This document shows positions 1 to 64,000 of a stretch of DNA of 64,000 nucleotides, piece by piece. Position 1 is the first letter of the stretch, and the number at the start of each line of letters is the position of its first letter. A program made the position numbers and the translations under genes. The notes below the pieces were generated by a model, which worked only from the letters and a program-made list of their open reading frames with translations, was not told where the DNA came from and searched no databases. The stretch lies in the NCBI GenBank assembly GCA_016841605.1, contig JAENYV010000007.1, positions 1-64,000 on the forward strand, given 5' to 3'. The stretch is from Dethiobacter alkaliphilus (lineage in GTDB: Bacteria; Bacillota; Dethiobacteria; DTU022; UBA8154).

Positions 1-119
1 GAAACGAAACAGCAAGATTAATTCGTTTATTAAACTAACGAGGATGCGATAGTTGGGTAGAATTTAGACTGCCTACTTAAGCGGTTTTTTCATGACCAAA
101 ATAACCAACAGCTAAAATA

Positions 120-142
120 AAGCCCCAGGAGGGCTTATTTTT
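120..142 (+). terminator. Rho-independent terminator upstream of scaffold gene
   Basis: AAGCCC (120-125) and GGGCTT (131-136) form a 6-bp stem around a 5-nt loop, followed by ATTTTTAT. It sits just before the ribosome site of the scaffold gene, so it may end or attenuate transcription from upstream head genes outside the window. Confidence 0.55.
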
Positions 143-168
143 ATATCAATTTTTAGGAGGTGGCCCAG

Positions 169-945
169 GTGGCCAAGAACATAATCCCGGTCCAGGAGAT
201 CGGAAAAGTAAAAAGAAGCAGATTCTTCAACCTTCAGTTGTTTGCAGACGATGGCGATCCGCCCCCTGCCAAGGGTGGCGGCTACTCTGCAGCCTACGTC
301 CAAGATCTCCGAGACGAAGCTGCTAATTGGCGCAAGAAATTGAGAAAAGCTGAAGAAGAGCGTGACGACTACAAAACGCAGATGGAGGCTGCGAACAAGA
401 AAGTGATCGACCTGGAAGGTCAAAACAAGACGTTCCTGGAGAGCGTCTGTAAGGTTTTGGAGCTGGACGCTTCAAAAGTAAAACCAGAAGAAGTCGTGGC
501 CAAAATCAAAGAAGCGACATCACAAAGCAGCGTCACCGTGGAGAAAGCCCAGGAGGCCTTGAGAAAAGCTGCTTTCATGGCATCAGCAGTCAAGCAGGGC
601 ATACGGAAAGAGGCCCTGGAAGATGCCTACAAGTTGGCGGATTTTTCAGCCGTGAAAGTGGACCTGGAGTCCATGACCGTATACGAGACAGACAAAGACG
701 GCAAGCAAGTGGTAGGCAAAGACAACAACCCTGTAACCGGCCTGGACTCCCTGGTGGAGGGTATGGCCAAGGAGAAATCATGGTTGCTGGGTAAAACCAG
801 CAGCGGCATCGGCGGCTCCTCTAACCCTGGTGGTGAGGGAGAGCCTCCTGGAGAACCGGAAGGTTTCGGATCAAAGCTGGGCAAGAAGCAGAAGGAACAG
901 AGCAAGAAATCAAACGAGAGCCAGAACCTTTATTTTCCCAGTTGA
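169..945 (+). CDS. Phage capsid scaffolding protein (GP20-like)
   Basis: Predicted internal scaffold that guides capsid assembly and is then lost. The first residues carry the motif RFFNLQLFADDG, an N-terminal NLQLFA signature also present in the capsid protein two genes downstream. It is followed by a long Lys/Glu-rich coiled-coil region (about residues 45-110) and a Gly/Pro-rich, strongly basic tail. This matches the phage minor structural protein GP20/scaffold type in size and position. The GTG at 169 is preferred because AGGAGG (155-160) lies eight bases upstream, whereas the GTG at 160 overlaps that site. The decoration and capsid genes follow on the same strand. Confidence 0.8.
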   Translation: MAKNIIPVQEIGKVKRSRFFNLQLFADDGDPPPAKGGGYSAAYVQDLRDEAANWRKKLRKAEEERDDYKTQMEAANKKVIDLEGQNKTFLESVCKVLELDASKVKPEEVVAKIKEATSQSSVTVEKAQEALRKAAFMASAVKQGIRKEALEDAYKLADFSAVKVDLESMTVYETDKDGKQVVGKDNNPVTGLDSLVEGMAKEKSWLLGKTSSGIGGSSNPGGEGEPPGEPEGFGSKLGKKQKEQSKKSNESQNLYFPS

Positions 946-1000
946 GGATTGAATTGTGAAGCGAATTAAACGAAACAAATATTTAACTTAACGGAGCGTG

Positions 1001-2092
1001 ATGAATATGAGCAAGTTTGTGGAGACCGAATACGGAAGCACTCAAGAAATCTTAAAATTTCCGGATCACTATGTAGCACTGGCCGTTATGGTCAGCGACG
1101 ACGGTGTTGTAGCTAACGATAACGGCAAGAAAATTGTCTCAAAAGGCACTATTGTCGGCGGGGCGTCGAATCCCGTTTTAGAAAATCTTGACGAGGCTGT
1201 CGTGGATAAATTTGTGGCAGCTATCGCAGCAGTAGCAGCAAGCCTGGCTACTGGTGATTCAGAAGACGATAACGATCTTTACTATACCGCTAAAGAAGCC
1301 GGGGCAGACGGCAACGATATCACAATTGAATACGTTGATCCCCGGTCGCCTACTGTTGCAGCCGCAGTGGCTGTGGCAGTCAGCGCAATTACTGTAACGT
1401 TGGCAAACTCTACAGCTGTTTTGGCGTCGACAACTACAGGCGTTGAGGGCGACAATAATGGTCTTACCTGGACATCGAAGCTGCCCGGCGTGGATGGTAA
1501 TGATATCGTCGTTGTGCTTCAAGATCCGGCTGGCAACGAACAGGAGCTTGCTATTACCGTAACCGGTAAGACGATTATGGCTAGTTTGGCGACTGACGGA
1601 GCGGGAGCAATCACGACAACAGGAGTCCAACTGAAGGCTGCTATTGAAGCCGATGAAGACGCTAACGCCCTAGTCACGGTAGAACATACGGGAGCATCTA
1701 CCGGAGCCGCAGCTGTAGTAGATGAAGTTGCTGACTTGGATGGCGGAGACGACGGTGCAGTTGAGTCTACAGCGGCAGATATTGTCGCTGCACTTGAAGG
1801 CGATGACGATGCTATGGCACTGGTTGACGTTGAGGCAAGTGAAACCGATACCGGGGTAGTCGAAGCAATGGCCGCCACCAATCTGGCAGGTGGTGTAGAC
1901 GCAGCTGCAGCATCTGTTACCGGCGCTGAAGGGGTCTTGATGAATGACGTTGATGTAACCTATGGCGCAAAAGAAGGAGCTCTAATAATTCACGGCTTTG
2001 TTGCTATTGATAAGCTGCCGTATGATGATGACAATGCGGATGCGGCGGCAGCTGCCGAAAGTGTGTTGGATATGATCCACTTTATTAAGTAA
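1001..2092 (+). CDS. Head decoration/head fibre protein with Ala/Asp-rich repeats
   Basis: Likely a protein of the outer capsid surface. The N-terminal part (FPDHYVALAVMVSDDG and following) and the C-terminal part (VLMNDVDVTYGAKEGALIIH) resemble two halves of the small decoration proteins found between scaffold and capsid genes. They are separated by about 220 residues of very acidic Ala/Val/Thr/Asp-rich sequence. That insert contains at least two related modules with the motif G-[AV]-DGNDI followed by a beta-rich segment. There are almost no Lys or aromatic residues in the insert. The ATG at 1001 (or 1007) follows GGAG at 993. The decoration role rests on position and composition; the split-domain reading is inference. 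Confidence 0.65.
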   Translation: MNMSKFVETEYGSTQEILKFPDHYVALAVMVSDDGVVANDNGKKIVSKGTIVGGASNPVLENLDEAVVDKFVAAIAAVAASLATGDSEDDNDLYYTAKEAGADGNDITIEYVDPRSPTVAAAVAVAVSAITVTLANSTAVLASTTTGVEGDNNGLTWTSKLPGVDGNDIVVVLQDPAGNEQELAITVTGKTIMASLATDGAGAITTTGVQLKAAIEADEDANALVTVEHTGASTGAAAVVDEVADLDGGDDGAVESTAADIVAALEGDDDAMALVDVEASETDTGVVEAMAATNLAGGVDAAAASVTGAEGVLMNDVDVTYGAKEGALIIHGFVAIDKLPYDDDNADAAAAAESVLDMIHFIK

Positions 2093-2120
2093 GTGGTAAA
2101 AATTTTTGGGAGTGATGATT

Positions 2121-3218
2121 ATGAGCAAGCGAATGAATTTGCAGCTCTTTGCAGGCGAACAAACTATTTTCGATATGGTCAATGCCAAAGAAATCGCAAC
2201 CTACTGGACTGAGGCTTCTGAAAATAAGGTTCCTTATCTGGGGGCGACTTTGTTCCCGGCTAAAAAGCAGCTGGGCCTCGATCTTAGCTGGATTAAAGGT
2301 GCTCAGGGGCTGCCGGTAGCGCTGACCCCCAGTGCTTTCGATACCAAGGCCACCTTGCGGGACCGGATCGGCGTCAAAAAAATTGAGACTGAGATGCCAT
2401 TTTTCCGTGAGGCCATGAGGATCGGTGAGAAAGACCGGCAGGAAATTAACAAGCTTCTGGCTGCTTCTAACCGGGCAACTTTGGAGCCGATCTTAAACCG
2501 CATCTTCGACGATGCCGGGAATTTAATTTCCGGCGCAGAGGTCCAGGCTGAGCGTATGCGGATGCAGCTGCTTTCGACCGGGAAAATCAAAATTACTGCA
2601 GAAAATCGTATGAGCTACGATTACGATTATAAGTTGCCTGCGTTGCATAAAGCTACATTGGGCGATGGGGAAACAGTGAAATGGTCTGACGCGGCAACCG
2701 CCACCCCGGTTCAAGATATCCAGGGTTGGCAGGATACCGTCGAAGAGGACACCGGCATCCGTCCAACCCGGGCGGTCTGTACTCGGAAAACCTGGAACTA
2801 CCTGCTGGTCAACAAAAGCATCCGGTTGGACATGGACCCTATTGGCGGCGAAAACCGAATTATGACTGATGCCATGCTGCAGCAGTATTTGAGCACAAAG
2901 CTGGGTCTTTCCGTGGCTGTATACAACAAAAAATATCACGTTACCCTGGGCGGAGCATCTTACCTGTTTTTCCCGGATGACGTATTCACATTAATTCCTG
3001 AAGGTAGCTTAGGGAATACCTATTACGGCACCACTCCGGAGGAAAGTGATCTGCTTTCCGGAGGCACCGATGCAGAGGTAAGTATTGTCAATACCGGCGT
3101 GGCCGTAACTACCATTAAGGAGCCGCATCCGGTGAACGTAATAACCGTTGTGTCGGCAATTACCCTGCCATCCTTTGAAGCGATCGATGCAATCTTTGTG
3201 GCGACTGTGCATAGTTAA
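2121..3218 (+). CDS. Major capsid protein (phage capsid E family)
   Basis: Main shell protein of the head, HK97-like fold. At about 365 residues it has the usual length, and its body (for example KVPYLGATLFPAKKQ, GLPVALTPSAFD and LYFFPDD-like segments near residue 285) matches the phage major capsid protein E family. The start at ATG 2121 follows GGGAGTGATG. The first residues are MSKRMNLQLFAGEQ, so it shares the NLQLFA element with the scaffold. No cleavable delta domain is visible, which fits a separate scaffold gene. The C-terminal 40 residues are hydrophobic and beta-rich. Confidence 0.9.
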   Translation: MSKRMNLQLFAGEQTIFDMVNAKEIATYWTEASENKVPYLGATLFPAKKQLGLDLSWIKGAQGLPVALTPSAFDTKATLRDRIGVKKIETEMPFFREAMRIGEKDRQEINKLLAASNRATLEPILNRIFDDAGNLISGAEVQAERMRMQLLSTGKIKITAENRMSYDYDYKLPALHKATLGDGETVKWSDAATATPVQDIQGWQDTVEEDTGIRPTRAVCTRKTWNYLLVNKSIRLDMDPIGGENRIMTDAMLQQYLSTKLGLSVAVYNKKYHVTLGGASYLFFPDDVFTLIPEGSLGNTYYGTTPEESDLLSGGTDAEVSIVNTGVAVTTIKEPHPVNVITVVSAITLPSFEAIDAIFVATVHS

Positions 3219-3275
3219 GAAGCAGGGGTCGGCGCAGCTATACCGGCCCCTTATAAGTAAAAAGCAGGTGATAAC

Positions 3276-3632
3276 ATGTCTGTAAGCATCCAGGATGCAA
3301 GCGAATATTTTGCAGAACGGCTCAATACCGACGCCTGGGACGCAGCGAATGATTCAACCAAAACAAAGGCTTTGGCACAGGCCGAAAAGCATCTCGAATC
3401 GTACCGGTACCGGGTTAATAGTAGCACCCGGTTTTTTTATGCTGTATGCGAGCAGGCGCTCTGGTTGCTTCGAGGCGACAAGCGCTCCGAGCTTCAGCAG
3501 GCCGGGGTCCAGGGGTTCGGCATAGGCAGCACGTCGGAACAGTTTAATTTACGGGGGCGGGACCCAGCTATCGCTCCTCAAACATGGATCTATTTACGGG
3601 GAACCGGCGTAAAGGCAGGACAGATAAGATGA
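3276..3632 (+). CDS. Head-tail connector protein (gp6-like)
   Basis: A 118-residue, mainly alpha-helical protein directly after the capsid gene. Size, position and sequence character (acidic N-terminal helix, then a second helix with AEKHLESYRYR) fit the gp6/DUF3199-type connector that sits under the portal and forms the head exit. The ribosome site is GCAGGTGA before ATG 3276. The stop codon overlaps the next start in an ATGA arrangement, which points to translational coupling with the adaptor gene. Confidence 0.65.
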   Translation: MSVSIQDASEYFAERLNTDAWDAANDSTKTKALAQAEKHLESYRYRVNSSTRFFYAVCEQALWLLRGDKRSELQQAGVQGFGIGSTSEQFNLRGRDPAIAPQTWIYLRGTGVKAGQIR

Positions 3633-3928
3633 TAGAAGCATATCTCAACCAAACAGCCGTCTGGTATAGAGCAACCGGAGATATGAACGAGTATGCCGAA
3701 CCTGTTTACGCTGATTCAGTGAATATCTCGGTCCGCTGGGAAGGTAAGCGCAGGCTTGTGCGAGATAAAGAAGGCCAGGAGATAGTTTCCGAAGCCGAAG
3801 TGCTCTGTATTGATGCTGTCCAAGAAGGTGATCTTTTGGAATACGACGGCAGGAAGTGGACCGTGATCACAGTATCCCCCGTCCCTGACTTGGACGGGAC
3901 GGAGAATCACCGGGAGGTGGCGGTGTAA
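3629..3928 (+). CDS. Head-tail adaptor / head closure protein
   Basis: A 99-residue beta-rich protein with the layout of SPP1 gp16-like head closure proteins: an N-terminal strand (TAVWYRATGDMNEYAEPVY), a central WEGKRRLVRDKEGQEI segment, and a C-terminal region describing a small barrel (LEYDGRKWTVITVSPVPD). It closes the head and receives the tail in this family. The ATG at 3629 is chosen because it overlaps the previous stop codon (ATGA); an upstream in-frame start would overlap the connector gene by about 45 bases. Confidence 0.7.
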   Translation: MIEAYLNQTAVWYRATGDMNEYAEPVYADSVNISVRWEGKRRLVRDKEGQEIVSEAEVLCIDAVQEGDLLEYDGRKWTVITVSPVPDLDGTENHREVAV

Positions 3929-4359
3929 TGGCAAATAGGACAAAGTGGCGCACTAAAGAAGCGATTAAGATAGCCGAAAAAGCCGGTCTTGATGCTTTGC
4001 GAGAGGGCGGAGAAGCGATTTTAACCGAAGCTATAAACGAGACTCCTGTCGATACCGGGACCCTGCGACGGAGCGGAACAGTAACAGTGGGAGGGCTGCC
4101 GGATTCACAGCAGGTATTTGAAGCGGCAAAGGCTGGCACAGAGCATAAGGATGCTTTCCCAGAGTCAGTGGGCAGAAAAAAAGCCATCTATGTCAGCTTT
4201 AATACACCGTACGCCAGGCGCCAGCATGAAGCGCTTGGCTACAATCACCCGCTGGGGGGCGGACCTAAGTACCTCGAAAACCCATTTAACCGTAACAAAA
4301 GCAAGGTAAAGCGCCTTGCAGAGCGGCGCATAAAGAAAGCCCTGCGAGAGGAAGAGTGA
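3928..4359 (+). CDS. HK97 gp10-like tail component
   Basis: A 143-residue protein with the hallmarks of the HK97-gp10 family: an N-terminal helix, the motif NETPVDTGTLRRSG near residue 40, and a central YVSFNTPYARRQHE followed by GGGPKYLENPFN. Family members form the tail-to-head joining ring or help tail completion. It starts at ATG 3928, overlapping the final codons of the previous gene after GGGAGGTGG. The C-terminus is a basic helix, typical for the family. Confidence 0.8.
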   Translation: MANRTKWRTKEAIKIAEKAGLDALREGGEAILTEAINETPVDTGTLRRSGTVTVGGLPDSQQVFEAAKAGTEHKDAFPESVGRKKAIYVSFNTPYARRQHEALGYNHPLGGGPKYLENPFNRNKSKVKRLAERRIKKALREEE

Positions 4360-4366
4360 TACCGGC

Positions 4367-4792
4367 ATGATGCTCAATGATATCGGTGATTACTTAGGCG
4401 ATTATTTGCAAGGCCAAGGTTTTTTCATACAAGCTTCTTTCCCCGCAGAATATGATGATGGCAATGCTGGTGATTCTGTGTTTCTCGGTTTTATGCCTGA
4501 CAAGCCGGATGACTGTATTGCGCTGTTCGAGTATACGGGCAGACCCCCAGACCTGCATTGGAACGGGGAGTATCCGGGCCTGCAGGTGCGAGTTCGAAAT
4601 GAAAGCTATTTAGCGGGCAGGGCAAAAATCGGAGAAATAGCGAAGTTGCTACACGGGCTGCACGAAACATATCTGAGTGGAACCCGGTACCTGCTCATCA
4701 AAGCCCGCGGGTCCCCGGAAGTTTTAAAGCGTGACAACAGTAACCGCATTGAGTGGTTCGTTAATTTCGAAATCATGAAGGAGAGTGAGTAG
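4367..4792 (+). CDS. Minor capsid / tail terminator-like protein
   Basis: A 141-residue protein resembling the phage minor capsid protein family found between gp10 and tail-tube genes, where many phages carry the tail terminator. Visible features are the acidic start (NDIGDYLGDYLQGQG), the strand FIQASFPAEYDD and the motif PDKPDDCIALFEYTGRPPDL, which is conserved in this family. The C-terminal region RIEWFVNFEIM is probably a beta strand. Two consecutive Met codons are possible starts after GAGGAAGAGTG. The terminator role is inferred from position. Confidence 0.65.
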   Translation: MMLNDIGDYLGDYLQGQGFFIQASFPAEYDDGNAGDSVFLGFMPDKPDDCIALFEYTGRPPDLHWNGEYPGLQVRVRNESYLAGRAKIGEIAKLLHGLHETYLSGTRYLLIKARGSPEVLKRDNSNRIEWFVNFEIMKESE

Positions 4793-4793
4793 C

Positions 4794-5177
4794 ATGGCGA
4801 TCACTGGAACAGGTGGAGCCGTAAAACTTGGTTCTAACAAAGTAGCAGAGATTTCAAATTGGTCCTTAGATTTAGGTGCAGATGATGTTGAGACCACTAA
4901 TTTTGATAGTGAAGGCTGGAAAGAATACTTGGCTGGCTTAAAGGAGTGGAGCGGTAGCGCAGAGGGCAACTTTGTGGCTGACGATACCAACGGACAGAAG
5001 GCAATCTTATCAGCGTGGCTTGCGGGAAACGCCTTGGATTTCATTTTTGAAGTTTCTTCCGGGGTAACATTCTCCGGCTCTGCGCTAGTGAAGCCGAGCA
5101 TTGAGGTGCCGGTGGACGACAAGGCGTCGTTCAGTTGCGATATTCAGGGTACCGGCGCGCTAACGTTGCCGACTTAA
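4794..5177 (+). CDS. Tail tube protein (first paralogue)
   Basis: A 127-residue protein that should form the hexameric tail tube. It shows the beta-sandwich pattern of the family: ISNWSLDLGADDVETTNF, then EGWKEYLAGLKEWSGSAEG, and a C-terminal CDIQGTGAL. Start at ATG 4794 after GGAGAGTGAG; an in-frame GTG at 4785 overlaps the preceding gene and lacks a separate site. The next gene is a longer paralogue sharing the W-K-E-[YF]-L...W-S-G-S-A-E core. Confidence 0.75.
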   Translation: MAITGTGGAVKLGSNKVAEISNWSLDLGADDVETTNFDSEGWKEYLAGLKEWSGSAEGNFVADDTNGQKAILSAWLAGNALDFIFEVSSGVTFSGSALVKPSIEVPVDDKASFSCDIQGTGALTLPT

Positions 5178-5192
5178 AAGGAGCTGATAGAA

Positions 5193-5807
5193 ATGGCAAT
5201 AAGCGGCATGACTGGGGCGGTATATGTTTCTGATGTAAACACCGCCCTGGTTTCTTTTAGTGACGAGGCGACTACTGGAGATGGAGAGCGGAAGCGTTAT
5301 CAGGTTGTTGATGATGACTATAGGTACTGGTCGCCCGATGAGCCGGTCACGGTCAAGAAAAACGATATTACGATAACAACCGGCTTTACGCTGGAGCGGG
5401 CCGGGGGCTTTGTGGTATTTGAAGAGGCGCTGGATGCCGAGGACGAAGTTACCGTCTCCGGTGAGGCCCTTACTCTCATCCAGGCCGGAGGCTTCTTCAA
5501 TTGGAGCGTGGACGGTGACGGAGAGGATGCCGACGCTACTACGTTTGTTTCAGGTGGATGGAAAGAGTTTCTCCGGACACTCAACGGCTGGAGCGGTAGC
5601 GCGGAGGCCTACTGGGGTGATACGCAATTCTTTGATTCCCTGGGGCAGATCGTTGTCGTAAAGCTATTTATTGATTCCGGAGCGGCGCAAGACTGCATTG
5701 AAGGCTTTGCAATAATAAACGGCGACGGTATTGAGGCACCGGTTGACGGCTTGGTGCAGGAAACGGTGGATTTCACTGGTACCGGGCCGCTGTATTTAAG
5801 GATGTGA
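5193..5807 (+). CDS. Tail tube-like protein (second, longer paralogue)
   Basis: A 204-residue paralogue of the preceding tube protein. Residues from about 99 to the end repeat its fold pattern (FFNWSVDGDGEDADATTF, GGWKEFLRTLNGWSGSAEA, VDFTGTGPLYLRM). An N-terminal extension of about 95 residues (ISGMTGAVYVSDVNTALVSF and a VTVKKNDITITTGF segment) has no counterpart in the first copy. It could decorate the tube or form a specialised tube end. The ribosome site is AAGGAGCTGATAG before ATG 5193. Confidence 0.65.
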   Translation: MAISGMTGAVYVSDVNTALVSFSDEATTGDGERKRYQVVDDDYRYWSPDEPVTVKKNDITITTGFTLERAGGFVVFEEALDAEDEVTVSGEALTLIQAGGFFNWSVDGDGEDADATTFVSGGWKEFLRTLNGWSGSAEAYWGDTQFFDSLGQIVVVKLFIDSGAAQDCIEGFAIINGDGIEAPVDGLVQETVDFTGTGPLYLRM

Positions 5808-5815
5808 GAAGAAAT

Positions 5816-6007
5816 ATGGAAAAGAAACGTTTAACGCTAAATATTAGTTTGACCGATCTTGATGTTTTTGAAGAGCTTTTGGGCGTATTAAAAGAAGTAA
5901 CTGAAGATGAGAGGATAGACATCCGTGTTCGCCTTGAAATAACAAAAAAAATCCTGGCCGTTGGAGAAAGGGCAGGCATCGGAGCGGAGGTAAACCATGC
6001 GCGATAA
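5816..6007 (+). CDS. Small acidic helical protein of the tail region
   Basis: A 63-residue protein I do not recognise. It is Leu/Glu/Lys-rich and predicted helical (LTLNISLTDLDVFEELLGVL). It sits between the tail tube and the tail chaperone pair, and its 3' end overlaps the next gene by 11 bases. ATG 5816 follows GAGAAGAAAT. Position suggests a tail assembly accessory, but no family assignment is made. Confidence 0.6.
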   Translation: MEKKRLTLNISLTDLDVFEELLGVLKEVTEDERIDIRVRLEITKKILAVGERAGIGAEVNHAR

Positions 6008-6335
6008 AACAATAAAATTTGTCGGTAAAGAAATCAGGGTCGAAGAAAAAAGAATCGGCGATCTTGAAAAAATAGTTACTGAGTTTTTTCCAGGGAGCAA
6101 AGGTAATATTAACAAAATTGACATCGGCAGCATCCTGGAGCAGGCCGGATTTGATTTGCTCTACAAGAAGCTGCCGGTAATTTTCCCTGACATAACCGAA
6201 AGCGATATTAAAAACTCTTACATGAGCGAAATTGAAGAGCTTGTGGAGGCCTTCATCGACGTAAATTTTTTCGGAATAAAGCGGCTGGTGAAACCGCTGC
6301 TTGGTTTGGTTCAAGTTGGCTTACCACAGAAGTAG
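5997..6335 (+). CDS. Tail assembly chaperone, gpG-like part
   Basis: A 112-residue protein in the place of lambda gpG, before the tape measure. It begins IKFVGKEIRVEEKRIGDLEKI and contains an acidic helix (SEIEELVEAFIDVNFFGI) followed by a basic end. In this family the chaperone coats the tape measure during assembly, and a minor frameshifted product adds a T domain. Here the following frame stays open from 6236 and leads directly into the gene at 6338, and a U-UUU-UUC site at 6266-6272 is in the correct register for a -1 shift. Confidence 0.7.
   Translation: MRDKTIKFVGKEIRVEEKRIGDLEKIVTEFFPGSKGNINKIDIGSILEQAGFDLLYKKLPVIFPDITESDIKNSYMSEIEELVEAFIDVNFFGIKRLVKPLLGLVQVGLPQK
6266..6272 (+). promoter_or_regulatory. 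Candidate -1 ribosomal frameshift site
   Basis: The gpG-like frame reads AAT TTT TTC here, giving the heptamer T-TTT-TTC in X-XXY-YYZ register. An AGCGG/CCGCT hairpin (6280-6284 with 6294-6298) lies eight bases downstream. A -1 shift would continue through 6335 without a stop into the reading frame that begins at 6338, making a gpGT-like fusion. The fusion is inferred from layout; no product has been measured. Confidence 0.6.
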
Positions 6336-6337
6336 TA

Positions 6338-6688
6338 GTGCTGCTGGCCCGGGAGTTCGGCTGGACGCTGGATGCGATGCGGCAGATGAAACCAAGTGAG
6401 TTATTCGCAATTTTGTCGGAGCTGCAGCGGCAAGTGGCCATTGAAAAGTATAATGAGCAGCGGAATCACTGGGCTTTTCTGGCTGCGGTAATAGCTAACG
6501 GATTTAGTCGTATTGCCGGGATGCTTAGCAAGAAAAAGCCCAAGATGGTGGGGCCGGACGACTTTATGGGCAAGGACGCAAAAAAAATGCTCCAGCAGTT
6601 ACTGAAGCAGGATAATTCGGGAGAAAAAAATTGGAGTAAGCATATCGGGGATGCAAAAGCTAAGGGGCTCCGTGGGCCGTGGAGTTAA
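6338..6688 (+). CDS. Tail assembly chaperone, gpT-like part
   Basis: Residues LAREFGWTLDAMRQMKPSEL near the start match the T-domain pattern that usually follows a frameshift in Firmicute phages. The reading frame is open upstream to 6236, and the stretch AAWFGSSWLTTEVVVLL just before the GTG at 6338 looks like real protein, so most product is probably made as a fusion with the preceding gene. The GTG at 6338 has no convincing ribosome site. The C-terminal half is basic (AGMLSKKKPKMVGPDDFMG). Confidence 0.65.
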   Translation: MLLAREFGWTLDAMRQMKPSELFAILSELQRQVAIEKYNEQRNHWAFLAAVIANGFSRIAGMLSKKKPKMVGPDDFMGKDAKKMLQQLLKQDNSGEKNWSKHIGDAKAKGLRGPWS

Positions 6689-6773
6689 GTTTCAGTCCCC
6701 TACCTGCTGCATTTAACGAAGGCACTCTCACATGAGGGTGATTTTATTATCTGCAAGAAAGGAGGTGCTTTAA

Positions 6774-9700
6774 GTGAGAGTTGGTGAATTGTTTGTTCAA
6801 ATGGCCTTAGATTCAAGGCAATACGAAAGAGACCTCTCCAGGGTGGAAAAAAAAACTACGACTCTGGGAGATATTCTTAGCAACGCTTTATCTGTCACTC
6901 TCGGTATGGCTGCATTCGAAGCCATCAAACAAGGCTTCCAGATCGTGGCAGGGGAAGCCATAAGCTTCAATTCTACGATGGAGCAGGCCCGGATCGGTTT
7001 CACTACCATGCTGGGCAGCGCCGAGAAGGCCCAGGCTTTCCTGGAAGAGATGGCCGACTTTGCCGCTAAAACACCTTTTGAGTATCCTGAGTTGCTGTCT
7101 GCTTCTAAACGCATGATGGCCATGGGATTCGCTGCAAACGAAGTACTCCCAACTTTGAAGGCCGTTGGAGATGCTACTGCCGGGTTAGGCGCAGGCAACG
7201 AAGGAGTTGAGCGTATTACTTACGCGTTGGGCCAAATGAGAACAGCAGGCAGACTGAGCGCCCAGGACATGAGACAGCTTACGGATGTTGGCGTTCCTGC
7301 CTGGGAAATGCTTGCAGAATCAATAGGTAAAAGCGTATCAGAAACACGTAAGCTTGCGGAGCAAAATTTACTTCCTGCGGACAAGGCGCTCCAAACGATT
7401 ATTGAAGGCATGGAAAAACGTTTTCCAAACATGATGGAGAAAATGCAAAATAGCTGGATAGGTGTCACCTCTACTATAAAAGACGTTTGGCGGATGACAA
7501 TCGGGGCACTGACGTCTAATTTGTTTAAAGGCATAACGACATGGCTCCAAGGCGTCCGGGACTGGGCGACCGATTTTTACGAGACCTTTCAAAAATTTGG
7601 GCTTCAGGCGGCTCTGACCAAAAGTTTCGGTGCGGAGTTCGCAGCAATTGTTAATCTTGTTACGAATGGCTTAAATATAATCATAAAGTATTTTGTCTGG
7701 TGGTATGGCGTGCTGAAACAGAACTGGACTATGGTCAAGTTTATCGTAACAGCGCTTGTAGCCTATACTGCGGTTACTAAAACGGCAGCAATAGCAACAT
7801 CAACGCTGTCTGCTATCATTCTGGCGTTTAACGGACGGCTTGCAGCTCAAATCCCTCTCTTAAGCTTAATAAGCACTGCGGTGGGGATATATCGCGTGCA
7901 GATGGCGCTGGCGGCTAGGCAGGGCATCGTTCTTACGGGTGTTATAGCAAGATTGCGAGTAGCCTTATATTCGCTTTGGACCGCTATTGGTCCACCAGGA
8001 TGGGCTGTGTTAGCAATTATAGCAGCGTTGACAGCAGGAATAGCACTTTGGAGCAAATACGTTCAGTCCGTCAACAAAGCATGGCAGGCTTCTTTTGCGG
8101 AGAAGATGAAAGCTCAGCAGGATAAGCTTAAGGAGAGCACGAAAGCTGCTGCCAATGCCTCAGAGGAGCAGGCCGATGCTTTGGAAACGGCTGCGAAAGC
8201 GGCAAAGAATAATCTGCAAAGTTTTGACGAGGTTCACCAGCTGCAAGAGGATCTGGCCGGGAGCGGGGATGACTTGCTCGATCTGGGCGGAGAGCCGGAG
8301 ACGAAATTGGAAATACCCGAGCTTGATATCGGTGATATGTTTGAAGATTTCGAGATGTCTGTCCCGACCTTAGGCGGATTCTGGGATTTTCTAAAGCAGG
8401 GAGCGAAGGATGCATGGGAATCAGTTAAAAAAGCTTTCTCTGAAGATTGGCAGATTATCAAAGGCATGGGTTCTGATATTTGGAAAGGCATAGTCGATAT
8501 CTGGAGAAAAGATTGGGATGTAATCAAAGAATTTTTCGCAACGGCATGGAGCGGGGTAAAGGAAAGCTGGAATATCTTTTTAGGCTGGGCTGGTAACATC
8601 TGGGGCGGGATTAAGGCTGCATGGAGCTGGTTCACCGGCTGGGTGCTTAATTGGGCCGGGCCGTTGTGGGATGGGGTTAAAGTTGGTTGGAACGTATTCT
8701 TCGGATGGGCTGGCGGTATCTGGGAAGGAATTAAAGGGGCATGGAGTTGGTTCACTGGCTGGGTGTTAAGCTGGGCTTTACCTCTCTGGGGGAGCGTCCA
8801 GAGGGCATGGAGCACTTTCATCGGTTGGGCAGAAGGATTATGGGGAGGGGTTAAAACTGCATGGAATGCATTCATAAGCTGGATAGTGCAAACTTGGACC
8901 ACTATTGGAATATGGCTTTCAGAAATATGGACTTGGATAGGAGGCGTTGCAGACACATCCTGGAATTTAATTAAAGATTATATAACCGACCCAATTCAAT
9001 CTGCATGGACTTGGTTAGAGCAGGGCTGGAACGCTATCGGCATTTGGCTCTCCGAAAAATGGGGGGAGATAGAATTAGCAGCCCAAACGGTCTGGGATTT
9101 AATTCGGGGGTATATTGTAGATCCTATCCAGATAGCCTGGGATTGGCTTGTAGGGACTTGGGACACTATTACCATTCAGCTCTCCGAAAAATGGGAAGGC
9201 ATAAAATCGGCGGCTGAAACAGCCTGGGAATGGGTCGGAAAATATATAACCGACCCGATACAAGCAGCCTGGACCTGGTTGGAAACAACCTGGGGCGAGA
9301 TAAAAGGCTTTTTAGAAGAAACCTGGGAAGGGATAAAGAAAACTGCGGGCGATATGTGGAAGGGCATTGTAAATACAATAATTGGTTTTATTCACAAAAT
9401 AATTGATGCTATCAACGGAATGATTGACGAAGTAAATAAAATCCAATTTGATGCTCCGGACTGGATACCGATTTTTGGTGGTATGTCATGGGGTTTTGAT
9501 TTGCCCACTCTTGATAAAAATAAAATTCCTGCATTAGCTACAGGCACCAACTATGTCCCAGAGGACATGCTTGCATTTTTGCACGAAGGAGAAGCGGTAG
9601 TACCGAAAGAGTTTAACTCTGCCGCGTTCGGCGGTGACAGCAGCCTAATAGCGGCCATTGAAGAGGCGGTGGAACGAGGTAGTTACGCCGGAACAATGCA

Positions 9701-9863
9701 GGGCGCACGGATAGCTTCTGTAAGCAATCAAGGCAGCGGACAGCAACAGGAAATAGTCCTACGCATTGACGGCTCTACCTTCGCTCGCTTAATTCTTCCG
9801 GCCTTAATTCGGGAGGGTCAGCGGCAGGGTATTAATTTGATACCCAGGCCTCAGGGAATATAA
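6774..9863 (+). CDS. Tail tape measure protein
   Basis: A 1029-residue protein that sets tail length and is ejected ahead of DNA. The N-terminal half has the tape-measure domain (for example FTTMLGSAEKAQAFLEEM and LTDVGVPAWEMLAESIGKS). Three or more hydrophobic segments follow between about residues 320 and 430. The C-terminal half is dominated by Trp-rich tandem repeats: three units of 40 residues, then three of 44. The end (NYVPEDMLAFLHEGEAVVPK) is the usual tape-measure tail motif. GTG 6774 follows AAAGGAGGTG. The 3.1-kb length implies a tail of roughly 150 nm by the family rule of about 1.5 angstroms per residue. Confidence 0.92.
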   Translation: MRVGELFVQMALDSRQYERDLSRVEKKTTTLGDILSNALSVTLGMAAFEAIKQGFQIVAGEAISFNSTMEQARIGFTTMLGSAEKAQAFLEEMADFAAKTPFEYPELLSASKRMMAMGFAANEVLPTLKAVGDATAGLGAGNEGVERITYALGQMRTAGRLSAQDMRQLTDVGVPAWEMLAESIGKSVSETRKLAEQNLLPADKALQTIIEGMEKRFPNMMEKMQNSWIGVTSTIKDVWRMTIGALTSNLFKGITTWLQGVRDWATDFYETFQKFGLQAALTKSFGAEFAAIVNLVTNGLNIIIKYFVWWYGVLKQNWTMVKFIVTALVAYTAVTKTAAIATSTLSAIILAFNGRLAAQIPLLSLISTAVGIYRVQMALAARQGIVLTGVIARLRVALYSLWTAIGPPGWAVLAIIAALTAGIALWSKYVQSVNKAWQASFAEKMKAQQDKLKESTKAAANASEEQADALETAAKAAKNNLQSFDEVHQLQEDLAGSGDDLLDLGGEPETKLEIPELDIGDMFEDFEMSVPTLGGFWDFLKQGAKDAWESVKKAFSEDWQIIKGMGSDIWKGIVDIWRKDWDVIKEFFATAWSGVKESWNIFLGWAGNIWGGIKAAWSWFTGWVLNWAGPLWDGVKVGWNVFFGWAGGIWEGIKGAWSWFTGWVLSWALPLWGSVQRAWSTFIGWAEGLWGGVKTAWNAFISWIVQTWTTIGIWLSEIWTWIGGVADTSWNLIKDYITDPIQSAWTWLEQGWNAIGIWLSEKWGEIELAAQTVWDLIRGYIVDPIQIAWDWLVGTWDTITIQLSEKWEGIKSAAETAWEWVGKYITDPIQAAWTWLETTWGEIKGFLEETWEGIKKTAGDMWKGIVNTIIGFIHKIIDAINGMIDEVNKIQFDAPDWIPIFGGMSWGFDLPTLDKNKIPALATGTNYVPEDMLAFLHEGEAVVPKEFNSAAFGGDSSLIAAIEEAVERGSYAGTMQGARIASVSNQGSGQQQEIVLRIDGSTFARLILPALIREGQRQGINLIPRPQGI
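8583..8942 (+). repeat. Three 120-bp tandem repeats in tape measure gene
   Basis: Units begin at 8583, 8703 and 8823, each with the codons for G-W-A-(G/E). The first two share the core AWSWFTGWVL; the third diverges in its second half. The exact 120-bp spacing keeps the frame (40 residues) and gives a regular Trp pattern. Confidence 0.85.
8961..9356 (+). repeat. Three 132-bp tandem repeats in tape measure gene
   Basis: Units begin at 8961, 9093 and 9225, each encoding W-x-x-[IV]-x-x-Y-I-x-D-P-I-Q followed by AW-x-WL. The 132-bp spacing is exact (44 residues). This family differs from the 40-residue family immediately upstream. Confidence 0.85.
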
Positions 9864-9933
9864 GAGGGTTGAATTTTCCTCTAAAGGTATGATATGTTAA
9901 AGACATAAATATTAAAAAAGGGGATATTCAAGT

Positions 9934-10383
9934 ATGAGAAAAAAAACGATTACAATTATACTGATAATGCTTTTTTTGCTTTTATTAATGACCGGTTGTG
10001 GGGGCTCTCCGACAGGTAACGAAACAGACGAGACAAGAGGGCAAGAACCAGGAGAGACTGTAAACAGGCTGGATCAGCTTAAATCAGCGTATAAAAACGA
10101 AGGTTTTGATGTCGGAGAAAACAAGGTAATAGCATTTGAAATGCTTTACGCAGATAAAGGCATGAAATTCGAAATAGATGGTGAATTAATCGAAATATAT
10201 GAATACGATATGTCTAATTTGTCTGATGAAGCCAATGATATTGTTGAACAAGCTAAAAGTGGTTCCATAAACTTTTCAGGATTTAATGTGCCGGTTAAAT
10301 TTAAGAACGGCTTAATGTTAGTGCGGTATGACGAACATAGTAAAGGTGAAGAAATAGTTAAGGTATTCGAGAATTTTAAATAA
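9934..10383 (+). CDS. Small exported lipoprotein, moron-like
   Basis: A 149-residue protein with a clear lipoprotein signal: basic start (MRKKTIT), a hydrophobic run, and the lipobox LMTGC near residue 22, followed by a Gly/Ser/Thr linker. The mature part is acidic with no recognised domain. It sits between tape measure and baseplate genes, has its own AT-rich upstream region, and is followed by a strong terminator, so it looks like an independently expressed moron. Cell-surface lipoproteins in this position may block superinfection; that role is inference here. Confidence 0.75.
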   Translation: MRKKTITIILIMLFLLLLMTGCGGSPTGNETDETRGQEPGETVNRLDQLKSAYKNEGFDVGENKVIAFEMLYADKGMKFEIDGELIEIYEYDMSNLSDEANDIVEQAKSGSINFSGFNVPVKFKNGLMLVRYDEHSKGEEIVKVFENFK

Positions 10384-10426
10384 AGGTAGTTTACCTACCG
10401 AGCGGAATACGTACCCCAACATCAAA

Positions 10427-10459
10427 AAAGGAGTTCCCTAAAAAAGGGGCTCCTTTTAT
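10427..10459 (+). terminator. Rho-independent terminator after the lipoprotein gene
   Basis: AAGGAG..CCC and GGG..CTCCTT form a long stem around TAAAAAA, followed by TTTATC. It lies 40 bases after the lipoprotein stop and isolates that gene from the next convergent gene. Confidence 0.75.
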
Positions 10460-10502
10460 CTGTTTACATTGGATGCGTATTTTTTACTCAAGTCCGTAGT
10501 GA

Positions 10503-10937
10503 TTATATTTTCCTTTTTCCTGCTTGCCATTTGTAACCGCATTCAAGACAAGTGATCACGATCTTTTTATGGCCGATAAATCCACCAAGTAGCCCAATTG
10601 TACCTACAAGTACTCTACCGGCAATAGCTTTACCCAGACCGAACCCCTTATCTCCAGCGTGAAGTTGAGTTGATCCGCAGCTTGGACATTTTAATGGTTT
10701 TTTTTCTATATAATTTGAGTTTGTCGGTGTAACAGTTATTGGTCGATGTTCTTTTTGATCAATAATTAAGTTATGGTATTCGCCACATTCACATTGAACA
10801 ACATCTTTTAGGTCTATCGACGGTCTGTGTGGGTTTATTGTATTAGTGTATGGGATTTCTATCTCTCGTTTACACTTTTCGCATTGAGCGACGATTGCTT
10901 GTTTTTTACGAGTATTGATGCGTTGAATTAATCTCAT
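10503..10937 (-). CDS. Zinc-ribbon protein with glycine-rich hydrophobic segment, moron-like
   Basis: A 144-residue leftward gene inside the rightward tail operon. It has an N-terminal C-x2-C pair (AQCEKCKRE), a second pair (VQCECGEYH), then CPSCGSTQLHAGDKGFGLGK, a Gly-rich hydrophobic stretch (VLVGTIGLLGGFIG), and a final CLECGYKWQ. The arrangement is two zinc ribbons, with a glycine-zipper segment inside the second. The ATG at 10937 follows GGAGGGAG on the minus strand; an upstream in-frame ATG lacks such a site. Function unknown. The reverse orientation marks it as a moron. Confidence 0.75.
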   Translation of the reverse strand: MRLIQRINTRKKQAIVAQCEKCKREIEIPYTNTINPHRPSIDLKDVVQCECGEYHNLIIDQKEHRPITVTPTNSNYIEKKPLKCPSCGSTQLHAGDKGFGLGKAIAGRVLVGTIGLLGGFIGHKKIVITCLECGYKWQAGKRKI

Positions 10938-11067
10938 AATAGATCTCCCTCCTTTCTTGAAATATATCATTTGGCAATTTTATACTTCTATGAAAAAAGG
11001 GAGATACCTTTTGTCAAATTTACTGTATTCAAATTTAGTAAAACGTAAAGTAAAGGAGGCGTAAGCC

Positions 11068-11412
11068 ATGCTAACAATAGCAGGAGTAACAATAAAAACG
11101 CCTTCAGAGCTGAAGATCGGCCGGTTCGACATAACGAAATCAAGCCGGACCGGCTCAGGCAAGATGGTAATGGACATAATCGCTCCCAAGAAACGGGTGG
11201 ACGTGACATGGAAGATGATAGCGGACAGCGACTTAGAAACGATAATCAACACCATAACGGCGAACAAGCCGTTTTTTAGTTTAGAATACCCTGACGCTGG
11301 GGGAATGGTCACGATAACCTGCTACGCCGGCGACATCAATACCAGCCTTTGGCATACGAAGGGCGGCGTCCGGTACTGGAGCGAAGTTTCGATCCCGTTT
11401 ATAGAACAGTGA
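11068..11412 (+). CDS. Distal tail / baseplate component
   Basis: A 114-residue protein starting LTIAGVTIKTPSEL with a central TSLWHTKGGVRYWSEVSIPF. Small proteins with this pattern (DUF6711-like) occur between the tape measure and tail-fibre genes of Firmicute phages and are thought to build the distal tail ring. The ribosome site is AAAGGAGGCG before ATG 11068. It is the first rightward gene after the two moron-like genes. Confidence 0.6.
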   Translation: MLTIAGVTIKTPSELKIGRFDITKSSRTGSGKMVMDIIAPKKRVDVTWKMIADSDLETIINTITANKPFFSLEYPDAGGMVTITCYAGDINTSLWHTKGGVRYWSEVSIPFIEQ

Positions 11413-11485
11413 GAACAGTGAGGGTGAGAAACAGTGAAAGCAAGAGAGAGTGCGTGAGGGAGAACAGCGAGAGTGAGGGTGAGCA
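11402..11485 (+). repeat. Purine-rich imperfect GAACAGTGAG repeats
   Basis: This gene-free stretch between two tail genes repeats variants of GAACAGTGAG and GAGGGTGAG (for example at 11402, 11411 and 11461). It is almost pure purine on the plus strand. It could be a recombination scar; no further function is suggested. Confidence 0.55.
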
Positions 11486-11522
11486 ATGATGCACACTCAG
11501 GAATAAAGGAGGCGAGAACAAA

Positions 11523-12482
11523 TTGCCATATAATACGAAACCGATCAAAACAGATGGAAGAGGTAAGCCGATTCCGCAATATTTCAATTCAGTTATCGAC
11601 GATTACGAGGCGCTGCAGGGCCGTAACGGAGCTAATAGGGTTGAGATTTACGGCCCGGACGGGAATCCGATTAGCGTAGTAGGGAGCAAGATGGCAGTGA
11701 GGGCTACAGAGCTGGAGACAGCCCTTTCTAACCTGGAGACGGCTCTTTCTGAAATTGACACGGCGCTGAATTCCCTAAATGGCAAAGATTTTTCAACCGC
11801 CGAAAACCAAGGAACAATAAGCACTCTTCTCGGCACTCTGACCGCGGCCGCAGTAACAGATCCGACGGTCGCAGCAGCCGTAATAGCGCTGCTGAAGGGT
11901 CTGCTCGCTCAGCTCCAGGGGAGCGGTCCCGGGGCTGCGCCCGTGTTATTTCCAGACACTGCTCATCGGCAGGTAGGCAATAACAGTGAAAGCAACGTGA
12001 GACTGCGTAATTCGGAGCAGGATAACTCTGTTCTCGAAAATTCGATAGTCGAGAACTCTCTGACGGAGAACGCAGTAGCAGGCAATAGCGTTGCAGGTAA
12101 TACGATGTCCGGCAACAACGTTAGCAGCAATGATATGAACGGCAACACGATGGAGGGGAATACCTTTCAGGGTAATCAGATGACGGGTATCAACCTGAAC
12201 GAATTTCTTGACGCTGTTAACTCCAGATTCAAAGTTACGGCTCAGATGGAGGATAGCAAGGTAGACAGCGCTTTCGCTATCACTCCCAGCGATGGAGATG
12301 ATTTATCTCATACCACCACGGGGTTGTACATCGGCACTGCTGGTGACCTGAAAGTTGACCTTGCTACTGCTGGAGAGGCCGTGATACTGAAAAATTTATC
12401 GGCTGGAATATGGCATCCGATTCGAGCTACCAAAATTTATGCAACGGATACTACTGCGGCGGATATATTGGGGGCGTATTAA
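11523..12482 (+). CDS. Tail/baseplate protein with eleven Asn pentapeptide repeats
   Basis: A 319-residue structural protein. It has an N-terminal module (residues 1-60), helical segments rich in LETALS, and then from residue 168 eleven perfect-length pentapeptides of pattern N-[STAN]-[VMILF]-x-[GE] (nt 12024-12188). The C-terminal domain (ITPSDGDDLSHTTTGLYIGT) is beta-rich. The repeats should fold as a short beta-helix, suiting a fibre shaft or baseplate arm. The TTG at 11523 follows AAAGGAGGCGAG, a strong site. No exact family is assigned. Confidence 0.7.
   Translation: MPYNTKPIKTDGRGKPIPQYFNSVIDDYEALQGRNGANRVEIYGPDGNPISVVGSKMAVRATELETALSNLETALSEIDTALNSLNGKDFSTAENQGTISTLLGTLTAAAVTDPTVAAAVIALLKGLLAQLQGSGPGAAPVLFPDTAHRQVGNNSESNVRLRNSEQDNSVLENSIVENSLTENAVAGNSVAGNTMSGNNVSSNDMNGNTMEGNTFQGNQMTGINLNEFLDAVNSRFKVTAQMEDSKVDSAFAITPSDGDDLSHTTTGLYIGTAGDLKVDLATAGEAVILKNLSAGIWHPIRATKIYATDTTAADILGAY
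12024..12188 (+). repeat. Eleven tandem 15-bp units (pentapeptide repeats)
   Basis: 165 bases divide exactly into eleven 15-bp codon groups, each beginning with an Asn or Asn-like AAC/AAT codon. Examples of the encoded units are NSVLE, NSIVE, NSVAG, NTMSG and NQMTG. Third-position differences between units show long divergence rather than recent slippage. Confidence 0.85.
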
Positions 12483-12483
12483 T

Positions 12484-12756
12484 ATGCTTCTGGGAAACTT
12501 AAACTTGCTGGGATTCGGTGAGGGGTCTAAACCGCCTATACCTTTATTCCCTCGGGAAGGGGTAATTGCTTCTATAGATATGGCTAATGAGGTTTCTTAT
12601 TTGCCGACCGTGCAGGAAATAGTGAGCCAGGCTGGAGTAGTTTCAATATTGTCTTTTACAGCTATTTCAAGTCTTTTGCCTACTGAGGAAGAGGCGTTTG
12701 CTCCAAGTGGTATCATAGCCAGTATTGGCGTGAGTACCGACGTCACTGCAGAATGA
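12484..12756 (+). CDS. Small hypothetical tail-region protein
   Basis: A 90-residue protein I do not recognise. It begins MLLGNLNLLGFGEGSKPP and is hydrophobic and Ser/Ile-rich with no Cys. ATG 12484 starts 2 bases after the preceding stop codon, with GGGGGCG upstream. The tight packing suggests it is co-translated with the pentapeptide protein. A structural accessory role is inferred only from position. Confidence 0.55.
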   Translation: MLLGNLNLLGFGEGSKPPIPLFPREGVIASIDMANEVSYLPTVQEIVSQAGVVSILSFTAISSLLPTEEEAFAPSGIIASIGVSTDVTAE

Positions 12757-12768
12757 GGAGGGAGCATC

Positions 12769-13473
12769 TTGTTAATACTGAGAGATCTTGATGAAAAAGA
12801 GGAACGGGAAATCAGGGAGACACATGAACTACAGAAAGAAATGCATCTGTTTCTTACGCCAGTATGTTATCTGAATCTAGAGGTGAAAAATCAAGAGGGA
12901 AAAATAATATCAAAGTATAAGGATCGTAGTAAGAGCTGGGTTAGGAATTTCTACAACTGGCAAGCTGTACAGCAAATGGCATGTCCAACCAATAGTTTAG
13001 GCATAACCTATGGGGAGGGTTCTTTAACCATCGCCAATCAGCTGGGAAGCCCACGTTACGATAGTCAATATTTATTTGCGCATAAAACCAGTAGCCTCGC
13101 TGGTTTTCAAAATGGGATAATTGTAGGAACTGGGGATGATGCAGAAAGTTTTGAAAGTTACGATCTTTCTGCTGAAATCGAGGATGGAACAGGGGCAGGG
13201 CAACTACAGAGGTCAATCATGTCCCAACCTATCCCTACTTACGATGGGGTTACAAAGGAAATGACATTGGAGTTGACTAGGAATTTTATTAATAACAGCG
13301 GTGGAAGTATTGAAGTAAAAGAAGTAGGGCTTTGGGCATTATTTTTGTATTTTTCTGTTAATAGTTATTCTGATATTTTGGTTTCTCGTGATCTATTATC
13401 CCCTACGGTAACTGTGGATAATAGTTATAAGCTCACTGTTACTTATATGATTCAGATTACTTACCCAGCATAG
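12769..13473 (+). CDS. Tail structural protein, first of a tandem pair
   Basis: A 234-residue protein, paralogous to the next gene. Both share the core S-W-x-R-N-F-Y-N-W-Q, GIIVGTGxxxESFE, ED/EEGTGAGQL, NNSGGxIxVxEVGL and the ending I-x-I-T-Y-P-A. The N-terminus is charged and helical; the rest looks beta-rich. The TTG at 12769 follows GAGGAGGGAG. Proteins of this kind occur among fibre genes, and receptor binding or fibre assembly is a reasonable inference, not shown. Confidence 0.65.
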   Translation: MLILRDLDEKEEREIRETHELQKEMHLFLTPVCYLNLEVKNQEGKIISKYKDRSKSWVRNFYNWQAVQQMACPTNSLGITYGEGSLTIANQLGSPRYDSQYLFAHKTSSLAGFQNGIIVGTGDDAESFESYDLSAEIEDGTGAGQLQRSIMSQPIPTYDGVTKEMTLELTRNFINNSGGSIEVKEVGLWALFLYFSVNSYSDILVSRDLLSPTVTVDNSYKLTVTYMIQITYPA

Positions 13474-13484
13474 GGGGTATATTT

Positions 13485-14189
13485 ATGGAAATCTTAAAAC
13501 ACATCAGCGATTTAGATAAAAAGAGATTAAATCGGTTGAAAGAGCAACATAAGAAGTTGCATCTAATGTCTATTCCCATATGTAAAATGAAAGCTCAAGT
13601 TTTAGATAAACGGAATAAAGTCTCTGTTTCATATGAGGATTTAAGTCGTAGTTGGAATAGGAATTTCTACAATTGGCAGGTTTGCCAACAGATGACATGC
13701 AGTAGTAATTGCATGGGAAGCGCTTTTGGGGAGGGAACTTTAGCATGTAAAGATAAGGATGGAAATCCTGGAAGTAGTAATACCCCACATCATTTACGAA
13801 CGGCTTCTCAAGGTTATCAAGAAAATTCGGGGGGGCTACTCCATGGGATAATTGTAGGAACGGGCAGTACCCCTGAAAGTTTTGAAGATTATTATTTAGA
13901 AAGTGTCATAGAGGAAGGTACTGGTGCAGGGCAATTGAATTATTCAGCGGTTAGTCCAATTGTTCCTGTCTATGATCCAGTCACAAAAGAATTAAAAGCC
14001 GAAGTGATAAGATATATGTTAAATAACAGCGGTGGAACTATTGGGGTTAATGAAGTGGGATTGATGGTTTGTTTAAGTGGTATGTATTATACAATGATTT
14101 CCCGCGACGTTCTGCCCTCTACCTTGAACGTACTGGCGGATTACCAGCTCAAGGTGACATATGAAATTACTATAACTTATCCGGCTTAA
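13485..14189 (+). CDS. Tail structural protein, second of a tandem pair
   Basis: A 234-residue paralogue of the preceding gene with the same length, the same N-terminal charged helix (LDKKRLNRLKEQHKKLHLM) and the same conserved blocks. The copies differ most in the stretch between residues 75 and 115. The last 100 bases have higher GC than the rest, consistent with a patchwork gene. ATG 13485 follows TAGGGGG. The pair probably arose by duplication, which in phages often serves host-range variation. Confidence 0.65.
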   Translation: MEILKHISDLDKKRLNRLKEQHKKLHLMSIPICKMKAQVLDKRNKVSVSYEDLSRSWNRNFYNWQVCQQMTCSSNCMGSAFGEGTLACKDKDGNPGSSNTPHHLRTASQGYQENSGGLLHGIIVGTGSTPESFEDYYLESVIEEGTGAGQLNYSAVSPIVPVYDPVTKELKAEVIRYMLNNSGGTIGVNEVGLMVCLSGMYYTMISRDVLPSTLNVLADYQLKVTYEITITYPA

Positions 14190-14298
14190 TTTTATCCAGC
14201 TTGACTTATTTGCTTATCCGGTTTGCGTAGAAGAATTATCTTAAAACAACATAACTAAAATCACAGAAATAAAATTACAGAACCAAAACCAAAATTAC

Positions 14299-14320
14299 AG
14301 AGTCCCAGGGCTCTTTTTTT
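14299..14320 (+). terminator. Rho-independent terminator before the large baseplate gene
   Basis: AGAGTC and GGCTCT pair around a short loop and are followed by seven T residues. It lies in a 184-bp gap with a diverged run of AAAATTACAG-like repeats (14255-14300). Confidence 0.65.
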
Positions 14321-14373
14321 GTTTTTATTGTTATCTTTATTTTTATTCGATTGAGAGGAGGGAGGAGATAAAG

Positions 14374-16230
14374 ATGTATCCAGTGACTGAAGACTTCCTA
14401 TCTAATATAAAAGCTGACGTCAGACAGGTCTTTGCCAAGGTTATCATCGACTACTCCGACCCGTTCCTGGATACATCGATAGAAGTCTCAGCCAATGAAG
14501 AAGCAAACGTTTCTTATCCGGCTCAGACAGCCGACGCTACAGAAGTGCCGGGAAAGAATTGGCTCTCCCTTGACGGCACCTGCAACCCCGATGGAACCGC
14601 ATGGCCTGCGCCAGGGATTGCAAGCAGAGGACAGATGGGCTGGTGGGGGAGTCAATTGGCGGACGCCTTAGGGATATATAGCCCTCCTTATCCTACTTTA
14701 ACTGTGGCACAAGATCCGCGACCTGCTCGCAGGTTACGGGTAATTGGTGACAGTATAAAAGGTGAATATCCTGTAGCATTCGTAATAAATCTCTACGACT
14801 CCGGCGATGTCCTAGTTCACACAGAAATAGTGTCATATAACGATGCCGTGGAATGGTCTCTCGATTTAGATGAGGATGTTCTGGATGTAGCGAAAAAGGA
14901 GCTAGTTATATTTAGATGGAGCCATGCCGGAAGACAAGCTAAGATTCTAGAGTTCTACTCTTCTATTTCTGAAACGTATGAGTCAGAGGATCTAACGGGT
15001 TTGTGTCTACTAGAGGAAAGAGAGGCTATGCAAGGAAGCATCCCGGTAGGGAACATATCTGCAAATGAAATTACTATTTACTTTGATAATTCGTCAAGGA
15101 AGTTTGATGAGGGCAACGAAGAATCGCCCTTGAAGGGTCTACTTAAGCCCAACCGGAGGATCCAAGCCTTTCTTGGTATAGAAGTAGATGAGGAAATAGA
15201 GTACGTTCCTCTTGGTGTCTTCTGGTCCTTAGACTGGGATAGTGCAGAGGATACCGTTGAAGCCTCTGTTACTGCTCGCGACCTCACGGAGACCCTGAGG
15301 TCAGGAACTTATCTGGGAACCGAGCCGCAGTCAGACGTAAGTTTATATAGCCTAGCTGAGCAGGTACTGCAGGATGCGGGGTTGTATAGCAGTGAATACT
15401 CTATCGATTCCGCTCTGAGCTCAATTATTGTGCCCTGGGGCTGGTTCCCTAAGGTTACTCACAGAGAGGCACTGAGATTAATTGTCGAGGCGGCCCTATC
15501 TGTCTGTTACGTGAGTAGAGAGGGTGTGGTCACTATAGAGGCCTTTGTTTTGTCAGGGGGCTCCTCAGTCCTAGAAATTACAAACGAAGACTACTTCACC
15601 CTTAGCAATCCCAGCAAGCGAAGTGAGGTTGCTAACGAGATAACTGTAGTAACGCAACCACTGGAGCAGGAGACAGAGACATCGGTGGAGGTATATAGAA
15701 GTCCTACTCCGGTTACTATCCCTGCAGAAAGCTCTGTAGAGATAACCGTGACGTATAGCTCCTCTCCTATAATTGATGCTGAGGCTAGCTTAGATACCCC
15801 GCCTGGAGGCGTTTCGATTACTGATGAAACCTACTATGCCTGGGGCGTAGTTGTTACCATTGAGAATACAAATATTACCACTCAAGAAGCTACAATAGTA
15901 GTTGATGGAATTGTGCTCTCTGTTCAGGGATCTGAAACCATTGTGGCCAGTGACGCGGATAGTATCAGGGATAACGGGATCCTGAGCTACGAGTTTCCTG
16001 ATAACCACCTGGTACAGCTAACGAGCCAGGCGGAGTCTATAGCCTCAACCTTATTAGCAAGCACTAAGGATCATAGAAGAGATATCGAGTTACCCTGGAG
16101 AGGAAATCCTGCTGTGGTGCTGGGAGACAGAGTTACCGTCAAAGATATCGGCTATTACGTCATCCGACAGAATATAAACTGGAACGGCGCTCTAGACGCA
16201 ACAATGACGGGAAGGAAGTGTATCGAGTGA
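14374..16230 (+). CDS. Large baseplate / tail-tip protein
   Basis: A 618-residue tail-tip protein. The N-terminal third has a jelly-roll-like, Trp-rich segment (residues 55-190). A central region (about 215-420) carries the hub-like pattern ARDLTETLRSGTYLG, QVLQDAG and FPKVTHREALRLIVEAA seen in gp27-like/prophage endopeptidase-type tail proteins. The C-terminal region has ELPWRGNPAVVLGDRVTV, a common ending of tail hub proteins. No peptidase motif is obvious. Start ATG 14374 follows GGAGGGAGGAG. It probably connects tail tip and fibres. Confidence 0.75.
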   Translation: MYPVTEDFLSNIKADVRQVFAKVIIDYSDPFLDTSIEVSANEEANVSYPAQTADATEVPGKNWLSLDGTCNPDGTAWPAPGIASRGQMGWWGSQLADALGIYSPPYPTLTVAQDPRPARRLRVIGDSIKGEYPVAFVINLYDSGDVLVHTEIVSYNDAVEWSLDLDEDVLDVAKKELVIFRWSHAGRQAKILEFYSSISETYESEDLTGLCLLEEREAMQGSIPVGNISANEITIYFDNSSRKFDEGNEESPLKGLLKPNRRIQAFLGIEVDEEIEYVPLGVFWSLDWDSAEDTVEASVTARDLTETLRSGTYLGTEPQSDVSLYSLAEQVLQDAGLYSSEYSIDSALSSIIVPWGWFPKVTHREALRLIVEAALSVCYVSREGVVTIEAFVLSGGSSVLEITNEDYFTLSNPSKRSEVANEITVVTQPLEQETETSVEVYRSPTPVTIPAESSVEITVTYSSSPIIDAEASLDTPPGGVSITDETYYAWGVVVTIENTNITTQEATIVVDGIVLSVQGSETIVASDADSIRDNGILSYEFPDNHLVQLTSQAESIASTLLASTKDHRRDIELPWRGNPAVVLGDRVTVKDIGYYVIRQNINWNGALDATMTGRKCIE

Positions 16231-16448
16231 GCTGGGAGACTCCTAAAACGGATTGGGCGGGCAACGATGCCGTTAGTGACGATACATTAAACAAAATCGA
16301 AGAAAATATATCTGCGGTACGTGAGCAGAGCTCTTTGGCTCTCCTCTTCGAAGTTCGCGCATCCTTTCCAACGCACGCAGCTGGCAGAACGTTTTATCAC
16401 TCTGTGAATCATAGAATCTATACGAGCACGGGGGTGGCGTGGGTATGA
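16227..16448 (+). CDS. Short tail-fibre attachment protein
   Basis: A 73-residue protein whose first 40 residues (SWETPKTDW...DDTLNKIEENISAVREQ) match the N-terminus of the next gene. It then carries the segment F-P-x-H-A-A-G-R-x-F-x-H-S-V-N that the next gene also shares. It therefore equals the attachment domain of the fibre protein without the distal part. It overlaps the end of the baseplate gene in another frame (GTG 16227), and its TGA overlaps the next start codon. It may be a capping subunit or a duplication remnant. Confidence 0.6.
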   Translation: MSWETPKTDWAGNDAVSDDTLNKIEENISAVREQSSLALLFEVRASFPTHAAGRTFYHSVNHRIYTSTGVAWV

Positions 16449-17434
16449 GCTGGCAGATTCCGAAGACCGATTGGAGTTCTAACCCAAAAGCAATTGAGCC
16501 TGATGATTTGAATAGGATAGAGGAAAACACTCGGGTAGTTCGCGAGCAAGCTGCTATGCCTATCCTTCTCGAGGTAGTTGAAGCTTTTCCTTTGCACGCT
16601 GCCGGCCGTGTAGTCTTTCATACCGTAAATGAGAGGGCGTATGTAAGCACAGGTACTACTTGGATAGATATAAGCGGAGCCATTGGAGATGCTGTAGCAG
16701 CGAATGTCCTTGAAGGCAAAATTTTCAGTTCTACGTCGGCGGGGGTCGGTATTACAGGGACCATGCCTAACAAGCCTGGACATGTAACTGCTCAAGGCTC
16801 CTCTATCTCTGGCACTACTTTACGGCTGAGGCCCTACCAAGGCTACTATCCCGGGGACGCTGGGAACAGTGTCCAGCTGGAAGACAGCGACTGGATAGCT
16901 ACTAATATCAGAAATGGCATCAACATCTTTGGTAAAACAGGGAGTGTAATTGAGGGGGCAGCCGTTAGTAGCATACAACGTGGGGAAGTAACTACGCCTA
17001 ACGAAGGTCCCTATGAGGTTAACGTTACTATTAGCGCGGTGGACAGAAGTAGGAGTCTTGTGTTTTTCTCCGATAGAGGCAGTGTGTGGTCAGGTAGCTG
17101 CCCTCTTAGAATTGCGTGGTTGAATAGTGATACTAATCTCTATGCGCTCGTTTCTGGTGGGTACGAAAGAGGAGGAACTCTTTTCTGGCAGGTCGTAGAG
17201 TTTGAGGGACCTATTAATGTGCAATCAGGCACCTACTTTGCTGGTAATTACTATGGGGAGGTAACAATTGCTATTGATGCGGTGGATATAAGTAAAACTG
17301 TACTGATGGTGGTTTCTACCGACAGAGATTACGGAGCCACTATCGAGTTTGTAGACTCTACCCATATCAAAATTGATGTGTCTGACGAAGAACATGTAAA
17401 AGAAGGTTTTTGGTACGCTGTTGAATTTCAATAA
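16445..17434 (+). CDS. Tail fibre / receptor-binding protein
   Basis: A 329-residue fibre-like protein. Residues 1-75 form the attachment domain shared with the preceding small gene. The middle (about 80-165) contains the motif VLEGKIFSSTSAGVGITGTM and a repeated NIFGKTGSVIEG, a pattern common in phage fibres. The last 165 residues are beta-rich with many aromatic residues and are likely the receptor-binding head. Start ATG 16445 overlaps the previous stop. The specificity cannot be told from sequence. Confidence 0.7.
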   Translation: MSWQIPKTDWSSNPKAIEPDDLNRIEENTRVVREQAAMPILLEVVEAFPLHAAGRVVFHTVNERAYVSTGTTWIDISGAIGDAVAANVLEGKIFSSTSAGVGITGTMPNKPGHVTAQGSSISGTTLRLRPYQGYYPGDAGNSVQLEDSDWIATNIRNGINIFGKTGSVIEGAAVSSIQRGEVTTPNEGPYEVNVTISAVDRSRSLVFFSDRGSVWSGSCPLRIAWLNSDTNLYALVSGGYERGGTLFWQVVEFEGPINVQSGTYFAGNYYGEVTIAIDAVDISKTVLMVVSTDRDYGATIEFVDSTHIKIDVSDEEHVKEGFWYAVEFQ

Positions 17435-17452
17435 AAGAGGAGGAGGGGCTTT

Positions 17453-17710
17453 TTGTTTTATTATGCACAGTTAAACGAAAATAACATATGTACCGGCGTA
17501 TCTTCCCTTAAAGGCGAAGTCCAAGCAGACCACATGGTTCGGATACCAGAATACAATACCGATTATATCTGGAAAAAATATGAAAATGGTGCGTGGTCGG
17601 AAGAAAAATATGTTCCAGACTATAAGCAAATAGAACTTGGTAGGATGGAAGCAGTAGAGCAGGCAGTAGCAGAGCTGTCAATTATCTTAGCTTCTGGAGG
17701 TGGGCAATAG
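17453..17710 (+). CDS. Small protein following the tail fibre
   Basis: An 85-residue protein. It begins MFYYAQLNENNICTGVSSL, contains IWKKYENGAWSEEK, and ends with a short helix. This pattern is widespread just after tail-fibre genes in Firmicute phages, where it may be a fibre accessory or chaperone. The TTG at 17453 follows GAGGAGGAGGGG. Its last base is shared with the next GTG start. Confidence 0.65.
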   Translation: MFYYAQLNENNICTGVSSLKGEVQADHMVRIPEYNTDYIWKKYENGAWSEEKYVPDYKQIELGRMEAVEQAVAELSIILASGGGQ

Positions 17711-17838
17711 TGTTTGATGAAAATAGTGGCTTGGTAAAGATTTGGGTAAGATTAATCAAGGAAGGCAAGAGGGAGTTGTCGGAAGTCCCGGATTTAAGTA
17801 ACCTGAAAACAGTGGTGGAGAGTCTTATTTCGCAGTAA
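17710..17838 (+). CDS. Small XkdX-like protein
   Basis: A 42-residue protein from GTG 17710. It begins FDENSGLVKIWVRLIKEGKR and then has an amphipathic helix. Tiny genes of this kind (the XkdX/CD1375 type) close the tail module in many Firmicute phages. The start overlaps the previous stop (TAGTG). No specific function is known. Confidence 0.55.
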   Translation: MFDENSGLVKIWVRLIKEGKRELSEVPDLSNLKTVVESLISQ

Positions 17839-18178
17839 CGCAATAAGAAGATACCAACAGGAATATTAGTAGCAAGAATAGCGAAGTAATTGAGAATAGC
17901 GAAGAGCGAATAAAACCAACCCGGCCGAGGTCGCAGCAGCCCCGGCCGGGTTTCAGCAAAAAAAAACAATTAGAAAGGAGCTCGATGTCGCGACTATATG
18001 TCGCATTGACAAAAATTCTTTAAGGGTGAATTTTAAAACAGCCGAACAATGTAATATATGCCTGATATAAGATAGTGTGACAAAAATAATATACTATTCT
18101 TTGAGAATAGGGAGCCAAGGGGCTCTTTTTTGTTTCCTTTATATTTTATTTCTCCTTTCAGCGAAATAATTTCAGGGG
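17839..18178 (+). other. 340-bp gap between tail and lysis modules, with two hairpins
   Basis: No gene is visible. A perfect 10-bp stem (AACCCGGCCG at 17918-17927 with CGGCCGGGTT at 17943-17952) lies centrally but lacks a T-tract. A canonical terminator follows at 18112-18131. Between them is a TTGACA (18007-18012) in AT-rich sequence that could be part of a lysis promoter, but no clear -10 at 17-bp spacing was found. Confidence 0.6.
18112..18131 (+). terminator. Rho-independent terminator before lysis genes
   Basis: GAGCC (18112-18116) pairs with GGCTC (18121-18125) around AAGG, followed by six T residues. Confidence 0.8.
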
Positions 18179-18406
18179 GTGGTCATCACGGAGCAATGCA
18201 CAGGACAATGTAAACAAGAGAGAGCAATAGCAAGCCTGCAGACGAGCGTCGCAAACTTAGAAGGCTGGCAGCGGACCCAAAACGGCTCAATAGTCCGCGT
18301 CGAGGGGAAGATCGACAAGCTCATATTCTGGTTTATGACTTTCGCTATTACGTTTGGGGCGGGGTTAGTGGTGAATATCGTTATGTTGTTAATAGGGGGC
18401 GACTAA
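18179..18406 (+). CDS. XhlA-like haemolysin/holin partner
   Basis: A 75-residue protein with a soluble N-terminal coiled-coil half (IASLQTSVANLEGWQRTQ, then GSIVRVEGKIDKL) and one C-terminal membrane segment (LIFWFMTFAITFGAGLVVNIV). This is the XhlA layout. XhlA acts with a holin and amidase in PBSX-type lysis. GTG 18179 lies within GGGGGTGG, so the exact start is uncertain. Confidence 0.75.
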   Translation: MVITEQCTGQCKQERAIASLQTSVANLEGWQRTQNGSIVRVEGKIDKLIFWFMTFAITFGAGLVVNIVMLLIGGD

Positions 18407-18408
18407 CC

Positions 18409-18645
18409 ATGAAGCTTAACGGCGAGGTCAAAGAGTTTTTCAGCATCCAGGAGAAGAAAATTTCAACGCTCATCATAGCGTTTTTATTTTTTTGTGGACT
18501 CGGAGCTTACTTAGCTGTTACCGGGGAGCCGCAGGACCTGCCGCCGAACCTGGTTAGCGTTATTATTGCACTCATTACGGCCATTGCCGGTGTAAATGCG
18601 GTGGAAAGCTGGACTTCACGAAAAGGAGGGGATGACGAAGAATGA
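18409..18645 (+). CDS. Holin-like small membrane protein
   Basis: A 78-residue protein with two predicted membrane segments (ISTLIIAFLFFCGLGAYLAV and LVSVIIALITAIAGVNAV) joined by a short Pro-rich loop, and a charged C-terminus. Size, topology and position directly before the endolysin fit a two-helix holin. It starts three bases after the XhlA-like gene and overlaps the endolysin start (ATGA). Confidence 0.7.
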   Translation: MKLNGEVKEFFSIQEKKISTLIIAFLFFCGLGAYLAVTGEPQDLPPNLVSVIIALITAIAGVNAVESWTSRKGGDDEE

Positions 18646-19388
18646 GAAAAGTCACAATTGATCCCGGTCATGCGCCGGGGAATAAGAACCACGGCCCTAC
18701 CGGTTATTATGAATATGCTGGAATGTGGAAGGTGTCTAACTATCTAAAAAAAGCACTTGAGCGGTGCGGACTTGAGGCAGTCTTAACACGTAAAGAAAAT
18801 GAAGACCCCGCACTTGCAGTTCGCGGAGCAAGGGGATGGGACAGCGACGTCTTTATCAGTGAGCACTCCAATGCCGCAAACGGCCAGACCCGGGGTACAG
18901 AATGCTTTTACTCGGTCCGCATTCCAGGGGACAAAGTATGGGCCGGAAAACTGTCCGCAGCAGTAGCCAAGGCCATGGGCAATAACGACCGGTGGGCAAA
19001 GACGAAGGAATCTGAGACTACTAAGGGATACGACTACTACGGCGTCATTCGTTCTGCTGTAGCGGCCGGGGTGCCCCATGTATTTCTGGTCGAAAATGGG
19101 TTCCACGATAATGCCGCAGACGAAGCATTCCTAAAGGTGGATGCTAACCTCAAACTGATCGCTGAAGCACAGGCAAAAGTCGTATGCGAGATTTTAGGGA
19201 TACCGTATATAGAAGCCAATAAGGGGGTCCAGTCAATGACAAAAACTAAAATCTTATATAACGACAAGGAGCTGGAAGGCTACATTGAAGATGGCAAGAC
19301 ATATGCTGAAGTACGAGCTCTTGCTGAGACGCTTGGATTTAAAGTGATTTGGAACAAAGAAAAACAACAGGTGGAGGTGAGTAAGTAA
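18642..19388 (+). CDS. Endolysin, N-acetylmuramoyl-L-alanine amidase (Amidase_3)
   Basis: A 248-residue lytic enzyme that cuts the amide bond between muramic acid and the peptide stem. The catalytic domain occupies about residues 1-185. It shows the zinc ligands and catalytic acid of Amidase_3: H10 in IDPGHAPG, E24 in YYEYAG, the His of ISEHSNAA, and the Glu of VENGFHDN. The C-terminal 50 residues (KTKILYNDKELEGYIEDGKT) resemble a copper-amine-oxidase-like stalk domain, likely for wall binding. There is no signal peptide, so export depends on the neighbouring holins. Confidence 0.9.
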   Translation: MRKVTIDPGHAPGNKNHGPTGYYEYAGMWKVSNYLKKALERCGLEAVLTRKENEDPALAVRGARGWDSDVFISEHSNAANGQTRGTECFYSVRIPGDKVWAGKLSAAVAKAMGNNDRWAKTKESETTKGYDYYGVIRSAVAAGVPHVFLVENGFHDNAADEAFLKVDANLKLIAEAQAKVVCEILGIPYIEANKGVQSMTKTKILYNDKELEGYIEDGKTYAEVRALAETLGFKVIWNKEKQQVEVSK

Positions 19389-19756
19389 TGAATGAAGTGG
19401 TTGCCCCTTTACTGCAGGATGCCTTATTGCTTTTAGTAACGGTGCTGGCCGGTTTCATGGTTGCCTGGCTGAAAAAACGCCTGGGCGTCGAGGGTATGAA
19501 GAAAATTGAAACGGAGCTGGCGCTCAAGCAGGAGCTGGCTTTCCTGGCCGTGCGTTTCGTGGAGCAGGCTTTCCGGGATGTGAAAGGAGAAGAGAAGTAC
19601 AACCAGGCGGCGGAGTGGCTGTCAGAGCGGGCAGGGGAGATAGGATTAAACATAACGGCCGGGGAAATCAAGGGGTTAATAGAGGCGGCGTTGCGGGCGT
19701 TTAAGGATGAATTCGGGGAAGAGTGGGCTGAGGCGAAAAAGGAAGAGGCGGGGTAA
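19388..19756 (+). CDS. Phage holin, LL-H type
   Basis: A 122-residue protein with one N-terminal membrane segment (LLLLVTVLAGFMVAWL) followed by a long charged helical tail, the layout of the LL-H holin family. It overlaps the endolysin stop codon by one base. With the XhlA-like and two-helix proteins it gives three candidate membrane lysis factors around one amidase. Confidence 0.7.
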   Translation: MNEVVAPLLQDALLLLVTVLAGFMVAWLKKRLGVEGMKKIETELALKQELAFLAVRFVEQAFRDVKGEEKYNQAAEWLSERAGEIGLNITAGEIKGLIEAALRAFKDEFGEEWAEAKKEEAG

Positions 19757-19894
19757 TTGTTTAGGGGGAATAAAATAATAGTAGTAGTAATAGTAATGGT
19801 AATGGTAATGGTAATGGTAGTAATACAGGCGTGCGGGGAGAGATCCCCGCTTTTTTTGTTATTTAATACTTATATAATACCTATATTAATGTAG
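19757..19894 (+). CDS. Possible tiny lipoprotein encoded by a microsatellite
   Basis: A TTG at 19757 directly follows the holin stop and opens a 45-codon frame. It encodes a basic start (MFRGNK), a hydrophobic run built from alternating Val and Met/Ile codons, and the lipobox-like VIQAC at about residue 26. The hydrophobic part is the GTA/ATG microsatellite at 19781-19824. A small lipoprotein after a holin would fit an Rz1-like spanin, but Gram-positive phages do not need one, and a terminator hairpin lies within the frame. Treat as speculative. Confidence 0.2.
   Translation: MFRGNKIIVVVIVMVMVMVMVVIQACGERSPLFLLFNTYIIPILM
19781..19824 (+). repeat. Trinucleotide microsatellite (GTA/ATG units)
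   Basis: Consecutive triplets GTA, ATA and ATG alternate, with four consecutive ATGGTA units near the middle. It is the only simple repeat of this length seen in the window and would be prone to slippage. Confidence 0.85.
19833..19857 (+). terminator. Rho-independent terminator ending the late operon
   Basis: GCGGGGA (19833-19839) pairs with TCCCCGC (19844-19850) around GAGA, followed by seven T residues. This marks the end of the lysis genes. Confidence 0.9.
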
Positions 19895-19989
19895 AAAAAA
19901 AATTAAAGCCTGGGCCTACCGGTATATTTTTATTTCTTCTATTTCCCGGGCAAGCGCAGAATTCGACTGTTATTTTATGGCAGAAAATT

Positions 19990-20394
19990 TTATATCAACT
20001 TTTCCCTAATTTTGTCAAAAGACTCCCTGGTCATCCGGAGCCCTTTCTCCCAACTTCGGTACACCCCATAACATACGCCTAAAATGCTTTCCATCTCATC
20101 AAACCTTTTAGTATTTTCCTTTCTCCATTGCCGCAGGTAACTTTCATAATCTTCCGAAAGCACAAAAGTATAATATTCGTCTCCAAACTCCTGGACCGGA
20201 ATACCCAAAGCCGTGCAAATTTTCTTCATAACGGTATAATGGGGAAAAATGACACTTGACTCGTAAGAAGTTATAGTACATTCCTCGCGACCGCACAATT
20301 TACCTAGCTCTTTCACTGTCAGGCCTTTTAGATATCTCAGCTTCCTGATTTTATGACCTAGAGTATCTTCAGGGTATTCCTCATATTTATGCAT
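19990..20394 (-). CDS. XRE-family transcriptional regulator
   Basis: A 134-residue leftward regulator. Residues 12-68 form a helix-turn-helix domain ([20 protein letters not shown]...ITSYESS). A second half resembles a degenerate second copy ([20 protein letters not shown]). It lies beyond the late terminator and faces it. Its upstream DNA runs into the gspE/pilB fragment, so its natural promoter may have been lost. It could be a host gene at a prophage edge or a phage gene at attP; the sequence does not decide. Confidence 0.7.
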
Positions 20395-20440
20395 GGTACT
20401 TACTTCTTGGTAGAGAACAATCGCAGTTTCGTTCCCTGCG

Positions 20441-20788
20441 CTACAGGTTCCGGGAAATCTACGACGCTATACTCAACACTAAACTATCTCAGCTGTACGG
20501 AAAAGAATATAATTTCAGTGGAGGACCCTGTAGAATACAGGGTTAAAAATGTCAACCAAGTTCAGATCAATATTAAAACAGGACTTACCTTTGCCCGGGC
20601 TCTTCGTGCTGTATTGCGGCAGGATCCCAATATAATCATGGTTGGCGAAATTCGTGATACGGAAACGGCTGAAATTGCTACCAGGGCAGCCCTGACGGGA
20701 CATCTGGTTTTTACAACGCTGCACACCAGTGATGCTCCCCGGGCCGTAAGCAGGCTGCTTGATATGGGCGTAAAACCTTATATTTCTC
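20441..20788 (+). pseudogene. Internal fragment of a GspE/PilB-type secretion ATPase gene
   Basis: An open frame of about 116 codons matches the nucleotide-binding core of type II secretion/type IV pilus ATPases: Walker [25 protein letters not shown], the Asp-box [17 protein letters not shown], and the His-box [12 protein letters not shown]. Similarity begins abruptly at the P-loop and ends abruptly after DMGVKPYIS, where the frame continues into unrelated residues. The N-terminal and C-terminal domains are missing. It sits between a leftward XRE gene and the integrase. The most likely reading is host DNA caught at an attachment site. Confidence 0.85.
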
Positions 20789-20823
20789 ATTGGATGTCGA
20801 TAAAACCAGGCTTTTTTTATATG

Positions 20824-20845
20824 TCGTCAAAAATTCGTCAAAAAT
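20824..20845. repeat. Tandem 11-bp direct repeats beside the integrase (possible arm sites)
   Basis: TCGTCAAAAAT occurs twice with no spacer (20824-20834 and 20835-20845) between the gspE/pilB fragment and the integrase stop. Tyrosine integrases with an N-terminal arm-binding domain use such short direct repeats next to the core. The role is inferred from position. Confidence 0.5.
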
Positions 20846-20859
20846 ACAGTTAAAAAAAA

Positions 20860-21939
20860 TTAATCGAATATGTTGTTTATTATTTTTTTAGCCTTGGTTG
20901 TCATATCATCAGTAACGTGAGAATATGTTTTCATCGTTTGCTCAACATCATGGCCAAGTAAAGCGGCAGCAGTTTTAAAATCTACTCCGCCGGCGATCAA
21001 CATCGTTGCATATGTGTGCCGGAGGTCGTGTACGCTTATATCGAAACCTATTTTCTTGTATATGCGCCCTAAATGAACGCCTACTGAAGCTGTACTTACA
21101 TAAGAGACAATACGACTGTCGATGCTTGCAGGAGAGTATTTTTTATATTTTTTTAAATCTCTTAAAACACTTTTTGAGACCGGAACAATCCTATTGGAGT
21201 TTTCAGTTTTTGTAGATCCAAAACCCCATTTTTTAGTTTTTAGGAATTTCCATTGCTTGTTTATTTTTATTGTGCCATTAATAAAGTTTATATCATTCCA
21301 TGTAAGGCCAACAATTTCCCCTATTCGCAAGCCACATTTTGCAGCTATAAGCGATATTATATAATAACTTTTGTTATCAATATTTTTTAGTAGTCTGTCC
21401 AATTCCACTTTAGTTAAAGCTTTAATTTTGTAATTATTCTTATTTTCCGGTACCTCTATATCTGCAACAGGGTTTTGAATAAGAATTTTATGGGGCTTTA
21501 TAGCATTATTAAATACCGTTTTTATTTTAGATACGTACGTTTTTATGGTTGATGAGTTTAGCCCGTCTTTCACCATAGCATCTATGCATTCTTGAATATG
21601 AGGTGATTTTATTTCACTGAGCTCCATGTCTTTTAAGGAGTTAAATTTTTGGATGGTGTTTTTATAAGTTTTTACCGTATAGTATTCTTTATATAATTCT
21701 TGATGCTCTATAAACATTTTTGTGAATTTATCAAATGTGATACCCTTAAGTTCACTGTTTAAATCCAGTCTAAAATCTTTTTTTAATTCGTCTAGCATTT
21801 TATCGGCTACTTTTTTAGCATCACCCTTTTTTGCAAATCCCTGCTTTGACTTTTGTTTCCATTTCCCGTTTTGATCCTTGTATGAGATTATAAACTGAAT
21901 CCCACCGTCTTTTTCACGATAAGTAATGTTATATTCCAC
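20860..21939 (-). CDS. int: Tyrosine-family site-specific integrase
   Basis: A 359-residue integrase that inserts and excises the phage. It has an arm-type DNA-binding N-terminus (residues 1-55, Lys-rich), a SAM-like core-binding domain (about 60-160) and the catalytic domain. The catalytic residues are visible: R205 (KCGLRIGEI), K244, H304 and R307 (VHDLRHTY), H330 (LLGHD) and Y339 (TYSHV). The gene reads toward the putative attachment region, as is usual. The ribosome site is AGGAGGATTTATTTG before the ATG. Confidence 0.95.
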   Translation of the reverse strand: MEYNITYREKDGGIQFIISYKDQNGKWKQKSKQGFAKKGDAKKVADKMLDELKKDFRLDLNSELKGITFDKFTKMFIEHQELYKEYYTVKTYKNTIQKFNSLKDMELSEIKSPHIQECIDAMVKDGLNSSTIKTYVSKIKTVFNNAIKPHKILIQNPVADIEVPENKNNYKIKALTKVELDRLLKNIDNKSYYIISLIAAKCGLRIGEIVGLTWNDINFINGTIKINKQWKFLKTKKWGFGSTKTENSNRIVPVSKSVLRDLKKYKKYSPASIDSRIVSYVSTASVGVHLGRIYKKIGFDISVHDLRHTYATMLIAGGVDFKTAAALLGHDVEQTMKTYSHVTDDMTTKAKKIINNIFD

Positions 21940-21961
21940 GCAAATAAATCCTCCTTAATAA

Positions 21962-22990
21962 TTATAATTTACTTTGGAACAATATTGCTTTACCAAGTAC
22001 CCGGATATCTTTGAAATCTTCCTCTGTATAATATTTTGGTTGATACTTACTATTTTCCGGTTTTAAGATAACACCTCCATCATTTTTATAAAATCTCTTC
22101 AAAGTTACTTCATCATCAATCATAACTGCAGCGATCTCCCCATTTTCTACCATAGGCTGTTTTCGTATAAATACAATATCTTCATCATGTACTCTTGCAT
22201 CAATCATGCTGTCACCTTGAACTTTTAAACAATAATCAACATGTAGATTTTCATCAACTTCAACGTAATATTCGCATGGTTCTTCAGCAACATACATCGG
22301 CTCACCAGCAGCGATCTTACCAAGCATTGGAACTTTTTTAGACTTGTAAAGGGGGACATTATTAACTGAAGCGCTAAAATCTTTTCTATCATTTTTTGTT
22401 ACGTTACCAAGTTCCGGGTACCAAGTAACTTCTTTATATTTAACATTACTTTGCCATTTTTCAATTGTTATTTTTTGAATACGCCAATAATCAATAGTAA
22501 CTCTTGTTCTTGAATCCCAAGTTGATATTATTGCAGGACCGTCTAAATCTGCCGGCCAATCAATTTCCCAAACCACAAATAGACTAAGATCGTAAAGTTC
22601 AACATTTGTTAAGTTTTCTTTATTTGTCAAGTTTAACAAGTAATGTAAAGTTTCATTTGTATAAAGAGTTTCATCTGTTTCGATATCAGCAAGAATTCTT
22701 TTTTTAATATATTCATTAATGCTCTGATAGCTGATTAGCATTTTCATAGCTGTAACGCGAATTGAGCATTCAGCTTCTTTTTGTGTTTTAAAAGGCGTTT
22801 TTCCTAGTAAATAATCTGTTAGCACATTAAAAAAATTTGCTATTTTAACCAACGTTTTAAAACTAGGCTTACGTGCGTTGGTTTCGTACATTCCTACCAT
22901 TGAAGTTGAAACCCCAATAATTTTAGCAAGCTCTTCTTGCGTCATTTTTTTTGCATTTCGTAAATCTTTTACTTTATCACCTATTAACAT
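21962..22990 (-). CDS. Phage repressor, HTH plus S24 self-cleaving peptidase
   Basis: A 342-residue CI/LexA-type repressor that holds lysogeny and is inactivated by RecA-stimulated self-cleavage. A helix-turn-helix occupies about residues 3-60. The C-terminal S24 domain has a cleavage site KIAAGEP (A-G at 228-229), catalytic S261 (VQGDSMIDA) and K298 (VTLKRFY), with the family's usual 37-residue Ser-Lys spacing. Between them lies an unusually long linker of about 140 residues with several Trp residues. The ATG at 22990 is preferred over the one at 23017 because GGGGTGG precedes it. Confidence 0.92.
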   Translation of the reverse strand: MLIGDKVKDLRNAKKMTQEELAKIIGVSTSMVGMYETNARKPSFKTLVKIANFFNVLTDYLLGKTPFKTQKEAECSIRVTAMKMLISYQSINEYIKKRILADIETDETLYTNETLHYLLNLTNKENLTNVELYDLSLFVVWEIDWPADLDGPAIISTWDSRTRVTIDYWRIQKITIEKWQSNVKYKEVTWYPELGNVTKNDRKDFSASVNNVPLYKSKKVPMLGKIAAGEPMYVAEEPCEYYVEVDENLHVDYCLKVQGDSMIDARVHDEDIVFIRKQPMVENGEIAAVMIDDEVTLKRFYKNDGGVILKPENSKYQPKYYTEEDFKDIRVLGKAILFQSKL

Positions 22991-23017
22991 TTTTATCTTA
23001 ACCACCCCTTTTACCAT

Positions 23018-23075
23018 TTATCACTATTAGTATTATAACCAATAGCAATAATTTATTCAATACAACCATAAGTGA
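23018..23075 (-). promoter_or_regulatory. Leftward repressor promoter with two operator sites
   Basis: Read on the minus strand, TTGAAT (23060-23055) and TATAAT (23037-23032) are separated by exactly 17 bases, a near-consensus sigma-A promoter for the repressor gene. One operator-like site (TATCACTATTAGTATTA, 23019-23035) overlaps the -10. A second, in the opposite direction (CAATACAACCATAAGTGA, 23058-23075), overlaps the -35. This arrangement allows autoregulation. Confidence 0.75.
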
Positions 23076-23130
23076 AAATTTAAGGTTTAATGAGCCATTG
23101 CAAGCAAATTAAAGATAACAGCTCTCAAAT

Positions 23131-23194
23131 TCTCACTATTAGTATTAATTCCTTTTATTTAATGTTTGCGTAATACAACTATAAGTGATAGTAT
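23131..23194 (+). promoter_or_regulatory. Rightward early promoter with two operator sites
   Basis: TTGCGT (23166-23171) and TAGTAT (23189-23194) are 17 bases apart and would drive the early genes. Operator-like sites lie at 23131-23148 (TCTCACTATTAGTATTAA) and 23171-23190 (reverse orientation, TAATACAACTATAAGTGATA), the latter filling the spacer between -35 and -10. Bound repressor would block the promoter. Confidence 0.7.
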
Positions 23195-23221
23195 TTGACT
23201 ATGAGAAAGGGGGAAATGTTA

Positions 23222-23464
23222 GTGGCAAACCACATTACAAAATTAAGAAAAAAAGCAGGATATAATACAGTAAAAAAAGTTGCTGGAAAATTAAATATAA
23301 GCACCGGCATGATGTATCAAATGGAAGGTAATTACAAAAAACCAAGCCCTAATCTCGCTTTAAGGATGGCACACCTATTTAATTGTTCGCTAGAGGATAT
23401 TTTTTTACCCTACATTACAACTAATAGTGATATTAAAAAGGAGAAGAGCCATGTTAACTACTAA
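23222..23464 (+). CDS. Cro-like helix-turn-helix regulator
   Basis: An 80-residue protein with an XRE-type helix-turn-helix across residues 4-58 (ITKLRKKAGYNTVKKVAGKLNI, then STGMMYQMEGNYKKPS). It is the first gene of the rightward early operon, opposite the repressor, so a Cro role is likely. GTG 23222 is preferred because AGGGGG lies eight bases upstream; the ATG at 23216 is only two bases from it. The 3' end overlaps the next gene and contains a fifth operator-like site. Confidence 0.75.
   Translation: MANHITKLRKKAGYNTVKKVAGKLNISTGMMYQMEGNYKKPSPNLALRMAHLFNCSLEDIFLPYITTNSDIKKEKSHVNY
23415..23434. promoter_or_regulatory. Fifth operator-like site
   Basis: TTACAACTAATAGTGATATT resembles the reverse-orientation operators at 23058 and 23171 (shared TAC/TTACAACxA...AGTGATA). 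It lies inside the Cro-like gene, just before the ribosome site of the next gene, and could be a secondary operator. Confidence 0.45.
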
Positions 23465-23792
23465 TGGCATTATAACTACTGCACCAGAAAAGAACAAACA
23501 GACGGGTAGACTTTTAACCCAGCAAGACCTTGCTGAACGATGGCAAGTCACTGTCAGAGCTATTGAAAACTGGCGAAAAGAAGGATTGCTCCAATCTGCC
23601 AAAGGTGTTCCAGCAATACGGTTTACACCTGAATACATTGCTGAATTGGAAGGAATCGAACTAAAGAAAACATCACCTTTGCAAGTAAAGAGGCTAGAGC
23701 GAGAAATTGAAGACCTTAAAAAAGAAAATGAAACTCTTAAAGGTATCATATCGAAAGTTCTCGCTGAAACTTCTAAAGCAATTAATCTATGA
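23451..23792 (+). CDS. MerR/excisionase-like helix-turn-helix protein
   Basis: A 113-residue protein with a winged-helix motif near residues 22-60 (LLTQQDLAERWQVTVRAIENW, then the GVPAIRF wing) followed by a coiled coil (QVKRLEREIEDLKKENETLKG). Small proteins with this plan act as excisionases or early regulators. The ribosome site AAAAAGGAG precedes ATG 23451. The gene overlaps the end of the Cro-like gene by 14 bases. Confidence 0.65.
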   Translation: MLTTNGIITTAPEKNKQTGRLLTQQDLAERWQVTVRAIENWRKEGLLQSAKGVPAIRFTPEYIAELEGIELKKTSPLQVKRLEREIEDLKKENETLKGIISKVLAETSKAINL

Positions 23793-23807
23793 TTAAAACA
23801 ATGAGTT

Positions 23808-23835
23808 GAACTTCCCCAAAATTTTGGGGAAGTTC
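23808..23835. promoter_or_regulatory. Perfect 28-bp palindrome upstream of the antirepressor
   Basis: GAACTTCCCCAAAA is followed immediately by its exact reverse complement. It lies in the 63-bp gap before the Rha-type gene. It lacks a T-tract, so an operator or RNA hairpin near the ribosome site is more likely than a terminator. Confidence 0.6.
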
Positions 23836-23855
23836 AGTAAGGAGACTACACAGTT

Positions 23856-24605
23856 ATGACAAACAAGTTAGTTTTTCTCGACCCTGATAGCATTGAAGAA
23901 GAACCTTTCACAACCTCAAAGGTTATTGCAGAAAATGGAAAAGTTCAACATCATACCGTTACAAGATTAATCCAAACATACGAAAATGATTTAAAAGAAT
24001 TCGGAAGGGTTCGATTTAAAATCGACACCTTGCAGACAAAAGGAGGTTTACAAGAAACAAAAATCTACTGTCTCAATGAACAGCAAGCTACCTTGCTTAT
24101 AACTTACATGAGAAATACTTTACCTGTAAGGCAATTCAAAAAAGCCCTGGTAAAACAGTTCTACGTTATGCATAAGGAACTAAACAGCCGGAGAGTTACA
24201 CGCCAGATAGGTAAACAGGCAAGAGAAGCTTTAACAAATGCAATTCAATGCTTACCGGATAGCCCACATAAGGGAATGAAATATAAGCATTATACGGACC
24301 TGGTTTATAAAGCCGTATTCGGTAAAAATGCAAAGCAGCTAAGGGATGAATTCGGTATAAGCCGGAAAGATAACCTGCGTGACAGATTTACTGCAGCAGA
24401 GAATGGAAGAGTAGAAAAACTTGAACAGCAAATAGGTGCAATGATTGAGCTTGGTTATGATTACAAAGCAATTAAGGAAGCGATAAATAGAAAATACTTG
24501 CTTACTAAATCTGCACGAAAGGAACCCAGGCATGACCACTGCCGAGAAACTCACCAAAGACCAGATCATAAGAATAATTTCCAACCACGCCGAAAGAGCG
24601 CATAA
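23856..24605 (+). CDS. Rha-family antirepressor
   Basis: A 249-residue phage regulatory protein. The N-terminal 120 residues match the Rha domain (EPFTTSKVIAENGKVQHHTV, QTYENDLKEFG, and LNEQQATLLITYMRNT). The C-terminal part (residues about 125-225) resembles the ORF6C-type helical domain. The last 20 residues are basic and overlap a small gene in another frame. Such proteins favour lytic growth by countering repressor. Confidence 0.85.
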   Translation: MTNKLVFLDPDSIEEEPFTTSKVIAENGKVQHHTVTRLIQTYENDLKEFGRVRFKIDTLQTKGGLQETKIYCLNEQQATLLITYMRNTLPVRQFKKALVKQFYVMHKELNSRRVTRQIGKQAREALTNAIQCLPDSPHKGMKYKHYTDLVYKAVFGKNAKQLRDEFGISRKDNLRDRFTAAENGRVEKLEQQIGAMIELGYDYKAIKEAINRKYLLTKSARKEPRHDHCRETHQRPDHKNNFQPRRKSA

Positions 24606-24705
24606 AGGGGGCCTTAATAAGCCTACTAATTATACGACTGGCTACCAGAACGGCAAAGAAGATGCTTTCCGGGAGTGTGTAAAGATTTTGGAGGAAAACT
24701 TATAG
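24532..24705 (+). CDS. Small hypothetical protein overlapping the antirepressor
   Basis: A 57-residue protein I do not recognise. It begins MTTAEKLTKDQIIRIISNH and contains TGYQNGKEDAFRECVKILEE, so it looks helical and soluble. GAAAGGAACC precedes ATG 24532. Its first 74 bases overlap the Rha gene in another frame. Confidence 0.6.
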   Translation: MTTAEKLTKDQIIRIISNHAERAHKGGLNKPTNYTTGYQNGKEDAFRECVKILEENL

Positions 24706-24979
24706 CTAATTGACCAAGCATTGTTACCTCTTTTTTTTACCCTTCAGGGCATAATTTTCCTCTATAACCAATACAATGATAGATTAAGCAATTATTCCTC
24801 ATTCGGAAACAAAATTTTAGAAAGAAAGGATGTGAGACGTGGACATACTTAACCTTATGAGCGGAACATTATAATGTAAACCATTCGACCTAAAACGGAC
24901 GACAAACATTGTATGGTAACAAACTACTGGGAAGTGGCCGGCTATCGCTACAAGCCCAACTAAGAGGGAGGATTATGCG
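24706..24979 (+). other. Gene-poor gap after the antirepressor
   Basis: No convincing gene is present in these 274 bases. Two very short frames (a GTG at about 24840 giving 11 residues, an ATG at 24912 giving 16) follow possible ribosome sites, but they are too short to support. A TTTTTTTT run near 24730 could end antirepressor transcription, though no clear stem precedes it. Confidence 0.5.
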
Positions 24980-25144
24980 TTGCCAATAACCAAGGCGCAA
25001 GCTAAACGAAAACGCGAAAACCGGAAATTAAAGAGAGCGGGTGAAGGCTTAATTGCCAGAAAACACCCGCTCTTTGGTCACACCGATTTGACGCCGTATA
25101 ACGCATTTAAGATTATGGCCGGGCAGGAAATATTTTATAAATGA
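24980..25144 (+). CDS. Small basic hypothetical protein
   Basis: A 54-residue protein with a strongly basic N-terminal half (KAQAKRKRENRKLKRAGEGL) followed by HPLFGHTDLTPYNAF. TTG 24980 follows GGGAGGA by 8 bases; the ATG six bases upstream is in a frame that stops after four codons. The basic character suggests nucleic-acid contact, but no family is recognised. Confidence 0.5.
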   Translation: MPITKAQAKRKRENRKLKRAGEGLIARKHPLFGHTDLTPYNAFKIMAGQEIFYK

Positions 25145-25259
25145 GCGGAGAAGAGTAAGGCAAGGTAAGGTGAGGTGAGACTGAATACGAGGTCTGAATA
25201 GCCGGGAAGGGCTGTCAGGCTTTTTTAAATTTCACAAAAAGAAAGGATGTGACCAAATA

Positions 25260-25640
25260 TTGATAGCAGCTTCAATACAAAAGAAGCATGGCATTGCAAG
25301 TTTCAAAGGCACCAACTGGAAGTTTAGAGTCTACTTGGCCGAATTAACGGCAGCATGGCTCCGGGAGCAGATGATGCTTTGGAACCAACAAAGACTGGAA
25401 CTCCAGGAGCAACAACAAGTTCAGGAGCAGGAAAACCAGAGACTCCGGGAACAAGAAGAGGCCCAGGCTCGAAAAACAAAAGAACTTCAAAATCTAATTC
25501 AAGCAATAACCGATGCCGTGGAGAGCGGAAAAATGGTTTCCCTGGGGGATTACAAAATGGGAAGGCAGGTGAAAAAGCAAGCCGGGAAACAAAAGCTTAG
25601 CAAAGCACCAAACAGAAAAGCCGTCCTGCAAGACGGCTAA
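25260..25640 (+). CDS. Gln/Glu-rich coiled-coil protein
   Basis: A 126-residue protein. Residues 35-85 are a long coiled coil rich in Gln, Glu and Leu. The N-terminal 30 residues may be a small folded motif (KKHGIASFKGTNWKFRVYLA). The end is basic (MGRQVKKQAGKQKLSK). TTG 25260 follows AGAAAGGATGTGA. No known family; an early accessory role is inferred from position. Confidence 0.55.
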   Translation: MIAASIQKKHGIASFKGTNWKFRVYLAELTAAWLREQMMLWNQQRLELQEQQQVQEQENQRLREQEEAQARKTKELQNLIQAITDAVESGKMVSLGDYKMGRQVKKQAGKQKLSKAPNRKAVLQDG

Positions 25641-25721
25641 AATCGGAGAAGCAAAAGTAAAAAAAGTCTTAAAGAGATTATTAAGCAAATTATATCACGA
25701 AAGTGAGGAGAAAAGCAAGAA

Positions 25722-26057
25722 ATGTCAGACTTACCAAATGCATTTGCCGATGGGAACATATCGAACAGACCTGCACCAACAATGCGGCCCGGATCCTGGG
25801 AAGATATTGCAGAACCATTCCTTGAAAAAAAGTCAACTTTAAGAACGATGTTAGAACAAATTAAAACGCAACTTGATGAGTGCAATTCGTTATCTATGCA
25901 AATTGCGGGTACTCTTTTTAGCACGCCACCCGGGGGTAATGTTGCCCCTGGAGAAGCATTTCCTTCGCCGGGAAGCGTAGAAGCTTTTTTGCAAGATAGC
26001 GGCGAAAAGATTAGTGAGCTTCTGAAAATACTTAATTTTATCGCTTCAAAAGTTTAA
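25722..26057 (+). CDS. Hypothetical early protein
   Basis: A 111-residue, acidic protein with helical segments at both ends and a Gly/Pro-rich middle (TPPGGNVAPGEAFPSPG). Its ribosome leader (CGAAAGTGAGGAGAAAA) is nearly identical to that of the next gene, and both proteins begin MS, so the leader seems duplicated. Function unknown. Confidence 0.55.
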   Translation: MSDLPNAFADGNISNRPAPTMRPGSWEDIAEPFLEKKSTLRTMLEQIKTQLDECNSLSMQIAGTLFSTPPGGNVAPGEAFPSPGSVEAFLQDSGEKISELLKILNFIASKV

Positions 26058-26106
26058 TTTTTAAAAAACTTTATTCAAAATACGAAAGTGAGGAGAAAAA
26101 CAAAAA

Positions 26107-26607
26107 ATGTCAGTTACCAAACAGACATCTTCCAGCAGTTTAAGCAGGTCCATCCCGGCCTTGCTTGCCGAATACGAGACCAAGCTCATAAAGGATAGAC
26201 TCCTGAAGTATCCTTCCCAAATATGGGGCCAGAAAATTGCTGTCCGTCGTCGCAGGAAAGAATACAAAGATATAAAGCAGGAAATAAAGCTTATCGAAAC
26301 ACAAATTATGGCCGCTATAACCGCAGAGAAAAATCCTGCCACAAATAAACCAGTCTTCAGTAATGCAGAGGCCCGGCAGGCCGAACTTGAAAGAAGAAAA
26401 TCAAACATCGAACATTACAACGATATCGCGGAGAAACTTAACAAAGCCGAATTTAATATGACCGAAGAACAGGAAGAGTTGGAATTGCTTATAGATGAAT
26501 ACAAAGCTCACCTCTGCGTAGGCCAAATCGTAGCTGGAGAGGTTAACCTTTATACGCTGGTCAAAGAAGATCCTGCCGACAGCACTGGAAGCCCGGAACC
26601 TTTTTAA
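26107..26607 (+). CDS. Hypothetical coiled-coil early protein
   Basis: A 166-residue protein, largely helical with charged heptads (QEIKLIETQIMAAITAEK and ARQAELERRKSNIEHYND). The segment LLKYPSQIWGQKIAVRRRRK is basic and may bind DNA. It precedes a putative single-strand-binding-type gene and may belong with the recombination module. No family assigned. Confidence 0.55.
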   Translation: MSVTKQTSSSSLSRSIPALLAEYETKLIKDRLLKYPSQIWGQKIAVRRRRKEYKDIKQEIKLIETQIMAAITAEKNPATNKPVFSNAEARQAELERRKSNIEHYNDIAEKLNKAEFNMTEEQEELELLIDEYKAHLCVGQIVAGEVNLYTLVKEDPADSTGSPEPF

Positions 26608-26683
26608 TTAATAGGCTTTGCGAAGCTTATTTAATTAAAAGCTGAATCAAAAATAATCAAATTGAAAAGGAGAAAAAGACACT

Positions 26684-27508
26684 ATGGAAAACGATAAAAC
26701 CCAAGAGTCTTTGCCCGTCGAAACACGCCAGGATCCTGCCCAGGAAACGCTCCCTGCGACAAAACAAGAATCAACCTCTTACCTGGCCGAATATCAGAAT
26801 ATTAAAGGATACCATAACGGCTTTACTTCTGAAGACGTGAAAATCCCCCGTGTTACATTGATGCAAGCCCTTTCCGATATGGTTGAAGCGGAAGAGGCCA
26901 AAGCCGGAGAATTTATCAACAATGTCACTCTCGAAAATTATGGGACCGAACTGGAGTTTATTCTTCTGGCGTTGACCGACAGGGAGATTATTAAAGGGCG
27001 GTCTTATTTTGTGGACAAAAAGCTCCATTGTCAAAGCATAGACCGTATTACCGGCAAAGGTGATCCTGGTGGAGAATGTAACCTTTGCGAATACAGCGAG
27101 TGGGGACCAAATGGAGAAGCTCCTGAATGCCCAGAAAACTATACTTATTTAATTTATGTCCTTGGCACCGATGACGATCTGCCGGCAGGTTTAGTGCTGG
27201 GAAAAACCAGCATGAAAACCGCCAAAAGTTTTAACCTCTTGATTAAAGGTATGCTGAATTCCATCTACAAAGGAAAGAAGCAACCTTTCACCACAGTTTT
27301 CAAACTCTTTTCTGAAAAAGAGAAGAACAACAAGGGCAGTTATTACATCTACAAAATTAAAAAAGCCCGTTTCGCCAAAGATGAAGAACTCGCAGGGGCC
27401 AGGGAGCTTTATGAAGGCTTCAGCGGAACAAGTTTTACCGTTGAAATGGGCGGCGAGGAAGGCGAAATTGCTGATACCGGCACCGCAGTCAAAGAAGAGC
27501 CTTTCTGA
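26684..27508 (+). CDS. Phage ssDNA-binding-like protein with a Cys cluster
   Basis: A 274-residue protein. The N-terminal 40 residues are disordered and acidic. The region from KIPRVTLMQALSDMVEAEEA through NTVTL-like strands matches the plan of phage proteins annotated as ssDNA-binding or recombination mediators. A zinc-ribbon-like insertion (ECNLCEYSEWG...ECPENY) lies near residue 135. The tail is acidic with a terminal Pro-Phe, as in many SSB proteins. It is followed by a terminator and then the SbcC-like genes. The annotation is tentative. Confidence 0.55.
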   Translation: MENDKTQESLPVETRQDPAQETLPATKQESTSYLAEYQNIKGYHNGFTSEDVKIPRVTLMQALSDMVEAEEAKAGEFINNVTLENYGTELEFILLALTDREIIKGRSYFVDKKLHCQSIDRITGKGDPGGECNLCEYSEWGPNGEAPECPENYTYLIYVLGTDDDLPAGLVLGKTSMKTAKSFNLLIKGMLNSIYKGKKQPFTTVFKLFSEKEKNNKGSYYIYKIKKARFAKDEELAGARELYEGFSGTSFTVEMGGEEGEIADTGTAVKEEPF

Positions 27509-27574
27509 TTATACAAGGCTGCTACTTTTTTAATTATGTAAGGTAAGCCATCCTTAACCTCCTACTTATATATA

Positions 27575-27617
27575 GGCCGGGAGCTTTTATCCCCCTGGCT
27601 CCCGGCCGTACTTTTTT
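27575..27617 (+). terminator. Strong Rho-independent terminator before the SbcCD-like genes
   Basis: GGCCGGGAGC (27575-27584) and GCTCCCGGCC (27598-27607) form a perfect 10-bp stem around 13 bases, followed by GTAC and seven T residues. Confidence 0.9.
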
Positions 27618-27679
27618 TAAAAGAATTTCGATTCATGTTCGATTCGAAAAAACAAAATGAAAGGAGGCCCCAAAACAAT

Positions 27680-29314
27680 TTGAACTCCATAGAAAAGCTC
27701 ATCATAGAAAATTTCCAGTCACACCGAAAAACAATAATCGAATTCGCTCCGGCCGGGCAGCTAACTATTATCGTTGGAAAATCCCGGTCGGGCAAAACTA
27801 CTGCAATCCGGGCCTTGCGCTGGCTGTTCTACAACGATCCCCGCGGCGTAGCGGTGCCGTCAAAGGCAGTCACCCAGAACGTAAACAGTGACGAAAAATC
27901 AGGTTATTGCCGTGTCGGCGCTTCATTTATCCGGGTGACAGGGAAAATGGGAAGCGGCCATACAGTTATCAGGGAACGGACGGCGGCAACGAACCGGTAT
28001 AAAATCGTTACCCCGGGAAAAGAAAAGCCGGAAGTATTTGAAGGTTTTGGTGACGGTGTTCCCCCGGAAGTTCAAGAAATTACCGGCGTACGGCCAATCA
28101 GAATCGGCGACACAACAGTTAATCTGAACCTTAGTGAACAGCTTGACGGGCCGTTTATGGGGACCAAATCAATGACCTCTCCGGCCAGAGCGAAGGTCTT
28201 AGGCAAGCTCGCCGGAACGGAGGAAATTGATTATGCCGGGAAGACGTTGGGGACGGACCTGCACCGGCGAGAACAAGATAAGAAAAGGCTAAAGAAAGAA
28301 ACGGCAGACTTCGAAGAGAAGCTCAAAGCGTATGACTGGCTGCCAGAGATGAAAAAGAAAATTGAGGCGCTGGAAGTTTTGGCGGAACAGATTAAATCGG
28401 TTCAGAAGCGCTGGAGCACGCTTTTTGCTATGGCGGAAAGGGTAAGGCAGCTAAATGAAAAAATTATTAAAGAACAAGCCGTGCTTTATCGCTGGAGAGG
28501 GATAGAGCAAGCAGAAAAGTGCTTAGATACAGCAAGGCAAAAGAATAATCTAATTGCTGAAATAAATTCCAAGGATGAAGAGTTAGATAGGATTACAAAA
28601 AGCATTCTGCGTGCGGAATCAGTGCTTATTTTCTGGAATAACCTACCCCGAGCCGAAGCGTTGCTGCCGGGGATAGTTGCCGACCTGAACCTCAGAAAAA
28701 GTTGCGAAAGTTTTTCTGAGCGTCTATATGCTTATAAACAAGCGATGCAGGCTTGTCGGGAAGTTATTGGCAAGTATGCATATCTACCCTTCGTTGAAGA
28801 AAGAACAAAGCTGGCAAAAGAAGCAGCAGAAAAAACTGCACGCCTGCGCAGATTAGGAGCAGATTATGTTTATATCCACGAGGTTATCCGAGATAGCCAA
28901 AAAATTTTAGATAGGCTCAAACATCTGAAGGAAGCAGAGATTTTGCTCCACGAAGGATCCGCTCAGGAACAACGGTCGGAACAGATGAAAAGTTTATCGG
29001 CCAAATGGAGCGCTATGGACGCAGCAGTTACCGGAACGCAAATGGCAATAGAAAAACTGTCTGGGATAAAAGAAGCGGCGGAAAAAGTAGGCAACACAAC
29101 AAAAACGCAAGATGCTAAAGCAAAACTTCTTTCTCTGTCCAATGCGTTAAACCGTGCAAATAAAAATATTGAATACTGGAAAGACCATGCTGCACTTGCT
29201 GAAAACAACGTAGCCGAAATTGAAAAGGCATACCATGACCTGCTGCAAGATGCCGGCGTGTGCCCCCTTTGCGGCCAAGAAATTAAAAAATCGAATTTTA
29301 AGGAGGCTGTATAA
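27680..29314 (+). CDS. SbcC/Rad50-like ATPase, N-terminal half with zinc hook
   Basis: A 544-residue half of a Rad50-type SMC-like ATPase. It carries the N-terminal lobe with Walker A (IVGKSRSGKTT), the Q-loop region, a long coiled coil (about residues 180-520), and the zinc-hook CPLCGQ at the very end. The signature motif, Walker B and D-loop are absent; they occur in the gene at 30054. TTG 27680 follows AAAGGAGG and gives the canonical start NSIEKLIIENFQSH; an earlier ATG at 27635 has no ribosome site. It presumably pairs with the nuclease at 30707 for end processing during recombination. Confidence 0.85.
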   Translation: MNSIEKLIIENFQSHRKTIIEFAPAGQLTIIVGKSRSGKTTAIRALRWLFYNDPRGVAVPSKAVTQNVNSDEKSGYCRVGASFIRVTGKMGSGHTVIRERTAATNRYKIVTPGKEKPEVFEGFGDGVPPEVQEITGVRPIRIGDTTVNLNLSEQLDGPFMGTKSMTSPARAKVLGKLAGTEEIDYAGKTLGTDLHRREQDKKRLKKETADFEEKLKAYDWLPEMKKKIEALEVLAEQIKSVQKRWSTLFAMAERVRQLNEKIIKEQAVLYRWRGIEQAEKCLDTARQKNNLIAEINSKDEELDRITKSILRAESVLIFWNNLPRAEALLPGIVADLNLRKSCESFSERLYAYKQAMQACREVIGKYAYLPFVEERTKLAKEAAEKTARLRRLGADYVYIHEVIRDSQKILDRLKHLKEAEILLHEGSAQEQRSEQMKSLSAKWSAMDAAVTGTQMAIEKLSGIKEAAEKVGNTTKTQDAKAKLLSLSNALNRANKNIEYWKDHAALAENNVAEIEKAYHDLLQDAGVCPLCGQEIKKSNFKEAV

Positions 29315-29317
29315 CTC

Positions 29318-29569
29318 ATGACAATCGAAAATGCAAACGGAAATATTGCCAACCGTTTAAGTGTGCTGAAAAGCAAAATTGAGCAGGGCAAGGTTGAGAA
29401 AACCAGAGCAGAAACTAATTTAGAAAGCTTCACCAAGCAGCGGGATGAAGTTGTGGCCGAAATGGCCGAACTGGGCGTTACCCCTGAGTCTGTGGATGCT
29501 GAAATTGAGCGGCTGGATGTGGAAATTGAAGCAAACCTATCTAAGGCCGAGGAGTTGCTGAACGGATGA
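29318..29569 (+). CDS. Small coiled-coil protein in the split SbcC locus
   Basis: An 83-residue, almost wholly coiled-coil protein (LKSKIEQGKVEKTRAETNLE, then ESVDAEIERLDVEIEANL). It starts three bases after the N-terminal SbcC half. It could pack against the long coiled coil or regulate the complex; no domain is recognised. Confidence 0.6.
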   Translation: MTIENANGNIANRLSVLKSKIEQGKVEKTRAETNLESFTKQRDEVVAEMAELGVTPESVDAEIERLDVEIEANLSKAEELLNG

Positions 29570-29706
29570 AACTTCACATAAAAAACCAAACCGGTGATAC
29601 AATTGATTTTTGCTTAGGTAAAGGTGAATATTCTTTAAAACCGGACGAAAAAATCACTGTTGAAGCCCAAGATGAGGACTTCATGTATTTTGATGAAATT
29701 AGATAG
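29566..29706 (+). CDS. Tiny hypothetical protein
   Basis: A 46-residue acidic protein, KLHIKNQTGDTIDFCLGKGE then a DEKITVEAQDEDF segment. The ATGA overlap with the previous gene supports translation. It precedes the structured region at 29716. Function unknown. Confidence 0.5.
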   Translation: MKLHIKNQTGDTIDFCLGKGEYSLKPDEKITVEAQDEDFMYFDEIR

Positions 29707-29715
29707 ATGAAAATT

Positions 29716-29829
29716 TTGGCGGGAGCAGCGTGGAAAATCGCAGACATGCATAGGTCTGATAGGTAAAGTTAGGCTGCAAACTTGCCTGTCAAAAGCAGCC
29801 AGCCGGGGTAGCGACCGACCTCCCGCCAA
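29716..29829 (+). ncRNA. Candidate structured RNA with a pseudoknot
   Basis: A perfect 10-bp closing stem (TTGGCGGGAG at 29716-29725 with CTCCCGCCAA at 29820-29829) encloses two elements. One is a hairpin CAGAC/GTCTG (29741-29745, 29754-29758). The other is a long helix, 29758-29770 with 29779-29790, with a single bulged A and an 8-base loop. That loop (GGCTGC, 29772-29777) is fully complementary to GCAGCC at 29795-29800, which would make an H-type pseudoknot. No coding frame fits this stretch. Alternatives are a cis-regulatory element or a processed small RNA. No known family is recognised. Confidence 0.55.
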
Positions 29830-29943
29830 TTATTATTAAAAATCCCGAATGATAGACCCGGAGAAGCCCCACACTGTCCAGCCAAAAGCTGCGATAAGGG
29901 AGAGTGAAGAACCGGGGCGTTGCCGAGAAGCGCGGGATACATG

Positions 29944-30021
29944 CTCAGGGTGCTCGGCCACCCTGAGTCGGCACCGCCGGGGGTGCAATGACCAAGCCAG
30001 GCCGCCCGTGTCAGACCTGGC
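29944..30021 (+). other. Cluster of three perfect hairpins upstream of the second SbcC half
   Basis: CTCAGGGTG/CACCCTGAG (29944-29952 with 29959-29967), GCACC/GGTGC (29971-29975 with 29982-29986) and GCCAGG/CCTGGC (29996-30001 with 30016-30021) follow one another. Together with the element at 29716 they fill most of the 347-bp gap. A 70-codon frame from ATG 29849 crosses this stretch but lacks a ribosome site and looks accidental. Confidence 0.5.
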
Positions 30022-30053
30022 AATATTAAACGAAATAAAGGAGGCAATTCAAC

Positions 30054-30710
30054 TTGGCTAAAATAACTCTTTCCCACATAGAATTTTCCCTCTCTGAAAT
30101 GCGTTCCCGTTATAATCAAGCCCTGGGCCAAAAGGAAATGTTGGACAAACAACTGCAAGATAGCAAGACAGAATTAACTCAGACTGAAAAAGATATAGAG
30201 ATATGGCAGCAGGTCCAGGTCCTTTTCAGCAAAGCCTCTGAATTTGCCAGGGCTCAGCTCAAAGCCCGTATTGAGAAGACTGTTACGGCTGCTCTGCAGG
30301 CTGTATTCGAAGATGATAGCGAGTTTAGAGTCTATATCCGACAACTGGGCGGAGCTCCTGCAGCGGAATGGCAGCTGGTGAGTAGCAAAGGCGAATCCGG
30401 GACAAAAGTGGTCTCTGATACCGAAGACGGAGACGGCGGCGGCGCTTCCGATGTAGTGAGCCTCGCTTTGAGAGCGGCGCTGTTGGAACTTTCACGACCG
30501 AAACCGGAAGGACCTTTTATTCTTGACGAACCTGGAAAGATGATCGACAAAACAGCCCGGCCGAATACGGCTCGGTTTGTTAAGCAGTATGTCGCTCAAA
30601 CCGGGCGGCAAGGGATAATGATTACGCATCACGATGAACTTGAAGAGGTAGCAGATGTGGCTTATCGAGTGGTGCAGGTAGACGGTATAAGCGAGGCGAG
30701 CAGAGTATGA
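30054..30710 (+). CDS. SbcC/Rad50-like ATPase, C-terminal half
   Basis: A 218-residue complement of the gene at 27680. It begins with a coiled coil (MRSRYNQALGQKEMLDKQLQ), then the C-terminal ATPase lobe: signature-type motif GGGASDVVSLALRAAL, Walker B and D-loop PFILDEPGK, and the His-switch MITHHDE. It has no Walker A of its own. Together the two genes supply one full Rad50 ATPase. TTG 30054 follows AAAGGAGG. The ATGA overlap with the nuclease gene supports coupled expression. Confidence 0.85.
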   Translation: MAKITLSHIEFSLSEMRSRYNQALGQKEMLDKQLQDSKTELTQTEKDIEIWQQVQVLFSKASEFARAQLKARIEKTVTAALQAVFEDDSEFRVYIRQLGGAPAAEWQLVSSKGESGTKVVSDTEDGDGGGASDVVSLALRAALLELSRPKPEGPFILDEPGKMIDKTARPNTARFVKQYVAQTGRQGIMITHHDELEEVADVAYRVVQVDGISEASRV

Positions 30711-31780
30711 AGACTAATTTCATCATTTGCGGAGACTTGCATTACCGGGGCGCTAATCCCCGGGCGAGGCTGGATGACTATAAAACAGCACTCAATAAAA
30801 AACTTCACGAAGTTTTCAGTATTGCCGCCCGCTATAATGCAAAAGCAATAATTTGCCCAGGAGACATATTTGATAGTCCGTCGGTAGCTTTGGGGACAAT
30901 AGCAGAATTAGGACTGAACATTGCTTTAACGCTTAAAGCAAAAATACTGGGAAATTCTTTACAAGAAAGCCCATGTCCGATTTTAACCGTCCCGGGAAAC
31001 CATGACCTCTGGGGCCATAATCCGGCCAGCAAGCCAAGAACTCCATACGGATTTTTAGCAATGTTGGGATACGTATGGGACTTAACGGAGGAGCCGTTTG
31101 AGGCTGGAATAAATCCATATGCAGACATTATAATAACCGGCCACGGTTTTAATGTGGAAACAGATACTCCGTTAGGCAAAGAACAGTTCGATCCGGCTAC
31201 GCAGTTTGTGCAGTTGGAAGATAGTAACGACTTTCGCATTCATGTCGTCCATGCAAACCTTATGGACCATTCTCCCAGTTTCGATATGCGGCATACGTTA
31301 ATCAGCCAGGTAGAGACGACGGCAAATGTTATTGTCTCCGGGCATCTGCACACAGGCTTTGGTAACAGTTATATCTACCGCAGGGATGACGGGGTATTGT
31401 TCATTAACCCCGGAGCTCTGTGCCGGCTGAGCGCTCATCATGCAGAGATGGAAAGGACGGTCCAGGTGGCGCTAATTACAGTGCATGAAGGCAAAGAAAA
31501 CGGATGGGAATGTGAAGCTGAACTTATCCCGCTGAAAAGCGCTGCTCCCGGCCATGAAGTTTTGAGCCGTGCTCATCTGGAAGCTGAAGCCGAACGGGAA
31601 GAGCGGCTGGAAAAATTCTTGAACCTATTGACAAGTGAAGGTGAATCAAAGTTTCTTGAAGTCCGAGATATACTCGAAGATATTGCTGCCCGAGAAGAAT
31701 TGCCGCAAGAGGTTCAGCGGGAGGCATTAAGGCGAGTTGCAGTGGCCCGGGAAGCTCTTGAAGCGGGGGTACAGGGATGA
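30707..31780 (+). CDS. SbcD/Mre11-like nuclease
   Basis: A 357-residue metallophosphoesterase that should form the nuclease subunit with the split SbcC. Phosphodiesterase motifs are clear: CGDLHYRG, CPGDIFDSPS, VPGNHDLWG, ITGHGF and SGHLHTG. The C-terminal region is helical and acidic, a likely Rad50-binding segment. The complex would trim DNA ends or hairpins during phage replication. Confidence 0.9.
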   Translation: MKTNFIICGDLHYRGANPRARLDDYKTALNKKLHEVFSIAARYNAKAIICPGDIFDSPSVALGTIAELGLNIALTLKAKILGNSLQESPCPILTVPGNHDLWGHNPASKPRTPYGFLAMLGYVWDLTEEPFEAGINPYADIIITGHGFNVETDTPLGKEQFDPATQFVQLEDSNDFRIHVVHANLMDHSPSFDMRHTLISQVETTANVIVSGHLHTGFGNSYIYRRDDGVLFINPGALCRLSAHHAEMERTVQVALITVHEGKENGWECEAELIPLKSAAPGHEVLSRAHLEAEAEREERLEKFLNLLTSEGESKFLEVRDILEDIAAREELPQEVQREALRRVAVAREALEAGVQG

Positions 31781-31851
31781 AAGAGATAACCATTACTTTG
31801 ACGGAACAACATAAAAACCATGAAAGAAAGGAAGCGGATGGATGTCATTAA
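31777..31851 (+). CDS. Possible 24-residue leader peptide
   Basis: A very short frame, MKEITITLTEQHKNHERKEA..., overlaps the nuclease stop by ATGA and ends inside the next gene's start region. It could couple translation of the next gene. Too short to support strongly. Confidence 0.25.
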   Translation: MKEITITLTEQHKNHERKEADGCH

Positions 31852-32024
31852 AACCCGGAGACAATGTTAAAATGGTCAACTGCTACGAAGCAAAGCTTTC
31901 GAAGAATAAGGATAAAGTCTGGAAGGTTCGGTCGGAGCCCTGGAGCCTGTGCGGAACGGAGGTTGTGTTGCTCGAAGGAAAATCGGGCGGGTTTGCAACG
32001 TGTTACCTGGAGAAGGTGGGATAG
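31842..32024 (+). CDS. Small hypothetical protein
   Basis: A 60-residue protein, SLKPGDNVKMVNCYEAKLSK, with a later LCGTEVVLLEGKSGGFATCY. The pattern suggests a small beta-barrel (KOW/SH3-like), but this is not certain. AAAGGAAG lies upstream. Confidence 0.5.
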   Translation: MSLKPGDNVKMVNCYEAKLSKNKDKVWKVRSEPWSLCGTEVVLLEGKSGGFATCYLEKVG

Positions 32025-32027
32025 AAG

Positions 32028-32279
32028 ATGCCGACCGCCATTGATAAAGCCATGGAAATCGCTAAACAGAAAACCTGGCCATGCCCGAAAATGGACCCTG
32101 ACCGTGATAAGATTATCCGTTATAGCTGTCCGCACAGATGGGGCGTCGGAGAAGTGCCTGAATGGTGTAAAGACCGAAAAAAATTAAAAAAAACCTGCCG
32201 GGACTGTTGGGAGCAAGAGTATAAAGAAAAACACTTTGACCCGGCAAGCGAAAAAGAACCTGAAACAAAGGAAGTGTAA
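32028..32279 (+). CDS. Small Cys-rich protein
   Basis: An 83-residue protein with Cys residues at WPCPKMD, YSCPHRWG, EWCKDRKK and TCRDCWEQE, suggesting a zinc-binding fold. Tightly packed between neighbours, and three bases before the RecD2-like helicase start region. Function unknown. Confidence 0.55.
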   Translation: MPTAIDKAMEIAKQKTWPCPKMDPDRDKIIRYSCPHRWGVGEVPEWCKDRKKLKKTCRDCWEQEYKEKHFDPASEKEPETKEV

Positions 32280-32281
32280 AT

Positions 32282-34519
32282 ATGGCAACCTCAGCAACAA
32301 AGGCAAGACGCAAGAAGAAAACATCAAACAACCCCCCAGTCGAGCAAGTCACCGTCCGGGGGGTTGTCAATCGTCACATATTTTATAATGCGGAAAACGG
32401 GTATGTCGTGCTGTCTCTGACGATAATAAATGATACTCCATCCGCTGAAAATTACCTTGACGATAACATCATTACCGCCGTTGGCAATATGGCCACCGTC
32501 CGGGAAGGCGACGAATACAACTTTACCGGCCACTGGACTAATTCCCCTAAATACGGCCGGCAGTTTAAATTTTCTCAGTCTGAGCTCCTTCTCCCGTCCA
32601 GCAGCAAAGGCATGGCACGCTATCTCTCCCGTGTCACGTTCGGCGTCGGCCTTGCCAAAGCCGAACGCATTATTGAAGCTCTTGGCGACGATGCTCTGGA
32701 GAAAATCAAGCAGAATCCGTCCGTGCTGGACCATCCATCGCTTTCTTTCCTAACCGCACAGCAAAAAGAAGATATCGCCGCGGATCTCGCTCAGAATTCC
32801 GTCCAGGCAGAACTTGCCGGAATGATCGTCCGGGACGGAATCGGCATGGGTACTGTCGCTAAGATTATGGCTGAATACGGCGAAAACGCCGTTCGTATAG
32901 TCAAGGAGAATCCCTACATCCTGACCAGCCTTTACGGCATGGGCTTTGTTACCGCTGACGCTATCGCTCAGGGCGTCGGTATTGCTCCAAACAGTCCTTT
33001 CCGGGTGGAAGCAGCTATTGCTTATACGCTCAAAGAATCCGGGAATGAAGGACACGTCTATTTGAAGCCTTCCGACATTGTAGCCCGATTGATTCATCGC
33101 AAAGGGCTTCTTGAAGCTTCCGGCGTTGATATCCCTATGATCGCCCAGGCAAACAAAAAAAATATTGATGATGGCAAGTGCGTCCGGGAAGGTGACGCTA
33201 TTTACACCAAAGCGCTCTACTATGCGGAAAAGAATGTAGCTGCAGCAATAAGACGTCTGACCGAAAAAGAAAAATGTAAAATCGTAGGGCTTGATGAAAT
33301 GATTTCGCTTTTGGAACAAAAATACTCTATTGAATATGCACCGGAACAGCGCAAAGCTATTACTGCAGCGCTGGAGCATAGCATTTCTGTTATAACAGGA
33401 GGGCCCGGAACTGGCAAGTCAGAAATTACCAGGGCAATAGTGGAAATTTACCGCCAGAACAATATTAAAAATGAAATTTATCTCTGCGCGCCGACCGGCA
33501 GAGCGGCGAAACGATTAGGCGAGGCGACGGGCCACGAAGGCAAGACGATTCACCGGTTACTTGGATATCACCCGGAAGCAGGAGGTTTTGAATATAGGGA
33601 AGGAAACCCTTTGCCGGGGCCGGGATTGCTTATTGCTGACGAATTCTCCATGGCTGATATTGAACTTGCCGATTCTCTTCTTTCGGCTGCTGATAACCTA
33701 CAAGTTATCCTGGTCGGCGATGTTGACCAGCTGCCTTCGGTAGGTCCCGGAAGTGTTCTGCGGGATATTATAGCTTCCGGCCGTGTCTTGACAACAAGGC
33801 TTATGTTTAACTACCGCCAGGCGGGTGGTTCGAAAATCGCCGAGTTTGCCAATATGGTCTGCCAGGGGGGCGTGCCGGTCTTAAGGAATGAAGGAGACTT
33901 CGAGTTTGTAATGGTCGAGGATGGCGACCAGGGAGCGCAGGCTATACTGGCCCTGGTTAATGGTATCGTATCGGAAGGTTACGGGCCTCTGGACTGGCAA
34001 GTGCTTGCTCCGATGCGGCGAGGGACCTGCGGGGTAACAAAGCTTAACGAGGCTTTGCGGGAGATGGTTAATCCGAAGAGAGAGGGAGAGCCGACACTTG
34101 GATGGTATCGTGCCGGGGATAAAGTAATGGTAATAAAAAATCATTATGCCCTTGGAGTTTTTAACGGGGACCTTGGCATTGTAAAGGAAATTGGCCGGGG
34201 GAGTATGACTGTGGATTTCAGCAGCAAGGGAGAAAGCGATACGGTCATTTTCTCCGGAGAGGACTTAGATATTTTAACGTTGGCTTATGCGAGCACGATT
34301 CATAAGAGCCAAGGCAGTGAATTCCCTATTGTTATTATGCCGCTGGTGCAGAGTCATTATGTCATGTTGCAACGCAACCTTTTGTATACCGGCATAACCA
34401 GAGCTAAAAAGTGGCTGGTGCTGGTGGCCGAAGAGCGGAGCGTTAAGCATGCTGTGAAGAATGATGTCATAAAAACACGTTTTTCGATGTTGGTGGAAAG
34501 AATCCGGGGAGAGGTGTAA
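32282..34519 (+). CDS. RecD2-like DNA helicase
   Basis: A 745-residue helicase. The N-terminal region (about 20-110) is the OB-fold typical of RecD2 (VRGVVNRHIFYNAENGYVVL). Helix-hairpin-helix-like segments follow near residues 110-230. Walker A is TGGPGTGKSEITRA at about residue 373, with motif II ADEFSMADIELAD, VGDVDQLPSVGPG, and the C-terminal motif STIHKSQGSEFP. This SF1B enzyme unwinds 5'-3' and likely serves replication or recombination with the SbcCD genes. Confidence 0.92.
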   Translation: MATSATKARRKKKTSNNPPVEQVTVRGVVNRHIFYNAENGYVVLSLTIINDTPSAENYLDDNIITAVGNMATVREGDEYNFTGHWTNSPKYGRQFKFSQSELLLPSSSKGMARYLSRVTFGVGLAKAERIIEALGDDALEKIKQNPSVLDHPSLSFLTAQQKEDIAADLAQNSVQAELAGMIVRDGIGMGTVAKIMAEYGENAVRIVKENPYILTSLYGMGFVTADAIAQGVGIAPNSPFRVEAAIAYTLKESGNEGHVYLKPSDIVARLIHRKGLLEASGVDIPMIAQANKKNIDDGKCVREGDAIYTKALYYAEKNVAAAIRRLTEKEKCKIVGLDEMISLLEQKYSIEYAPEQRKAITAALEHSISVITGGPGTGKSEITRAIVEIYRQNNIKNEIYLCAPTGRAAKRLGEATGHEGKTIHRLLGYHPEAGGFEYREGNPLPGPGLLIADEFSMADIELADSLLSAADNLQVILVGDVDQLPSVGPGSVLRDIIASGRVLTTRLMFNYRQAGGSKIAEFANMVCQGGVPVLRNEGDFEFVMVEDGDQGAQAILALVNGIVSEGYGPLDWQVLAPMRRGTCGVTKLNEALREMVNPKREGEPTLGWYRAGDKVMVIKNHYALGVFNGDLGIVKEIGRGSMTVDFSSKGESDTVIFSGEDLDILTLAYASTIHKSQGSEFPIVIMPLVQSHYVMLQRNLLYTGITRAKKWLVLVAEERSVKHAVKNDVIKTRFSMLVERIRGEV

Positions 34520-34639
34520 CTATAGCGCCATAGCACTCCCAAGCGATGAGTAGCGGGCCTGGATGCTGAAAACAGCGGAAGGGTCCGTTTGAATTTGCGA
34601 AACTATGCCACCTATAAAACTGAAAGGAGCACCTCGCCA

Positions 34640-34810
34640 ATGAAAAATATCAATATGGAATTAAACGGTAACATTTTAACTATCACTGTAGACCTTTCTC
34701 AAAACCAAGGTCCCAGCAAGTCCGGCAAAACACAAATTATTGCCACTACTGCCGGAAATGTAACCATACCGGGATCCGATGCCAAAATCGGGCTGAATAT
34801 TTACCGTTAA
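34640..34810 (+). CDS. Small conserved phage protein
   Basis: A 56-residue protein: NGNILTITVDLSQNQGPSKSGKTQIIATTAG... It looks like a compact beta-strand protein of a kind common in phages. ATG 34640 follows GAAAGGAGC by eight bases; no other start fits that ribosome site. Its role is unknown. Confidence 0.6.
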   Translation: MKNINMELNGNILTITVDLSQNQGPSKSGKTQIIATTAGNVTIPGSDAKIGLNIYR

Positions 34811-34906
34811 GTTTTGTTAAGTTTTGGATTAACCAAGAAAGGAGAACAAGAAAGTAAAAAAAGGTAAAAGTTTTCAATTATTCAAGAAAGGAGAGCGAAA
34901 ACCTCA

Positions 34907-35212
34907 ATGAAAGAAATGTTTAGTTTTATCTTCATTATCATCATAGTAGTATTGCTTCTATTCGGCAGTTGGTTTGGATACTTGTATTTATTGCGGCCAG
35001 CGTTAGGTCTTAAACGTGAAGCTATTCAACATTCACAGCAGTATGTCGAATCAAAGCAAAGCATGTTGATGCAGTTAGCAAGCGAATACAATTCGACCGA
35101 TAACAGCGGGCAAAAGGTGGTATTGCTGGAAAGAATGAAGATGGAAGCGGAGCGTATTCCGTACGATCAGGTTCCGGAAAGCGTAAAGAAAATTCTAAGG
35201 AGTGAAGGATAA
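34907..35212 (+). CDS. Single-span membrane protein
   Basis: A 101-residue protein with one strong N-terminal membrane segment (FIFIIIIVVLLLFGSWFGYLYLL is the region from about residue 7 to 29) and a soluble helical tail. It ends one base before the next start. With the next lipoprotein it may form a surface pair. Function unknown. Confidence 0.65.
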   Translation: MKEMFSFIFIIIIVVLLLFGSWFGYLYLLRPALGLKREAIQHSQQYVESKQSMLMQLASEYNSTDNSGQKVVLLERMKMEAERIPYDQVPESVKKILRSEG

Positions 35213-35773
35213 ATGAAAAAGTTAATGATTATTGTATTGGCAGTTGCTTTGATGTTTTTGGTGGTTGGTTGCCTTGGAGAAAATCCTGAATCGGCAGATA
35301 GAGAGGTCGTCCAGGAACAGCAGGCGCATTACCAAAAAACTCAACCCCTTCCATATTACGAATATTCCATTCCCAGGGATATTTTTATCCAGATTAGCGA
35401 TGTCGTTGTTACAAAAGCTTATACCACATATACGGTTATTGAATCTATCACCGGAGAAACAAAATTTCACGGACCGTCTCTTGGATACGGCATCCCTGCA
35501 GACACGCAATTAACAAACCCTTTGCAGTTAGCTAGGGATTATAGTGGGGGTCCTGTTATTGAACAGGCAGAACCTAACGGGTTATTTTCGAGCGATAATA
35601 CAGACGGAACCTGGGTTCTGTTTGTCCAGCCGGACGGGAATGTCGTCCCCGTCTATACAGAGCATAAAGTGACTACTTATCCATTCCCGGTTGAGCAAGA
35701 CGAAAGTGGTTCATGGGTGAGGACGGAAGGAAGCGAAACAAACTTTGTTATTGATATTAACGAAACAAATTAA
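35213..35773 (+). CDS. Lipoprotein
   Basis: A 186-residue protein with a signal and lipobox (MKKLMIIVLAVALMFLVVGC). The mature part has beta-rich segments (ISDVVVTKAYTTYTVIESIT and VLFVQPDGNVVPVYTEHK). Second lipoprotein in the window after 9934. It follows the membrane protein immediately and may act at the cell surface during lysogeny; no domain is recognised. Confidence 0.7.
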   Translation: MKKLMIIVLAVALMFLVVGCLGENPESADREVVQEQQAHYQKTQPLPYYEYSIPRDIFIQISDVVVTKAYTTYTVIESITGETKFHGPSLGYGIPADTQLTNPLQLARDYSGGPVIEQAEPNGLFSSDNTDGTWVLFVQPDGNVVPVYTEHKVTTYPFPVEQDESGSWVRTEGSETNFVIDINETN

Positions 35774-35841
35774 ATTAACTCCAGTAATGAAATTTAGAAA
35801 TTAAACTTTTTCAAAATACAAAGAAAGGAGAGTGAAAACCC

Positions 35842-36234
35842 ATGCCGAACGACAACGAGCTTAACCTTTCGGAAATGGCGCAGGGTGCTTTTATGGAGCG
35901 GTTTCATATTGAACTTTACAAAGTCCTAGCCAACATCAAAGACCCTAACACCGACCCTAAAAAAGCGCGAAAAATTACCCTAACAGCCACATTAAAACCC
36001 AATGAAAAACGGGAATTAGCTACTTTTGAGGTTCAGTCCAAATCGGACCTTGCACCGGCTAAACCGCTCAGCACGATGATTCTTATTGACAAGGATGCGG
36101 ACGGCAAGGCAGTCGGCAAAGAACTGAAGTCCGGGCAGAAAGGACAGACGTTTGTAGATGCTGACGGCAAAGTTAAAGATGATACGGGCAAAGTGATCGA
36201 GATGAAGAACCAGAGCAAAACGACACGGGGATAG
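35842..36234 (+). CDS. Phage replication-terminator-like family protein
   Basis: A 130-residue protein matching a phage family annotated as replication terminator: GAFMERFHIELYKVLANI, then DPNTDPKKARKITLTATL and LAPAKPLSTMILIDKD. The C-terminal 35 residues are charged and repetitive (ADGKVKDDTGKV). The annotation of the family as a terminator is by name only; the biochemical role is unproven. AAAGGAGAGTG precedes ATG 35842. Confidence 0.65.
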   Translation: MPNDNELNLSEMAQGAFMERFHIELYKVLANIKDPNTDPKKARKITLTATLKPNEKRELATFEVQSKSDLAPAKPLSTMILIDKDADGKAVGKELKSGQKGQTFVDADGKVKDDTGKVIEMKNQSKTTRG

Positions 36235-36244
36235 GTGAATCAAA

Positions 36245-36432
36245 GTGCAAAAGGAACTGCTTGCCTATGCATATTGCAAAGACTGCGGCTACGAAACCGG
36301 CCGGATATTTTACAGCGATTTAATCTTGCAGCTTTCCAACGAAGGCGAGTATATCGTAAGCGACAAGGCCGGGGATATTACAGCAAATGTCCCAGGTGTG
36401 AAGGCGATAACTTATGTTTAGAGGTTGATTAA
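36245..36432 (+). pseudogene. Zinc-ribbon protein interrupted by a frameshift
   Basis: From GTG 36245 the frame encodes a first C-x2-C (AYCKDCGYETGR) and continues to residue 44, then stops at 36421 after losing the pattern. The frame one base back, from the GGGG run at about 36370-36373, encodes YYSKCPRCEGDNLCLEVD, the expected second C-x2-C, ending at 36432. One extra G would restore a complete zinc ribbon. This is either a real frameshift, a sequencing error, or programmed slippage on the G run. Confidence 0.6.
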
Positions 36433-36489
36433 CGAAGTTAGTTGTCAAAATCAAAAATCAAAAACTAAAAAACCGGAGGCAAGAAAAAA

Positions 36490-37203
36490 ATGCTTAGAGA
36501 GTTTATAGAGTATATTGTCGGCTTAGGCCAGGTAAAAACTTTGGAAGTTGACGGTCTCACTTATTCAACAAAAAACTTATATCTCATGAAAAGTCCCATA
36601 GTTAGCGCTTTAGAAGTTGACACTCTGTCCGGCTTGACAGATTATATCCTATCCGGTTTCGACTCTGAAGCTTTTGCCGGTAATATTGTCCATGTGGTTT
36701 CCTTCAACCGGGTTGACCTGCTTTCACAGATACTTAAAGACAGTCAGCGTGAAACATACATGATAGCTGAAGCCTTCGCTCCGCAGTTTAATTTCGGCCA
36801 GTGGTACGGTCTGGAAAGTTTCATCATTGCCATGCAGTCCTGCTTTGTGCAGAATGAAGATTCGGCAAAGATTCTAAAACTTGTCGGAAATATCGAAAAT
36901 AAGGGAATTAAGCGATTCGGTGATAACGGAATCACCCAGCAAGTTGAAGCTAAGACGGGCATTGCTACTATTGAAGACGTAGTAGTTCCGAACCCCGTTA
37001 TCCTCGCTCCCTTCCGGACGTTTGTTGAAGTTGAACAGCCGGAGAGTAAGTTTGTTTTCCGGATGCGGCAAGGACGTGATGAAAGCCCGGAGTGCGCTCT
37101 TTTTGAAGCTGACGGCGGGGCCTGGAAGCTGGAAGCAATGAACCGGATTAAGGTTTACCTGGAAGAAAAGCTTAAGGAGACGGATATTACGGTAATTAGT
37201 TAA
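36490..37203 (+). CDS. DUF2303-like phage protein
   Basis: A 237-residue protein with the pattern of phage DUF2303-type proteins: SALEVDTLSGLTDYI, VVSFNRVDLLSQ and FGQWYGLESFIIAMQSCF in order, and a C-terminal region (FRTFVEVEQPESKFVFRMRQ). These proteins sit in replication or recombination operons, but their function is not known. The ribosome site is ACCGGAGGC. Confidence 0.65.
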   Translation: MLREFIEYIVGLGQVKTLEVDGLTYSTKNLYLMKSPIVSALEVDTLSGLTDYILSGFDSEAFAGNIVHVVSFNRVDLLSQILKDSQRETYMIAEAFAPQFNFGQWYGLESFIIAMQSCFVQNEDSAKILKLVGNIENKGIKRFGDNGITQQVEAKTGIATIEDVVVPNPVILAPFRTFVEVEQPESKFVFRMRQGRDESPECALFEADGGAWKLEAMNRIKVYLEEKLKETDITVIS

Positions 37204-37322
37204 GAGGGTAAGGGTAGAAAAGAGTTAGTTAAAAAGTTAAGTTACTTTATAAAGGTTGCGGTAGGGGGCGGCTAACGAGGTCGCCCCCAAAAAATTAAAA
37301 AACGGAAAAGAGTGAATAGCTT

Positions 37323-37502
37323 ATGAATGCAATGAGAGCTTTATTTTTTATGAAGCAATATAGCAAATGCCCTAATTGCGGTAACGAAAAAGTAGCCGGT
37401 GGAGAAGGAACTATAAGCATTGAAGAAGATACTTTTGTTAGAATATGTAAATGTGGCTATCGCATCAAAATTACTGAGTTAGGATATACGAATCAGAATT
37501 AA
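37323..37502 (+). CDS. DUF3797-like zinc-ribbon protein
   Basis: A 59-residue protein with CPNCGNEKVAGGEGT and a second ligand pair CKCGYRIKI. This Cys pattern with GGEGT matches the small DUF3797 family of Firmicutes and their phages. It precedes the C5 methyltransferase by 17 bases. Confidence 0.65.
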   Translation: MNAMRALFFMKQYSKCPNCGNEKVAGGEGTISIEEDTFVRICKCGYRIKITELGYTNQN

Positions 37503-37519
37503 ATCTGAGGACAAACTCA

Positions 37520-38728
37520 ATGATTACTTTTGAAAATGAAATCATAGTGGATAACTTCGCCGGAGGCGGCGGAACTTCAACCGGTATAGAAATGGCGATA
37601 GGACGCCCGGTAGATGTGGCAATTAATCACGATCCCATAGCTATTGCCATGCATAAGGTCAACCATCCAGGAACATTTCACTACTGTGAAAATGTCTGGG
37701 ATGTTGACCCACGGGGAGCAGCGGCAGGTCGCCCAGTTGCTCTGGTATGGCTCTCTCCGGACTGCAAGCACTTCTCCAAAGCCAAAGGCGGCAAACCGGT
37801 CGAGAAAAGCATCCGGGGGCTTGCGTGGGTGGCCGTACGGTGGGCGGCAACGGTTAAGCCTCGGGTAATTATACTCGAAAATGTTGAGGAATTTTGCTTT
37901 CCTCCAGAGACTACAGTTCTTTCCAAACGGGGCGTAATACCCATCGGTGATGTTAAGGTTGGTGACGAAGTATGGACACATAACGCTCGATGGAAACCCG
38001 TGACGGCAAAAGAGTTTTATAACAAAATGAAAGGTCAGGGGCATTGCTGGTGCGTTAATTGGAATCAAGAAAAGCATAGATGGTATGCACGGTATGATCC
38101 CGCAGAATGTGCCCGTATGAAATGTAATAATGACGTCTGTGTTCTTACCGGCAAACCTATCGTTCAGAAAAAAGCTAATGTATTTTATGATTTGAAAGTA
38201 ACCCGTATCAGAAAAGACGGTTCCTTGTTTGACGGGGAAAAGGTTGTCAGTATTACTAAAGGGATAAAAGTTTTCCCGACAACAAATGTGCCTATTACAA
38301 TTTGTGAAGCGTATGTGAAGTTGAAACAGAAAGATTTACTACAAAGAATACGGCTAAATATGCACACAGAATTATTCTTCAACCCTGATACAGAAGTTGA
38401 AGTTTTGAATGTTCGGGCAGAACGCAGGGAAAGCCGTGATTTGCTTCAAGACCTGCGGGATATTCAGGAAGGAGTTGAAGTTGTTCACGCAAGCGACCTC
38501 CAAAAGCAAAAAAAGGAAGCCTACCGGGAGCGCAAGGCCAAACGTAAAGAGACCAAAGAGCGGAAAATCGAACGACAAAACATTGAAAGCTGGAAACGGA
38601 TGGCGCTTGAAGGCGTGAATAGAGACGGAGAGCCAGTCAGCGATGTCATGAAGGACTGGAGCAGGAAGCAATTAGAAAGGCGAGGAATTAACAAAAAAGA
38701 ACCGGTTCAATTGTCATTAATTAACTAA
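37520..38728 (+). CDS. C5-cytosine methyltransferase N-half joined to a truncated intein and an unrelated C-terminus
   Basis: A 402-residue chimera. Residues 1-125 are the N-terminal part of a DNA C5 methyltransferase: motif I DNFAGGGGTSTG, motif IV with catalytic Cys SPDCKHFSKAKGG, and motif VI LENVEEF. Residue 126 onward (CFPPETTVLSKRG, then VGDEVWTHNARWKPV) is an intein N-terminal splicing region, inserted where family members normally continue with TTWGP. No intein C-terminus, no HN/extein junction and no target-recognition domain follow. Instead there is a Cys-containing, then Lys/Arg-rich helical sequence. The enzyme is probably inactive unless completed in trans, and no partner is visible in this window. 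Confidence 0.8.
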   Translation: MITFENEIIVDNFAGGGGTSTGIEMAIGRPVDVAINHDPIAIAMHKVNHPGTFHYCENVWDVDPRGAAAGRPVALVWLSPDCKHFSKAKGGKPVEKSIRGLAWVAVRWAATVKPRVIILENVEEFCFPPETTVLSKRGVIPIGDVKVGDEVWTHNARWKPVTAKEFYNKMKGQGHCWCVNWNQEKHRWYARYDPAECARMKCNNDVCVLTGKPIVQKKANVFYDLKVTRIRKDGSLFDGEKVVSITKGIKVFPTTNVPITICEAYVKLKQKDLLQRIRLNMHTELFFNPDTEVEVLNVRAERRESRDLLQDLRDIQEGVEVVHASDLQKQKKEAYRERKAKRKETKERKIERQNIESWKRMALEGVNRDGEPVSDVMKDWSRKQLERRGINKKEPVQLSLIN

Positions 38729-38912
38729 CCGTAAATACTATTCCACGGGGGAGATAGAAACGGGGGACATATCTCTCTATCAACTGGTTAAGGTTGATAA
38801 TGTTCATGATAACCCGGAACTATTGGATTGAACATAGTGACTGCAGACATTTCATCGAGGTTATCGGAAATAGGTGGGAAATTATAGAAATTTTGGAAAG
38901 GAGTTTTGACTG

Positions 38913-39344
38913 ATGAACGAAAACAACGCCATTATAAACAAAATTATCTTGTTATTGGAACCAGGAAGATTAATGGATGATTTAATAGCTGAAAAAATAA
39001 TGGGATACAAGCCTGTTCCAGTTAATCACTGGTTACCGGAAGGTGCTCTCGGACGTGGAAGCACTCCTTCTAACTGGTTATATATACACCCAAAATATGG
39101 CGACCAAGTAATTCCGATGCATTGTTTTCATCCTTCGCAAAATATCGAAAAAGCATGGGAAATAGTCAATAAATTAACAGAAGACGGATACAATTTTTCA
39201 GTTCAATACGACGCAAGAATATTTGAAGGAACATATACCGCAAAATTCAAGCACCTTTTTAACAATAATGAATACGCTGCAGCAGCGAAAAAACCAGAAG
39301 AAGCAATTTGTAAGGCTGCTCTTTTAGCATCTAATGATGAATAA
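38913..39344 (+). CDS. Phage ABA-sandwich domain protein
   Basis: A 143-residue protein of the phage alpha-beta-alpha sandwich family: PVNHWLPEGALGRG, AWEIVNKLTEDGYNFSVQYD and KKPEEAICKAALLA. A second member of the same family lies at 55431. Function unknown; these proteins are widespread in phage early regions. The ribosome site is AAAGGAG. Confidence 0.7.
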   Translation: MNENNAIINKIILLLEPGRLMDDLIAEKIMGYKPVPVNHWLPEGALGRGSTPSNWLYIHPKYGDQVIPMHCFHPSQNIEKAWEIVNKLTEDGYNFSVQYDARIFEGTYTAKFKHLFNNNEYAAAAKKPEEAICKAALLASNDE

Positions 39345-39406
39345 GGTTGGATTTTATTAAATATTACAGTGTTTTCGTAAAGACCATAAAGAAGGAGATA
39401 TAGAGA

Positions 39407-39667
39407 ATGAGAGATAGAGACGTCAGGAAGCATGTTGATATGTTAAATGCTCTTACGGAAGCGAGAGAAGAGCGGGATAAAGCCCAAAAAGAAACTGAAA
39501 GGCTTCGAGAAGCATTAGAACAAATAGCCTTTCCCATAAAACATTTACAACAAGAAGCAGAAAGAGAAGGGGCAAAACTTGACGGTGCAATGGCAATAGC
39601 GTTGTCTAACGATGCTAATTGGCTTAAAAATATCGCAAAGAAAGCCCTGGAAGGAAGCGGTGAATAA
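39407..39667 (+). CDS. Small coiled-coil protein
   Basis: An 86-residue helical protein: EAREERDKAQKETERLREAL is a typical coiled coil. GAAGGAG precedes ATG 39407. Its stop overlaps the next start (AATAATGG). Function unknown. Confidence 0.55.
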   Translation: MRDRDVRKHVDMLNALTEAREERDKAQKETERLREALEQIAFPIKHLQQEAEREGAKLDGAMAIALSNDANWLKNIAKKALEGSGE

Positions 39668-39894
39668 TGGATGATATTTGCAAAGCATGTCGAGAATCTA
39701 CCGAAGAAGAATTTGAAGCAACTATGGAATATTTGGAAAACGAAATTGAGCGCCTTCATGGAGCCCTCTCCGAACTCGTCAGGCTAAAACGCCTTAAAGA
39801 AACTCACGGTAGAACAGAAGAGTATCTTGCGTGCAGAGAAAAAGCCTGGGAGAGGGCAGAGGAAGTTTTAGGAGGGGGCGAAACAAATGCGTAA
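39667..39894 (+). CDS. Small acidic coiled-coil protein
   Basis: A 75-residue protein with one C-x2-C pair (DDICKACREST) and a coiled coil (EYLENEIERLHGALSELVRL). Overlaps both neighbours by a few bases. Function unknown. Confidence 0.55.
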   Translation: MDDICKACRESTEEEFEATMEYLENEIERLHGALSELVRLKRLKETHGRTEEYLACREKAWERAEEVLGGGETNA

Positions 39895-40147
39895 TCTTGG
39901 CAAAGCCAGAAAAGGCGATATTCTCCGCAGGGTAAAGCGGGGCAGAAAGTATGTTTTGTATTACGATCCACCTCCTCGAGGTGAGGTTTTCCCTGTTTAC
40001 AGCCGTTTTGTGGTTGAAGTTTGTGAAGAAAAAACCGGAAAAGCTTTATTTGTTCGCCGATTCCCCGATCAGATAAAAGCGACTTTAATGTTTGATTTAC
40101 TTTTTCGGTACGGCAATGCGGAGAAGTTTATATCTTCGAACGTGTAA
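39887..40147 (+). CDS. Small basic hypothetical protein
   Basis: An 86-residue protein. The start is basic (RNLGKARKGDILRRVKRGRK) with a following beta-like segment (YVLYYDPPPRGEVFPVY). Might bind nucleic acid; no family is recognised. It overlaps the previous gene by eight bases. Confidence 0.55.
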   Translation: MRNLGKARKGDILRRVKRGRKYVLYYDPPPRGEVFPVYSRFVVEVCEEKTGKALFVRRFPDQIKATLMFDLLFRYGNAEKFISSNV

Positions 40148-40225
40148 GGAGATGAAAACACAATGAATAATACCTTGGCAACTGCCACTATTATGCCCAG
40201 AGTACCGGGAAGGGGATGAAAAATA

Positions 40226-40411
40226 ATGGCCTGTAAATGCGCTTATCCAACAGATGAATGGCACGGTTGGGGATGCAGTGTAAGCGGCGGTGAGTGTATA
40301 TTTTTATTTCCGAATAGCAAATTATGTGCGGAAGTCTACGGAGAGGGACCGGACGCTGTTAACGCCGAGCCAGACCATATCCACGGCCACGACGAAGACG
40401 GGGAGGCGTAA
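40226..40411 (+). CDS. Small Cys/His-rich protein
   Basis: A 61-residue protein with CKCAYPTDEWHGWGC followed by SGGECIFLFP, then an acidic His-rich tail (DHIHGHDEDGE). Likely metal-binding. Its stop shares bases with the next start. Confidence 0.6.
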   Translation: MACKCAYPTDEWHGWGCSVSGGECIFLFPNSKLCAEVYGEGPDAVNAEPDHIHGHDEDGEA

Positions 40412-40938
40412 TGATGGACATAATCAGAATTCGCATGAAGCAGAACGTCAGGCCGGATCTTCTATTTGGAAAAATACACGGAAAGCCGGGAACTATTCTC
40501 CGGGCCGGTATGGAATATCCGGCGATTTCAAACAAACATGGTGCAATTTCCGGTATTTGCGATAACGGGGAAAAGCTCGGCGTTAAACCGGGAGAATTTA
40601 ATTTTGTAGAGGCTCCTAAGTGGGTGCTGGATATATGGGAAGATGAAGAACTGTCAAGAACGGTAATAAGCGACGGTGCAGGTGTTACAGGGATAAAAAT
40701 CATACTTAAAGACCGTATTATTAATAATGGCAAGCTATTATGGCACGAAACAAAAGATGCCGATATCGAAGAAAAACACCTAACTTTAAAGGAAATATAC
40801 TGGCAACTTAAGGCAAAAGGCTATAACGGGATTATATACGTGTGGGAAGAAGATGCGATAGAAGGCACCATCTACGTATGCGGCAACCACGGAGAAGGCC
40901 TATGGGAGGAGCATGGGACAACGAGAGGGTATGCATAG
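40411..40938 (+). CDS. Hypothetical early protein
   Basis: A 175-residue protein I do not recognise. The first half is beta-rich (IIRIRMKQNVRPDLLFGKIH, GMEYPAISNKHGAISGI) and the second half mixed. It lies between the Cys-rich protein and the DUF5131 gene. The ATGA start overlaps the preceding stop codon. Confidence 0.5.
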   Translation: MMDIIRIRMKQNVRPDLLFGKIHGKPGTILRAGMEYPAISNKHGAISGICDNGEKLGVKPGEFNFVEAPKWVLDIWEDEELSRTVISDGAGVTGIKIILKDRIINNGKLLWHETKDADIEEKHLTLKEIYWQLKAKGYNGIIYVWEEDAIEGTIYVCGNHGEGLWEEHGTTRGYA

Positions 40939-40976
40939 TATTTTTTTAACAAAAATTTTTTCTAAGGGAGGAGAAT

Positions 40977-42062
40977 ATGATAGCTGCAGCACCTGAAAGA
41001 ATCGCGAAAGGACTTTACTGGGACCGTGCATGGTCCCTCGTTGGCGGCTGCATTCCGGTTTCCGAAGGGTGCGATAACTGCTGGAGCGCCCGGGAAGCAC
41101 ATATGAGGGCAAAGCAGCAGAATGAAAAGATTCGGGCGCAGTATGCCAAACTGACAGATGAAAACGGGAATTGGGACGGTCAAATCAGGCTATTGGAAAA
41201 GAATCTTGACTTACCGTTGCGGACACGGAAACCGACTGTTTTTGCTGTTTGGAATGATTTATTTCATGAAGATGTGCCGTTTAATTTTACGGCACGTATT
41301 TGGTGGATTATGGGCCAATGCGCCGGGTATCTTGACCCTTCCAGATACAGACCGCATATTTTTATAATACTAACAAAGCGACCGGAACGCATGCAAGAAT
41401 GGCTGAAACTTTGGACAGACCGGCATGCAAGGAGACGTTTTATAGAGGACATGGGCGAAGTTTACGACTGGATAAACGGGCCTAAATATTGGCCGAACGT
41501 GTTGCCTAATGTCTACCTGGGCGTAACGGCCGAAAATCAAGCCCGAGCCGATGAGCGGATACCGATTCTGTTGCAGATACCGGCGGCGGTAAGGTTCGTC
41601 TCAATAGAACCGATGCTGGGGCCGGTGGACTTGACACATATGGACTCTACTTCAGAAAGCGATCCTGGATATAATGCTCTGCTTTGCGGACCAGATGACG
41701 AAGGTGATTTACAAACAGTTATTGACTGGGTTATCTGCGGTGGTGAGAGTGGCCCTGGAGCCAGACCGTGCCATCCAGACTGGGCGCGAAGTCTGCGAGA
41801 CCAGTGTTCAGCGGCAGGGACGCCATTCCTATTTAAACAATGGGGCGAGTGGGCACCTGTAAACCAGCCTTGGAAACAAAAAAATGTCAACGAGCTTACC
41901 ACGAATGAAGTGTGGTTAAACTTAGCGGGCGGGAGTGGGTTTCATGGAGATGAAGTTTGGAGAATGAAAAGGGTCGGCAAAAAAGCCGCTGGCCGCTTGC
42001 TGGATGGCCGCGAGTGGAACGAATTTCCAGAAACAGTAAAGGAAGAGGCTCCAAAACTATGA
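40977..42062 (+). CDS. Phage Gp37/Gp68 family (DUF5131) protein
   Basis: A 361-residue member of the DUF5131 family. It has a Cys motif CIPVSEGCDNC (C-x6-C-x2-C) near residue 24, plus LTKRPERMQEWL, LGVTAENQARADERIPILL, SIEPMLGPVDL, ICGGESGPGARPCHPDW and FKQWGEW, all family hallmarks. The three-Cys motif and fold suggest a radical-SAM relative, possibly DNA- or nucleotide-acting. Its real reaction is unknown. An insertion of about 25 residues follows SIEPMLGPVDL compared with compact members. Confidence 0.85.
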   Translation: MIAAAPERIAKGLYWDRAWSLVGGCIPVSEGCDNCWSAREAHMRAKQQNEKIRAQYAKLTDENGNWDGQIRLLEKNLDLPLRTRKPTVFAVWNDLFHEDVPFNFTARIWWIMGQCAGYLDPSRYRPHIFIILTKRPERMQEWLKLWTDRHARRRFIEDMGEVYDWINGPKYWPNVLPNVYLGVTAENQARADERIPILLQIPAAVRFVSIEPMLGPVDLTHMDSTSESDPGYNALLCGPDDEGDLQTVIDWVICGGESGPGARPCHPDWARSLRDQCSAAGTPFLFKQWGEWAPVNQPWKQKNVNELTTNEVWLNLAGGSGFHGDEVWRMKRVGKKAAGRLLDGREWNEFPETVKEEAPKL

Positions 42063-42532
42063 AACGCTACCTTAACCGAACCGAGAAAGAGTCCGTAACA
42101 ATTCTATCCGCTTTTATTATTTACCTGGAAGATTTTCTTGAAGTTGCCCCTCGGCGGGACAAGCAACTTTTTAAGTGGATCCGCATGGCCAAGAGTTTTA
42201 CCGGCAAAGCTTTAGACTGCTTCGTTTTGCCGCTTGACGATGATGAAAAGATAAAGATTATTAGCGAATCAACGAAGCTTGAAATAACCGCAAATTACAG
42301 AAAAGATGCACTCCGAGAGCATCAGAAAATTATGGAATTGAACAGCACAGTCCCGGTTAAGAAAGAGGATTTCCTGGACATCGTCGAGCAGGCCATAGGA
42401 GTTTGTCAGTTGTGGTGCAAGAAGGCCGGGTACGAAGCGGATAGTTGCCACTTAAAAAAGTTGCTTATTAAATATGACATTGAGCCCCTGGACTTAGAAT
42501 CGCCACCAGGGAAATGTCCGTATCAGTATTAG
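42059..42532 (+). CDS. Hypothetical helical protein (DUF5651-like)
   Basis: A 157-residue protein, mostly helical, with TGKALDCFVLPLDDDEKIKI and the C-terminal LKKLLIKYDIEPLDLES. This pattern recalls the DUF5651 phage family. ATG 42059 overlaps the previous stop, and an upstream in-frame ATG would overlap that gene by 100 bases. Function unknown. Confidence 0.55.
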   Translation: MKRYLNRTEKESVTILSAFIIYLEDFLEVAPRRDKQLFKWIRMAKSFTGKALDCFVLPLDDDEKIKIISESTKLEITANYRKDALREHQKIMELNSTVPVKKEDFLDIVEQAIGVCQLWCKKAGYEADSCHLKKLLIKYDIEPLDLESPPGKCPYQY

Positions 42533-42567
42533 TAAAAACGTAAAAGTAAAAGGCGGAGGAAAGGATT

Positions 42568-43047
42568 ATGAGTAATAAACCTTGCAGAGCGGCAGAAATA
42601 GCTGAAACTATTGCCGGATTTTTTCGGGAAGTGAAAAGCACATATGAACTCAATTATGATGCTGTCAGTAAGCACGATCAAGAAATCGGAGACCTGAGAC
42701 ACTATATCGAATTTTTCGAGCATGATGACGCTACTAAAATGCAAATATACCAGGACCTTGAAAGTGCTTTCCGGCAGCGCCGGAAAGTAAAAGATGAAAA
42801 TGAGACAATGCAGGTGCTTTATGCGCTGTTCGAAAAGAAAGAAGCCCAAAAGTTTTTAAATGACTTATCAAACGTTCTTGGTCAGGTTAGGTCTGCGGTC
42901 AAAAAACAGGAAAAACGGCAGTATAGGCCGCGAATCAGAAAAGATCTGGATTTTGATAGGGTTCGGGTGAATATAAACGAAGCTCTCAGCAACGAAGCTT
43001 TTAATATCGATTCCTGCAGCAACGCTAAAGAAGAATGCAAAATTTAG
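42568..43047 (+). CDS. Hypothetical early protein
   Basis: A 159-residue, charged, helical protein (IAETIAGFFREVKSTYELNY; DDATKMQIYQDLESAFRQRR). It precedes the primase-helicase gene with a 48-base gap. Strong ribosome site GGCGGAGGAAAGG. No family assigned. Confidence 0.55.
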   Translation: MSNKPCRAAEIAETIAGFFREVKSTYELNYDAVSKHDQEIGDLRHYIEFFEHDDATKMQIYQDLESAFRQRRKVKDENETMQVLYALFEKKEAQKFLNDLSNVLGQVRSAVKKQEKRQYRPRIRKDLDFDRVRVNINEALSNEAFNIDSCSNAKEECKI

Positions 43048-43095
43048 CAATAATAAAGTTTAGTATTAACACATTTCGGGCGGGCGGGTGTGTCC

Positions 43096-46000
43096 ATGGA
43101 ATTAGACCAGATAGTAGCAAAACTTAATATAATCTCGTTCCTGGAAGCGCAAGGAATAGTATTTGAAAAAAAAACTAAAAAAGGATGGTATGCAGAAACT
43201 TGCCCGTTTTGTGAAGGCAAGCAGAAAATCAGATTCAATGTTTCCGATAGTGACAAAAAAGGACTTTGGAAATGTTTTAAATGTGAAGAAAGCGGTAATG
43301 TAATAACGTTTTATGCTAAACTCCACAACTGCAGTAACGGTGATGCGGTAAAGGCCATAAAAAAATTTGCAGGCATCGAAGATGACGATTATCGCCGAAA
43401 GGTAGAACCAGTGTCACCTAAAGCAAACCATAGCAATATCCCTGCAAACCTGTCTGCCGGGGATGGCGACCCGGGCTTACAGGGACCAAGCGAGGATGCC
43501 GCCGACGACGGTCAAGCTGAGAAAGGTGAAGTCTATAAAGGCAAAACCGAAAACGGCCAAGAGGTTGAAATCGGTAAACCCGGAAACAACCAGGCCGAAA
43601 ATACAGACCAACAGGCAGGCAGTACGGCGAGGGGGGCGGCGCGGCCCCGGGATATTTACTCTACCCTGGTGAGGGATTCGGCCCTGACGGACGCGCATCG
43701 GCAGGAGCTAAGATCCAGGAGAGGGTTTGCAAACGCTTTAATTGACCGGCTGGCGTTCCGGTCCGGTGGCGAATACATGAAGGCGATTATTGAGAATATG
43801 CGGGAGACGTTCAGCGACCAGGACCTGCAGGAAGCCGGGATCCTGGTTGAAGTCAACGGAGTAATGGCTTATAACAACCAATTACTTGAGGAACATATTC
43901 TCATTCCTTACATTGACGAGAACGATGAAGCATATCACCTGCGGCCGCACAAGTTAGGGTTTAAAGATATAGCACCGAAGATTTATTGCCGTTATCTGCT
44001 GAAAGATAGACCCGCTGAGGTCATTTTGGCTGAAAGTGAATTTAAAGCTGCAGCACTTATGCAGTGGGGGATTTCAAGTATTGGAATACCAGGTGTAGGA
44101 ATTTTTGGTAAAAGATATTTTAGCCGTATAGTGGAACTGTTAAAAGAATTTGAGATAAAAAAAGTTTATGTGATCTTTGACAATGAAATAAAAAACGACC
44201 CAGAACTGCCTAATTTCAAACAGAAACCGGAATCACGTTATGATACAGAACTCTGGTCGTACTTAATGGCATACAAACTCTCCAAGGAAGGTTTTGCTAC
44301 CAAAATCGGAAAGCTTCCCGATGAATGGAGAGAGAACGGCAAAATTGATTTTGACGGCGCTCTTGCTCAGGGCCATACTCGGGAAGAAATTTTAAAGGTT
44401 ATTGATGCAGCCGTTTCGCACAAGGAATATCTGGAAAACTTGCCGGAAGAAGCCCGTCGTATCGTACGTCGCAAGATTTCACGGCATTTCAGCGTGGTTC
44501 CTGTTGAGCGGGAGTTTAACAAATATGTTGCTATTCGTTCTGCGGGGAAAGGCAACAATCGTGAAACATGGAAAGATACGATTTCTAATTTTGTACTGGA
44601 TATAAAATCCAGTTTTTTTACGCCTGAAGGCGTGATCCGCAATGTGCAGCTGGTCAATGAATACGGCGAAACTTCTGAAACGTTCCCGCTTACTCCCGGG
44701 GAGATGGCCGGTCTGAACGAATGGAAAAAGTTTTGTTTCGGGAAAGGCAATTTTGTTTTTGAAGGCAATACCCAAGACCTACTGAACGTTTGGAAACGGG
44801 AGTTTCTGCGGGATACGGGGGACCTTATTTATATGCCGGACAGAATTGGTTATATAGAGGACAGTAAACTTTGGCTGTTCGGGAATATGGCCATAAAAGA
44901 CGGCCAGGTTTACCGTCCGGATAATGACGGAATTATCTGGATAGACGGCCGGGGCTATAAGCCTCAAAGCCTGCAGTTGGGAGCCAGGGGAGAGGCTATT
45001 GAGGACGCTATTCCTTCACTTTCGGAAAAAACGGTCGATATGGGGGAAATTGCCCAGCGCATGAAACAGACCGTCGGCGGATATGAAGCTTATATGGGCA
45101 TAGGTTGGGTTATCGCTACTATTTTCAGCTATGATATTTTCCGGGAATATAAATGTATGCCGATTCTTTTTTCTCACGGCAAAAGAGAATCGGGAAAATC
45201 AACGATTCTGCGCTGGTTGATGAACTTTTTCGGCATAGAAACTGAAGGAATCGGCATTGCAGAAACGACGCAAAATTTTATTGCCCGGGCACTAAGTTAT
45301 TATTCGAGCCTGGGATGCTGGTTTGATGAATACCGCAACGATGTAAAGGTTACGCAGAAGGACGGGTTTTTTCGGAGCGCCTACAACCGGCAGTTTTCCG
45401 GGAAGGGGACGGCCACGGCGTTCCAGGCCAGAGGATTCGCCGTTCATGCTACAGTAACGATTTCCGGAGAAGAGTTGCCAAAAGATAACGGACTTTTTAC
45501 AAGGTTAATTCCAATCCAGGCTTCAGCATATAAACGTGACCGAACATGGTTTGAATGGTTCAACCGGCACTGTAGCGAATTTTCGTATCTGACTTATTAT
45601 TTATTGCTGAACTATGAGAAATTAAAGCCGGAAATTTTAAAAAATATCGCGGAAATGAAAAAAGCTTTGCTCAAGCAGGATATCAGTGACAGAACTGCAG
45701 AGAACTGGGCTATTTGCGCCGGTGCGTTTGAAGCGATAGTTTTCGACGACGATGCTTTTATAAAGTGGGTTGAAGAAACTTGCCAGGAGATTAAGCGTAC
45801 CGGCGAAAGTGAACATATGCTTAATCTCTTTTGGAACGATGTTTCTTATCTGATTAGCGAAGGAAAACTGGGCTTTAACCAGTTTGTAGTTAATGGGGAC
45901 GAGCTTTCCGTCTGGTTTTCCGGAGCTTATGAAGTATGGGCGCTGCATTATCGGAGCAAGACGGGAAAGGAGCCGTTTGCAGAGCATAGTATCCGGAAAT

Positions 46001-46179
46001 ATTTGCAAGATGAAGAGTATTATTTATATCCCACAAAAGAACAAAGCTCTTACCGTGTTTATTTTGGAAAAGGAAATAGTCAAGTGAGGAAAAGGGCTAT
46101 TACTATATCTATCAGCAAAGCGCCGGAAGTTTTAGAGGAAGTTGTGGATATACTTTTAACGATAGATAATAGAAAATAA
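43096..46179 (+). CDS. Primase-helicase (zinc ribbon, TOPRIM-like region, AAA+ ATPase)
   Basis: A 1027-residue replication protein. An N-terminal CHC2-type zinc ribbon (CPFCEGKQK...WKCFKCEESG, residues about 35-65) recognises primase templates. A Pro/Gln-rich linker follows. The TOPRIM-like region has VILAESEFKAAALMQWG near residue 310 and VYVIFDNE near 357. The C-terminal half has Walker A HGKRESGKSTILRW at about 695, Walker B-like CWFDEYRND, and a DUF927-type helicase plan. The order is primase then helicase, and the gene lies directly before the candidate origin. Start ATG 43096 follows GGGCGGGTG. Confidence 0.8.
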   Translation: MELDQIVAKLNIISFLEAQGIVFEKKTKKGWYAETCPFCEGKQKIRFNVSDSDKKGLWKCFKCEESGNVITFYAKLHNCSNGDAVKAIKKFAGIEDDDYRRKVEPVSPKANHSNIPANLSAGDGDPGLQGPSEDAADDGQAEKGEVYKGKTENGQEVEIGKPGNNQAENTDQQAGSTARGAARPRDIYSTLVRDSALTDAHRQELRSRRGFANALIDRLAFRSGGEYMKAIIENMRETFSDQDLQEAGILVEVNGVMAYNNQLLEEHILIPYIDENDEAYHLRPHKLGFKDIAPKIYCRYLLKDRPAEVILAESEFKAAALMQWGISSIGIPGVGIFGKRYFSRIVELLKEFEIKKVYVIFDNEIKNDPELPNFKQKPESRYDTELWSYLMAYKLSKEGFATKIGKLPDEWRENGKIDFDGALAQGHTREEILKVIDAAVSHKEYLENLPEEARRIVRRKISRHFSVVPVEREFNKYVAIRSAGKGNNRETWKDTISNFVLDIKSSFFTPEGVIRNVQLVNEYGETSETFPLTPGEMAGLNEWKKFCFGKGNFVFEGNTQDLLNVWKREFLRDTGDLIYMPDRIGYIEDSKLWLFGNMAIKDGQVYRPDNDGIIWIDGRGYKPQSLQLGARGEAIEDAIPSLSEKTVDMGEIAQRMKQTVGGYEAYMGIGWVIATIFSYDIFREYKCMPILFSHGKRESGKSTILRWLMNFFGIETEGIGIAETTQNFIARALSYYSSLGCWFDEYRNDVKVTQKDGFFRSAYNRQFSGKGTATAFQARGFAVHATVTISGEELPKDNGLFTRLIPIQASAYKRDRTWFEWFNRHCSEFSYLTYYLLLNYEKLKPEILKNIAEMKKALLKQDISDRTAENWAICAGAFEAIVFDDDAFIKWVEETCQEIKRTGESEHMLNLFWNDVSYLISEGKLGFNQFVVNGDELSVWFSGAYEVWALHYRSKTGKEPFAEHSIRKYLQDEEYYLYPTKEQSSYRVYFGKGNSQVRKRAITISISKAPEVLEEVVDILLTIDNRK

Positions 46180-46582
46180 TACCTAATTTACTGGCCACCC
46201 GCTAAATACCGATGAAATCGCAACTTAAAGCGATTTTGTTGTTTTTTTGGCCGGTGCTGGCCACCCCTATTTAAAACGCCGGCCACTATTTAAAGCACGA
46301 TTCTATCGTAGTTTATAAAACATACTGGCCAGCTGGCCACCCAATGTGGTGCTTGAAACTTTCAGGAGATGAGTTTTGAGTTAAAAAACAAATAGATGTT
46401 TTAATAAGTTTAAAAATATATTTGCCGGCCACAGCTTTTATGAAAAATAGCCTTTTAGCTGGCCAGCTGGCCAGCAGTATCCACGGACATCGATAAAACC
46501 GAGAAAAAATTACTGGCCGGCTTTCAAAACGAGGGTGGCCAGAGCCGGCCAGAACCGGCCAGCAGAAAAAGAGGTATACATT
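46180..46582. other. Candidate replication origin with 13 GGCC motifs
   Basis: This 403-bp gap holds no gene. GGCC occurs at 46193, 46249, 46259, 46281, 46327, 46335, 46427, 46461, 46469, 46515, 46537, 46547 and 46557, about ten times the number expected for its composition. Most are within TGGCCA or CCGGCC, several spaced 8 or 10 bases apart. AT-rich stretches (46375-46425) lie between the clusters. The layout of short repeats plus AT-rich DNA next to a primase-helicase is that of a phage origin. Frames across it are accidental. Confidence 0.55.
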
Positions 46583-47134
46583 ATGAATCGTTATGAAAGA
46601 ATTCTTTCCCAAAAAAATAAGGATGAAAATCAAGACAAAACTCAAGAGGCTAAAAAGCAAAAGTTTAAAAACGAAGCACAGCAAAAACCAAAAAACCAAA
46701 AAGCAGAAAAACTCCATGTTCCAACCAGCCAACCGGTCAGCCAGTCCTCAGCCCCAGCCAAGACAGACCACGGCTTTACTCACGAAGAAGCCTGGGGGAG
46801 GGTTGACCCGGCAACCGGGATACGTTCTGCGCATAAGGATCCTTATGCGGACATTTACCCGGAAGATTCATACCTTTGGGTTAAGTTATCCCTCTTGACC
46901 GAAACGGAATTAAGCGACTGGTATCTTTGCGGCATTTTAAAATATATGCGGCTGCAGGGGACCAGGCTCAAGCCCAGTGATGCTTACGAGTATGTTCTTT
47001 CTCCGGTTATCGGTAAAACCTACCCCAACGGCTGGGGCTGGAAATCGCAGAAAGAATACGACCGCGAAAAAGATAAATTGCTGAATCCTTACCGTGAGAA
47101 AATAGTTGGGCTTTTAAAAATGCTGAAAGAGTAA
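46583..47134 (+). CDS. Hypothetical protein with a disordered N-terminus
   Basis: A 183-residue protein. The first 70 residues are Lys/Gln/Ser-rich and disordered; the second half is folded (YADIYPEDSYLWVKLSLLTE; LQGTRLKPSDAYEYVLSPVI). It follows the GGCC region and could be an origin-binding partner, though that is only inference from position. ATG 46583 follows AAAGAGGTATAC. Confidence 0.55.
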   Translation: MNRYERILSQKNKDENQDKTQEAKKQKFKNEAQQKPKNQKAEKLHVPTSQPVSQSSAPAKTDHGFTHEEAWGRVDPATGIRSAHKDPYADIYPEDSYLWVKLSLLTETELSDWYLCGILKYMRLQGTRLKPSDAYEYVLSPVIGKTYPNGWGWKSQKEYDREKDKLLNPYREKIVGLLKMLKE

Positions 47135-47172
47135 AAAATTTAAGCAAAGATAACGGAGGCATAAAGAAAACA

Positions 47173-47370
47173 ATGCTTGCCCTCTGGGGAAAACGAAAGA
47201 AGCTCGTCAAAATCCACCGCATGGAAAACGGTATAGCATATCTTATCGAGGAACCGCCCGGAAGTGGTTCTTTTTATTTGCCGTTAGTGAAAGATGGGGA
47301 GAATGTCGAGGAGTTTGAAATTGTGGAAAAAGGGACGGAGCAGGAACAGTTGAGTATTAAAGGGGTGTAA
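47173..47370 (+). CDS. Small hypothetical protein
   Basis: A 65-residue protein (LALWGKRKKLVKIHRMENGI, then FYLPLVKDGENVEEFEIVE), probably a small beta fold. It lies three bases before the helicase-methyltransferase start. Function unknown. Confidence 0.55.
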   Translation: MLALWGKRKKLVKIHRMENGIAYLIEEPPGSGSFYLPLVKDGENVEEFEIVEKGTEQEQLSIKGV

Positions 47371-47372
47371 CT

Positions 47373-50300
47373 ATGAAATACGAAGACTTTTTAAAAACAA
47401 AAATTATTGAACATTGCCCGACGGGCTTGGATATCAAAGAAGAAGATATCAACGGCAAACTATATTTATTTCAGCGTGATATCACCAAGTGGGCATTAAA
47501 TAAAGGTAAGGCTGCAGTTTTTGCCGATTGTGGCACGGGCAAAACTCCGATACAACTTGCATGGAGCGAAAAAGTATGTGAGCATACCGGCGGCGACGTG
47601 CTTATCCTTGCACCGCTGGCAGTTTCCCGGCAAACTGTCCATGAAGGCAAGAAGTTTGGCATAGAAGTTAATATCTGTCGGACGCAAGCAGACGTAAAGC
47701 CGGGAATTAATATCACTAACTATGAGATGCTTCAACATTTTAATGCAAGCCATTTTGCTGGGGTAGTGCTTGATGAGTGTTTTCCTCTTGATACGTTGGT
47801 TGACATTGTGGAATCCGGAAAAATATACAGAAGAGCGATATCCGAAATATTACCGGGAGATAAAATTTTAAATGCCGGAGGTATTGATGTTGTCACAGAA
47901 ACGCACAAGAGACAAATTAACGGGGCGGTTTATATCAACGCCAATGGAGGAATTATCTGTAGCAAAAATCACCCATTCTTTACCTTGCACGGATGGAGAT
48001 GCGCACAAAATCTACAACCCGGAGATTATATCATGGAGACAGCCACGGCAATGCGCATGGTGTGGGGTAATTTTCAAACCAAAGAGCGTTGGTCAAAAAA
48101 TGCAACGATTTTGCGGGACATCTTGTTCAGCGAAATGGAGAATGACACAGAAGGAAATTTTAGAGAAGGTTCATTCTCCGGAAGTAGCAGCGAAGAGAGG
48201 GAAAAAGAAAAGCGAATGGTTGAAAAGTGGACATCCCAAGGCATTAAAAGAATTGGAAAGAATCCGGTTGTTAAACCCGATGCAAGACGAATCAATGCGA
48301 AAGAAAGTTTCGCAGATTTTACGGGACATGAACCACAAACCTATCGTGCGTGGGGGAAATGGAAAGGGATTGACGGTGCAACAGGCATATCTAAAAAAAG
48401 TTCTTTTAGGAGAATGGATTCCGGAATATGCTATTTCACTGGGGAAACGAAAGACGGGATACCCAACGAATTACAAAGTAGACTTAGGAAATCCAGAGAT
48501 GAAGATAGCAATAGAAATAGACGGAAGCAGTCACTATTCAAGAAAAGAACAAGACAAAAAGAAAGACAATATGCTGGCTTCGTTAGGGTGGAAAGTGTTG
48601 AGGTTTTGGAACAAACAAGTAGAAGACTTGATAAATACAGAAATAAAAACGGAAACATATATTTTTACGATATTAAAGCAAAACGACATCCATCTTTCAG
48701 CGTAAATGGACTGCTTGTGCATAATTCCGGAATACTGAAGGCTTACACAGGAAAAACAAAGCAGGCAATTATCGAAGCTTTCAAGGGCACGCAATACAAA
48801 CTTGCATGTACGGCCACGCCGTCACCGAATGACCACATGGAAATACTTAATCATGCCGCTTTCTTAGATGTTATGCAGAGCCATGAGGCACTGGCAATAT
48901 GGTTCATAAACGATACCATGAACATGGGTAAATACCGGCTTAAAAAGCACGCCGTCCAGGACTTCTGGAACTGGGTGTCATCTTGGGCAATAAGCATTTC
49001 AAAGCCTTCGGACCTGGGCTACAGCGACGAAGGCTTTATACTTCCGCCACTGAATATCATCGAAGAAATTATTGAGGTTGATATTACCAAAGATACAGGT
49101 GACAGACTTTTCCGGGTCCCAGATATGAATGCAACATCTTTCCACAAAGAAAAAAGGCTGACAGCAGAGGCCCGGGCCAAAAGATCTGCAGAGATAGTTA
49201 ATTCTTTCCCTGAGAAACAGTTCATTGTCTGGTGTGATACAAATTACGAAGCCGATATGCTGCGAAAAATGCTTCCTGAGGCAACAGAGATAAGGGGCAG
49301 CGATAAAGCCGACAGAAAAGAGCAGGCAGCACTTGATTTTGTGGCTGGGAAAATAAGAGTTCTAATAAGCAAGCCGTCAATATTTGGCTTCGGACTCAAT
49401 TTCCAACATTGCCATAAGATGATTTTCTGCGGGCTTAGTTATTCTTTTGAACTTTTCTACCAGGCAGTAAGGCGGCTGCTGCGTTTCGGCCAGAAAAATC
49501 CAGTTGACTGCTATGTTGTTATCGGAGAAACAGAAAGACAACTAATTAACACGATTCGCAGAAAAGAAAGTCTTTACGAAGAAATGAAAAGGCACATGAT
49601 AGACAGTATTAAGCGCACTCAGAATATTAAACAGGAAAGGATTGAATACAAGTTGGACTATGAACGTGACATTATGAAAGGAGAAGACTGGACGGCCATA
49701 CTCGGGGACTGCATCGAAGAAACAAGGAATATTGCCGATGCAAGCGTTCATTTTGAACTGTTTTCACCGCCGTTTTCAAGTCTTTACATTTATTCCGATA
49801 GTTATCGGGATATGGGTAATGTTAAAAATGATGAGGAATTTTTCAAGAACTTTGAATATCTCATCCCGGAACTTTACCGCATACTTATTCCCGGTCGGCT
49901 GGTAGCTGTTCACTGTAAACAACTGGTTAATTATAAAAACCGAGACGGGGCTTCCGGGCTAAGAGACTTCCGGGGCGAAATTATTAGAGTTTTCCAGAAG
50001 CACGGCTTTGTTTACCATTCGGAGGTTTGCATCTGGAAAGACCCCGTAATTGAGATGCAGAGGACCAAAAGCCATGGACTTCTCTATAAGCAGCTCCGTA
50101 AGGACAGTAGTTACTCCCGGCAGGGGCTTCCTGATTATTTAGTTGTTTTCCGGAAATGGGACAGCAGCGGAGACGTTGAACCAGTAACAAAAACGAAAGA
50201 AGGCTTTCCGCTGGAAATTTGGCAGAGGTATGCATCCCCGGTATGGTTCGATATTCAGCAGACAAACGTTCTTAATTGTCAGCTTGCCAGAGAGGGAGAG

Positions 50301-50555
50301 GATGAGAAACACATCGCACCCCTTCAAATTGATGTAATTGAACGGGCAGTTGAATTATGGACAAACCCCGGCGATATCGTTTTTACACCATTCATGGGCA
50401 TCGGCAGTGAGTGCTACGGAGCTTTAAAGCTTGGAAGAAAAGCTCTGGGTATTGAATTAAAACGGTCATATTTTGATATTGCGGTAAAAAATCTGAAAGA
50501 TATTTCCGGGCGGAAAGCCCAGGTTGATATTTTTAGCTTGGGGGTGAGCCAATGA
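47373..50555 (+). CDS. Helicase-DNA methyltransferase fusion interrupted by an intein
   Basis: A 1060-residue precursor. Extein part one has the helicase ATP site ADCGTGKTPIQLAW (about residues 50-63) and the Walker B VVLDE at 131-135. The intein occupies residues 136-451 exactly after DE. Extein part two resumes SGILKAYTGKTK with motif III TATPSP and the second helicase lobe to about residue 750. A DNA methyltransferase follows: motif IV SPPF near 798 and the SAM site FTPFMGIGSECYGALKLGRK near 1003, of the N6-adenine/N4-cytosine class. Splicing should give a 744-residue enzyme. Such fusions occur in phages and may protect phage DNA from restriction. Confidence 0.88.
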   Translation: MKYEDFLKTKIIEHCPTGLDIKEEDINGKLYLFQRDITKWALNKGKAAVFADCGTGKTPIQLAWSEKVCEHTGGDVLILAPLAVSRQTVHEGKKFGIEVNICRTQADVKPGINITNYEMLQHFNASHFAGVVLDECFPLDTLVDIVESGKIYRRAISEILPGDKILNAGGIDVVTETHKRQINGAVYINANGGIICSKNHPFFTLHGWRCAQNLQPGDYIMETATAMRMVWGNFQTKERWSKNATILRDILFSEMENDTEGNFREGSFSGSSSEEREKEKRMVEKWTSQGIKRIGKNPVVKPDARRINAKESFADFTGHEPQTYRAWGKWKGIDGATGISKKSSFRRMDSGICYFTGETKDGIPNELQSRLRKSRDEDSNRNRRKQSLFKKRTRQKERQYAGFVRVESVEVLEQTSRRLDKYRNKNGNIYFYDIKAKRHPSFSVNGLLVHNSGILKAYTGKTKQAIIEAFKGTQYKLACTATPSPNDHMEILNHAAFLDVMQSHEALAIWFINDTMNMGKYRLKKHAVQDFWNWVSSWAISISKPSDLGYSDEGFILPPLNIIEEIIEVDITKDTGDRLFRVPDMNATSFHKEKRLTAEARAKRSAEIVNSFPEKQFIVWCDTNYEADMLRKMLPEATEIRGSDKADRKEQAALDFVAGKIRVLISKPSIFGFGLNFQHCHKMIFCGLSYSFELFYQAVRRLLRFGQKNPVDCYVVIGETERQLINTIRRKESLYEEMKRHMIDSIKRTQNIKQERIEYKLDYERDIMKGEDWTAILGDCIEETRNIADASVHFELFSPPFSSLYIYSDSYRDMGNVKNDEEFFKNFEYLIPELYRILIPGRLVAVHCKQLVNYKNRDGASGLRDFRGEIIRVFQKHGFVYHSEVCIWKDPVIEMQRTKSHGLLYKQLRKDSSYSRQGLPDYLVVFRKWDSSGDVEPVTKTKEGFPLEIWQRYASPVWFDIQQTNVLNCQLAREGEDEKHIAPLQIDVIERAVELWTNPGDIVFTPFMGIGSECYGALKLGRKALGIELKRSYFDIAVKNLKDISGRKAQVDIFSLGVSQ
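47778..48725 (+). other. Intein in the helicase Walker B motif
   Basis: A 316-residue intein from Cys136 to Asn451. Block A is CFPLDTLVDIVESG; the block B region is ICSKNHPFFTLHGW followed by LQPGDYI; block F is the C-terminal IYFYDIKAKRHPSFSVNGL ending in LVHN before Ser452 of the extein. Between blocks B and F the intein frame (residues about 225-420) is low-complexity, charged and shows no LAGLIDADG or HNH motif. The other frame there encodes an endonuclease (see 47887-48705). Confidence 0.9.
47887..48705 (+). CDS. Endonuclease nested out of frame inside an intein
   Basis: A complete 272-residue frame in the +1 register relative to the helicase gene, wholly within the intein. It has a zinc finger CAWCGVIFKPKS...RFCGTSCSAKWRM, a spacer rich in Lys with KVSQILRDMNHKPIVRGGNG, and a C-terminal DUF559/Vsr-like nuclease domain: GYPTNYKVDLGNPEMKIAIE, IDGSSHYSRKEQD and LGWKVLRFWNKQVEDL. 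This matches free-standing phage endonucleases of that family closely. An ATG at 47887 has GGAGG five bases upstream (47877-47881); an ATG at 47872 is an alternative giving 277 residues. Its last codons overlap intein block F. It is likely a homing endonuclease. Confidence 0.82.
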   Translation: MLSQKRTRDKLTGRFISTPMEELSVAKITHSLPCTDGDAHKIYNPEIISWRQPRQCAWCGVIFKPKSVGQKMQRFCGTSCSAKWRMTQKEILEKVHSPEVAAKRGKKKSEWLKSGHPKALKELERIRLLNPMQDESMRKKVSQILRDMNHKPIVRGGNGKGLTVQQAYLKKVLLGEWIPEYAISLGKRKTGYPTNYKVDLGNPEMKIAIEIDGSSHYSRKEQDKKKDNMLASLGWKVLRFWNKQVEDLINTEIKTETYIFTILKQNDIHLSA

Positions 50556-51082
50556 ACATGAACCCAAAACATGGCGCTATCCTTATCTTGGCGGTAATAG
50601 TTCTTATGATCGCTATTTATATGCTCTGTGTCAGTGGAGAGCAATTGCAAGAAGAGCTAATAAATCTTCAATCAGAAAAGTCGCAACTCCAGACAGAAAA
50701 CGATTCACTCCGGGAGCAAGTCCGAGAGTTCCAGGAGAAAGAAAAAATATACGACCGGATGCAGGAATGGCTTGACAAGTGGAACGTCGGGGAAGCAGAA
50801 GCGACTTTCTATACGCTGGAATGCGGAACCGGCGACGGAATCACAAAGACCGGCACGAAGGCAACTGTTGGCCGAACGGTGGCGGTTGATCCGGAAGTGA
50901 TTCCGTTGGACAGTAGAATCTATATTCTTGGATATGGCTGGAGAATAGCTGAGGACATCGGTGGGGGTGTGCAGGGGAACGTAGTTGATATTTACGTCGG
51001 GAAAGGGGTGAGAGCGAAAGAAAAAGCTTTGGAGCTTGGCAGGCAGAAAGTCAAAATTGTATATCGGGAGGCGACAGCATGA
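50552..51082 (+). CDS. Membrane-anchored 3D-domain protein
   Basis: A 176-residue protein with one N-terminal membrane segment (ILILAVIVLMIAIYMLCV), a coiled coil (residues about 30-70) and a C-terminal 3D domain with ATVGRTVAVDPEVIPLDSRI and AEDIGGGVQGNVVDIYVG. 3D domains occur in cell-wall lytic enzymes of the YabE/MltA type, with the three conserved Asp residues. Its presence in the early region, far from the lysis cassette, is unusual. It overlaps both neighbours by 4 bases. Confidence 0.75.
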   Translation: MNMNPKHGAILILAVIVLMIAIYMLCVSGEQLQEELINLQSEKSQLQTENDSLREQVREFQEKEKIYDRMQEWLDKWNVGEAEATFYTLECGTGDGITKTGTKATVGRTVAVDPEVIPLDSRIYILGYGWRIAEDIGGGVQGNVVDIYVGKGVRAKEKALELGRQKVKIVYREATA

Positions 51083-51507
51083 TTATACCGACAGTAGCAG
51101 AAAAAGGCTTCATACCGGAATACTCTTACGATAACGATGCAGGTGCAGATTTACGGGCTTATATCGAAAACGAAATTACTCTTCAGCCGGGAGAAAGTGT
51201 TTCAATATCTTCCGGAATAAAAATTGAATTACCTGTAAATATTTCCGGCTTTGTCCGGTCAAGGTCGGGCCTGACCAGGGGGCACAGAGTAGTAGTCTTG
51301 GGCGACGGAACAATAGACCCGGGATACCGTGGTGAAATCGGGGTTGACTTAATCAACCTCGGAAAGAAGCCTTACACCATTAAGAGAGGGGACCGGATAG
51401 CGCAATTGGTTTTAGTGCCGATAATTCACGGAAATTTTATGCGGGTGAAAAAATTAAACGATAGTGAACGGGGCGAAAATGGCTTCGGGAGCTCAGGGAT
51501 GAGGTAG
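51079..51507 (+). CDS. dut: dUTP diphosphatase
   Basis: A 142-residue trimeric-type dUTPase that converts dUTP to dUMP. All five motifs are visible: AGADLRAY (1), RSRSGLTRGH (2), GDGTIDPGYRGEIGVDLIN (3), GDRIAQLVLVP (4) and the C-terminal RGENGFGSSG (5). The product, dUMP, is the substrate for the ThyX gene at 53088. Part of the nucleotide-metabolism cassette. Confidence 0.95.
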   Translation: MIIPTVAEKGFIPEYSYDNDAGADLRAYIENEITLQPGESVSISSGIKIELPVNISGFVRSRSGLTRGHRVVVLGDGTIDPGYRGEIGVDLINLGKKPYTIKRGDRIAQLVLVPIIHGNFMRVKKLNDSERGENGFGSSGMR

Positions 51508-51515
51508 AAAAAAGA

Positions 51516-52073
51516 ATGAAAGATGCTATTGTTTGTTTGGTTGGAGCAAGTGGAACAGGGAAAACGTCTGTAGCCTATAAACTACACGAGAAATATGGTT
51601 ATAACGTAATTGAAAGTTATACAAACAGGCCGCCAAGATATGACGGAGAAAAAGGGCACACATTTGTAAAACATTCTCCTTGGGATAACATTGAAATTGA
51701 CTTTGATAAAGATGTTGTTGGATATACCGAATATGACAATTCCTGTTATTGGGCTACTCAAAATCAATATAACGGCAAAGGTATAAGTTTATATGTCGTA
51801 GATCCTCCGGGAGTAAAAATGCTTACAGATAAAGTAAACGATGCAGAAATTTTTATTATTGCTTTGTGGGCGGGGAAAGAAGAAAGATACCGGAGGATGA
51901 AAAAACAAAGAGGTTCTGATATAGCAAACAGAAGGTTGGAACACGATGAAATAGCGTTTGCTATTACTGTTTGTCATTGTTGCATAAATGCCGAAGAAAA
52001 AATAGAAACAGTTGTGGAATGCGTTCAAACTATTATTAATTTGTTTCTTTGCAAAAAAGGGAAGGTGCGGTAA
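51516..52073 (+). CDS. Guanylate kinase-like NMP kinase
   Basis: A 185-residue P-loop protein with Walker A LVGASGTGKTSVAYKL and the NMP-binding pattern YTNRPPRYDGEKGHTFV typical of guanylate kinase. The C-terminal region is divergent with a Cys-rich segment (VCHCCINAEE). It probably phosphorylates a nucleoside monophosphate for phage DNA synthesis; the exact substrate is not certain. Confidence 0.75.
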   Translation: MKDAIVCLVGASGTGKTSVAYKLHEKYGYNVIESYTNRPPRYDGEKGHTFVKHSPWDNIEIDFDKDVVGYTEYDNSCYWATQNQYNGKGISLYVVDPPGVKMLTDKVNDAEIFIIALWAGKEERYRRMKKQRGSDIANRRLEHDEIAFAITVCHCCINAEEKIETVVECVQTIINLFLCKKGKVR

Positions 52074-52442
52074 ATGAAAAGCGTATTTATTTCCGGGCCA
52101 TATACCGGAACGAAATATGACGAAGAATATGAAAATATGATGAAGGCCTCTGCGGCGGCGGCGCATTATATAAAAATGGGGTATGCCGTATTCTGCCCAC
52201 ATTCCATGATGCTTCCGATAGACCATAACTTTAACAATGGAATGATCGAGTATACAGACTGGCTTGAACTGACCTTATACTGGCTTGAAAAATGCGATAT
52301 CGTTATCTTTCTTCCCGGATGGAAAGATTCAAACGGCTGCAAGGTTGAACATATGGTCGCCCGTGCACTTGGAAAGAAAGTTCTATACCTTCAGCAGGAC
52401 GGATCGAATATGTTTGCGGTGGAGACAAGTCATGAAAATTAA
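52074..52442 (+). CDS. DUF4406 / nucleoside deoxyribosyltransferase-like protein
   Basis: A 122-residue protein with the pattern VFISGPYTGTKYDEEYENM, then YAVFCPHSMMLPIDH and CDIVIFLPGWKDSNGCKVEH. This is the DUF4406 branch of the nucleoside 2-deoxyribosyltransferase fold. It lies between a kinase and a radical-SAM gene in the nucleotide cassette. Activity on nucleotides is likely but not shown. Its 3' end overlaps the next gene by 11 bases. Confidence 0.75.
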   Translation: MKSVFISGPYTGTKYDEEYENMMKASAAAAHYIKMGYAVFCPHSMMLPIDHNFNNGMIEYTDWLELTLYWLEKCDIVIFLPGWKDSNGCKVEHMVARALGKKVLYLQQDGSNMFAVETSHEN

Positions 52443-53067
52443 AAGTATGGTTCCCAGTTTTATCGATTATCCCGGAGAAATATGCATTGTAATTTTTACG
52501 GCCGGCTGCAATCTGAAATGCTCCTGGTGCCACAACCAGGAGCTTATTACTGCCAAAGAACCGTTTATGCCAGAGGATGAAGTTATGGAGTATCTTCAAA
52601 AGCGGCGCAAAAATGCAGATGCCGTCTGCATTACCGGCGGTGAGCCAACGATTCAGGCGGGGCTGTTGGAACTTGTGCGGCGAGTGAAGGATCTTGGATA
52701 TCTGGTCAAGCTCGATACCAACGGAACTAATCCAGGTGTGGTAAAAGAATTGTTGCCGTATTTGGACTATGTGGCGATGGACTGGAAAGCTCCGCTGTAT
52801 AAATACGAAGAAATGACCGGCTTCTGTGGAGTTGATACGAATTCAATAATTGAGACGGCAATGATTATCAGGGGAAATGTGGACCACGAATTCAGGACTA
52901 CCGTGGCTCCGGGGCTTAATGTGGGCGACTTAAAGGTAATAGCTCAGAATGTTTACCCTTCCCGGTATTTTTTGCAGCAATACCGGCCGGTGCTTGACGC
53001 TCCTTTCAAGCCGGAAGAACTACAGCAGATAGCAAAAGAAATCGGGGCCGGCGTGAGGGGAATTTAA
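52432..53067 (+). CDS. Radical-SAM activase-like protein (NrdG/PflA type)
   Basis: A 211-residue radical-SAM protein. The cluster motif CNLKCSWCHNQE (C-x3-C-x2-C) near residue 26 and the glycine-rich ITGGEPTIQ are clear, with later LVKLDTNGTNP. It resembles activating enzymes of anaerobic ribonucleotide reductase or pyruvate formate-lyase. The ATG at 52432 gives the canonical MKIKSMVPSFIDYPG start; longer frames are in overlap with the previous gene. No NrdD is visible in the window, so it is either orphan or acts on a host enzyme. Confidence 0.8.
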   Translation: MKIKSMVPSFIDYPGEICIVIFTAGCNLKCSWCHNQELITAKEPFMPEDEVMEYLQKRRKNADAVCITGGEPTIQAGLLELVRRVKDLGYLVKLDTNGTNPGVVKELLPYLDYVAMDWKAPLYKYEEMTGFCGVDTNSIIETAMIIRGNVDHEFRTTVAPGLNVGDLKVIAQNVYPSRYFLQQYRPVLDAPFKPEELQQIAKEIGAGVRGI

Positions 53068-53087
53068 AGAAAGGATGATGTTAAACA

Positions 53088-54962
53088 ATGAACGCTATGA
53101 ATGTTGGGGACGGGAAAGTAGTCCTGCTTGCAGGCGGGGGAAAGATTTTTACCGATATAGCGGCAAAATTTGTTAAATCGGAAAGGTCACTGGAGGAGAT
53201 AATTGCCTCTCCGTATGACAAAAAAATAGTCCATAACATTATCAACAGCGGGCACAAAGCGGTTGTGGAATTTGACTATTTTATTTTCGGCGTGGAAGGA
53301 TATTCAAGAGTTACGGAAATGCAGTTGGTGAGGAAGCGGATCGCCTCGTACATTATTAAAACCGGAAGAGCAGAGAAGGGCGGCAAGCGGTCGTTTGATG
53401 TGGTATTGCCGGAGAGCATCAAAAATCTGTGTGCGTGGGTTATGATGCCAGGGCAGGGATTGGTAAAGATTGATACCATGAAAATTTTGGAAATTATCGA
53501 AAAATGGTATGCTCAAGGCGTGGCAAATCACCTTCCTGAAGAAGACCTCCGCTATCTTAAACCGCAAGCAACCGAATTTAAAGGGCTGATTGGCATGAAT
53601 TGCTATAGCGAAGACACAGAAGTATTAACTAATTGCGGTTGGAAATTCTTCAAAGATCTAAATGGAGATGAGTTATTCTACTCTATTAATCCTGATACGC
53701 AAGTAGTAGAATTAATCCCCGCCACTAGTAGGATAGTGAAAGAACATAATGGCAAAATGATATCCGTAAATAGCCAAAGTATTTCCCTGTTAACCACTCC
53801 TGAGCATAATAACTTGGTCTCTTATGACTGGGAGAAAGAGAATAGAAAGTTTGTATTAGACAAGGCAATTAATATGGATGGTCATAAGAACATTTCTATG
53901 ATGAAATCTTGCGATTATGTTGTTGCAAGTGACTTGCGAGATAATTTCATCATAGAAGAAGTTAACAATAAGCAATTTCATCCTAATGGTGAAATATACA
54001 AGGAAATATCCGTGCCTATGGAAGAAGCTTTACAACTAATAGGATTTTATTTAGCCGATGGATCGTTATTCCACCATGGTAAACATGATACAACTAAGTG
54101 CGGTATTACTCTAAGCAAAGGAAATAAAAACACTTTATTAAAATATAAGGCCATAATTGATTCTTGGTTAGACACAGATTGTAAAATCTATTATAACAAT
54201 CACGGTTGTTATAATCTTGTCGTTTACTCACCACAGCTATATTCTTTGTTTAAGCCGCAAGGGACTGCTGTTCACAAGTATATACCAGAATTCATATGGG
54301 AATTGCCGAAAGGCAAATTGCAATATTTGTATAAAGGGTTATTAGACGGTGATTGCAACAACAGGAACGGCCATATAACTTTCTGTACTTCTTCTAAGAA
54401 ACTTGCAGACGATATCCAAAGATTACTATTGCACTTAGGTTTTTCCGGCACTATCGGCATAAATGATAAAAAAACCATTTCTGAAGGTTTCGACTGCGAA
54501 GGCAGTCCATATTCTATTAAAAGTATTAACACCGGGTATGTTATAAGCGTTAATTGCTGCAAAAATACCCCCTTTATAGTCCAATACAATGACACAGGCA
54601 AAACAATAACGGAAGAAGAATATTCAGGGTTAGTATATTGTGTTGAATTAGAAAAGAACCATACTCTTTATGTAAGGAGAAAAGGAAGATGTGTATGGTC
54701 CGGTAATTGCCATGCCTTGCTAGACTGGTTTGCCATTAGATGCTGCAAAAATGCCCAGGCCGAAATACGAGATATGGCTAATAAAATGCTGGCCCTTTGC
54801 AAAGAAGCAGCGCCGGATCTTTTTGCCCAGGCCGGTCCGAATTGCAGAGTTTTGGGTTACTGTCCGGAAAACGGTTTTCAGCATAAGGAGTGCCGGGGGA
54901 AGGTGTTAACAAAACAGAAAGCTCTTGAAATACTGGAGAGAGCAAGGTTATGTGGACAGTAA
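53088..54962 (+). CDS. thyX: FAD-dependent thymidylate synthase interrupted by an intein
   Basis: A 624-residue precursor. The N-extein (1-171) carries a divergent ThyX motif RKRIASYIIKTGR (82-94) in place of the usual RHR-x-x-S-x-N, and SGHKAVVEF upstream. The intein is residues 172-540. The C-extein (541-624) resumes CHALLDWFAIRCCKNAQAEI, matching the ThyX NARELLHF...LR..AQ.EIR pattern. ThyX makes dTMP from dUMP, fitting the dUTPase and deoxynucleotidase genes nearby. The spliced enzyme would be about 255 residues, the usual length. Confidence 0.85.
   Translation: MNAMNVGDGKVVLLAGGGKIFTDIAAKFVKSERSLEEIIASPYDKKIVHNIINSGHKAVVEFDYFIFGVEGYSRVTEMQLVRKRIASYIIKTGRAEKGGKRSFDVVLPESIKNLCAWVMMPGQGLVKIDTMKILEIIEKWYAQGVANHLPEEDLRYLKPQATEFKGLIGMNCYSEDTEVLTNCGWKFFKDLNGDELFYSINPDTQVVELIPATSRIVKEHNGKMISVNSQSISLLTTPEHNNLVSYDWEKENRKFVLDKAINMDGHKNISMMKSCDYVVASDLRDNFIIEEVNNKQFHPNGEIYKEISVPMEEALQLIGFYLADGSLFHHGKHDTTKCGITLSKGNKNTLLKYKAIIDSWLDTDCKIYYNNHGCYNLVVYSPQLYSLFKPQGTAVHKYIPEFIWELPKGKLQYLYKGLLDGDCNNRNGHITFCTSSKKLADDIQRLLLHLGFSGTIGINDKKTISEGFDCEGSPYSIKSINTGYVISVNCCKNTPFIVQYNDTGKTITEEEYSGLVYCVELEKNHTLYVRRKGRCVWSGNCHALLDWFAIRCCKNAQAEIRDMANKMLALCKEAAPDLFAQAGPNCRVLGYCPENGFQHKECRGKVLTKQKALEILERARLCGQ
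53601..54707 (+). other. LAGLIDADG intein in ThyX
   Basis: A 369-residue intein from Cys172 (CYSEDTEVLTNCGW) to Asn540, with extein Cys541. Block B contains SLLTTPEHN. Two LAGLIDADG motifs are present, LIGFYLADGSL near residue 314 and YLYKGLLDGDC near 412. The C-terminus ends in SGN rather than HN, a known but less common variant. The DNA is more AT-rich than the flanking thyX halves, consistent with separate origin. Confidence 0.9.
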
Positions 54963-55447
54963 TTTTGGACGGTCACCCGTTGGCCCGTCAAATAGCAGAC
55001 AGGCATTATTCTCGGGGGAAACCCGGAACGCCTCTTTTCGTCGGGCCTGGAGAGAAACTTATTTTGTTGTCGGATGACTACAAGGCTTTATTCGCATGGA
55101 GGAAAGCTGCTTATCGCCTGGACAGTCAAACTGGCGTAGAATGCACGATTTTTAGGAATGAAGGAAAGATACTTTCCAGTGAACTCATTAAGGATGCTTG
55201 CCTTTGGGCCTGGCAGAAGTGGCCCGGTGAAAGGCTTTTTACTTACGTAAATCCGGGCAAGATTAAGAGTACGAATCCAGGGTATTGTTTCTTGAAGGCA
55301 GGTTGGGAAAAAGCCGGTAAGAACAAGTCAGGGAAGTTAGTTGTTTTAGAAAATTACAATTATATAAACAGATTACCAAAAAATTATAGAGTGCAATTGA
55401 GCATGGAAATTTTGGGAAGGGAGTGGAAGAATGAGCAGAGAACTTGA
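54950..55447 (+). CDS. GNAT-fold phage protein, possibly Mom-like
   Basis: A 165-residue protein with the conserved plan ADRHYSRGKPGTPLFVGPGE, ALFAWRKAAYRLDSQTGVEC, FRNEGKILSSELIKDACLWA, then a Trp-Pro-Gly segment, TYVNPGKIKSTNPGYCFLKA and GWEKAG. This is a widespread phage family with a GNAT-like layout that resembles, more distantly, the DNA-modification protein Mom. Its position beside ThyX and methyltransferases would suit DNA base modification. It overlaps the end of thyX by 13 bases. The Mom link is tentative. Confidence 0.6.
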   Translation: MWTVILDGHPLARQIADRHYSRGKPGTPLFVGPGEKLILLSDDYKALFAWRKAAYRLDSQTGVECTIFRNEGKILSSELIKDACLWAWQKWPGERLFTYVNPGKIKSTNPGYCFLKAGWEKAGKNKSGKLVVLENYNYINRLPKNYRVQLSMEILGREWKNEQRT

Positions 55448-55802
55448 CGTCGCGCTGGCGAAGGCGTTGGGGTACGAGGTAAGGTTGCAAGCTCCGTTTG
55501 GATGGCTTTATAGACCCGACAAAGAACGACCAAGGTTTACAAATATCCCCGAATGGAGAAAAGATGGCAACGACATGCTTGCGCTTATTGAGGAAATGCG
55601 TAAGCGTGGATGGTTTTTAAAAACAGAGGTCCTTACTAACGGTAAGCATCGTGCAAGGTTTCTACGTTACGATATAATCGAAGACTTAAATTATTACAAA
55701 GGGCCTTATATGATGGTTTCCGCTACAGCCGACACCTTCACCAAAGCCGTCGCAGAAGCGGCGGTTTTTGCTTTGACCGAAAAGGAGTGGAAAGAAAAAT
55801 GA
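55431..55802 (+). CDS. Phage ABA-sandwich domain protein (second copy)
   Basis: A 123-residue member of the same alpha-beta-alpha family as the gene at 38913: ELDVALAKALGYEVRLQAPF, ALIEEMRKRGWFLKTEVLTN and KAVAEAAVFALTEKEW. Sequence identity with the other copy is low, so they diverged long ago. Function unknown. Overlaps both neighbours. Confidence 0.7.
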   Translation: MSRELDVALAKALGYEVRLQAPFGWLYRPDKERPRFTNIPEWRKDGNDMLALIEEMRKRGWFLKTEVLTNGKHRARFLRYDIIEDLNYYKGPYMMVSATADTFTKAVAEAAVFALTEKEWKEK

Positions 55803-56719
55803 GGGGCGGAGCGTTTGACAAAACTATGGACCGGTCGGAAGAGGCAAAACTTGCCTTTGCAATGTTGCTTAAACAGGCCCGGAAAAAAGTCGGCTTAACT
55901 CAAAAAGAAATGGCGGAGTCGATTAGTGCATTAACAGGAATAAAGTTCAAAGGGGCTACTTACTGGTATTACGAAAAAGCAAAGAATCTTCCCAGGACAA
56001 TCGAAGAAAAAGAAGCAATTGAAAAAGTGGCCGAGTCGATACTGGCAGGAACTTTAGAAGAGAACTTTTCCGAAAGAAATAATACCGAAAAAGACAACGC
56101 TGGGAACGCCGAGGAAAATAACATTGAGAAAAATAATACCGAAAAAAACAATATGGGAGAGAATGAAAACATGATAGAAAACGCTGAATTAACGGATGAC
56201 CGGACCTACGAGGAACAGATGGAAGATTTAGGTGTAGAAGTGGTAAAAGTTCACAAAATACCTGTCGCTTCTGGTTCTTCAAGTTTACTTAAAAACGATG
56301 ACGACGATTTTAACAAAATCAAAAATACCGTTTGGTTTAAGAAGACCGATGCTAAAAATCTTTCCAAAACACATTTCAACTTTAACGGCAATTACATCAT
56401 GTTGCACAGCGATTTTGTTAAAGAACTTAATTCCGAAAGGGTTAACATCGGTGTCGCAGAATTCCGGGGACAAAAAGTTATCCGGCTCCAGCCAAGCTCA
56501 ACCGGCTATAAAATCAGCAAGAATAAAAAAGTAAGCTTTAAGCTGGGCGCCTCCGGTGTTTCCAAAAAACTTGTTGAAGCAGGAATAAAGCTGGGGATAT
56601 ACGAAGCAAAAAAACTGGCAAGTGGCGGATATATCGGGGTATTAGTTGAAGAAAAGGAAAATGCCCAAAAAGATATTCGGAAAGATGTCAAAAAAGATTC
56701 CGGGGAAGGTGAAAGTTAA
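55799..56719 (+). CDS. Helix-turn-helix protein with an Asn/Glu-rich linker
   Basis: A 306-residue protein. Residues 15-80 contain an XRE-like helix-turn-helix (KQARKKVGLTQKEMAESISAL). Residues about 90-130 are a repetitive linker of N-N-x-E-K/N-N units. The C-terminal domain (residues 150-300) is beta-rich with NFNGNYIMLHSDFVKELN and YKISKNKKVSFKLGASGVSK. Possibly a regulator with a separate sensory or DNA-binding domain; not a known family. The ATG at 55799 overlaps the preceding stop codon. Confidence 0.6.
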   Translation: MRGGAFDKTMDRSEEAKLAFAMLLKQARKKVGLTQKEMAESISALTGIKFKGATYWYYEKAKNLPRTIEEKEAIEKVAESILAGTLEENFSERNNTEKDNAGNAEENNIEKNNTEKNNMGENENMIENAELTDDRTYEEQMEDLGVEVVKVHKIPVASGSSSLLKNDDDDFNKIKNTVWFKKTDAKNLSKTHFNFNGNYIMLHSDFVKELNSERVNIGVAEFRGQKVIRLQPSSTGYKISKNKKVSFKLGASGVSKKLVEAGIKLGIYEAKKLASGGYIGVLVEEKENAQKDIRKDVKKDSGEGES

Positions 56720-56720
56720 G

Positions 56721-57374
56721 ATGGCTGCCATAATGGGTATTGACGCAAGTTTAGACGGCACCGGCATAGCAGTTATCCCGGATGATCCCCGAAAACAGCT
56801 GATACTTAATCAGCGAATCGAATCAAAAAAAAGCGGCGTTTCAAGGCTTCTGGAAATAGAAAAAGAAATTGAAGATATCTTTGATACCATTAAACCTAAA
56901 ATTGTTTGCCTGGAAGGTTATGCCTTCGCCAAGGGCTACCAAGCACACCAGATGGGAGAGCTCGGCGGAGTGCTTCGGCGGATGCTGTATCTGAAAGGTG
57001 CCAGGGTGATCGAAGTTGGACCTTCTCAGGTTAAAAAGTTTGCTACCGGCAAAGGTAACACAAAAAAAGAAATGATTATTTTGAACGTTTATAAACGCTG
57101 GAGCCAGGAGTTTGCAACGAACGATGAAGCAGACGCCTTCGTTTTAGCTAAGATAGGACAGGTTATTATAGCGGCAGAAGCTGGGAGCGGAGACGAGAAC
57201 AAGAAGAAAGGAACGACGGGGGATGAAGCGAAAAACGGTGAGAAGGATAACGGTGAAAAGTTAACGGCTTTCCAGGCGGAAGTAATAGAGGCTTTGATGG
57301 GTAAAAGAACGGATGGCGGCGGGGGCAGAGGTAAGAGGAAAAAAGCCGGGAAGAAGAAGAAGGAGAAAATATGA
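56721..57374 (+). CDS. RuvC-like Holliday junction resolvase
   Basis: A 217-residue RNase H-fold nuclease. The catalytic pattern is visible: GIDASLDGTGIAV (first Asp), CLEGYAFAKGYQAHQMGELG (Glu), EVGPSQVKKFATGKGNTKKE and a terminal NDEADAFVLA (Asp pair). This is the phage RuvC/Crossover-junction endodeoxyribonuclease plan. It resolves branched phage DNA before packaging. The C-terminal 60 residues are Lys/Gly-rich and dispensable-looking. ATG 56721 follows GGGAAGGTGAAAG. Confidence 0.88.
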   Translation: MAAIMGIDASLDGTGIAVIPDDPRKQLILNQRIESKKSGVSRLLEIEKEIEDIFDTIKPKIVCLEGYAFAKGYQAHQMGELGGVLRRMLYLKGARVIEVGPSQVKKFATGKGNTKKEMIILNVYKRWSQEFATNDEADAFVLAKIGQVIIAAEAGSGDENKKKGTTGDEAKNGEKDNGEKLTAFQAEVIEALMGKRTDGGGGRGKRKKAGKKKKEKI

Positions 57375-57393
57375 AAGCGCAGGTGAGCCGGAT

Positions 57394-57990
57394 GTGACTC
57401 ATAAACTTTACTGCAATAAAGTTCTCTTAAGCGACCATGCCCGGGGACGGCTAAGAATCAGAGCCCCGGGCATGAAAGTTAAAACAGCCCAAAACGCTAT
57501 ACAACGTAAAATAGCGGCAGAACAGCGAAAAGGCGTTAGAACCGACTGGGACGGTGCTGTGCAGGTTAGGTTCGATAGCAGGCTTGGGCTTTGGGCGGTG
57601 TGTTATGCGCTGCTGGAAGGCGGCTGGGGAGCAGCGACGATATTCCGTGAAGGGTGGGAAGACGATTTGGAAGAGTGCATTAAGTATCAAGCTACATGCG
57701 ACGATCAGTTAATCTGCGAAATGGCTATAAAACGTTGGGGACTGGAAGAGCAAGTTATCCAGGCTCTGGAAAATTTAACAGGGCTGCAGCAGGCCCTTTT
57801 CAAAGCACGCCGGATGCAGGAAATTACAGGGCAAAAGAGCGGCGTGCCGGAAGAAATAGCCAGCGTGCGGATAATACTCAAGCAGCTGGAGATTATTTAT
57901 GGCTGTAAAGAAGAGGCGGAGCAGCTTTATATCGATAAAATAGAAAAGCTGCGTAAAAAAATAGTGAAAGAAGGAGCTGAGGCGGAATGA
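57394..57990 (+). CDS. MazG-like NTP pyrophosphohydrolase with an N-terminal extension
   Basis: A 198-residue protein. The last 110 residues resemble all-alpha MazG-type pyrophosphohydrolases: CDDQLICEMAIKRWGLEEQV, ENLTGLQQALFKARRM and EEIASVRIILKQLEIIYG, with E-x-x-x-D/E-type metal ligands partly conserved. The first 80 residues (LYCNKVLLSDHARGRLRIRA, GLWAVCYALLEG) form a separate small domain not usually found with MazG. The GTG at 57394 has AGGTGA upstream; the earlier frame overlaps the previous gene heavily. It may remove aberrant or host nucleotides. Confidence 0.65.
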   Translation: MTHKLYCNKVLLSDHARGRLRIRAPGMKVKTAQNAIQRKIAAEQRKGVRTDWDGAVQVRFDSRLGLWAVCYALLEGGWGAATIFREGWEDDLEECIKYQATCDDQLICEMAIKRWGLEEQVIQALENLTGLQQALFKARRMQEITGQKSGVPEEIASVRIILKQLEIIYGCKEEAEQLYIDKIEKLRKKIVKEGAEAE

Positions 57991-58541
57991 GCCAGTTAAT
58001 TGTCGGCTTTTTGCTTGGTGTAGCCATAACATTGTTTAGTCTTTATCTCATTGAGGCGGTCACGATAGGCCGTCTCAATGATTTTGAGCAAGCGGAAATA
58101 GAAGAACGTCTTAAAAAGTTTGAAAGGCAGCGGCAAAAGTTTAAAAATCAAAAAAACGGTTATCAGCCTAAGGTAGGGCTGAGAAATACTAAGCCGCCGA
58201 CGGGCAGTTCAGACGTTGTTTTGAAGTATCAAAAGTGGGACCAGATGATGAAGAATCAAGAGGGTGGACGATATAACAACGGATTACCGGAGCCTAATTA
58301 TCCGCCACCGCCACCGCCACCGAAACAGCCGGAAATGAAAGACAGAAATATTGGAGGTGAACGAATAGTGACGAATATTAGTTTGTCTGCATACGAAGAA
58401 GGCAGGCAAGCCGCAAAGCAATTCAACGGCGATGTAAGTAGAGAGAAAAACCCTTATCCGCACGGTTCTGATAAGTGGCGAAGCTGGAAAAAAGGTTGGA
58501 ATAGTTACTTTGCCTACGGATGGAAAGGATGGCAGAAATGA
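57987..58541 (+). CDS. Membrane protein with an RMF-like C-terminal domain
   Basis: A 184-residue protein. An N-terminal membrane segment (LIVGFLLGVAITLFSLYLI) is followed by a basic region, a Pro run (seven Pro in NYPPPPPPPK), and a C-terminal domain YEEGRQAAKQFNGDVSREKNPY then WRSWKKGWN. That last part matches the ribosome-modulation-factor/CrpP pattern of small proteins. The membrane anchoring of such a domain is unusual. Function unknown. Confidence 0.6.
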   Translation: MSQLIVGFLLGVAITLFSLYLIEAVTIGRLNDFEQAEIEERLKKFERQRQKFKNQKNGYQPKVGLRNTKPPTGSSDVVLKYQKWDQMMKNQEGGRYNNGLPEPNYPPPPPPPKQPEMKDRNIGGERIVTNISLSAYEEGRQAAKQFNGDVSREKNPYPHGSDKWRSWKKGWNSYFAYGWKGWQK

Positions 58542-58672
58542 TGATAGGTAAAATTTGTTTAATTGCGGTTATGCTCGTTTTAACGGCTGCTGTTTATGCT
58601 GTATTAGAATATCGTCCTAAGTCGTATAGCGTTCCAAAGCCGCCATTACCAAAGTCAACAAAAGGAGAGTGA
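58538..58672 (+). CDS. Tiny membrane protein
   Basis: A 44-residue protein with one membrane segment (ICLIAVMLVLTAAVYAVLEY) and a Pro-rich tail. Its ATG overlaps the previous stop (ATGA), and the ribosome site of the next gene lies in its last codons. Not seen as a known family. Confidence 0.5.
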   Translation: MMIGKICLIAVMLVLTAAVYAVLEYRPKSYSVPKPPLPKSTKGE

Positions 58673-58678
58673 AAAGTA

Positions 58679-59068
58679 ATGCTTATAGACGCTACAACGC
58701 CGGTTAAAGATTTCATGGATTTTCTTAACGAAAAGGAATTGTGTCAAGTTCCCTGCAAAGTAGTTTTCCTTCCTGACAATGACTCCGTAAAAGGTGAAGC
58801 AGAGACAGGCCTTGCGGTTTATCTCCCCTGGTCTGAATTGATGTATGTTGCAGGGGATTTGTCAGGTATTGAGAATTTAACTCCGGAAGAACAGCACGAA
58901 ACAGTTTTGCAGTCAGTGGCGCATGAGTATATTCATCATATTCAGCACATTGAAAACAGGGACTTTGACGAAGACGAAGCGAACAGTCGGGCAGAGGAAT
59001 ATGTAAAAGAGTTTTGCGAGAGAAGAGAGGCTGAAACAGAAAAGAAGTTAGAAAAATTGTTTCCCTAG
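58679..59068 (+). CDS. Small zinc metalloprotease-like protein
   Basis: A 129-residue protein with the motif AHEYIHHIQHIENRDFDEDE near residue 84, where H-E-x-x-H is the usual zinc site, and EANSRAEEYVKEF following as a possible third ligand region. The layout resembles compact gluzincin/ImmA-type proteins. In phages such proteases can destroy a repressor or a host factor, but no target is evident. AAAGGAGAGTG precedes ATG 58679. Confidence 0.6.
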   Translation: MLIDATTPVKDFMDFLNEKELCQVPCKVVFLPDNDSVKGEAETGLAVYLPWSELMYVAGDLSGIENLTPEEQHETVLQSVAHEYIHHIQHIENRDFDEDEANSRAEEYVKEFCERREAETEKKLEKLFP

Positions 59069-59089
59069 ATGCGGAGCCATAGAAATAAA

Positions 59090-59125
59090 TACGTTTTTTA
59101 AAACGTAAATACGTTCGTGAACGTA
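59090..59125. promoter_or_regulatory. Two tandem inverted repeats (operator-like)
   Basis: TACGTTTT-TT-AAAACGTA (59090-59107) and TACGTTC-GT-GAACGTA (59110-59125) lie back to back, starting 20 bases apart, about two helical turns. They share TACGTT half-sites. They sit directly before the ribosome site of the gene at 59147, a good place for an operator bound by a dimeric regulator. Confidence 0.65.
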
Positions 59126-59146
59126 AAAACAGGAGGAAGAGCAAAA

Positions 59147-59506
59147 ATGAACAGTGAAATGCCAGCCAGAACGCTTTATGAAATTATCGAAGACGCTCAA
59201 GATGGTAAAATGCCGTCGCACGAAGAGTGCTATTACGCCTTGTTAGCGTATCAGGCTATGTTTACCCTGGATCATCATAAATTAATAGACGAATTGATGG
59301 AGGAAAAAAGGCCAGCAGAATTTATCAGAAAAATAAGGGCTGAAAATTCGTTTAATATGGTTAAAAAAGCTTTAAGTAAACTGCCTAAAGAGTGGTTAGT
59401 CTGGAACAACGATCCCATGAATTCTGAATATCAGAAGTTCAGAAAAATGGGAAAAATGATTTTTGAAAAAGTAATTGCTAAAGATGAACAGGAGGAAAAC
59501 AAATGA
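59147..59506 (+). CDS. Hypothetical helical protein
   Basis: A 119-residue helical protein: TLYEIIEDAQDGKMPSHEEC, ALLAYQAMFTLDHHKLID and KLPKEWLVWNNDPMNSEYQK. ATG 59147 follows AGGAGG by ten bases and lies downstream of the tandem inverted repeats, so it may be the first gene of its own transcription unit. Unknown family. Confidence 0.6.
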   Translation: MNSEMPARTLYEIIEDAQDGKMPSHEECYYALLAYQAMFTLDHHKLIDELMEEKRPAEFIRKIRAENSFNMVKKALSKLPKEWLVWNNDPMNSEYQKFRKMGKMIFEKVIAKDEQEENK

Positions 59507-59832
59507 ATATCGATAATGGGCACTTAGTAAAGCTAATGAGCGACGAGGCTGCAAACCTTTTTGCAGAAAAAGTAAAACAGAGGGATTTAGAAAAAAGGAA
59601 AATCTTTCTTTCCAAGATGGAAGAAGCAAAAGAAGATATCGAAAAACAAAGCTACATTCCAATCCCGGAAGAACTTAATGTTGCAGCAGAAAAGAAACTC
59701 GCAGGGAAAGACGAAGCTTACGTTAGTTTGACCAGCGGTGGCAAGCTTTCAAAGTGGGCGGCGAAACAGCGGGCGAAACAGAGGAAGGCTAAACGGAAGA
59801 TGCAGAAAGAAAGCAGGAGGAAAAATTGGTGA
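59503..59832 (+). CDS. Hypothetical basic coiled-coil protein
   Basis: A 109-residue protein with charged helices (VKQRDLEKRKIFLSKMEEAK) and a very basic end (KWAAKQRAKQRKAKRKMQKE). The basic tail suggests nucleic-acid contact. Its 3' end overlaps the HD-domain gene start. Unknown family. Confidence 0.55.
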   Translation: MNIDNGHLVKLMSDEAANLFAEKVKQRDLEKRKIFLSKMEEAKEDIEKQSYIPIPEELNVAAEKKLAGKDEAYVSLTSGGKLSKWAAKQRAKQRKAKRKMQKESRRKNW

Positions 59833-60410
59833 GAAAAGGCGACTGGATCGAAACTTACACAGGAAAAAAGTTCTGGCCCTTGGATCCTCGTCGGGAAGAC
59901 ATCTGCATTGAGGACATTGCCCATGGGCTTTCTAATATCTGCCGCTATAACGGGCAGTGCAAATTCTTCTTTTCGGTGGCCCAGCACAGCCTGAATTGCG
60001 TTGAATATATCGCCCGGCGGAACATGTTTCAATATCCCGGTCGAAAGCGGTTGCAGCTGCTCTGCCTGTTGCACGATGCGGCCGAAGCGTATATTTCCGA
60101 TGTTTCCAAGCCGGTCAAGCCATTTTTGCCGGGATTCAGAGAAATCGAAAACAAGATTATGGCGGCAATATACGAGGCATTGAATGTGCGGCCGCCAAAT
60201 GCATTTGAGAAGAAGATGGTCAAGTATGTAGATAAAGTAATGTTGGCTACTGAGGCCCGGGTCTTGATGACCTGCGACGGATGGGGAGACTGGATTAAAG
60301 ATATTGAACCGGACGAAGAGATGGTAATACGTGGAGAATACCCCATAGCTGTGAAGGAGAGGTATTTGACGGAGCTGGGAAAACTGCTTGACGGGGAAGA
60401 TACAGGATGA
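59829..60410 (+). CDS. HD-domain 5'-deoxynucleotidase (YfbR-like)
   Basis: A 193-residue HD hydrolase: SVAQHSLNCVEYI with one metal His, LLHDAAEAYISDVSKPVK with the HD pair, and a C-terminal YVDKVMLATEARVL. It resembles YfbR, which dephosphorylates deoxynucleoside monophosphates. With dUTPase, ThyX and MazG-like proteins it may steer nucleotide pools. Start: TTG 59826 or GTG 59829; AGGAGG (59815-59820) suits either. The gene overlaps the previous one. Confidence 0.8.
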   Translation: MRKGDWIETYTGKKFWPLDPRREDICIEDIAHGLSNICRYNGQCKFFFSVAQHSLNCVEYIARRNMFQYPGRKRLQLLCLLHDAAEAYISDVSKPVKPFLPGFREIENKIMAAIYEALNVRPPNAFEKKMVKYVDKVMLATEARVLMTCDGWGDWIKDIEPDEEMVIRGEYPIAVKERYLTELGKLLDGEDTG

Positions 60411-60466
60411 ATCAATGCCCGGGCATTTATTTTAACTCCTAAAAAAGAGAAAGGATATAAAAAACC

Positions 60467-61591
60467 ATGCAAATCAAAGCGAACCGTGCTGAACTAATTC
60501 AAAAATGTTCCATAATTGAACATGCCATGCCGAGACGTAGTGATATTTCTTCTTTGCCGTGTATAAACGGTATCCACGCTGAGAAAAAGGGAAATATTTT
60601 AACCCTTACAACTAACAACCTGGAAATGGCGATAAAAACACGGATGGAGGTAGACGGTAACGGAGCCGGAGATAGCAATGACGGAACCGGGGCGACGATT
60701 CTTAATAAGAAATTCATTCCCGTTTTAAAAAAACTTCCGGACGTTGAAGTAGAGCTTTTTGTTGATGAAGACAGCAACCGGGCAAATATCAAGTGCGGCA
60801 AGTCTGAATTCAACCTTTCCGGCATGGATGCGGAAGAGTTCCCGGAATTTACCGAAACGTATAAAACTTGGCAGACTGTAAAGTTAGATGCTAAAGAACT
60901 GCTTGACATTATCGACAAGACTACTTACTGCGTATCGGCTGATTCCGGCAAGCAAGCTTTTCAGGGAGTTTTGTTCTTCTGCAAAGAAAACAAGCTCATT
61001 TGCATGTCGTCCGATACTTACCGGCTTGTGCGGTATGCGAAAGAATTTAGCACAGACCAGTCTTTCAGGGTGCTTATTCCCGGCAAGGCTCTGTCGGAAG
61101 TTGCAAGGATAGTTATGGACGATGACGGTGCTATTACAATGTATATCGGTGACAGTGAAGTTGTCTTTGAGCACGACGATTATACTGTTTCCTGCCGGCT
61201 GTTTAACAGCAGGGATTACCCGGACCTTGAGCACGTCTTTCCAAAAGAGGCTAAGACTACTTTGAACGCTTCTCCGGCACTGTTTGGCAAAATACTCGAC
61301 AGGGCAACACTGGTTGCCGACATGGACTTGTGTATAAGTATAAACGACGGAATGATGACGGTTAAAGCCGAGGAAGAAACCGGCTCCATGAAAGAGGAAC
61401 TGTCGGTTGAGGTGATGAGCGGAGAAGAGTTGGAACGCGTATTTTTTGCGCCAAAGTTCCTTTTGGAACCGCTGCGGCGGTTTGGCGGCAATGGATACTT
61501 GGAAATTCAATTTAACGGTGAATTTGGCCCGTGTATCATGCAGGACGAAAATTATAAATGTTTGGTGCTGCCGATTAAGAAGGAAAGGTAA
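60467..61591 (+). CDS. dnaN: DNA polymerase III beta subunit (sliding clamp)
   Basis: A 374-residue beta clamp, the usual length. The three repeats of the clamp are discernible: NRAELIQKCSIIEHAMPRRS, KLDAKELLDIIDKTTYCVSA, and TLNASPALFGKILDRATLVA, with the C-terminal FLLEPLRRFGGNGYLEIQ. It encircles DNA to tether polymerase. A phage-encoded clamp with no phage DNA polymerase seen in this window suggests it recruits the host replicase. AGAGAAAGGATATAA precedes ATG 60467. Confidence 0.93.
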   Translation: MQIKANRAELIQKCSIIEHAMPRRSDISSLPCINGIHAEKKGNILTLTTNNLEMAIKTRMEVDGNGAGDSNDGTGATILNKKFIPVLKKLPDVEVELFVDEDSNRANIKCGKSEFNLSGMDAEEFPEFTETYKTWQTVKLDAKELLDIIDKTTYCVSADSGKQAFQGVLFFCKENKLICMSSDTYRLVRYAKEFSTDQSFRVLIPGKALSEVARIVMDDDGAITMYIGDSEVVFEHDDYTVSCRLFNSRDYPDLEHVFPKEAKTTLNASPALFGKILDRATLVADMDLCISINDGMMTVKAEEETGSMKEELSVEVMSGEELERVFFAPKFLLEPLRRFGGNGYLEIQFNGEFGPCIMQDENYKCLVLPIKKER

Positions 61592-61646
61592 AGATATGGG
61601 AGGCTTTAAAAACTCTAAAAAAACGAAGCGAAGGTGATTAAGTCTT

Positions 61647-61916
61647 ATGAATTGGCGCCGAACTAAAAAGGCTTTGAAAAAATTGCGAATTGGGCGGCCT
61701 ATAACACGGAAAGAGCGAGAAGTCTGTTTTAAATTTGTCAGAAAAATTTTCAGAAAAAATATCAGAAATTTTATAAAAAATACAGAAAAATTTGTTTCCG
61801 AAGCAGTAATAAAATTTGCAGAAATATATGAGAGGCTTCGGAATCAGCCCGGCGTCATCTTCGGAGAAGAATCTGCTTTTATGTTTTCAGAAGTGAAGAG
61901 AGACGGACATGAGTAA
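61647..61916 (+). CDS. Small basic hypothetical protein
   Basis: An 89-residue protein with a basic N-terminal half (NWRRTKKALKKLRIGRPITR) and amphipathic helices. Unknown family. It overlaps the next small gene by eight bases. Confidence 0.5.
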   Translation: MNWRRTKKALKKLRIGRPITRKEREVCFKFVRKIFRKNIRNFIKNTEKFVSEAVIKFAEIYERLRNQPGVIFGEESAFMFSEVKRDGHE

Positions 61917-62064
61917 TTGCCCACTATATCAACCGCTGGATATAACTGTCGATATAACGGAAATTGCCACTGACAGAAAAAATTGCGGAACATGCTGTAA
62001 CTGGGATGACGAATTAGGTAAGTGCCGAGAAGAAGAAAAGTTAAAAAAGGGGGTCCGACATTGA
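61909..62064 (+). CDS. Small zinc-ribbon-like protein
   Basis: A 51-residue protein: NCPLYQPLDITVDITEIATD, then NCGTCCNWDDELGKCREEE, a Cys-rich segment with C-x2-C-C. Overlaps both neighbours. Likely a metal-binding adaptor; no family. Confidence 0.5.
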   Translation: MSNCPLYQPLDITVDITEIATDRKNCGTCCNWDDELGKCREEEKLKKGVRH

Positions 62065-62516
62065 ATTATATCGAAGAAGCAGAAAAGTATCTCAGACATT
62101 ACAATGATTTATACAGAAGTCTTAGAAATATGAACAAAGAAAGGGCTCGCTTAATAGGCCATGCCGGACCGAAAGGTTATCCAACGCTTGACTATACGCA
62201 ACCTATAGGCAGCGGTGGCAGTGGGCAGGACGATGCTTACAATATTTTATTTAAAATAAAAACATTAACAGAAAATATTAAAAAAACTGAACAAAAATTA
62301 GAAGAAATAGAAAAAGTATTGTCTGAAATAAGCCGTGAACCAGGCTCAGAATTATACGGAGACATTTTAAAGAAATGGTATATTGAAAAAGTTTCCAGAG
62401 AAGAAATAGCGCTTGAATCGCAATACTGCGAACGTAATATCTATAAACTTAAAAATAAAGCTATTCGCAAGTTTGCAATTAATTTGTTTGGACTCGATGC
62501 AGTGAATATTTTATGA
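62061..62516 (+). CDS. Late-gene regulator (sigma-like, ArpU/RinA/DUF1492 type)
   Basis: A 151-residue protein. The N-terminal two thirds are helical (YIEEAEKYLRHYNDLYRSLR, then TENIKKTEQKLEEIEKVLSE). The C-terminal region KKWYIEKVSREEIALESQYC followed by ERNIYKLKNKAIRKFA is a sigma-70 region 4-like helix-turn-helix. Proteins of this type stand at the end of early operons and switch on late genes upstream of terminase. TTG 62061 follows AAGGGGG; earlier in-frame starts overlap the zinc-ribbon gene. Confidence 0.75.
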   Translation: MNYIEEAEKYLRHYNDLYRSLRNMNKERARLIGHAGPKGYPTLDYTQPIGSGGSGQDDAYNILFKIKTLTENIKKTEQKLEEIEKVLSEISREPGSELYGDILKKWYIEKVSREEIALESQYCERNIYKLKNKAIRKFAINLFGLDAVNIL

Positions 62517-62592
62517 TTAAATTTTCTGATAATGAGTGCAAAAAGAGTGCATTGTTTTTAACTTAAAAAGGTGTTAATATGGTAATGGTAAG

Positions 62593-62616
62593 CCGTCCCC
62601 AAAAGGGCGGTTTTTT
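62593..62616 (+). terminator. Rho-independent terminator after the late regulator
   Basis: CCGTCC and GGGCGG form a stem with one G-T pair around CCAAAA, followed by six T residues. Confidence 0.75.
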
Positions 62617-62676
62617 GGTTGCAGGAAAATTCATCCTTTTGGCGAATTAATTGTCGAAAAGGGGTGAATAAATGGC

Positions 62677-62904
62677 ATGGATGCTTTAAAAATTGACAGT
62701 TCCCAAACAATGCAGTTAATGACAGAATCATTTTTTATGCCGCTGATTAAGCTTGTAATTATTGAAGCTGCTATTACATTGATTTTTTATTTTATTTTAC
62801 GAAACACTCCGGGCCAAGTATTGCCTGCATTAGTTAAGTTTTTGTATATAATCTGTGTTTTACTTGCTGCTGGTTATTGGTTTTTTAATATTTTTCTAAA
62901 ATAA
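62677..62904 (+). CDS. Small two-span membrane protein
   Basis: A 75-residue protein with two membrane segments (VIIEAAITLIFYFIL and ALVKFLYIICVLLAAGYWFF). The ATG at 62677 is the only useful start near GGGGTG; a second ATG 5 bases earlier opens a frame that stops after five codons. It stands alone between two terminators. Function unknown. Confidence 0.55.
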   Translation: MDALKIDSSQTMQLMTESFFMPLIKLVIIEAAITLIFYFILRNTPGQVLPALVKFLYIICVLLAAGYWFFNIFLK

Positions 62905-62938
62905 TTAATAAAATTTTATAATAGAACCTTACAAAGAA

Positions 62939-62966
62939 AAGACCCGCCTGAAAAAAGGCGGGTCTT
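62939..62966. terminator. Bidirectional terminator
   Basis: AAGACCCGCC (62939-62948) and GGCGGGTCTT (62957-62966) form a perfect 10-bp stem around TGAAAAAA. T-rich DNA on one side and A-rich on the other suit both the rightward gene and the leftward genes that converge here. Confidence 0.85.
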
Positions 62967-62985
62967 GGTTATAAAAGATATTATT

Positions 62986-63162
62986 TTATTTACAGAGTTC
63001 ATCCAGTGTCACCTTGAGAATAGCTGCAAGTTTTTTTGCAGTGGAAACCTTACAGTTTCCGTATCTTTCGATATCCTCTATCGTCCGAACAGGGACGCCA
63101 GAGGTCTCGGACAGTTTGCGAACACTAAATCCTTGTTTCATGCGAATTTGTTTCAGTTGCAT
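62986..63162 (-). CDS. Small XRE-type regulator
   Basis: A 58-residue leftward helix-turn-helix protein: QLKQIRMKQGFSVRKLSETS, then GVPVRTIEDIERYGNCKVST and AAILKVTLDELCK. This is a complete minimal XRE domain. GGAGG lies seven bases before its ATG at 63162. It is the second gene of a small leftward unit that runs against the early operon, and could set the late switch. Confidence 0.8.
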   Translation of the reverse strand: MQLKQIRMKQGFSVRKLSETSGVPVRTIEDIERYGNCKVSTAKKLAAILKVTLDELCK

Positions 63163-63163
63163 A

Positions 63164-63325
63164 TTACTTCCTCCTAATAATGTTGCAGATGGTTATACCG
63201 ACTGCCACAGACAAGATTACTAATGCTATCAGCGATATCTTGCCGGAGACAGCAGCCGGCCAGTCAAAAAATATTAGCGTTAATAGCCAGATAGCAATAA
63301 CTAAAGTGTTTATCCATTTGACCAT
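63164..63325 (-). CDS. Small leftward membrane protein
   Basis: A 53-residue protein with two membrane segments (INTLVIAIWLLTLIFF and ISLIALVILSVAVGITI). It ends two bases before the start of the XRE gene, whose ribosome site is within its last codons, so the two genes are co-expressed. Function unknown. Confidence 0.6.
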   Translation of the reverse strand: MVKWINTLVIAIWLLTLIFFDWPAAVSGKISLIALVILSVAVGITICNIIRRK

Positions 63326-63353
63326 AGTTTAAAAAGTGGATATAATATAATTA

Positions 63354-63377
63354 AGGGGAGGGAGGTTTCCCTCCCCT
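63354..63377. terminator. GC-rich hairpin between leftward genes
   Basis: AGGGGAGGGA (63354-63363) and TCCCTCCCCT (63368-63377) pair around GGTT. On the minus strand it is followed by TTAATTATATTAT, a weak T-rich tail, and it sits nine bases after the stop of the gene at 63386, so it probably terminates that gene. Confidence 0.65.
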
Positions 63378-63385
63378 GTGGGGCC

Positions 63386-63526
63386 TCACTTCCGCTTGTG
63401 CTTGCGGCTTTTGCGGTTGTGGGGCTTTTGTTTTAGTTGGGGCCTTGTCAGTGTGAGTAGCAGTGCGATTAATGATGTTGCCAACTCTATCACTGATTTT
63501 ATAAGCTCCAACCTTTCTTTATCCAC
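63386..63526 (-). CDS. Small leftward membrane protein with a basic tail
   Basis: A 46-residue protein: one membrane segment (VIELATSLIALLLTL) and a strongly basic tail (KPHNRKSRKHKRK). The GTG at 63526 follows GGGGGTG by eight bases; an upstream in-frame ATG gives 76 residues but has no ribosome site. Unknown family. Confidence 0.5.
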   Translation of the reverse strand: MDKERLELIKSVIELATSLIALLLTLTRPQLKQKPHNRKSRKHKRK

Positions 63527-63701
63527 CTTTTCGTCACCCCCTTTCCATGATTTAATTATAGCACGTTCAGGCGTGGAAGTCAATAGTTTTTTAGGAAATT
63601 TTTTATTTTTTTTCAAATTTTTTTATGAAATGGTTAATGTTGTTTATAAAAAAGGATAATAAAATTATGCGGTTAAATAAAAATAGAATTGAATTTTTAC
63701 T

Positions 63702-63998
63702 ATGAAACCCTTCGCTGAACAGTTTTACAAAAGTAAAGCATGGCGGCAGTGTCGCTATGCTTATTTTATTTCACAGCATGGTATCTGCGAACGGTGTGGC
63801 GGGGCGGGGAAAATAGTTCACCATACGATTGAGCTTACGCCGGAGAATATAGATGATCCATATATCACTCTTAACTGGGAACTACTTGAGTTGTTATGCC
63901 AAGACTGTCATAACGTTGAGCATATGAGTTCAGAAGTAACAGAAGAAGGGTTAATGTTCGATGAAAACGGGGACTTGGTGCAGATAGATGCATACTAA
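63702..63998 (+). CDS. HNH endonuclease of the terminase-adjacent type
   Basis: A 98-residue HNH nuclease: AEQFYKSKAWRQCRYAYF, the zinc pair CERCGGAGKIVHHT with the first His of the motif, NWELLELLCQDCHNVEH with the second zinc pair and final HNH residues. Small HNH proteins of this kind sit directly before small and large terminase and assist DNA packaging. The gene ends two bases before the window edge, so terminase should follow outside it. Confidence 0.88.
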   Translation: MKPFAEQFYKSKAWRQCRYAYFISQHGICERCGGAGKIVHHTIELTPENIDDPYITLNWELLELLCQDCHNVEHMSSEVTEEGLMFDENGDLVQIDAY

Positions 63999-64000
63999 CC

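What the first reader, a model, noticed from the sequence alone, without database searches (positions are those of the whole stretch)
47778..48725. Endonuclease gene nested out of frame inside an intein
The helicase-methyltransferase gene has an intein with clear N- and C-terminal splicing blocks (Cys136 to Asn451, then Ser). Within it, the +1 frame contains a complete 272-277 codon protein with a zinc finger and a DUF559/Vsr-like nuclease domain, closely matching free-standing phage endonucleases. The intein frame stays open across the whole overlap but is low-complexity and lacks any nuclease motif. A GGAGG with an ATG five bases later can start the nested protein. Inteins normally carry their homing endonuclease in frame; here the nuclease seems to be carried as a separate overlapping gene. 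I know of no described case, though I cannot search. If real, it is a dual-coded mobile unit that must satisfy splicing and nuclease function at once, with overlap even in block F.
Basis: partly seen in the sequence, partly recalled or inferred. Interest (0 to 1): 0.92.

Follow-up and report, generated by a model that had tools for sequence, protein, structure and literature searches.

The report
Intein with hidden overlapping homing-nuclease gene
A phage self-splicing protein element (intein) hides a complete DNA-cutting enzyme in a shifted reading frame of the same DNA, and the same arrangement recurs in more than 150 distinct phage sequences from very different phages, so it looks like a real and widespread kind of mobile element that has probably also given rise to naturally split inteins.

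Summary
ORF 47373-50555 is a phage helicase-methyltransferase with a 316-aa intein (47778-48725), and the +1 frame encodes a 272/277-aa zinc-finger plus DUF559 (EDxHD/Vsr-like) nuclease. A search with the nuclease alone, blind to the other frame, gave 158 distinct relatives. In 151 the nuclease lies at +1 inside an unbroken intein ORF, never at +2 and never in frame. They sit in Walker B (DE|C) of phage SF2 helicases, terminases and a clamp loader. Recoding predicts 888 stops in the intein frame of 74 loci; none occur. Exteins of the same genes carry 12 stops per 200 codons in the equivalent frame. Substitutions show the constrained frame switching from intein to nuclease. AlphaFold gives two ordered Hint halves joined by a disordered linker, against a folded nuclease. 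An intein-free Vibrio phage allele shows mobility. Four relatives, one clade inside the nested ones, have lost the linker: IntN, nuclease and IntC are separate genes. This links the nested arrangement to "fractured genes" with split inteins. The nearest published precedent found is the ShiLan insertion, an out-of-frame HNH nuclease without an intein. Splicing, nuclease expression and cleavage are inferred, not shown.

The parts
47373..50555 (+). Host gene: SF2 helicase fused to N6/N4 DNA methyltransferase, 1060 aa including the intein
   Evidence: Pfam Helicase_C 4.4e-07, N6_N4_Mtase 1.8e-16, Intein_splicing
47778..48725 (+). Intein, 316 aa (Cys1 ... His-Asn316, +1 Ser), inserted after Asp-Glu of helicase motif II (Walker B)
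   Evidence: Intein_splicing 6.8e-11; AlphaFold model finds gp41-1 and DnaB inteins in the PDB at E about 5e-5 to 3e-4; the homologous gene of phage vir525 reads LDE|SSILK without it
47778..48071 (+). IntN half, blocks A-B, residues 1-98
   Evidence: pLDDT about 97
48150..48578 (+). Intein-frame linker, disordered but free of stops, lying over the nuclease core
   Evidence: pLDDT about 45-63 over roughly residues 125-265; substitutions fall on the nuclease wobble position
48579..48725 (+). IntC half, blocks F-G, residues 268-316
   Evidence: pLDDT about 96-97
47877..47881 (+). Shine-Dalgarno-like GGAGG for the nested gene
   Evidence: duplex energy -10.1 to -10.8 against control -6.9; start at an equivalent place with an SD-like site in L017-L019
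47887..48705 (+). Nested nuclease gene, +1 frame (272 aa from ATG 47887; 277 aa from ATG 47872; stop codon at 48703-48705)
   Evidence: DUF559 4.3e-14; mean pLDDT 86
48052..48126 (+). CxxC...CxxxC zinc finger of the nuclease (C61, C64, C81, C85)
   Evidence: Nearly invariant cysteines in A4 and A6; match to the FCS zinc finger 2w0t
48469..48636 (+). DUF559/EDxHD catalytic domain; invariant D204, E215, D217, H221, D228
   Evidence: similarity to 3hrl, a DUF559-like protein
48558..48705 (+). Doubly constrained stretch: nuclease C-terminus over intein blocks F/G
   Evidence: Substitutions spread over the codon positions of both frames, intein positions 0.40/0.25/0.35

Best explanation
This is a mobile intein whose homing endonuclease is a separate gene overlapping the intein in the +1 frame. 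The main ORF is translated as helicase-intein-methyltransferase, and the Hint halves (residues 1-98 and 268-316) would splice the host enzyme together. The in-frame stretch between them, which also encodes the nuclease, is only a disordered linker kept free of stop codons so that the intein stays in one piece. The nuclease (zinc finger plus DUF559/EDxHD domain) would be made by internal initiation at the SD-preceded ATG 47887, cut intein-free alleles at the Walker B codons and drive homing. Shown by sequence: the anatomy, conservation of the +1 arrangement, selection for openness in the intein frame and for protein in the nuclease frame, an intein-free allele, and descent of split-gene relatives. 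Inferred: splicing, internal translation, cleavage, target site and homing.
For: 151 of 158 distinct homologues found by the nuclease alone are nested at +1 in an open ORF; none at +2, none in frame. Intein N and C motifs were found at all 87 loci checked in detail; 61 of 66 inteins hit Pfam Intein_splicing and 64 of 64 nucleases hit DUF559. Stops in the intein frame: 0 observed against 888 expected in 74 loci; third frame 1327 in 87 loci; extein -1 frame 12 per 200 codons, with 1 of 185 windows of 200 codons open. Close pairs: L002/L004 changes at nuclease positions 1/2/3 are 3/0/32, nuclease syn/nonsyn 31/4 against intein 5/29. The constrained frame switches from intein to nuclease to both. 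AlphaFold: ordered Hint halves, disordered linker, folded nuclease. SD energies at nuclease starts are stronger than control, p = 3e-6. Intein-free allele: L099 DE|CHH, extein 96% aa and 84% nt identical to the occupied L004. The site is kept while hosts differ: SF2/SNF2 helicases, terminases, DnaX.
Against: No experiment: splicing, nuclease production and cleavage are not shown. In some relatives the SD is weak (51% of loci at or below -6 kcal/mol). In the window's clade the nuclease N-terminal extension over block B shows intein-type constraint only, so the true start could lie further downstream. Most relatives are metagenomic contigs. Block B has Ser-x-x-His instead of Thr-x-x-His. Foldseek for the full-length nuclease is weak (best E 0.045; I-Bth0305I 0.34).
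Confidence: 0.88

Rival explanations
1. The nuclease frame is reached by programmed +1 frameshifting from the intein, giving an IntN-nuclease fusion, instead of by internal initiation.
For: All cases are +1, the direction that one slip from the intein frame would give.
Against: The upstream stop in the nuclease frame is close to the first ATG (5 codons or fewer in 42 of 81 loci), which leaves little room for a slip. Start codons carry stronger SD-like sites than control positions, p = 3e-6. In split relatives the nuclease has its own ATG. A single origin explains the constant +1.
Confidence: 0.07
2. The intein is functional, but the nested nuclease is a decaying passenger that is no longer expressed.
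For: No expression data; the N-terminal extension is not clearly constrained.
Against: Nuclease-frame purifying selection in close pairs (31 syn / 4 nonsyn); catalytic and zinc-finger residues invariant or nearly so across about 65 diverse sequences; free-standing and split relatives keep the nuclease while the intein frame decays.
Confidence: 0.04
3. Sequencing or assembly frameshift pair of an ordinary intein with an in-frame nuclease.
For: Two compensating indels would mimic the pattern in one genome; no tool result supports it.
Against: The same +1 relation holds in 151 distinct sequences, including isolate phages (Corynebacterium phi673, several Vibrio phages, Pseudomonas MR14), with 0 stops in the whole overlap, and no in-frame homologue exists in the sample.
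Confidence: 0.01
4. As in the ShiLan insertion, the in-frame segment is retained unspliced and only the hidden nuclease matters.
For: Hidden out-of-frame nuclease in a phage methylase or helicase-methylase, as in PMC11855218.
Against: Complete Hint blocks with Cys1, His-Asn and +1 Ser/Cys, a Pfam intein hit and an ordered Hint model; insertion splits Walker B, so an unspliced product should be inactive.
Confidence: 0.03

Closest known systems
ShiLan domain and Pacc40 gp60 insertions (Arsenault, Gosselin and Gogarten 2025, PMC11855218)
   Same: A phage insertion, in a methylase or helicase-methylase, that stays open in the host frame and hides an endonuclease in another frame; the host-frame reading is disordered.
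   Different: No intein or intron could be found there and the insertion is thought to stay in the protein; the nuclease is HNH; no SD was seen, leaderless GTG proposed. Here a real Hint splicing domain surrounds the overlap and the nuclease is DUF559/EDxHD.
Fractured genes with split inteins and a Vsr-like homing endonuclease family (Dassa et al. 2009, doi 10.1093/nar/gkp095; known here from citations and memory only, paper not held)
   Same: Intein plus an EDxHD/Vsr-type nuclease gene that is not an in-frame domain; the relatives L138, L175, L289 and L290 show this split layout.
   Different: In the window and in 150 other of the 158 homologues the intein is unbroken and the nuclease gene overlaps it.
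Canonical full-length inteins with in-frame LAGLIDADG or HNH domain (such as the thyX intein at 53088-54962 of this window)
   Same: Hint domain, junction residues, insertion at a conserved active-site motif, homing life style.
   Different: The endonuclease is a separate gene in another frame and is not part of the excised protein.
I-Bth0305I and the EDxHD homing endonucleases (reviewed in PMC3943268)
   Same: Vsr-like catalytic motif E-x-D-G-x-x-H...D, phage origin.
   Different: I-Bth0305I is an intron-encoded enzyme; this one lies in an intein, adds an N-terminal zinc finger and falls in DUF559.

Membership tests
Intein (Hint, class 1) | N-terminal Cys, block B His, C-terminal His-Asn, +1 Cys/Ser/Thr | tested here: met
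   C1, H65 and N316 invariant and H315 nearly so across 66-71 sequences; +1 Ser
Intein (Hint, class 1) | Hint fold | tested here: met
   AlphaFold plus Foldseek to gp41-1, DnaB and RecA inteins
Intein (Hint, class 1) | Protein splicing | not testable with these tools
   Needs expression
Full-length intein with in-frame homing endonuclease | Nuclease domain in the intein reading frame | tested here: not met
   No nuclease family in the intein frame; nuclease at +1
EDxHD/Vsr-like (DUF559) homing endonuclease | DUF559/Vsr catalytic domain with conserved acidic residues and His | tested here: met
   64 of 64 members hit DUF559; D204, E215, D217, H221, D228 invariant
EDxHD/Vsr-like (DUF559) homing endonuclease | Site-specific cleavage of the empty allele | not testable with these tools
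   Needs purified enzyme; intein-free alleles exist
Fractured gene / split intein | Host gene broken into two ORFs with IntN and IntC on separate proteins | tested here: not met
   Window intein frame open throughout; met in relatives L138, L175, L289, L290
ShiLan-type hidden-HEG insertion | Out-of-frame endonuclease in an open insertion | tested here: met
ShiLan-type hidden-HEG insertion | No self-splicing domain | tested here: not met
   Hint domain present

The most novel reading that the evidence does not exclude
A large, previously unrecognised class of phage inteins carries its homing endonuclease as a fully overlapping +1-frame gene, with the intein frame reduced to a stop-free linker; losing that linker splits the gene, so this arrangement is the evolutionary source of fractured genes and at least some natural split inteins.
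Probability: 0.65. Interest if true: 0.9.

Novelty: new variant of a known kind. Interest (0 to 1): 0.85.

Why it matters
Textbook inteins carry the endonuclease as an in-frame domain. Here the two functions are two proteins from one stretch of DNA, conserved across phages as different as Corynebacterium, Vibrio and Pseudomonas phages and in helicases, terminases and clamp loaders. It gives a direct, testable route from a continuous intein to a natural split intein: once the linker frame gains stops, the gene is already laid out as IntN, nuclease, IntC. It is one of the largest conserved same-strand overlaps I know of in phages (about 650 nt from zinc finger to stop) and shows that selection can act on openness alone. 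It also means gene callers miss the nuclease: none of the seven annotated phage records examined lists it. The many Hint halves, cut at a natural split point, may be useful to protein engineers.

Tried and rejected
Single-protein scans of viral contigs and genome contigs with the window nuclease found no nested homologue; alignments were needed. A scan with A8 was not possible. Whole-genome layout was not available. Automatic intein boundary calls missed about 15 loci at first and were repaired by eye-checked patterns. The idea that openness is a side effect of codon or dinucleotide bias was rejected with extein, third-frame and free-standing controls. The Dassa 2009 paper is not in the library. 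Literature searches found no intein with an out-of-frame nuclease, but only open-licence papers are held.

Full report
Observation. The window (47373-50555, +) holds a 1060-aa helicase-methyltransferase ORF interrupted by an intein at residues 136-451 (47778-48725), and a 277-codon ORF at 47872-48705 in the +1 frame. Pfam finds Intein_splicing (6.8e-11) and PT-HINT in the first frame, DUF559 (4.3e-14) in the second, and no nuclease in the intein frame. GGAGG at 47877-47881 precedes ATG 47887 by five bases. The surroundings are those of a temperate phage or prophage: scaffold, tape measure, integrase, CI-like repressor, primase, polymerase processivity factor.

Relatives in isolate phages. tblastn of the nested protein against 50,697 phage records gave 40 records, many of them under a gene annotated as a helicase. 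I took seven: Corynebacterium phi673, Vibrio 1.088, 104E43.1, 1.194, CP-T1, 159E43 and Pseudomonas MR14. In all seven the nuclease ORF lies in the +1 frame of an unbroken intein inserted between DE and CHH of helicase motif II, and none of the seven records annotates the nuclease.

Relatives in viral contigs. Scans of IMG/VR with nuclease alignments, which know nothing of the other frame, gave 80 + 80 + about 77 + 6 loci. In the first set, 79 of 80 nucleases are nested at +1 in ORFs of 430-1721 aa. Over three scans, 150 distinct nucleases gave 145 at +1, none at +2, none in frame and 5 without an overlapping ORF. With the isolate phages, the window and the fourth scan there are 158 distinct sequences: 151 nested, 4 split, 3 free-standing. 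All 87 nested loci checked in detail have N- and C-terminal intein motifs, nearly always DE|C...HN|C/S. Of 66 inteins 61 hit Intein_splicing, and 64 of 64 nucleases hit DUF559. Host genes are SF2 and SNF2 helicases, helicase-methylases, terminase large subunits and a clamp-loader ATPase.

More than chance. Recoding each nuclease with its own gene's codon usage predicts 16.5 stops in the intein frame for the window (0 of 2000 trials open) and 888 in all for 74 distinct loci; none is observed. In 87 loci the third frame has 1327 stops and the intein frame 0 in 18,669 codons. The equivalent frame of the exteins has 12 stops per 200 codons, with 1 of 185 windows of 200 codons open. Free-standing relatives have 4-70 stops. 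L028 is a useful control: a free-standing copy about half identical to the window's nuclease, with recognisable but stop-ridden intein remains in the old intein frame.

Which frame is constrained. In close pairs substitutions fall on the nuclease wobble position (L002/L004: 3, 0, 32 at nuclease positions 1, 2, 3; L003/L006: 4, 3, 20), so they are mostly synonymous for the nuclease and mostly non-synonymous for the intein. Across the window's clade differences concentrate on intein position 3 before the nuclease core (0.44, and 0.43 in the N-extension), switch to nuclease position 3 in the core (0.45), and are spread in the last 150 nt over blocks F/G. So the intein-frame linker is free to change as long as it stays open, and true double constraint is short. 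AlphaFold agrees: pLDDT about 97 for intein residues 1-98 and 268-316, about 50 for most of the middle; the nuclease averages 86. Foldseek ties the intein to gp41-1 and DnaB inteins; the nuclease matches only weakly, among others the DUF559-like 3hrl and I-Bth0305I 3r3p.

Translation. Candidate starts of the nuclease carry stronger SD-like sites than random positions in the same stretch (mean -5.25 against -3.31 kcal/mol, p = 3e-6, 72 loci), and the upstream stop in that frame is often within five codons of the first ATG, which favours internal initiation over frameshifting. The close relatives L017-L019 start at an equivalent place with an SD-like site. Not shown by experiment.

Mobility. Vibrio phage 1.251.O carries the same helicase without the intein (DE|CHH; extein 545 aa, 96% aa and 84% nt identical to occupied 1.194). 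The window's gene has an intein-free relative in phage vir525 (LDE|SSILK, about 50% identical). The same insertion site in unrelated host genes fits spread by homing; cleavage itself is inferred.

Split relatives. In L138, L175, L289 and L290 the intein-frame linker is full of stops (10-21 in the scored interval). The N half ends just after block B, the nuclease overlaps it by 104-119 nt, and a second ORF supplies blocks F-G and the rest of the helicase, overlapping the nuclease end by 133-139 nt. The nuclease is still at +1. On the tree they form one clade (100/99), sister to the nested pair L083/L176 (95/92) and inside the nested majority, so the simplest reading is nested to split. This is the layout called fractured genes, which I know from memory and citations (paper not held; cited in PMC12350094). 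That the nested state is ancestral to all fractured genes is a hypothesis; the sample was gathered with nested queries and the root of the tree is not fixed.

Novelty. The nearest published case I could read is the ShiLan insertion (PMC11855218): an out-of-frame HNH nuclease in a phage methylase, without any splicing domain. Ten literature searches found no intein with an out-of-frame nuclease, but only open-licence papers are held. I therefore call it a new variant of a known kind: mobile intein plus EDxHD-type nuclease, joined in an arrangement not found described.

Noticed in passing
window 53088-54962: A ThyX thymidylate synthase gene of the same phage carries a conventional intein with an in-frame LAGLIDADG domain (junctions about GMN|C...GN|C); a natural in-frame contrast.
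   Followed up: partly
window 37520-38728: A C5-type DNA methyltransferase begins normally and then runs into what looks like an intein N-terminal half (EEF|CFPPETTVLSKRGVIPIGDVKVGDEV...); no matching C half was found in the window, so it may be a truncated or split remnant.
   Followed up: partly
L138, L175, L289, L290: Four phage contigs with a helicase gene split by stops in the intein linker: IntN gene, nuclease, IntC gene, overlapping at both ends; candidate natural split inteins.
   Followed up: yes
L028:3366-4205: Free-standing nuclease copy with decayed intein remains in the old intein frame.
   Followed up: yes
L034:2435-6328: A helicase with two inteins: one with the nested DUF559 nuclease at motif II and a second with in-frame LAGLIDADG.
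   Followed up: no
L001-L007 annotations: None of the seven annotated phage records examined lists the nested nuclease; the whole gene is called helicase, hypothetical or similar.
   Followed up: yes
L246, L250, L254, L256, L277, L088: C-exteins of these nested loci look like clamp-loader (DnaX-like) ATPases; L088 was confirmed by Pfam, the others seen only in translation.
   Followed up: partly
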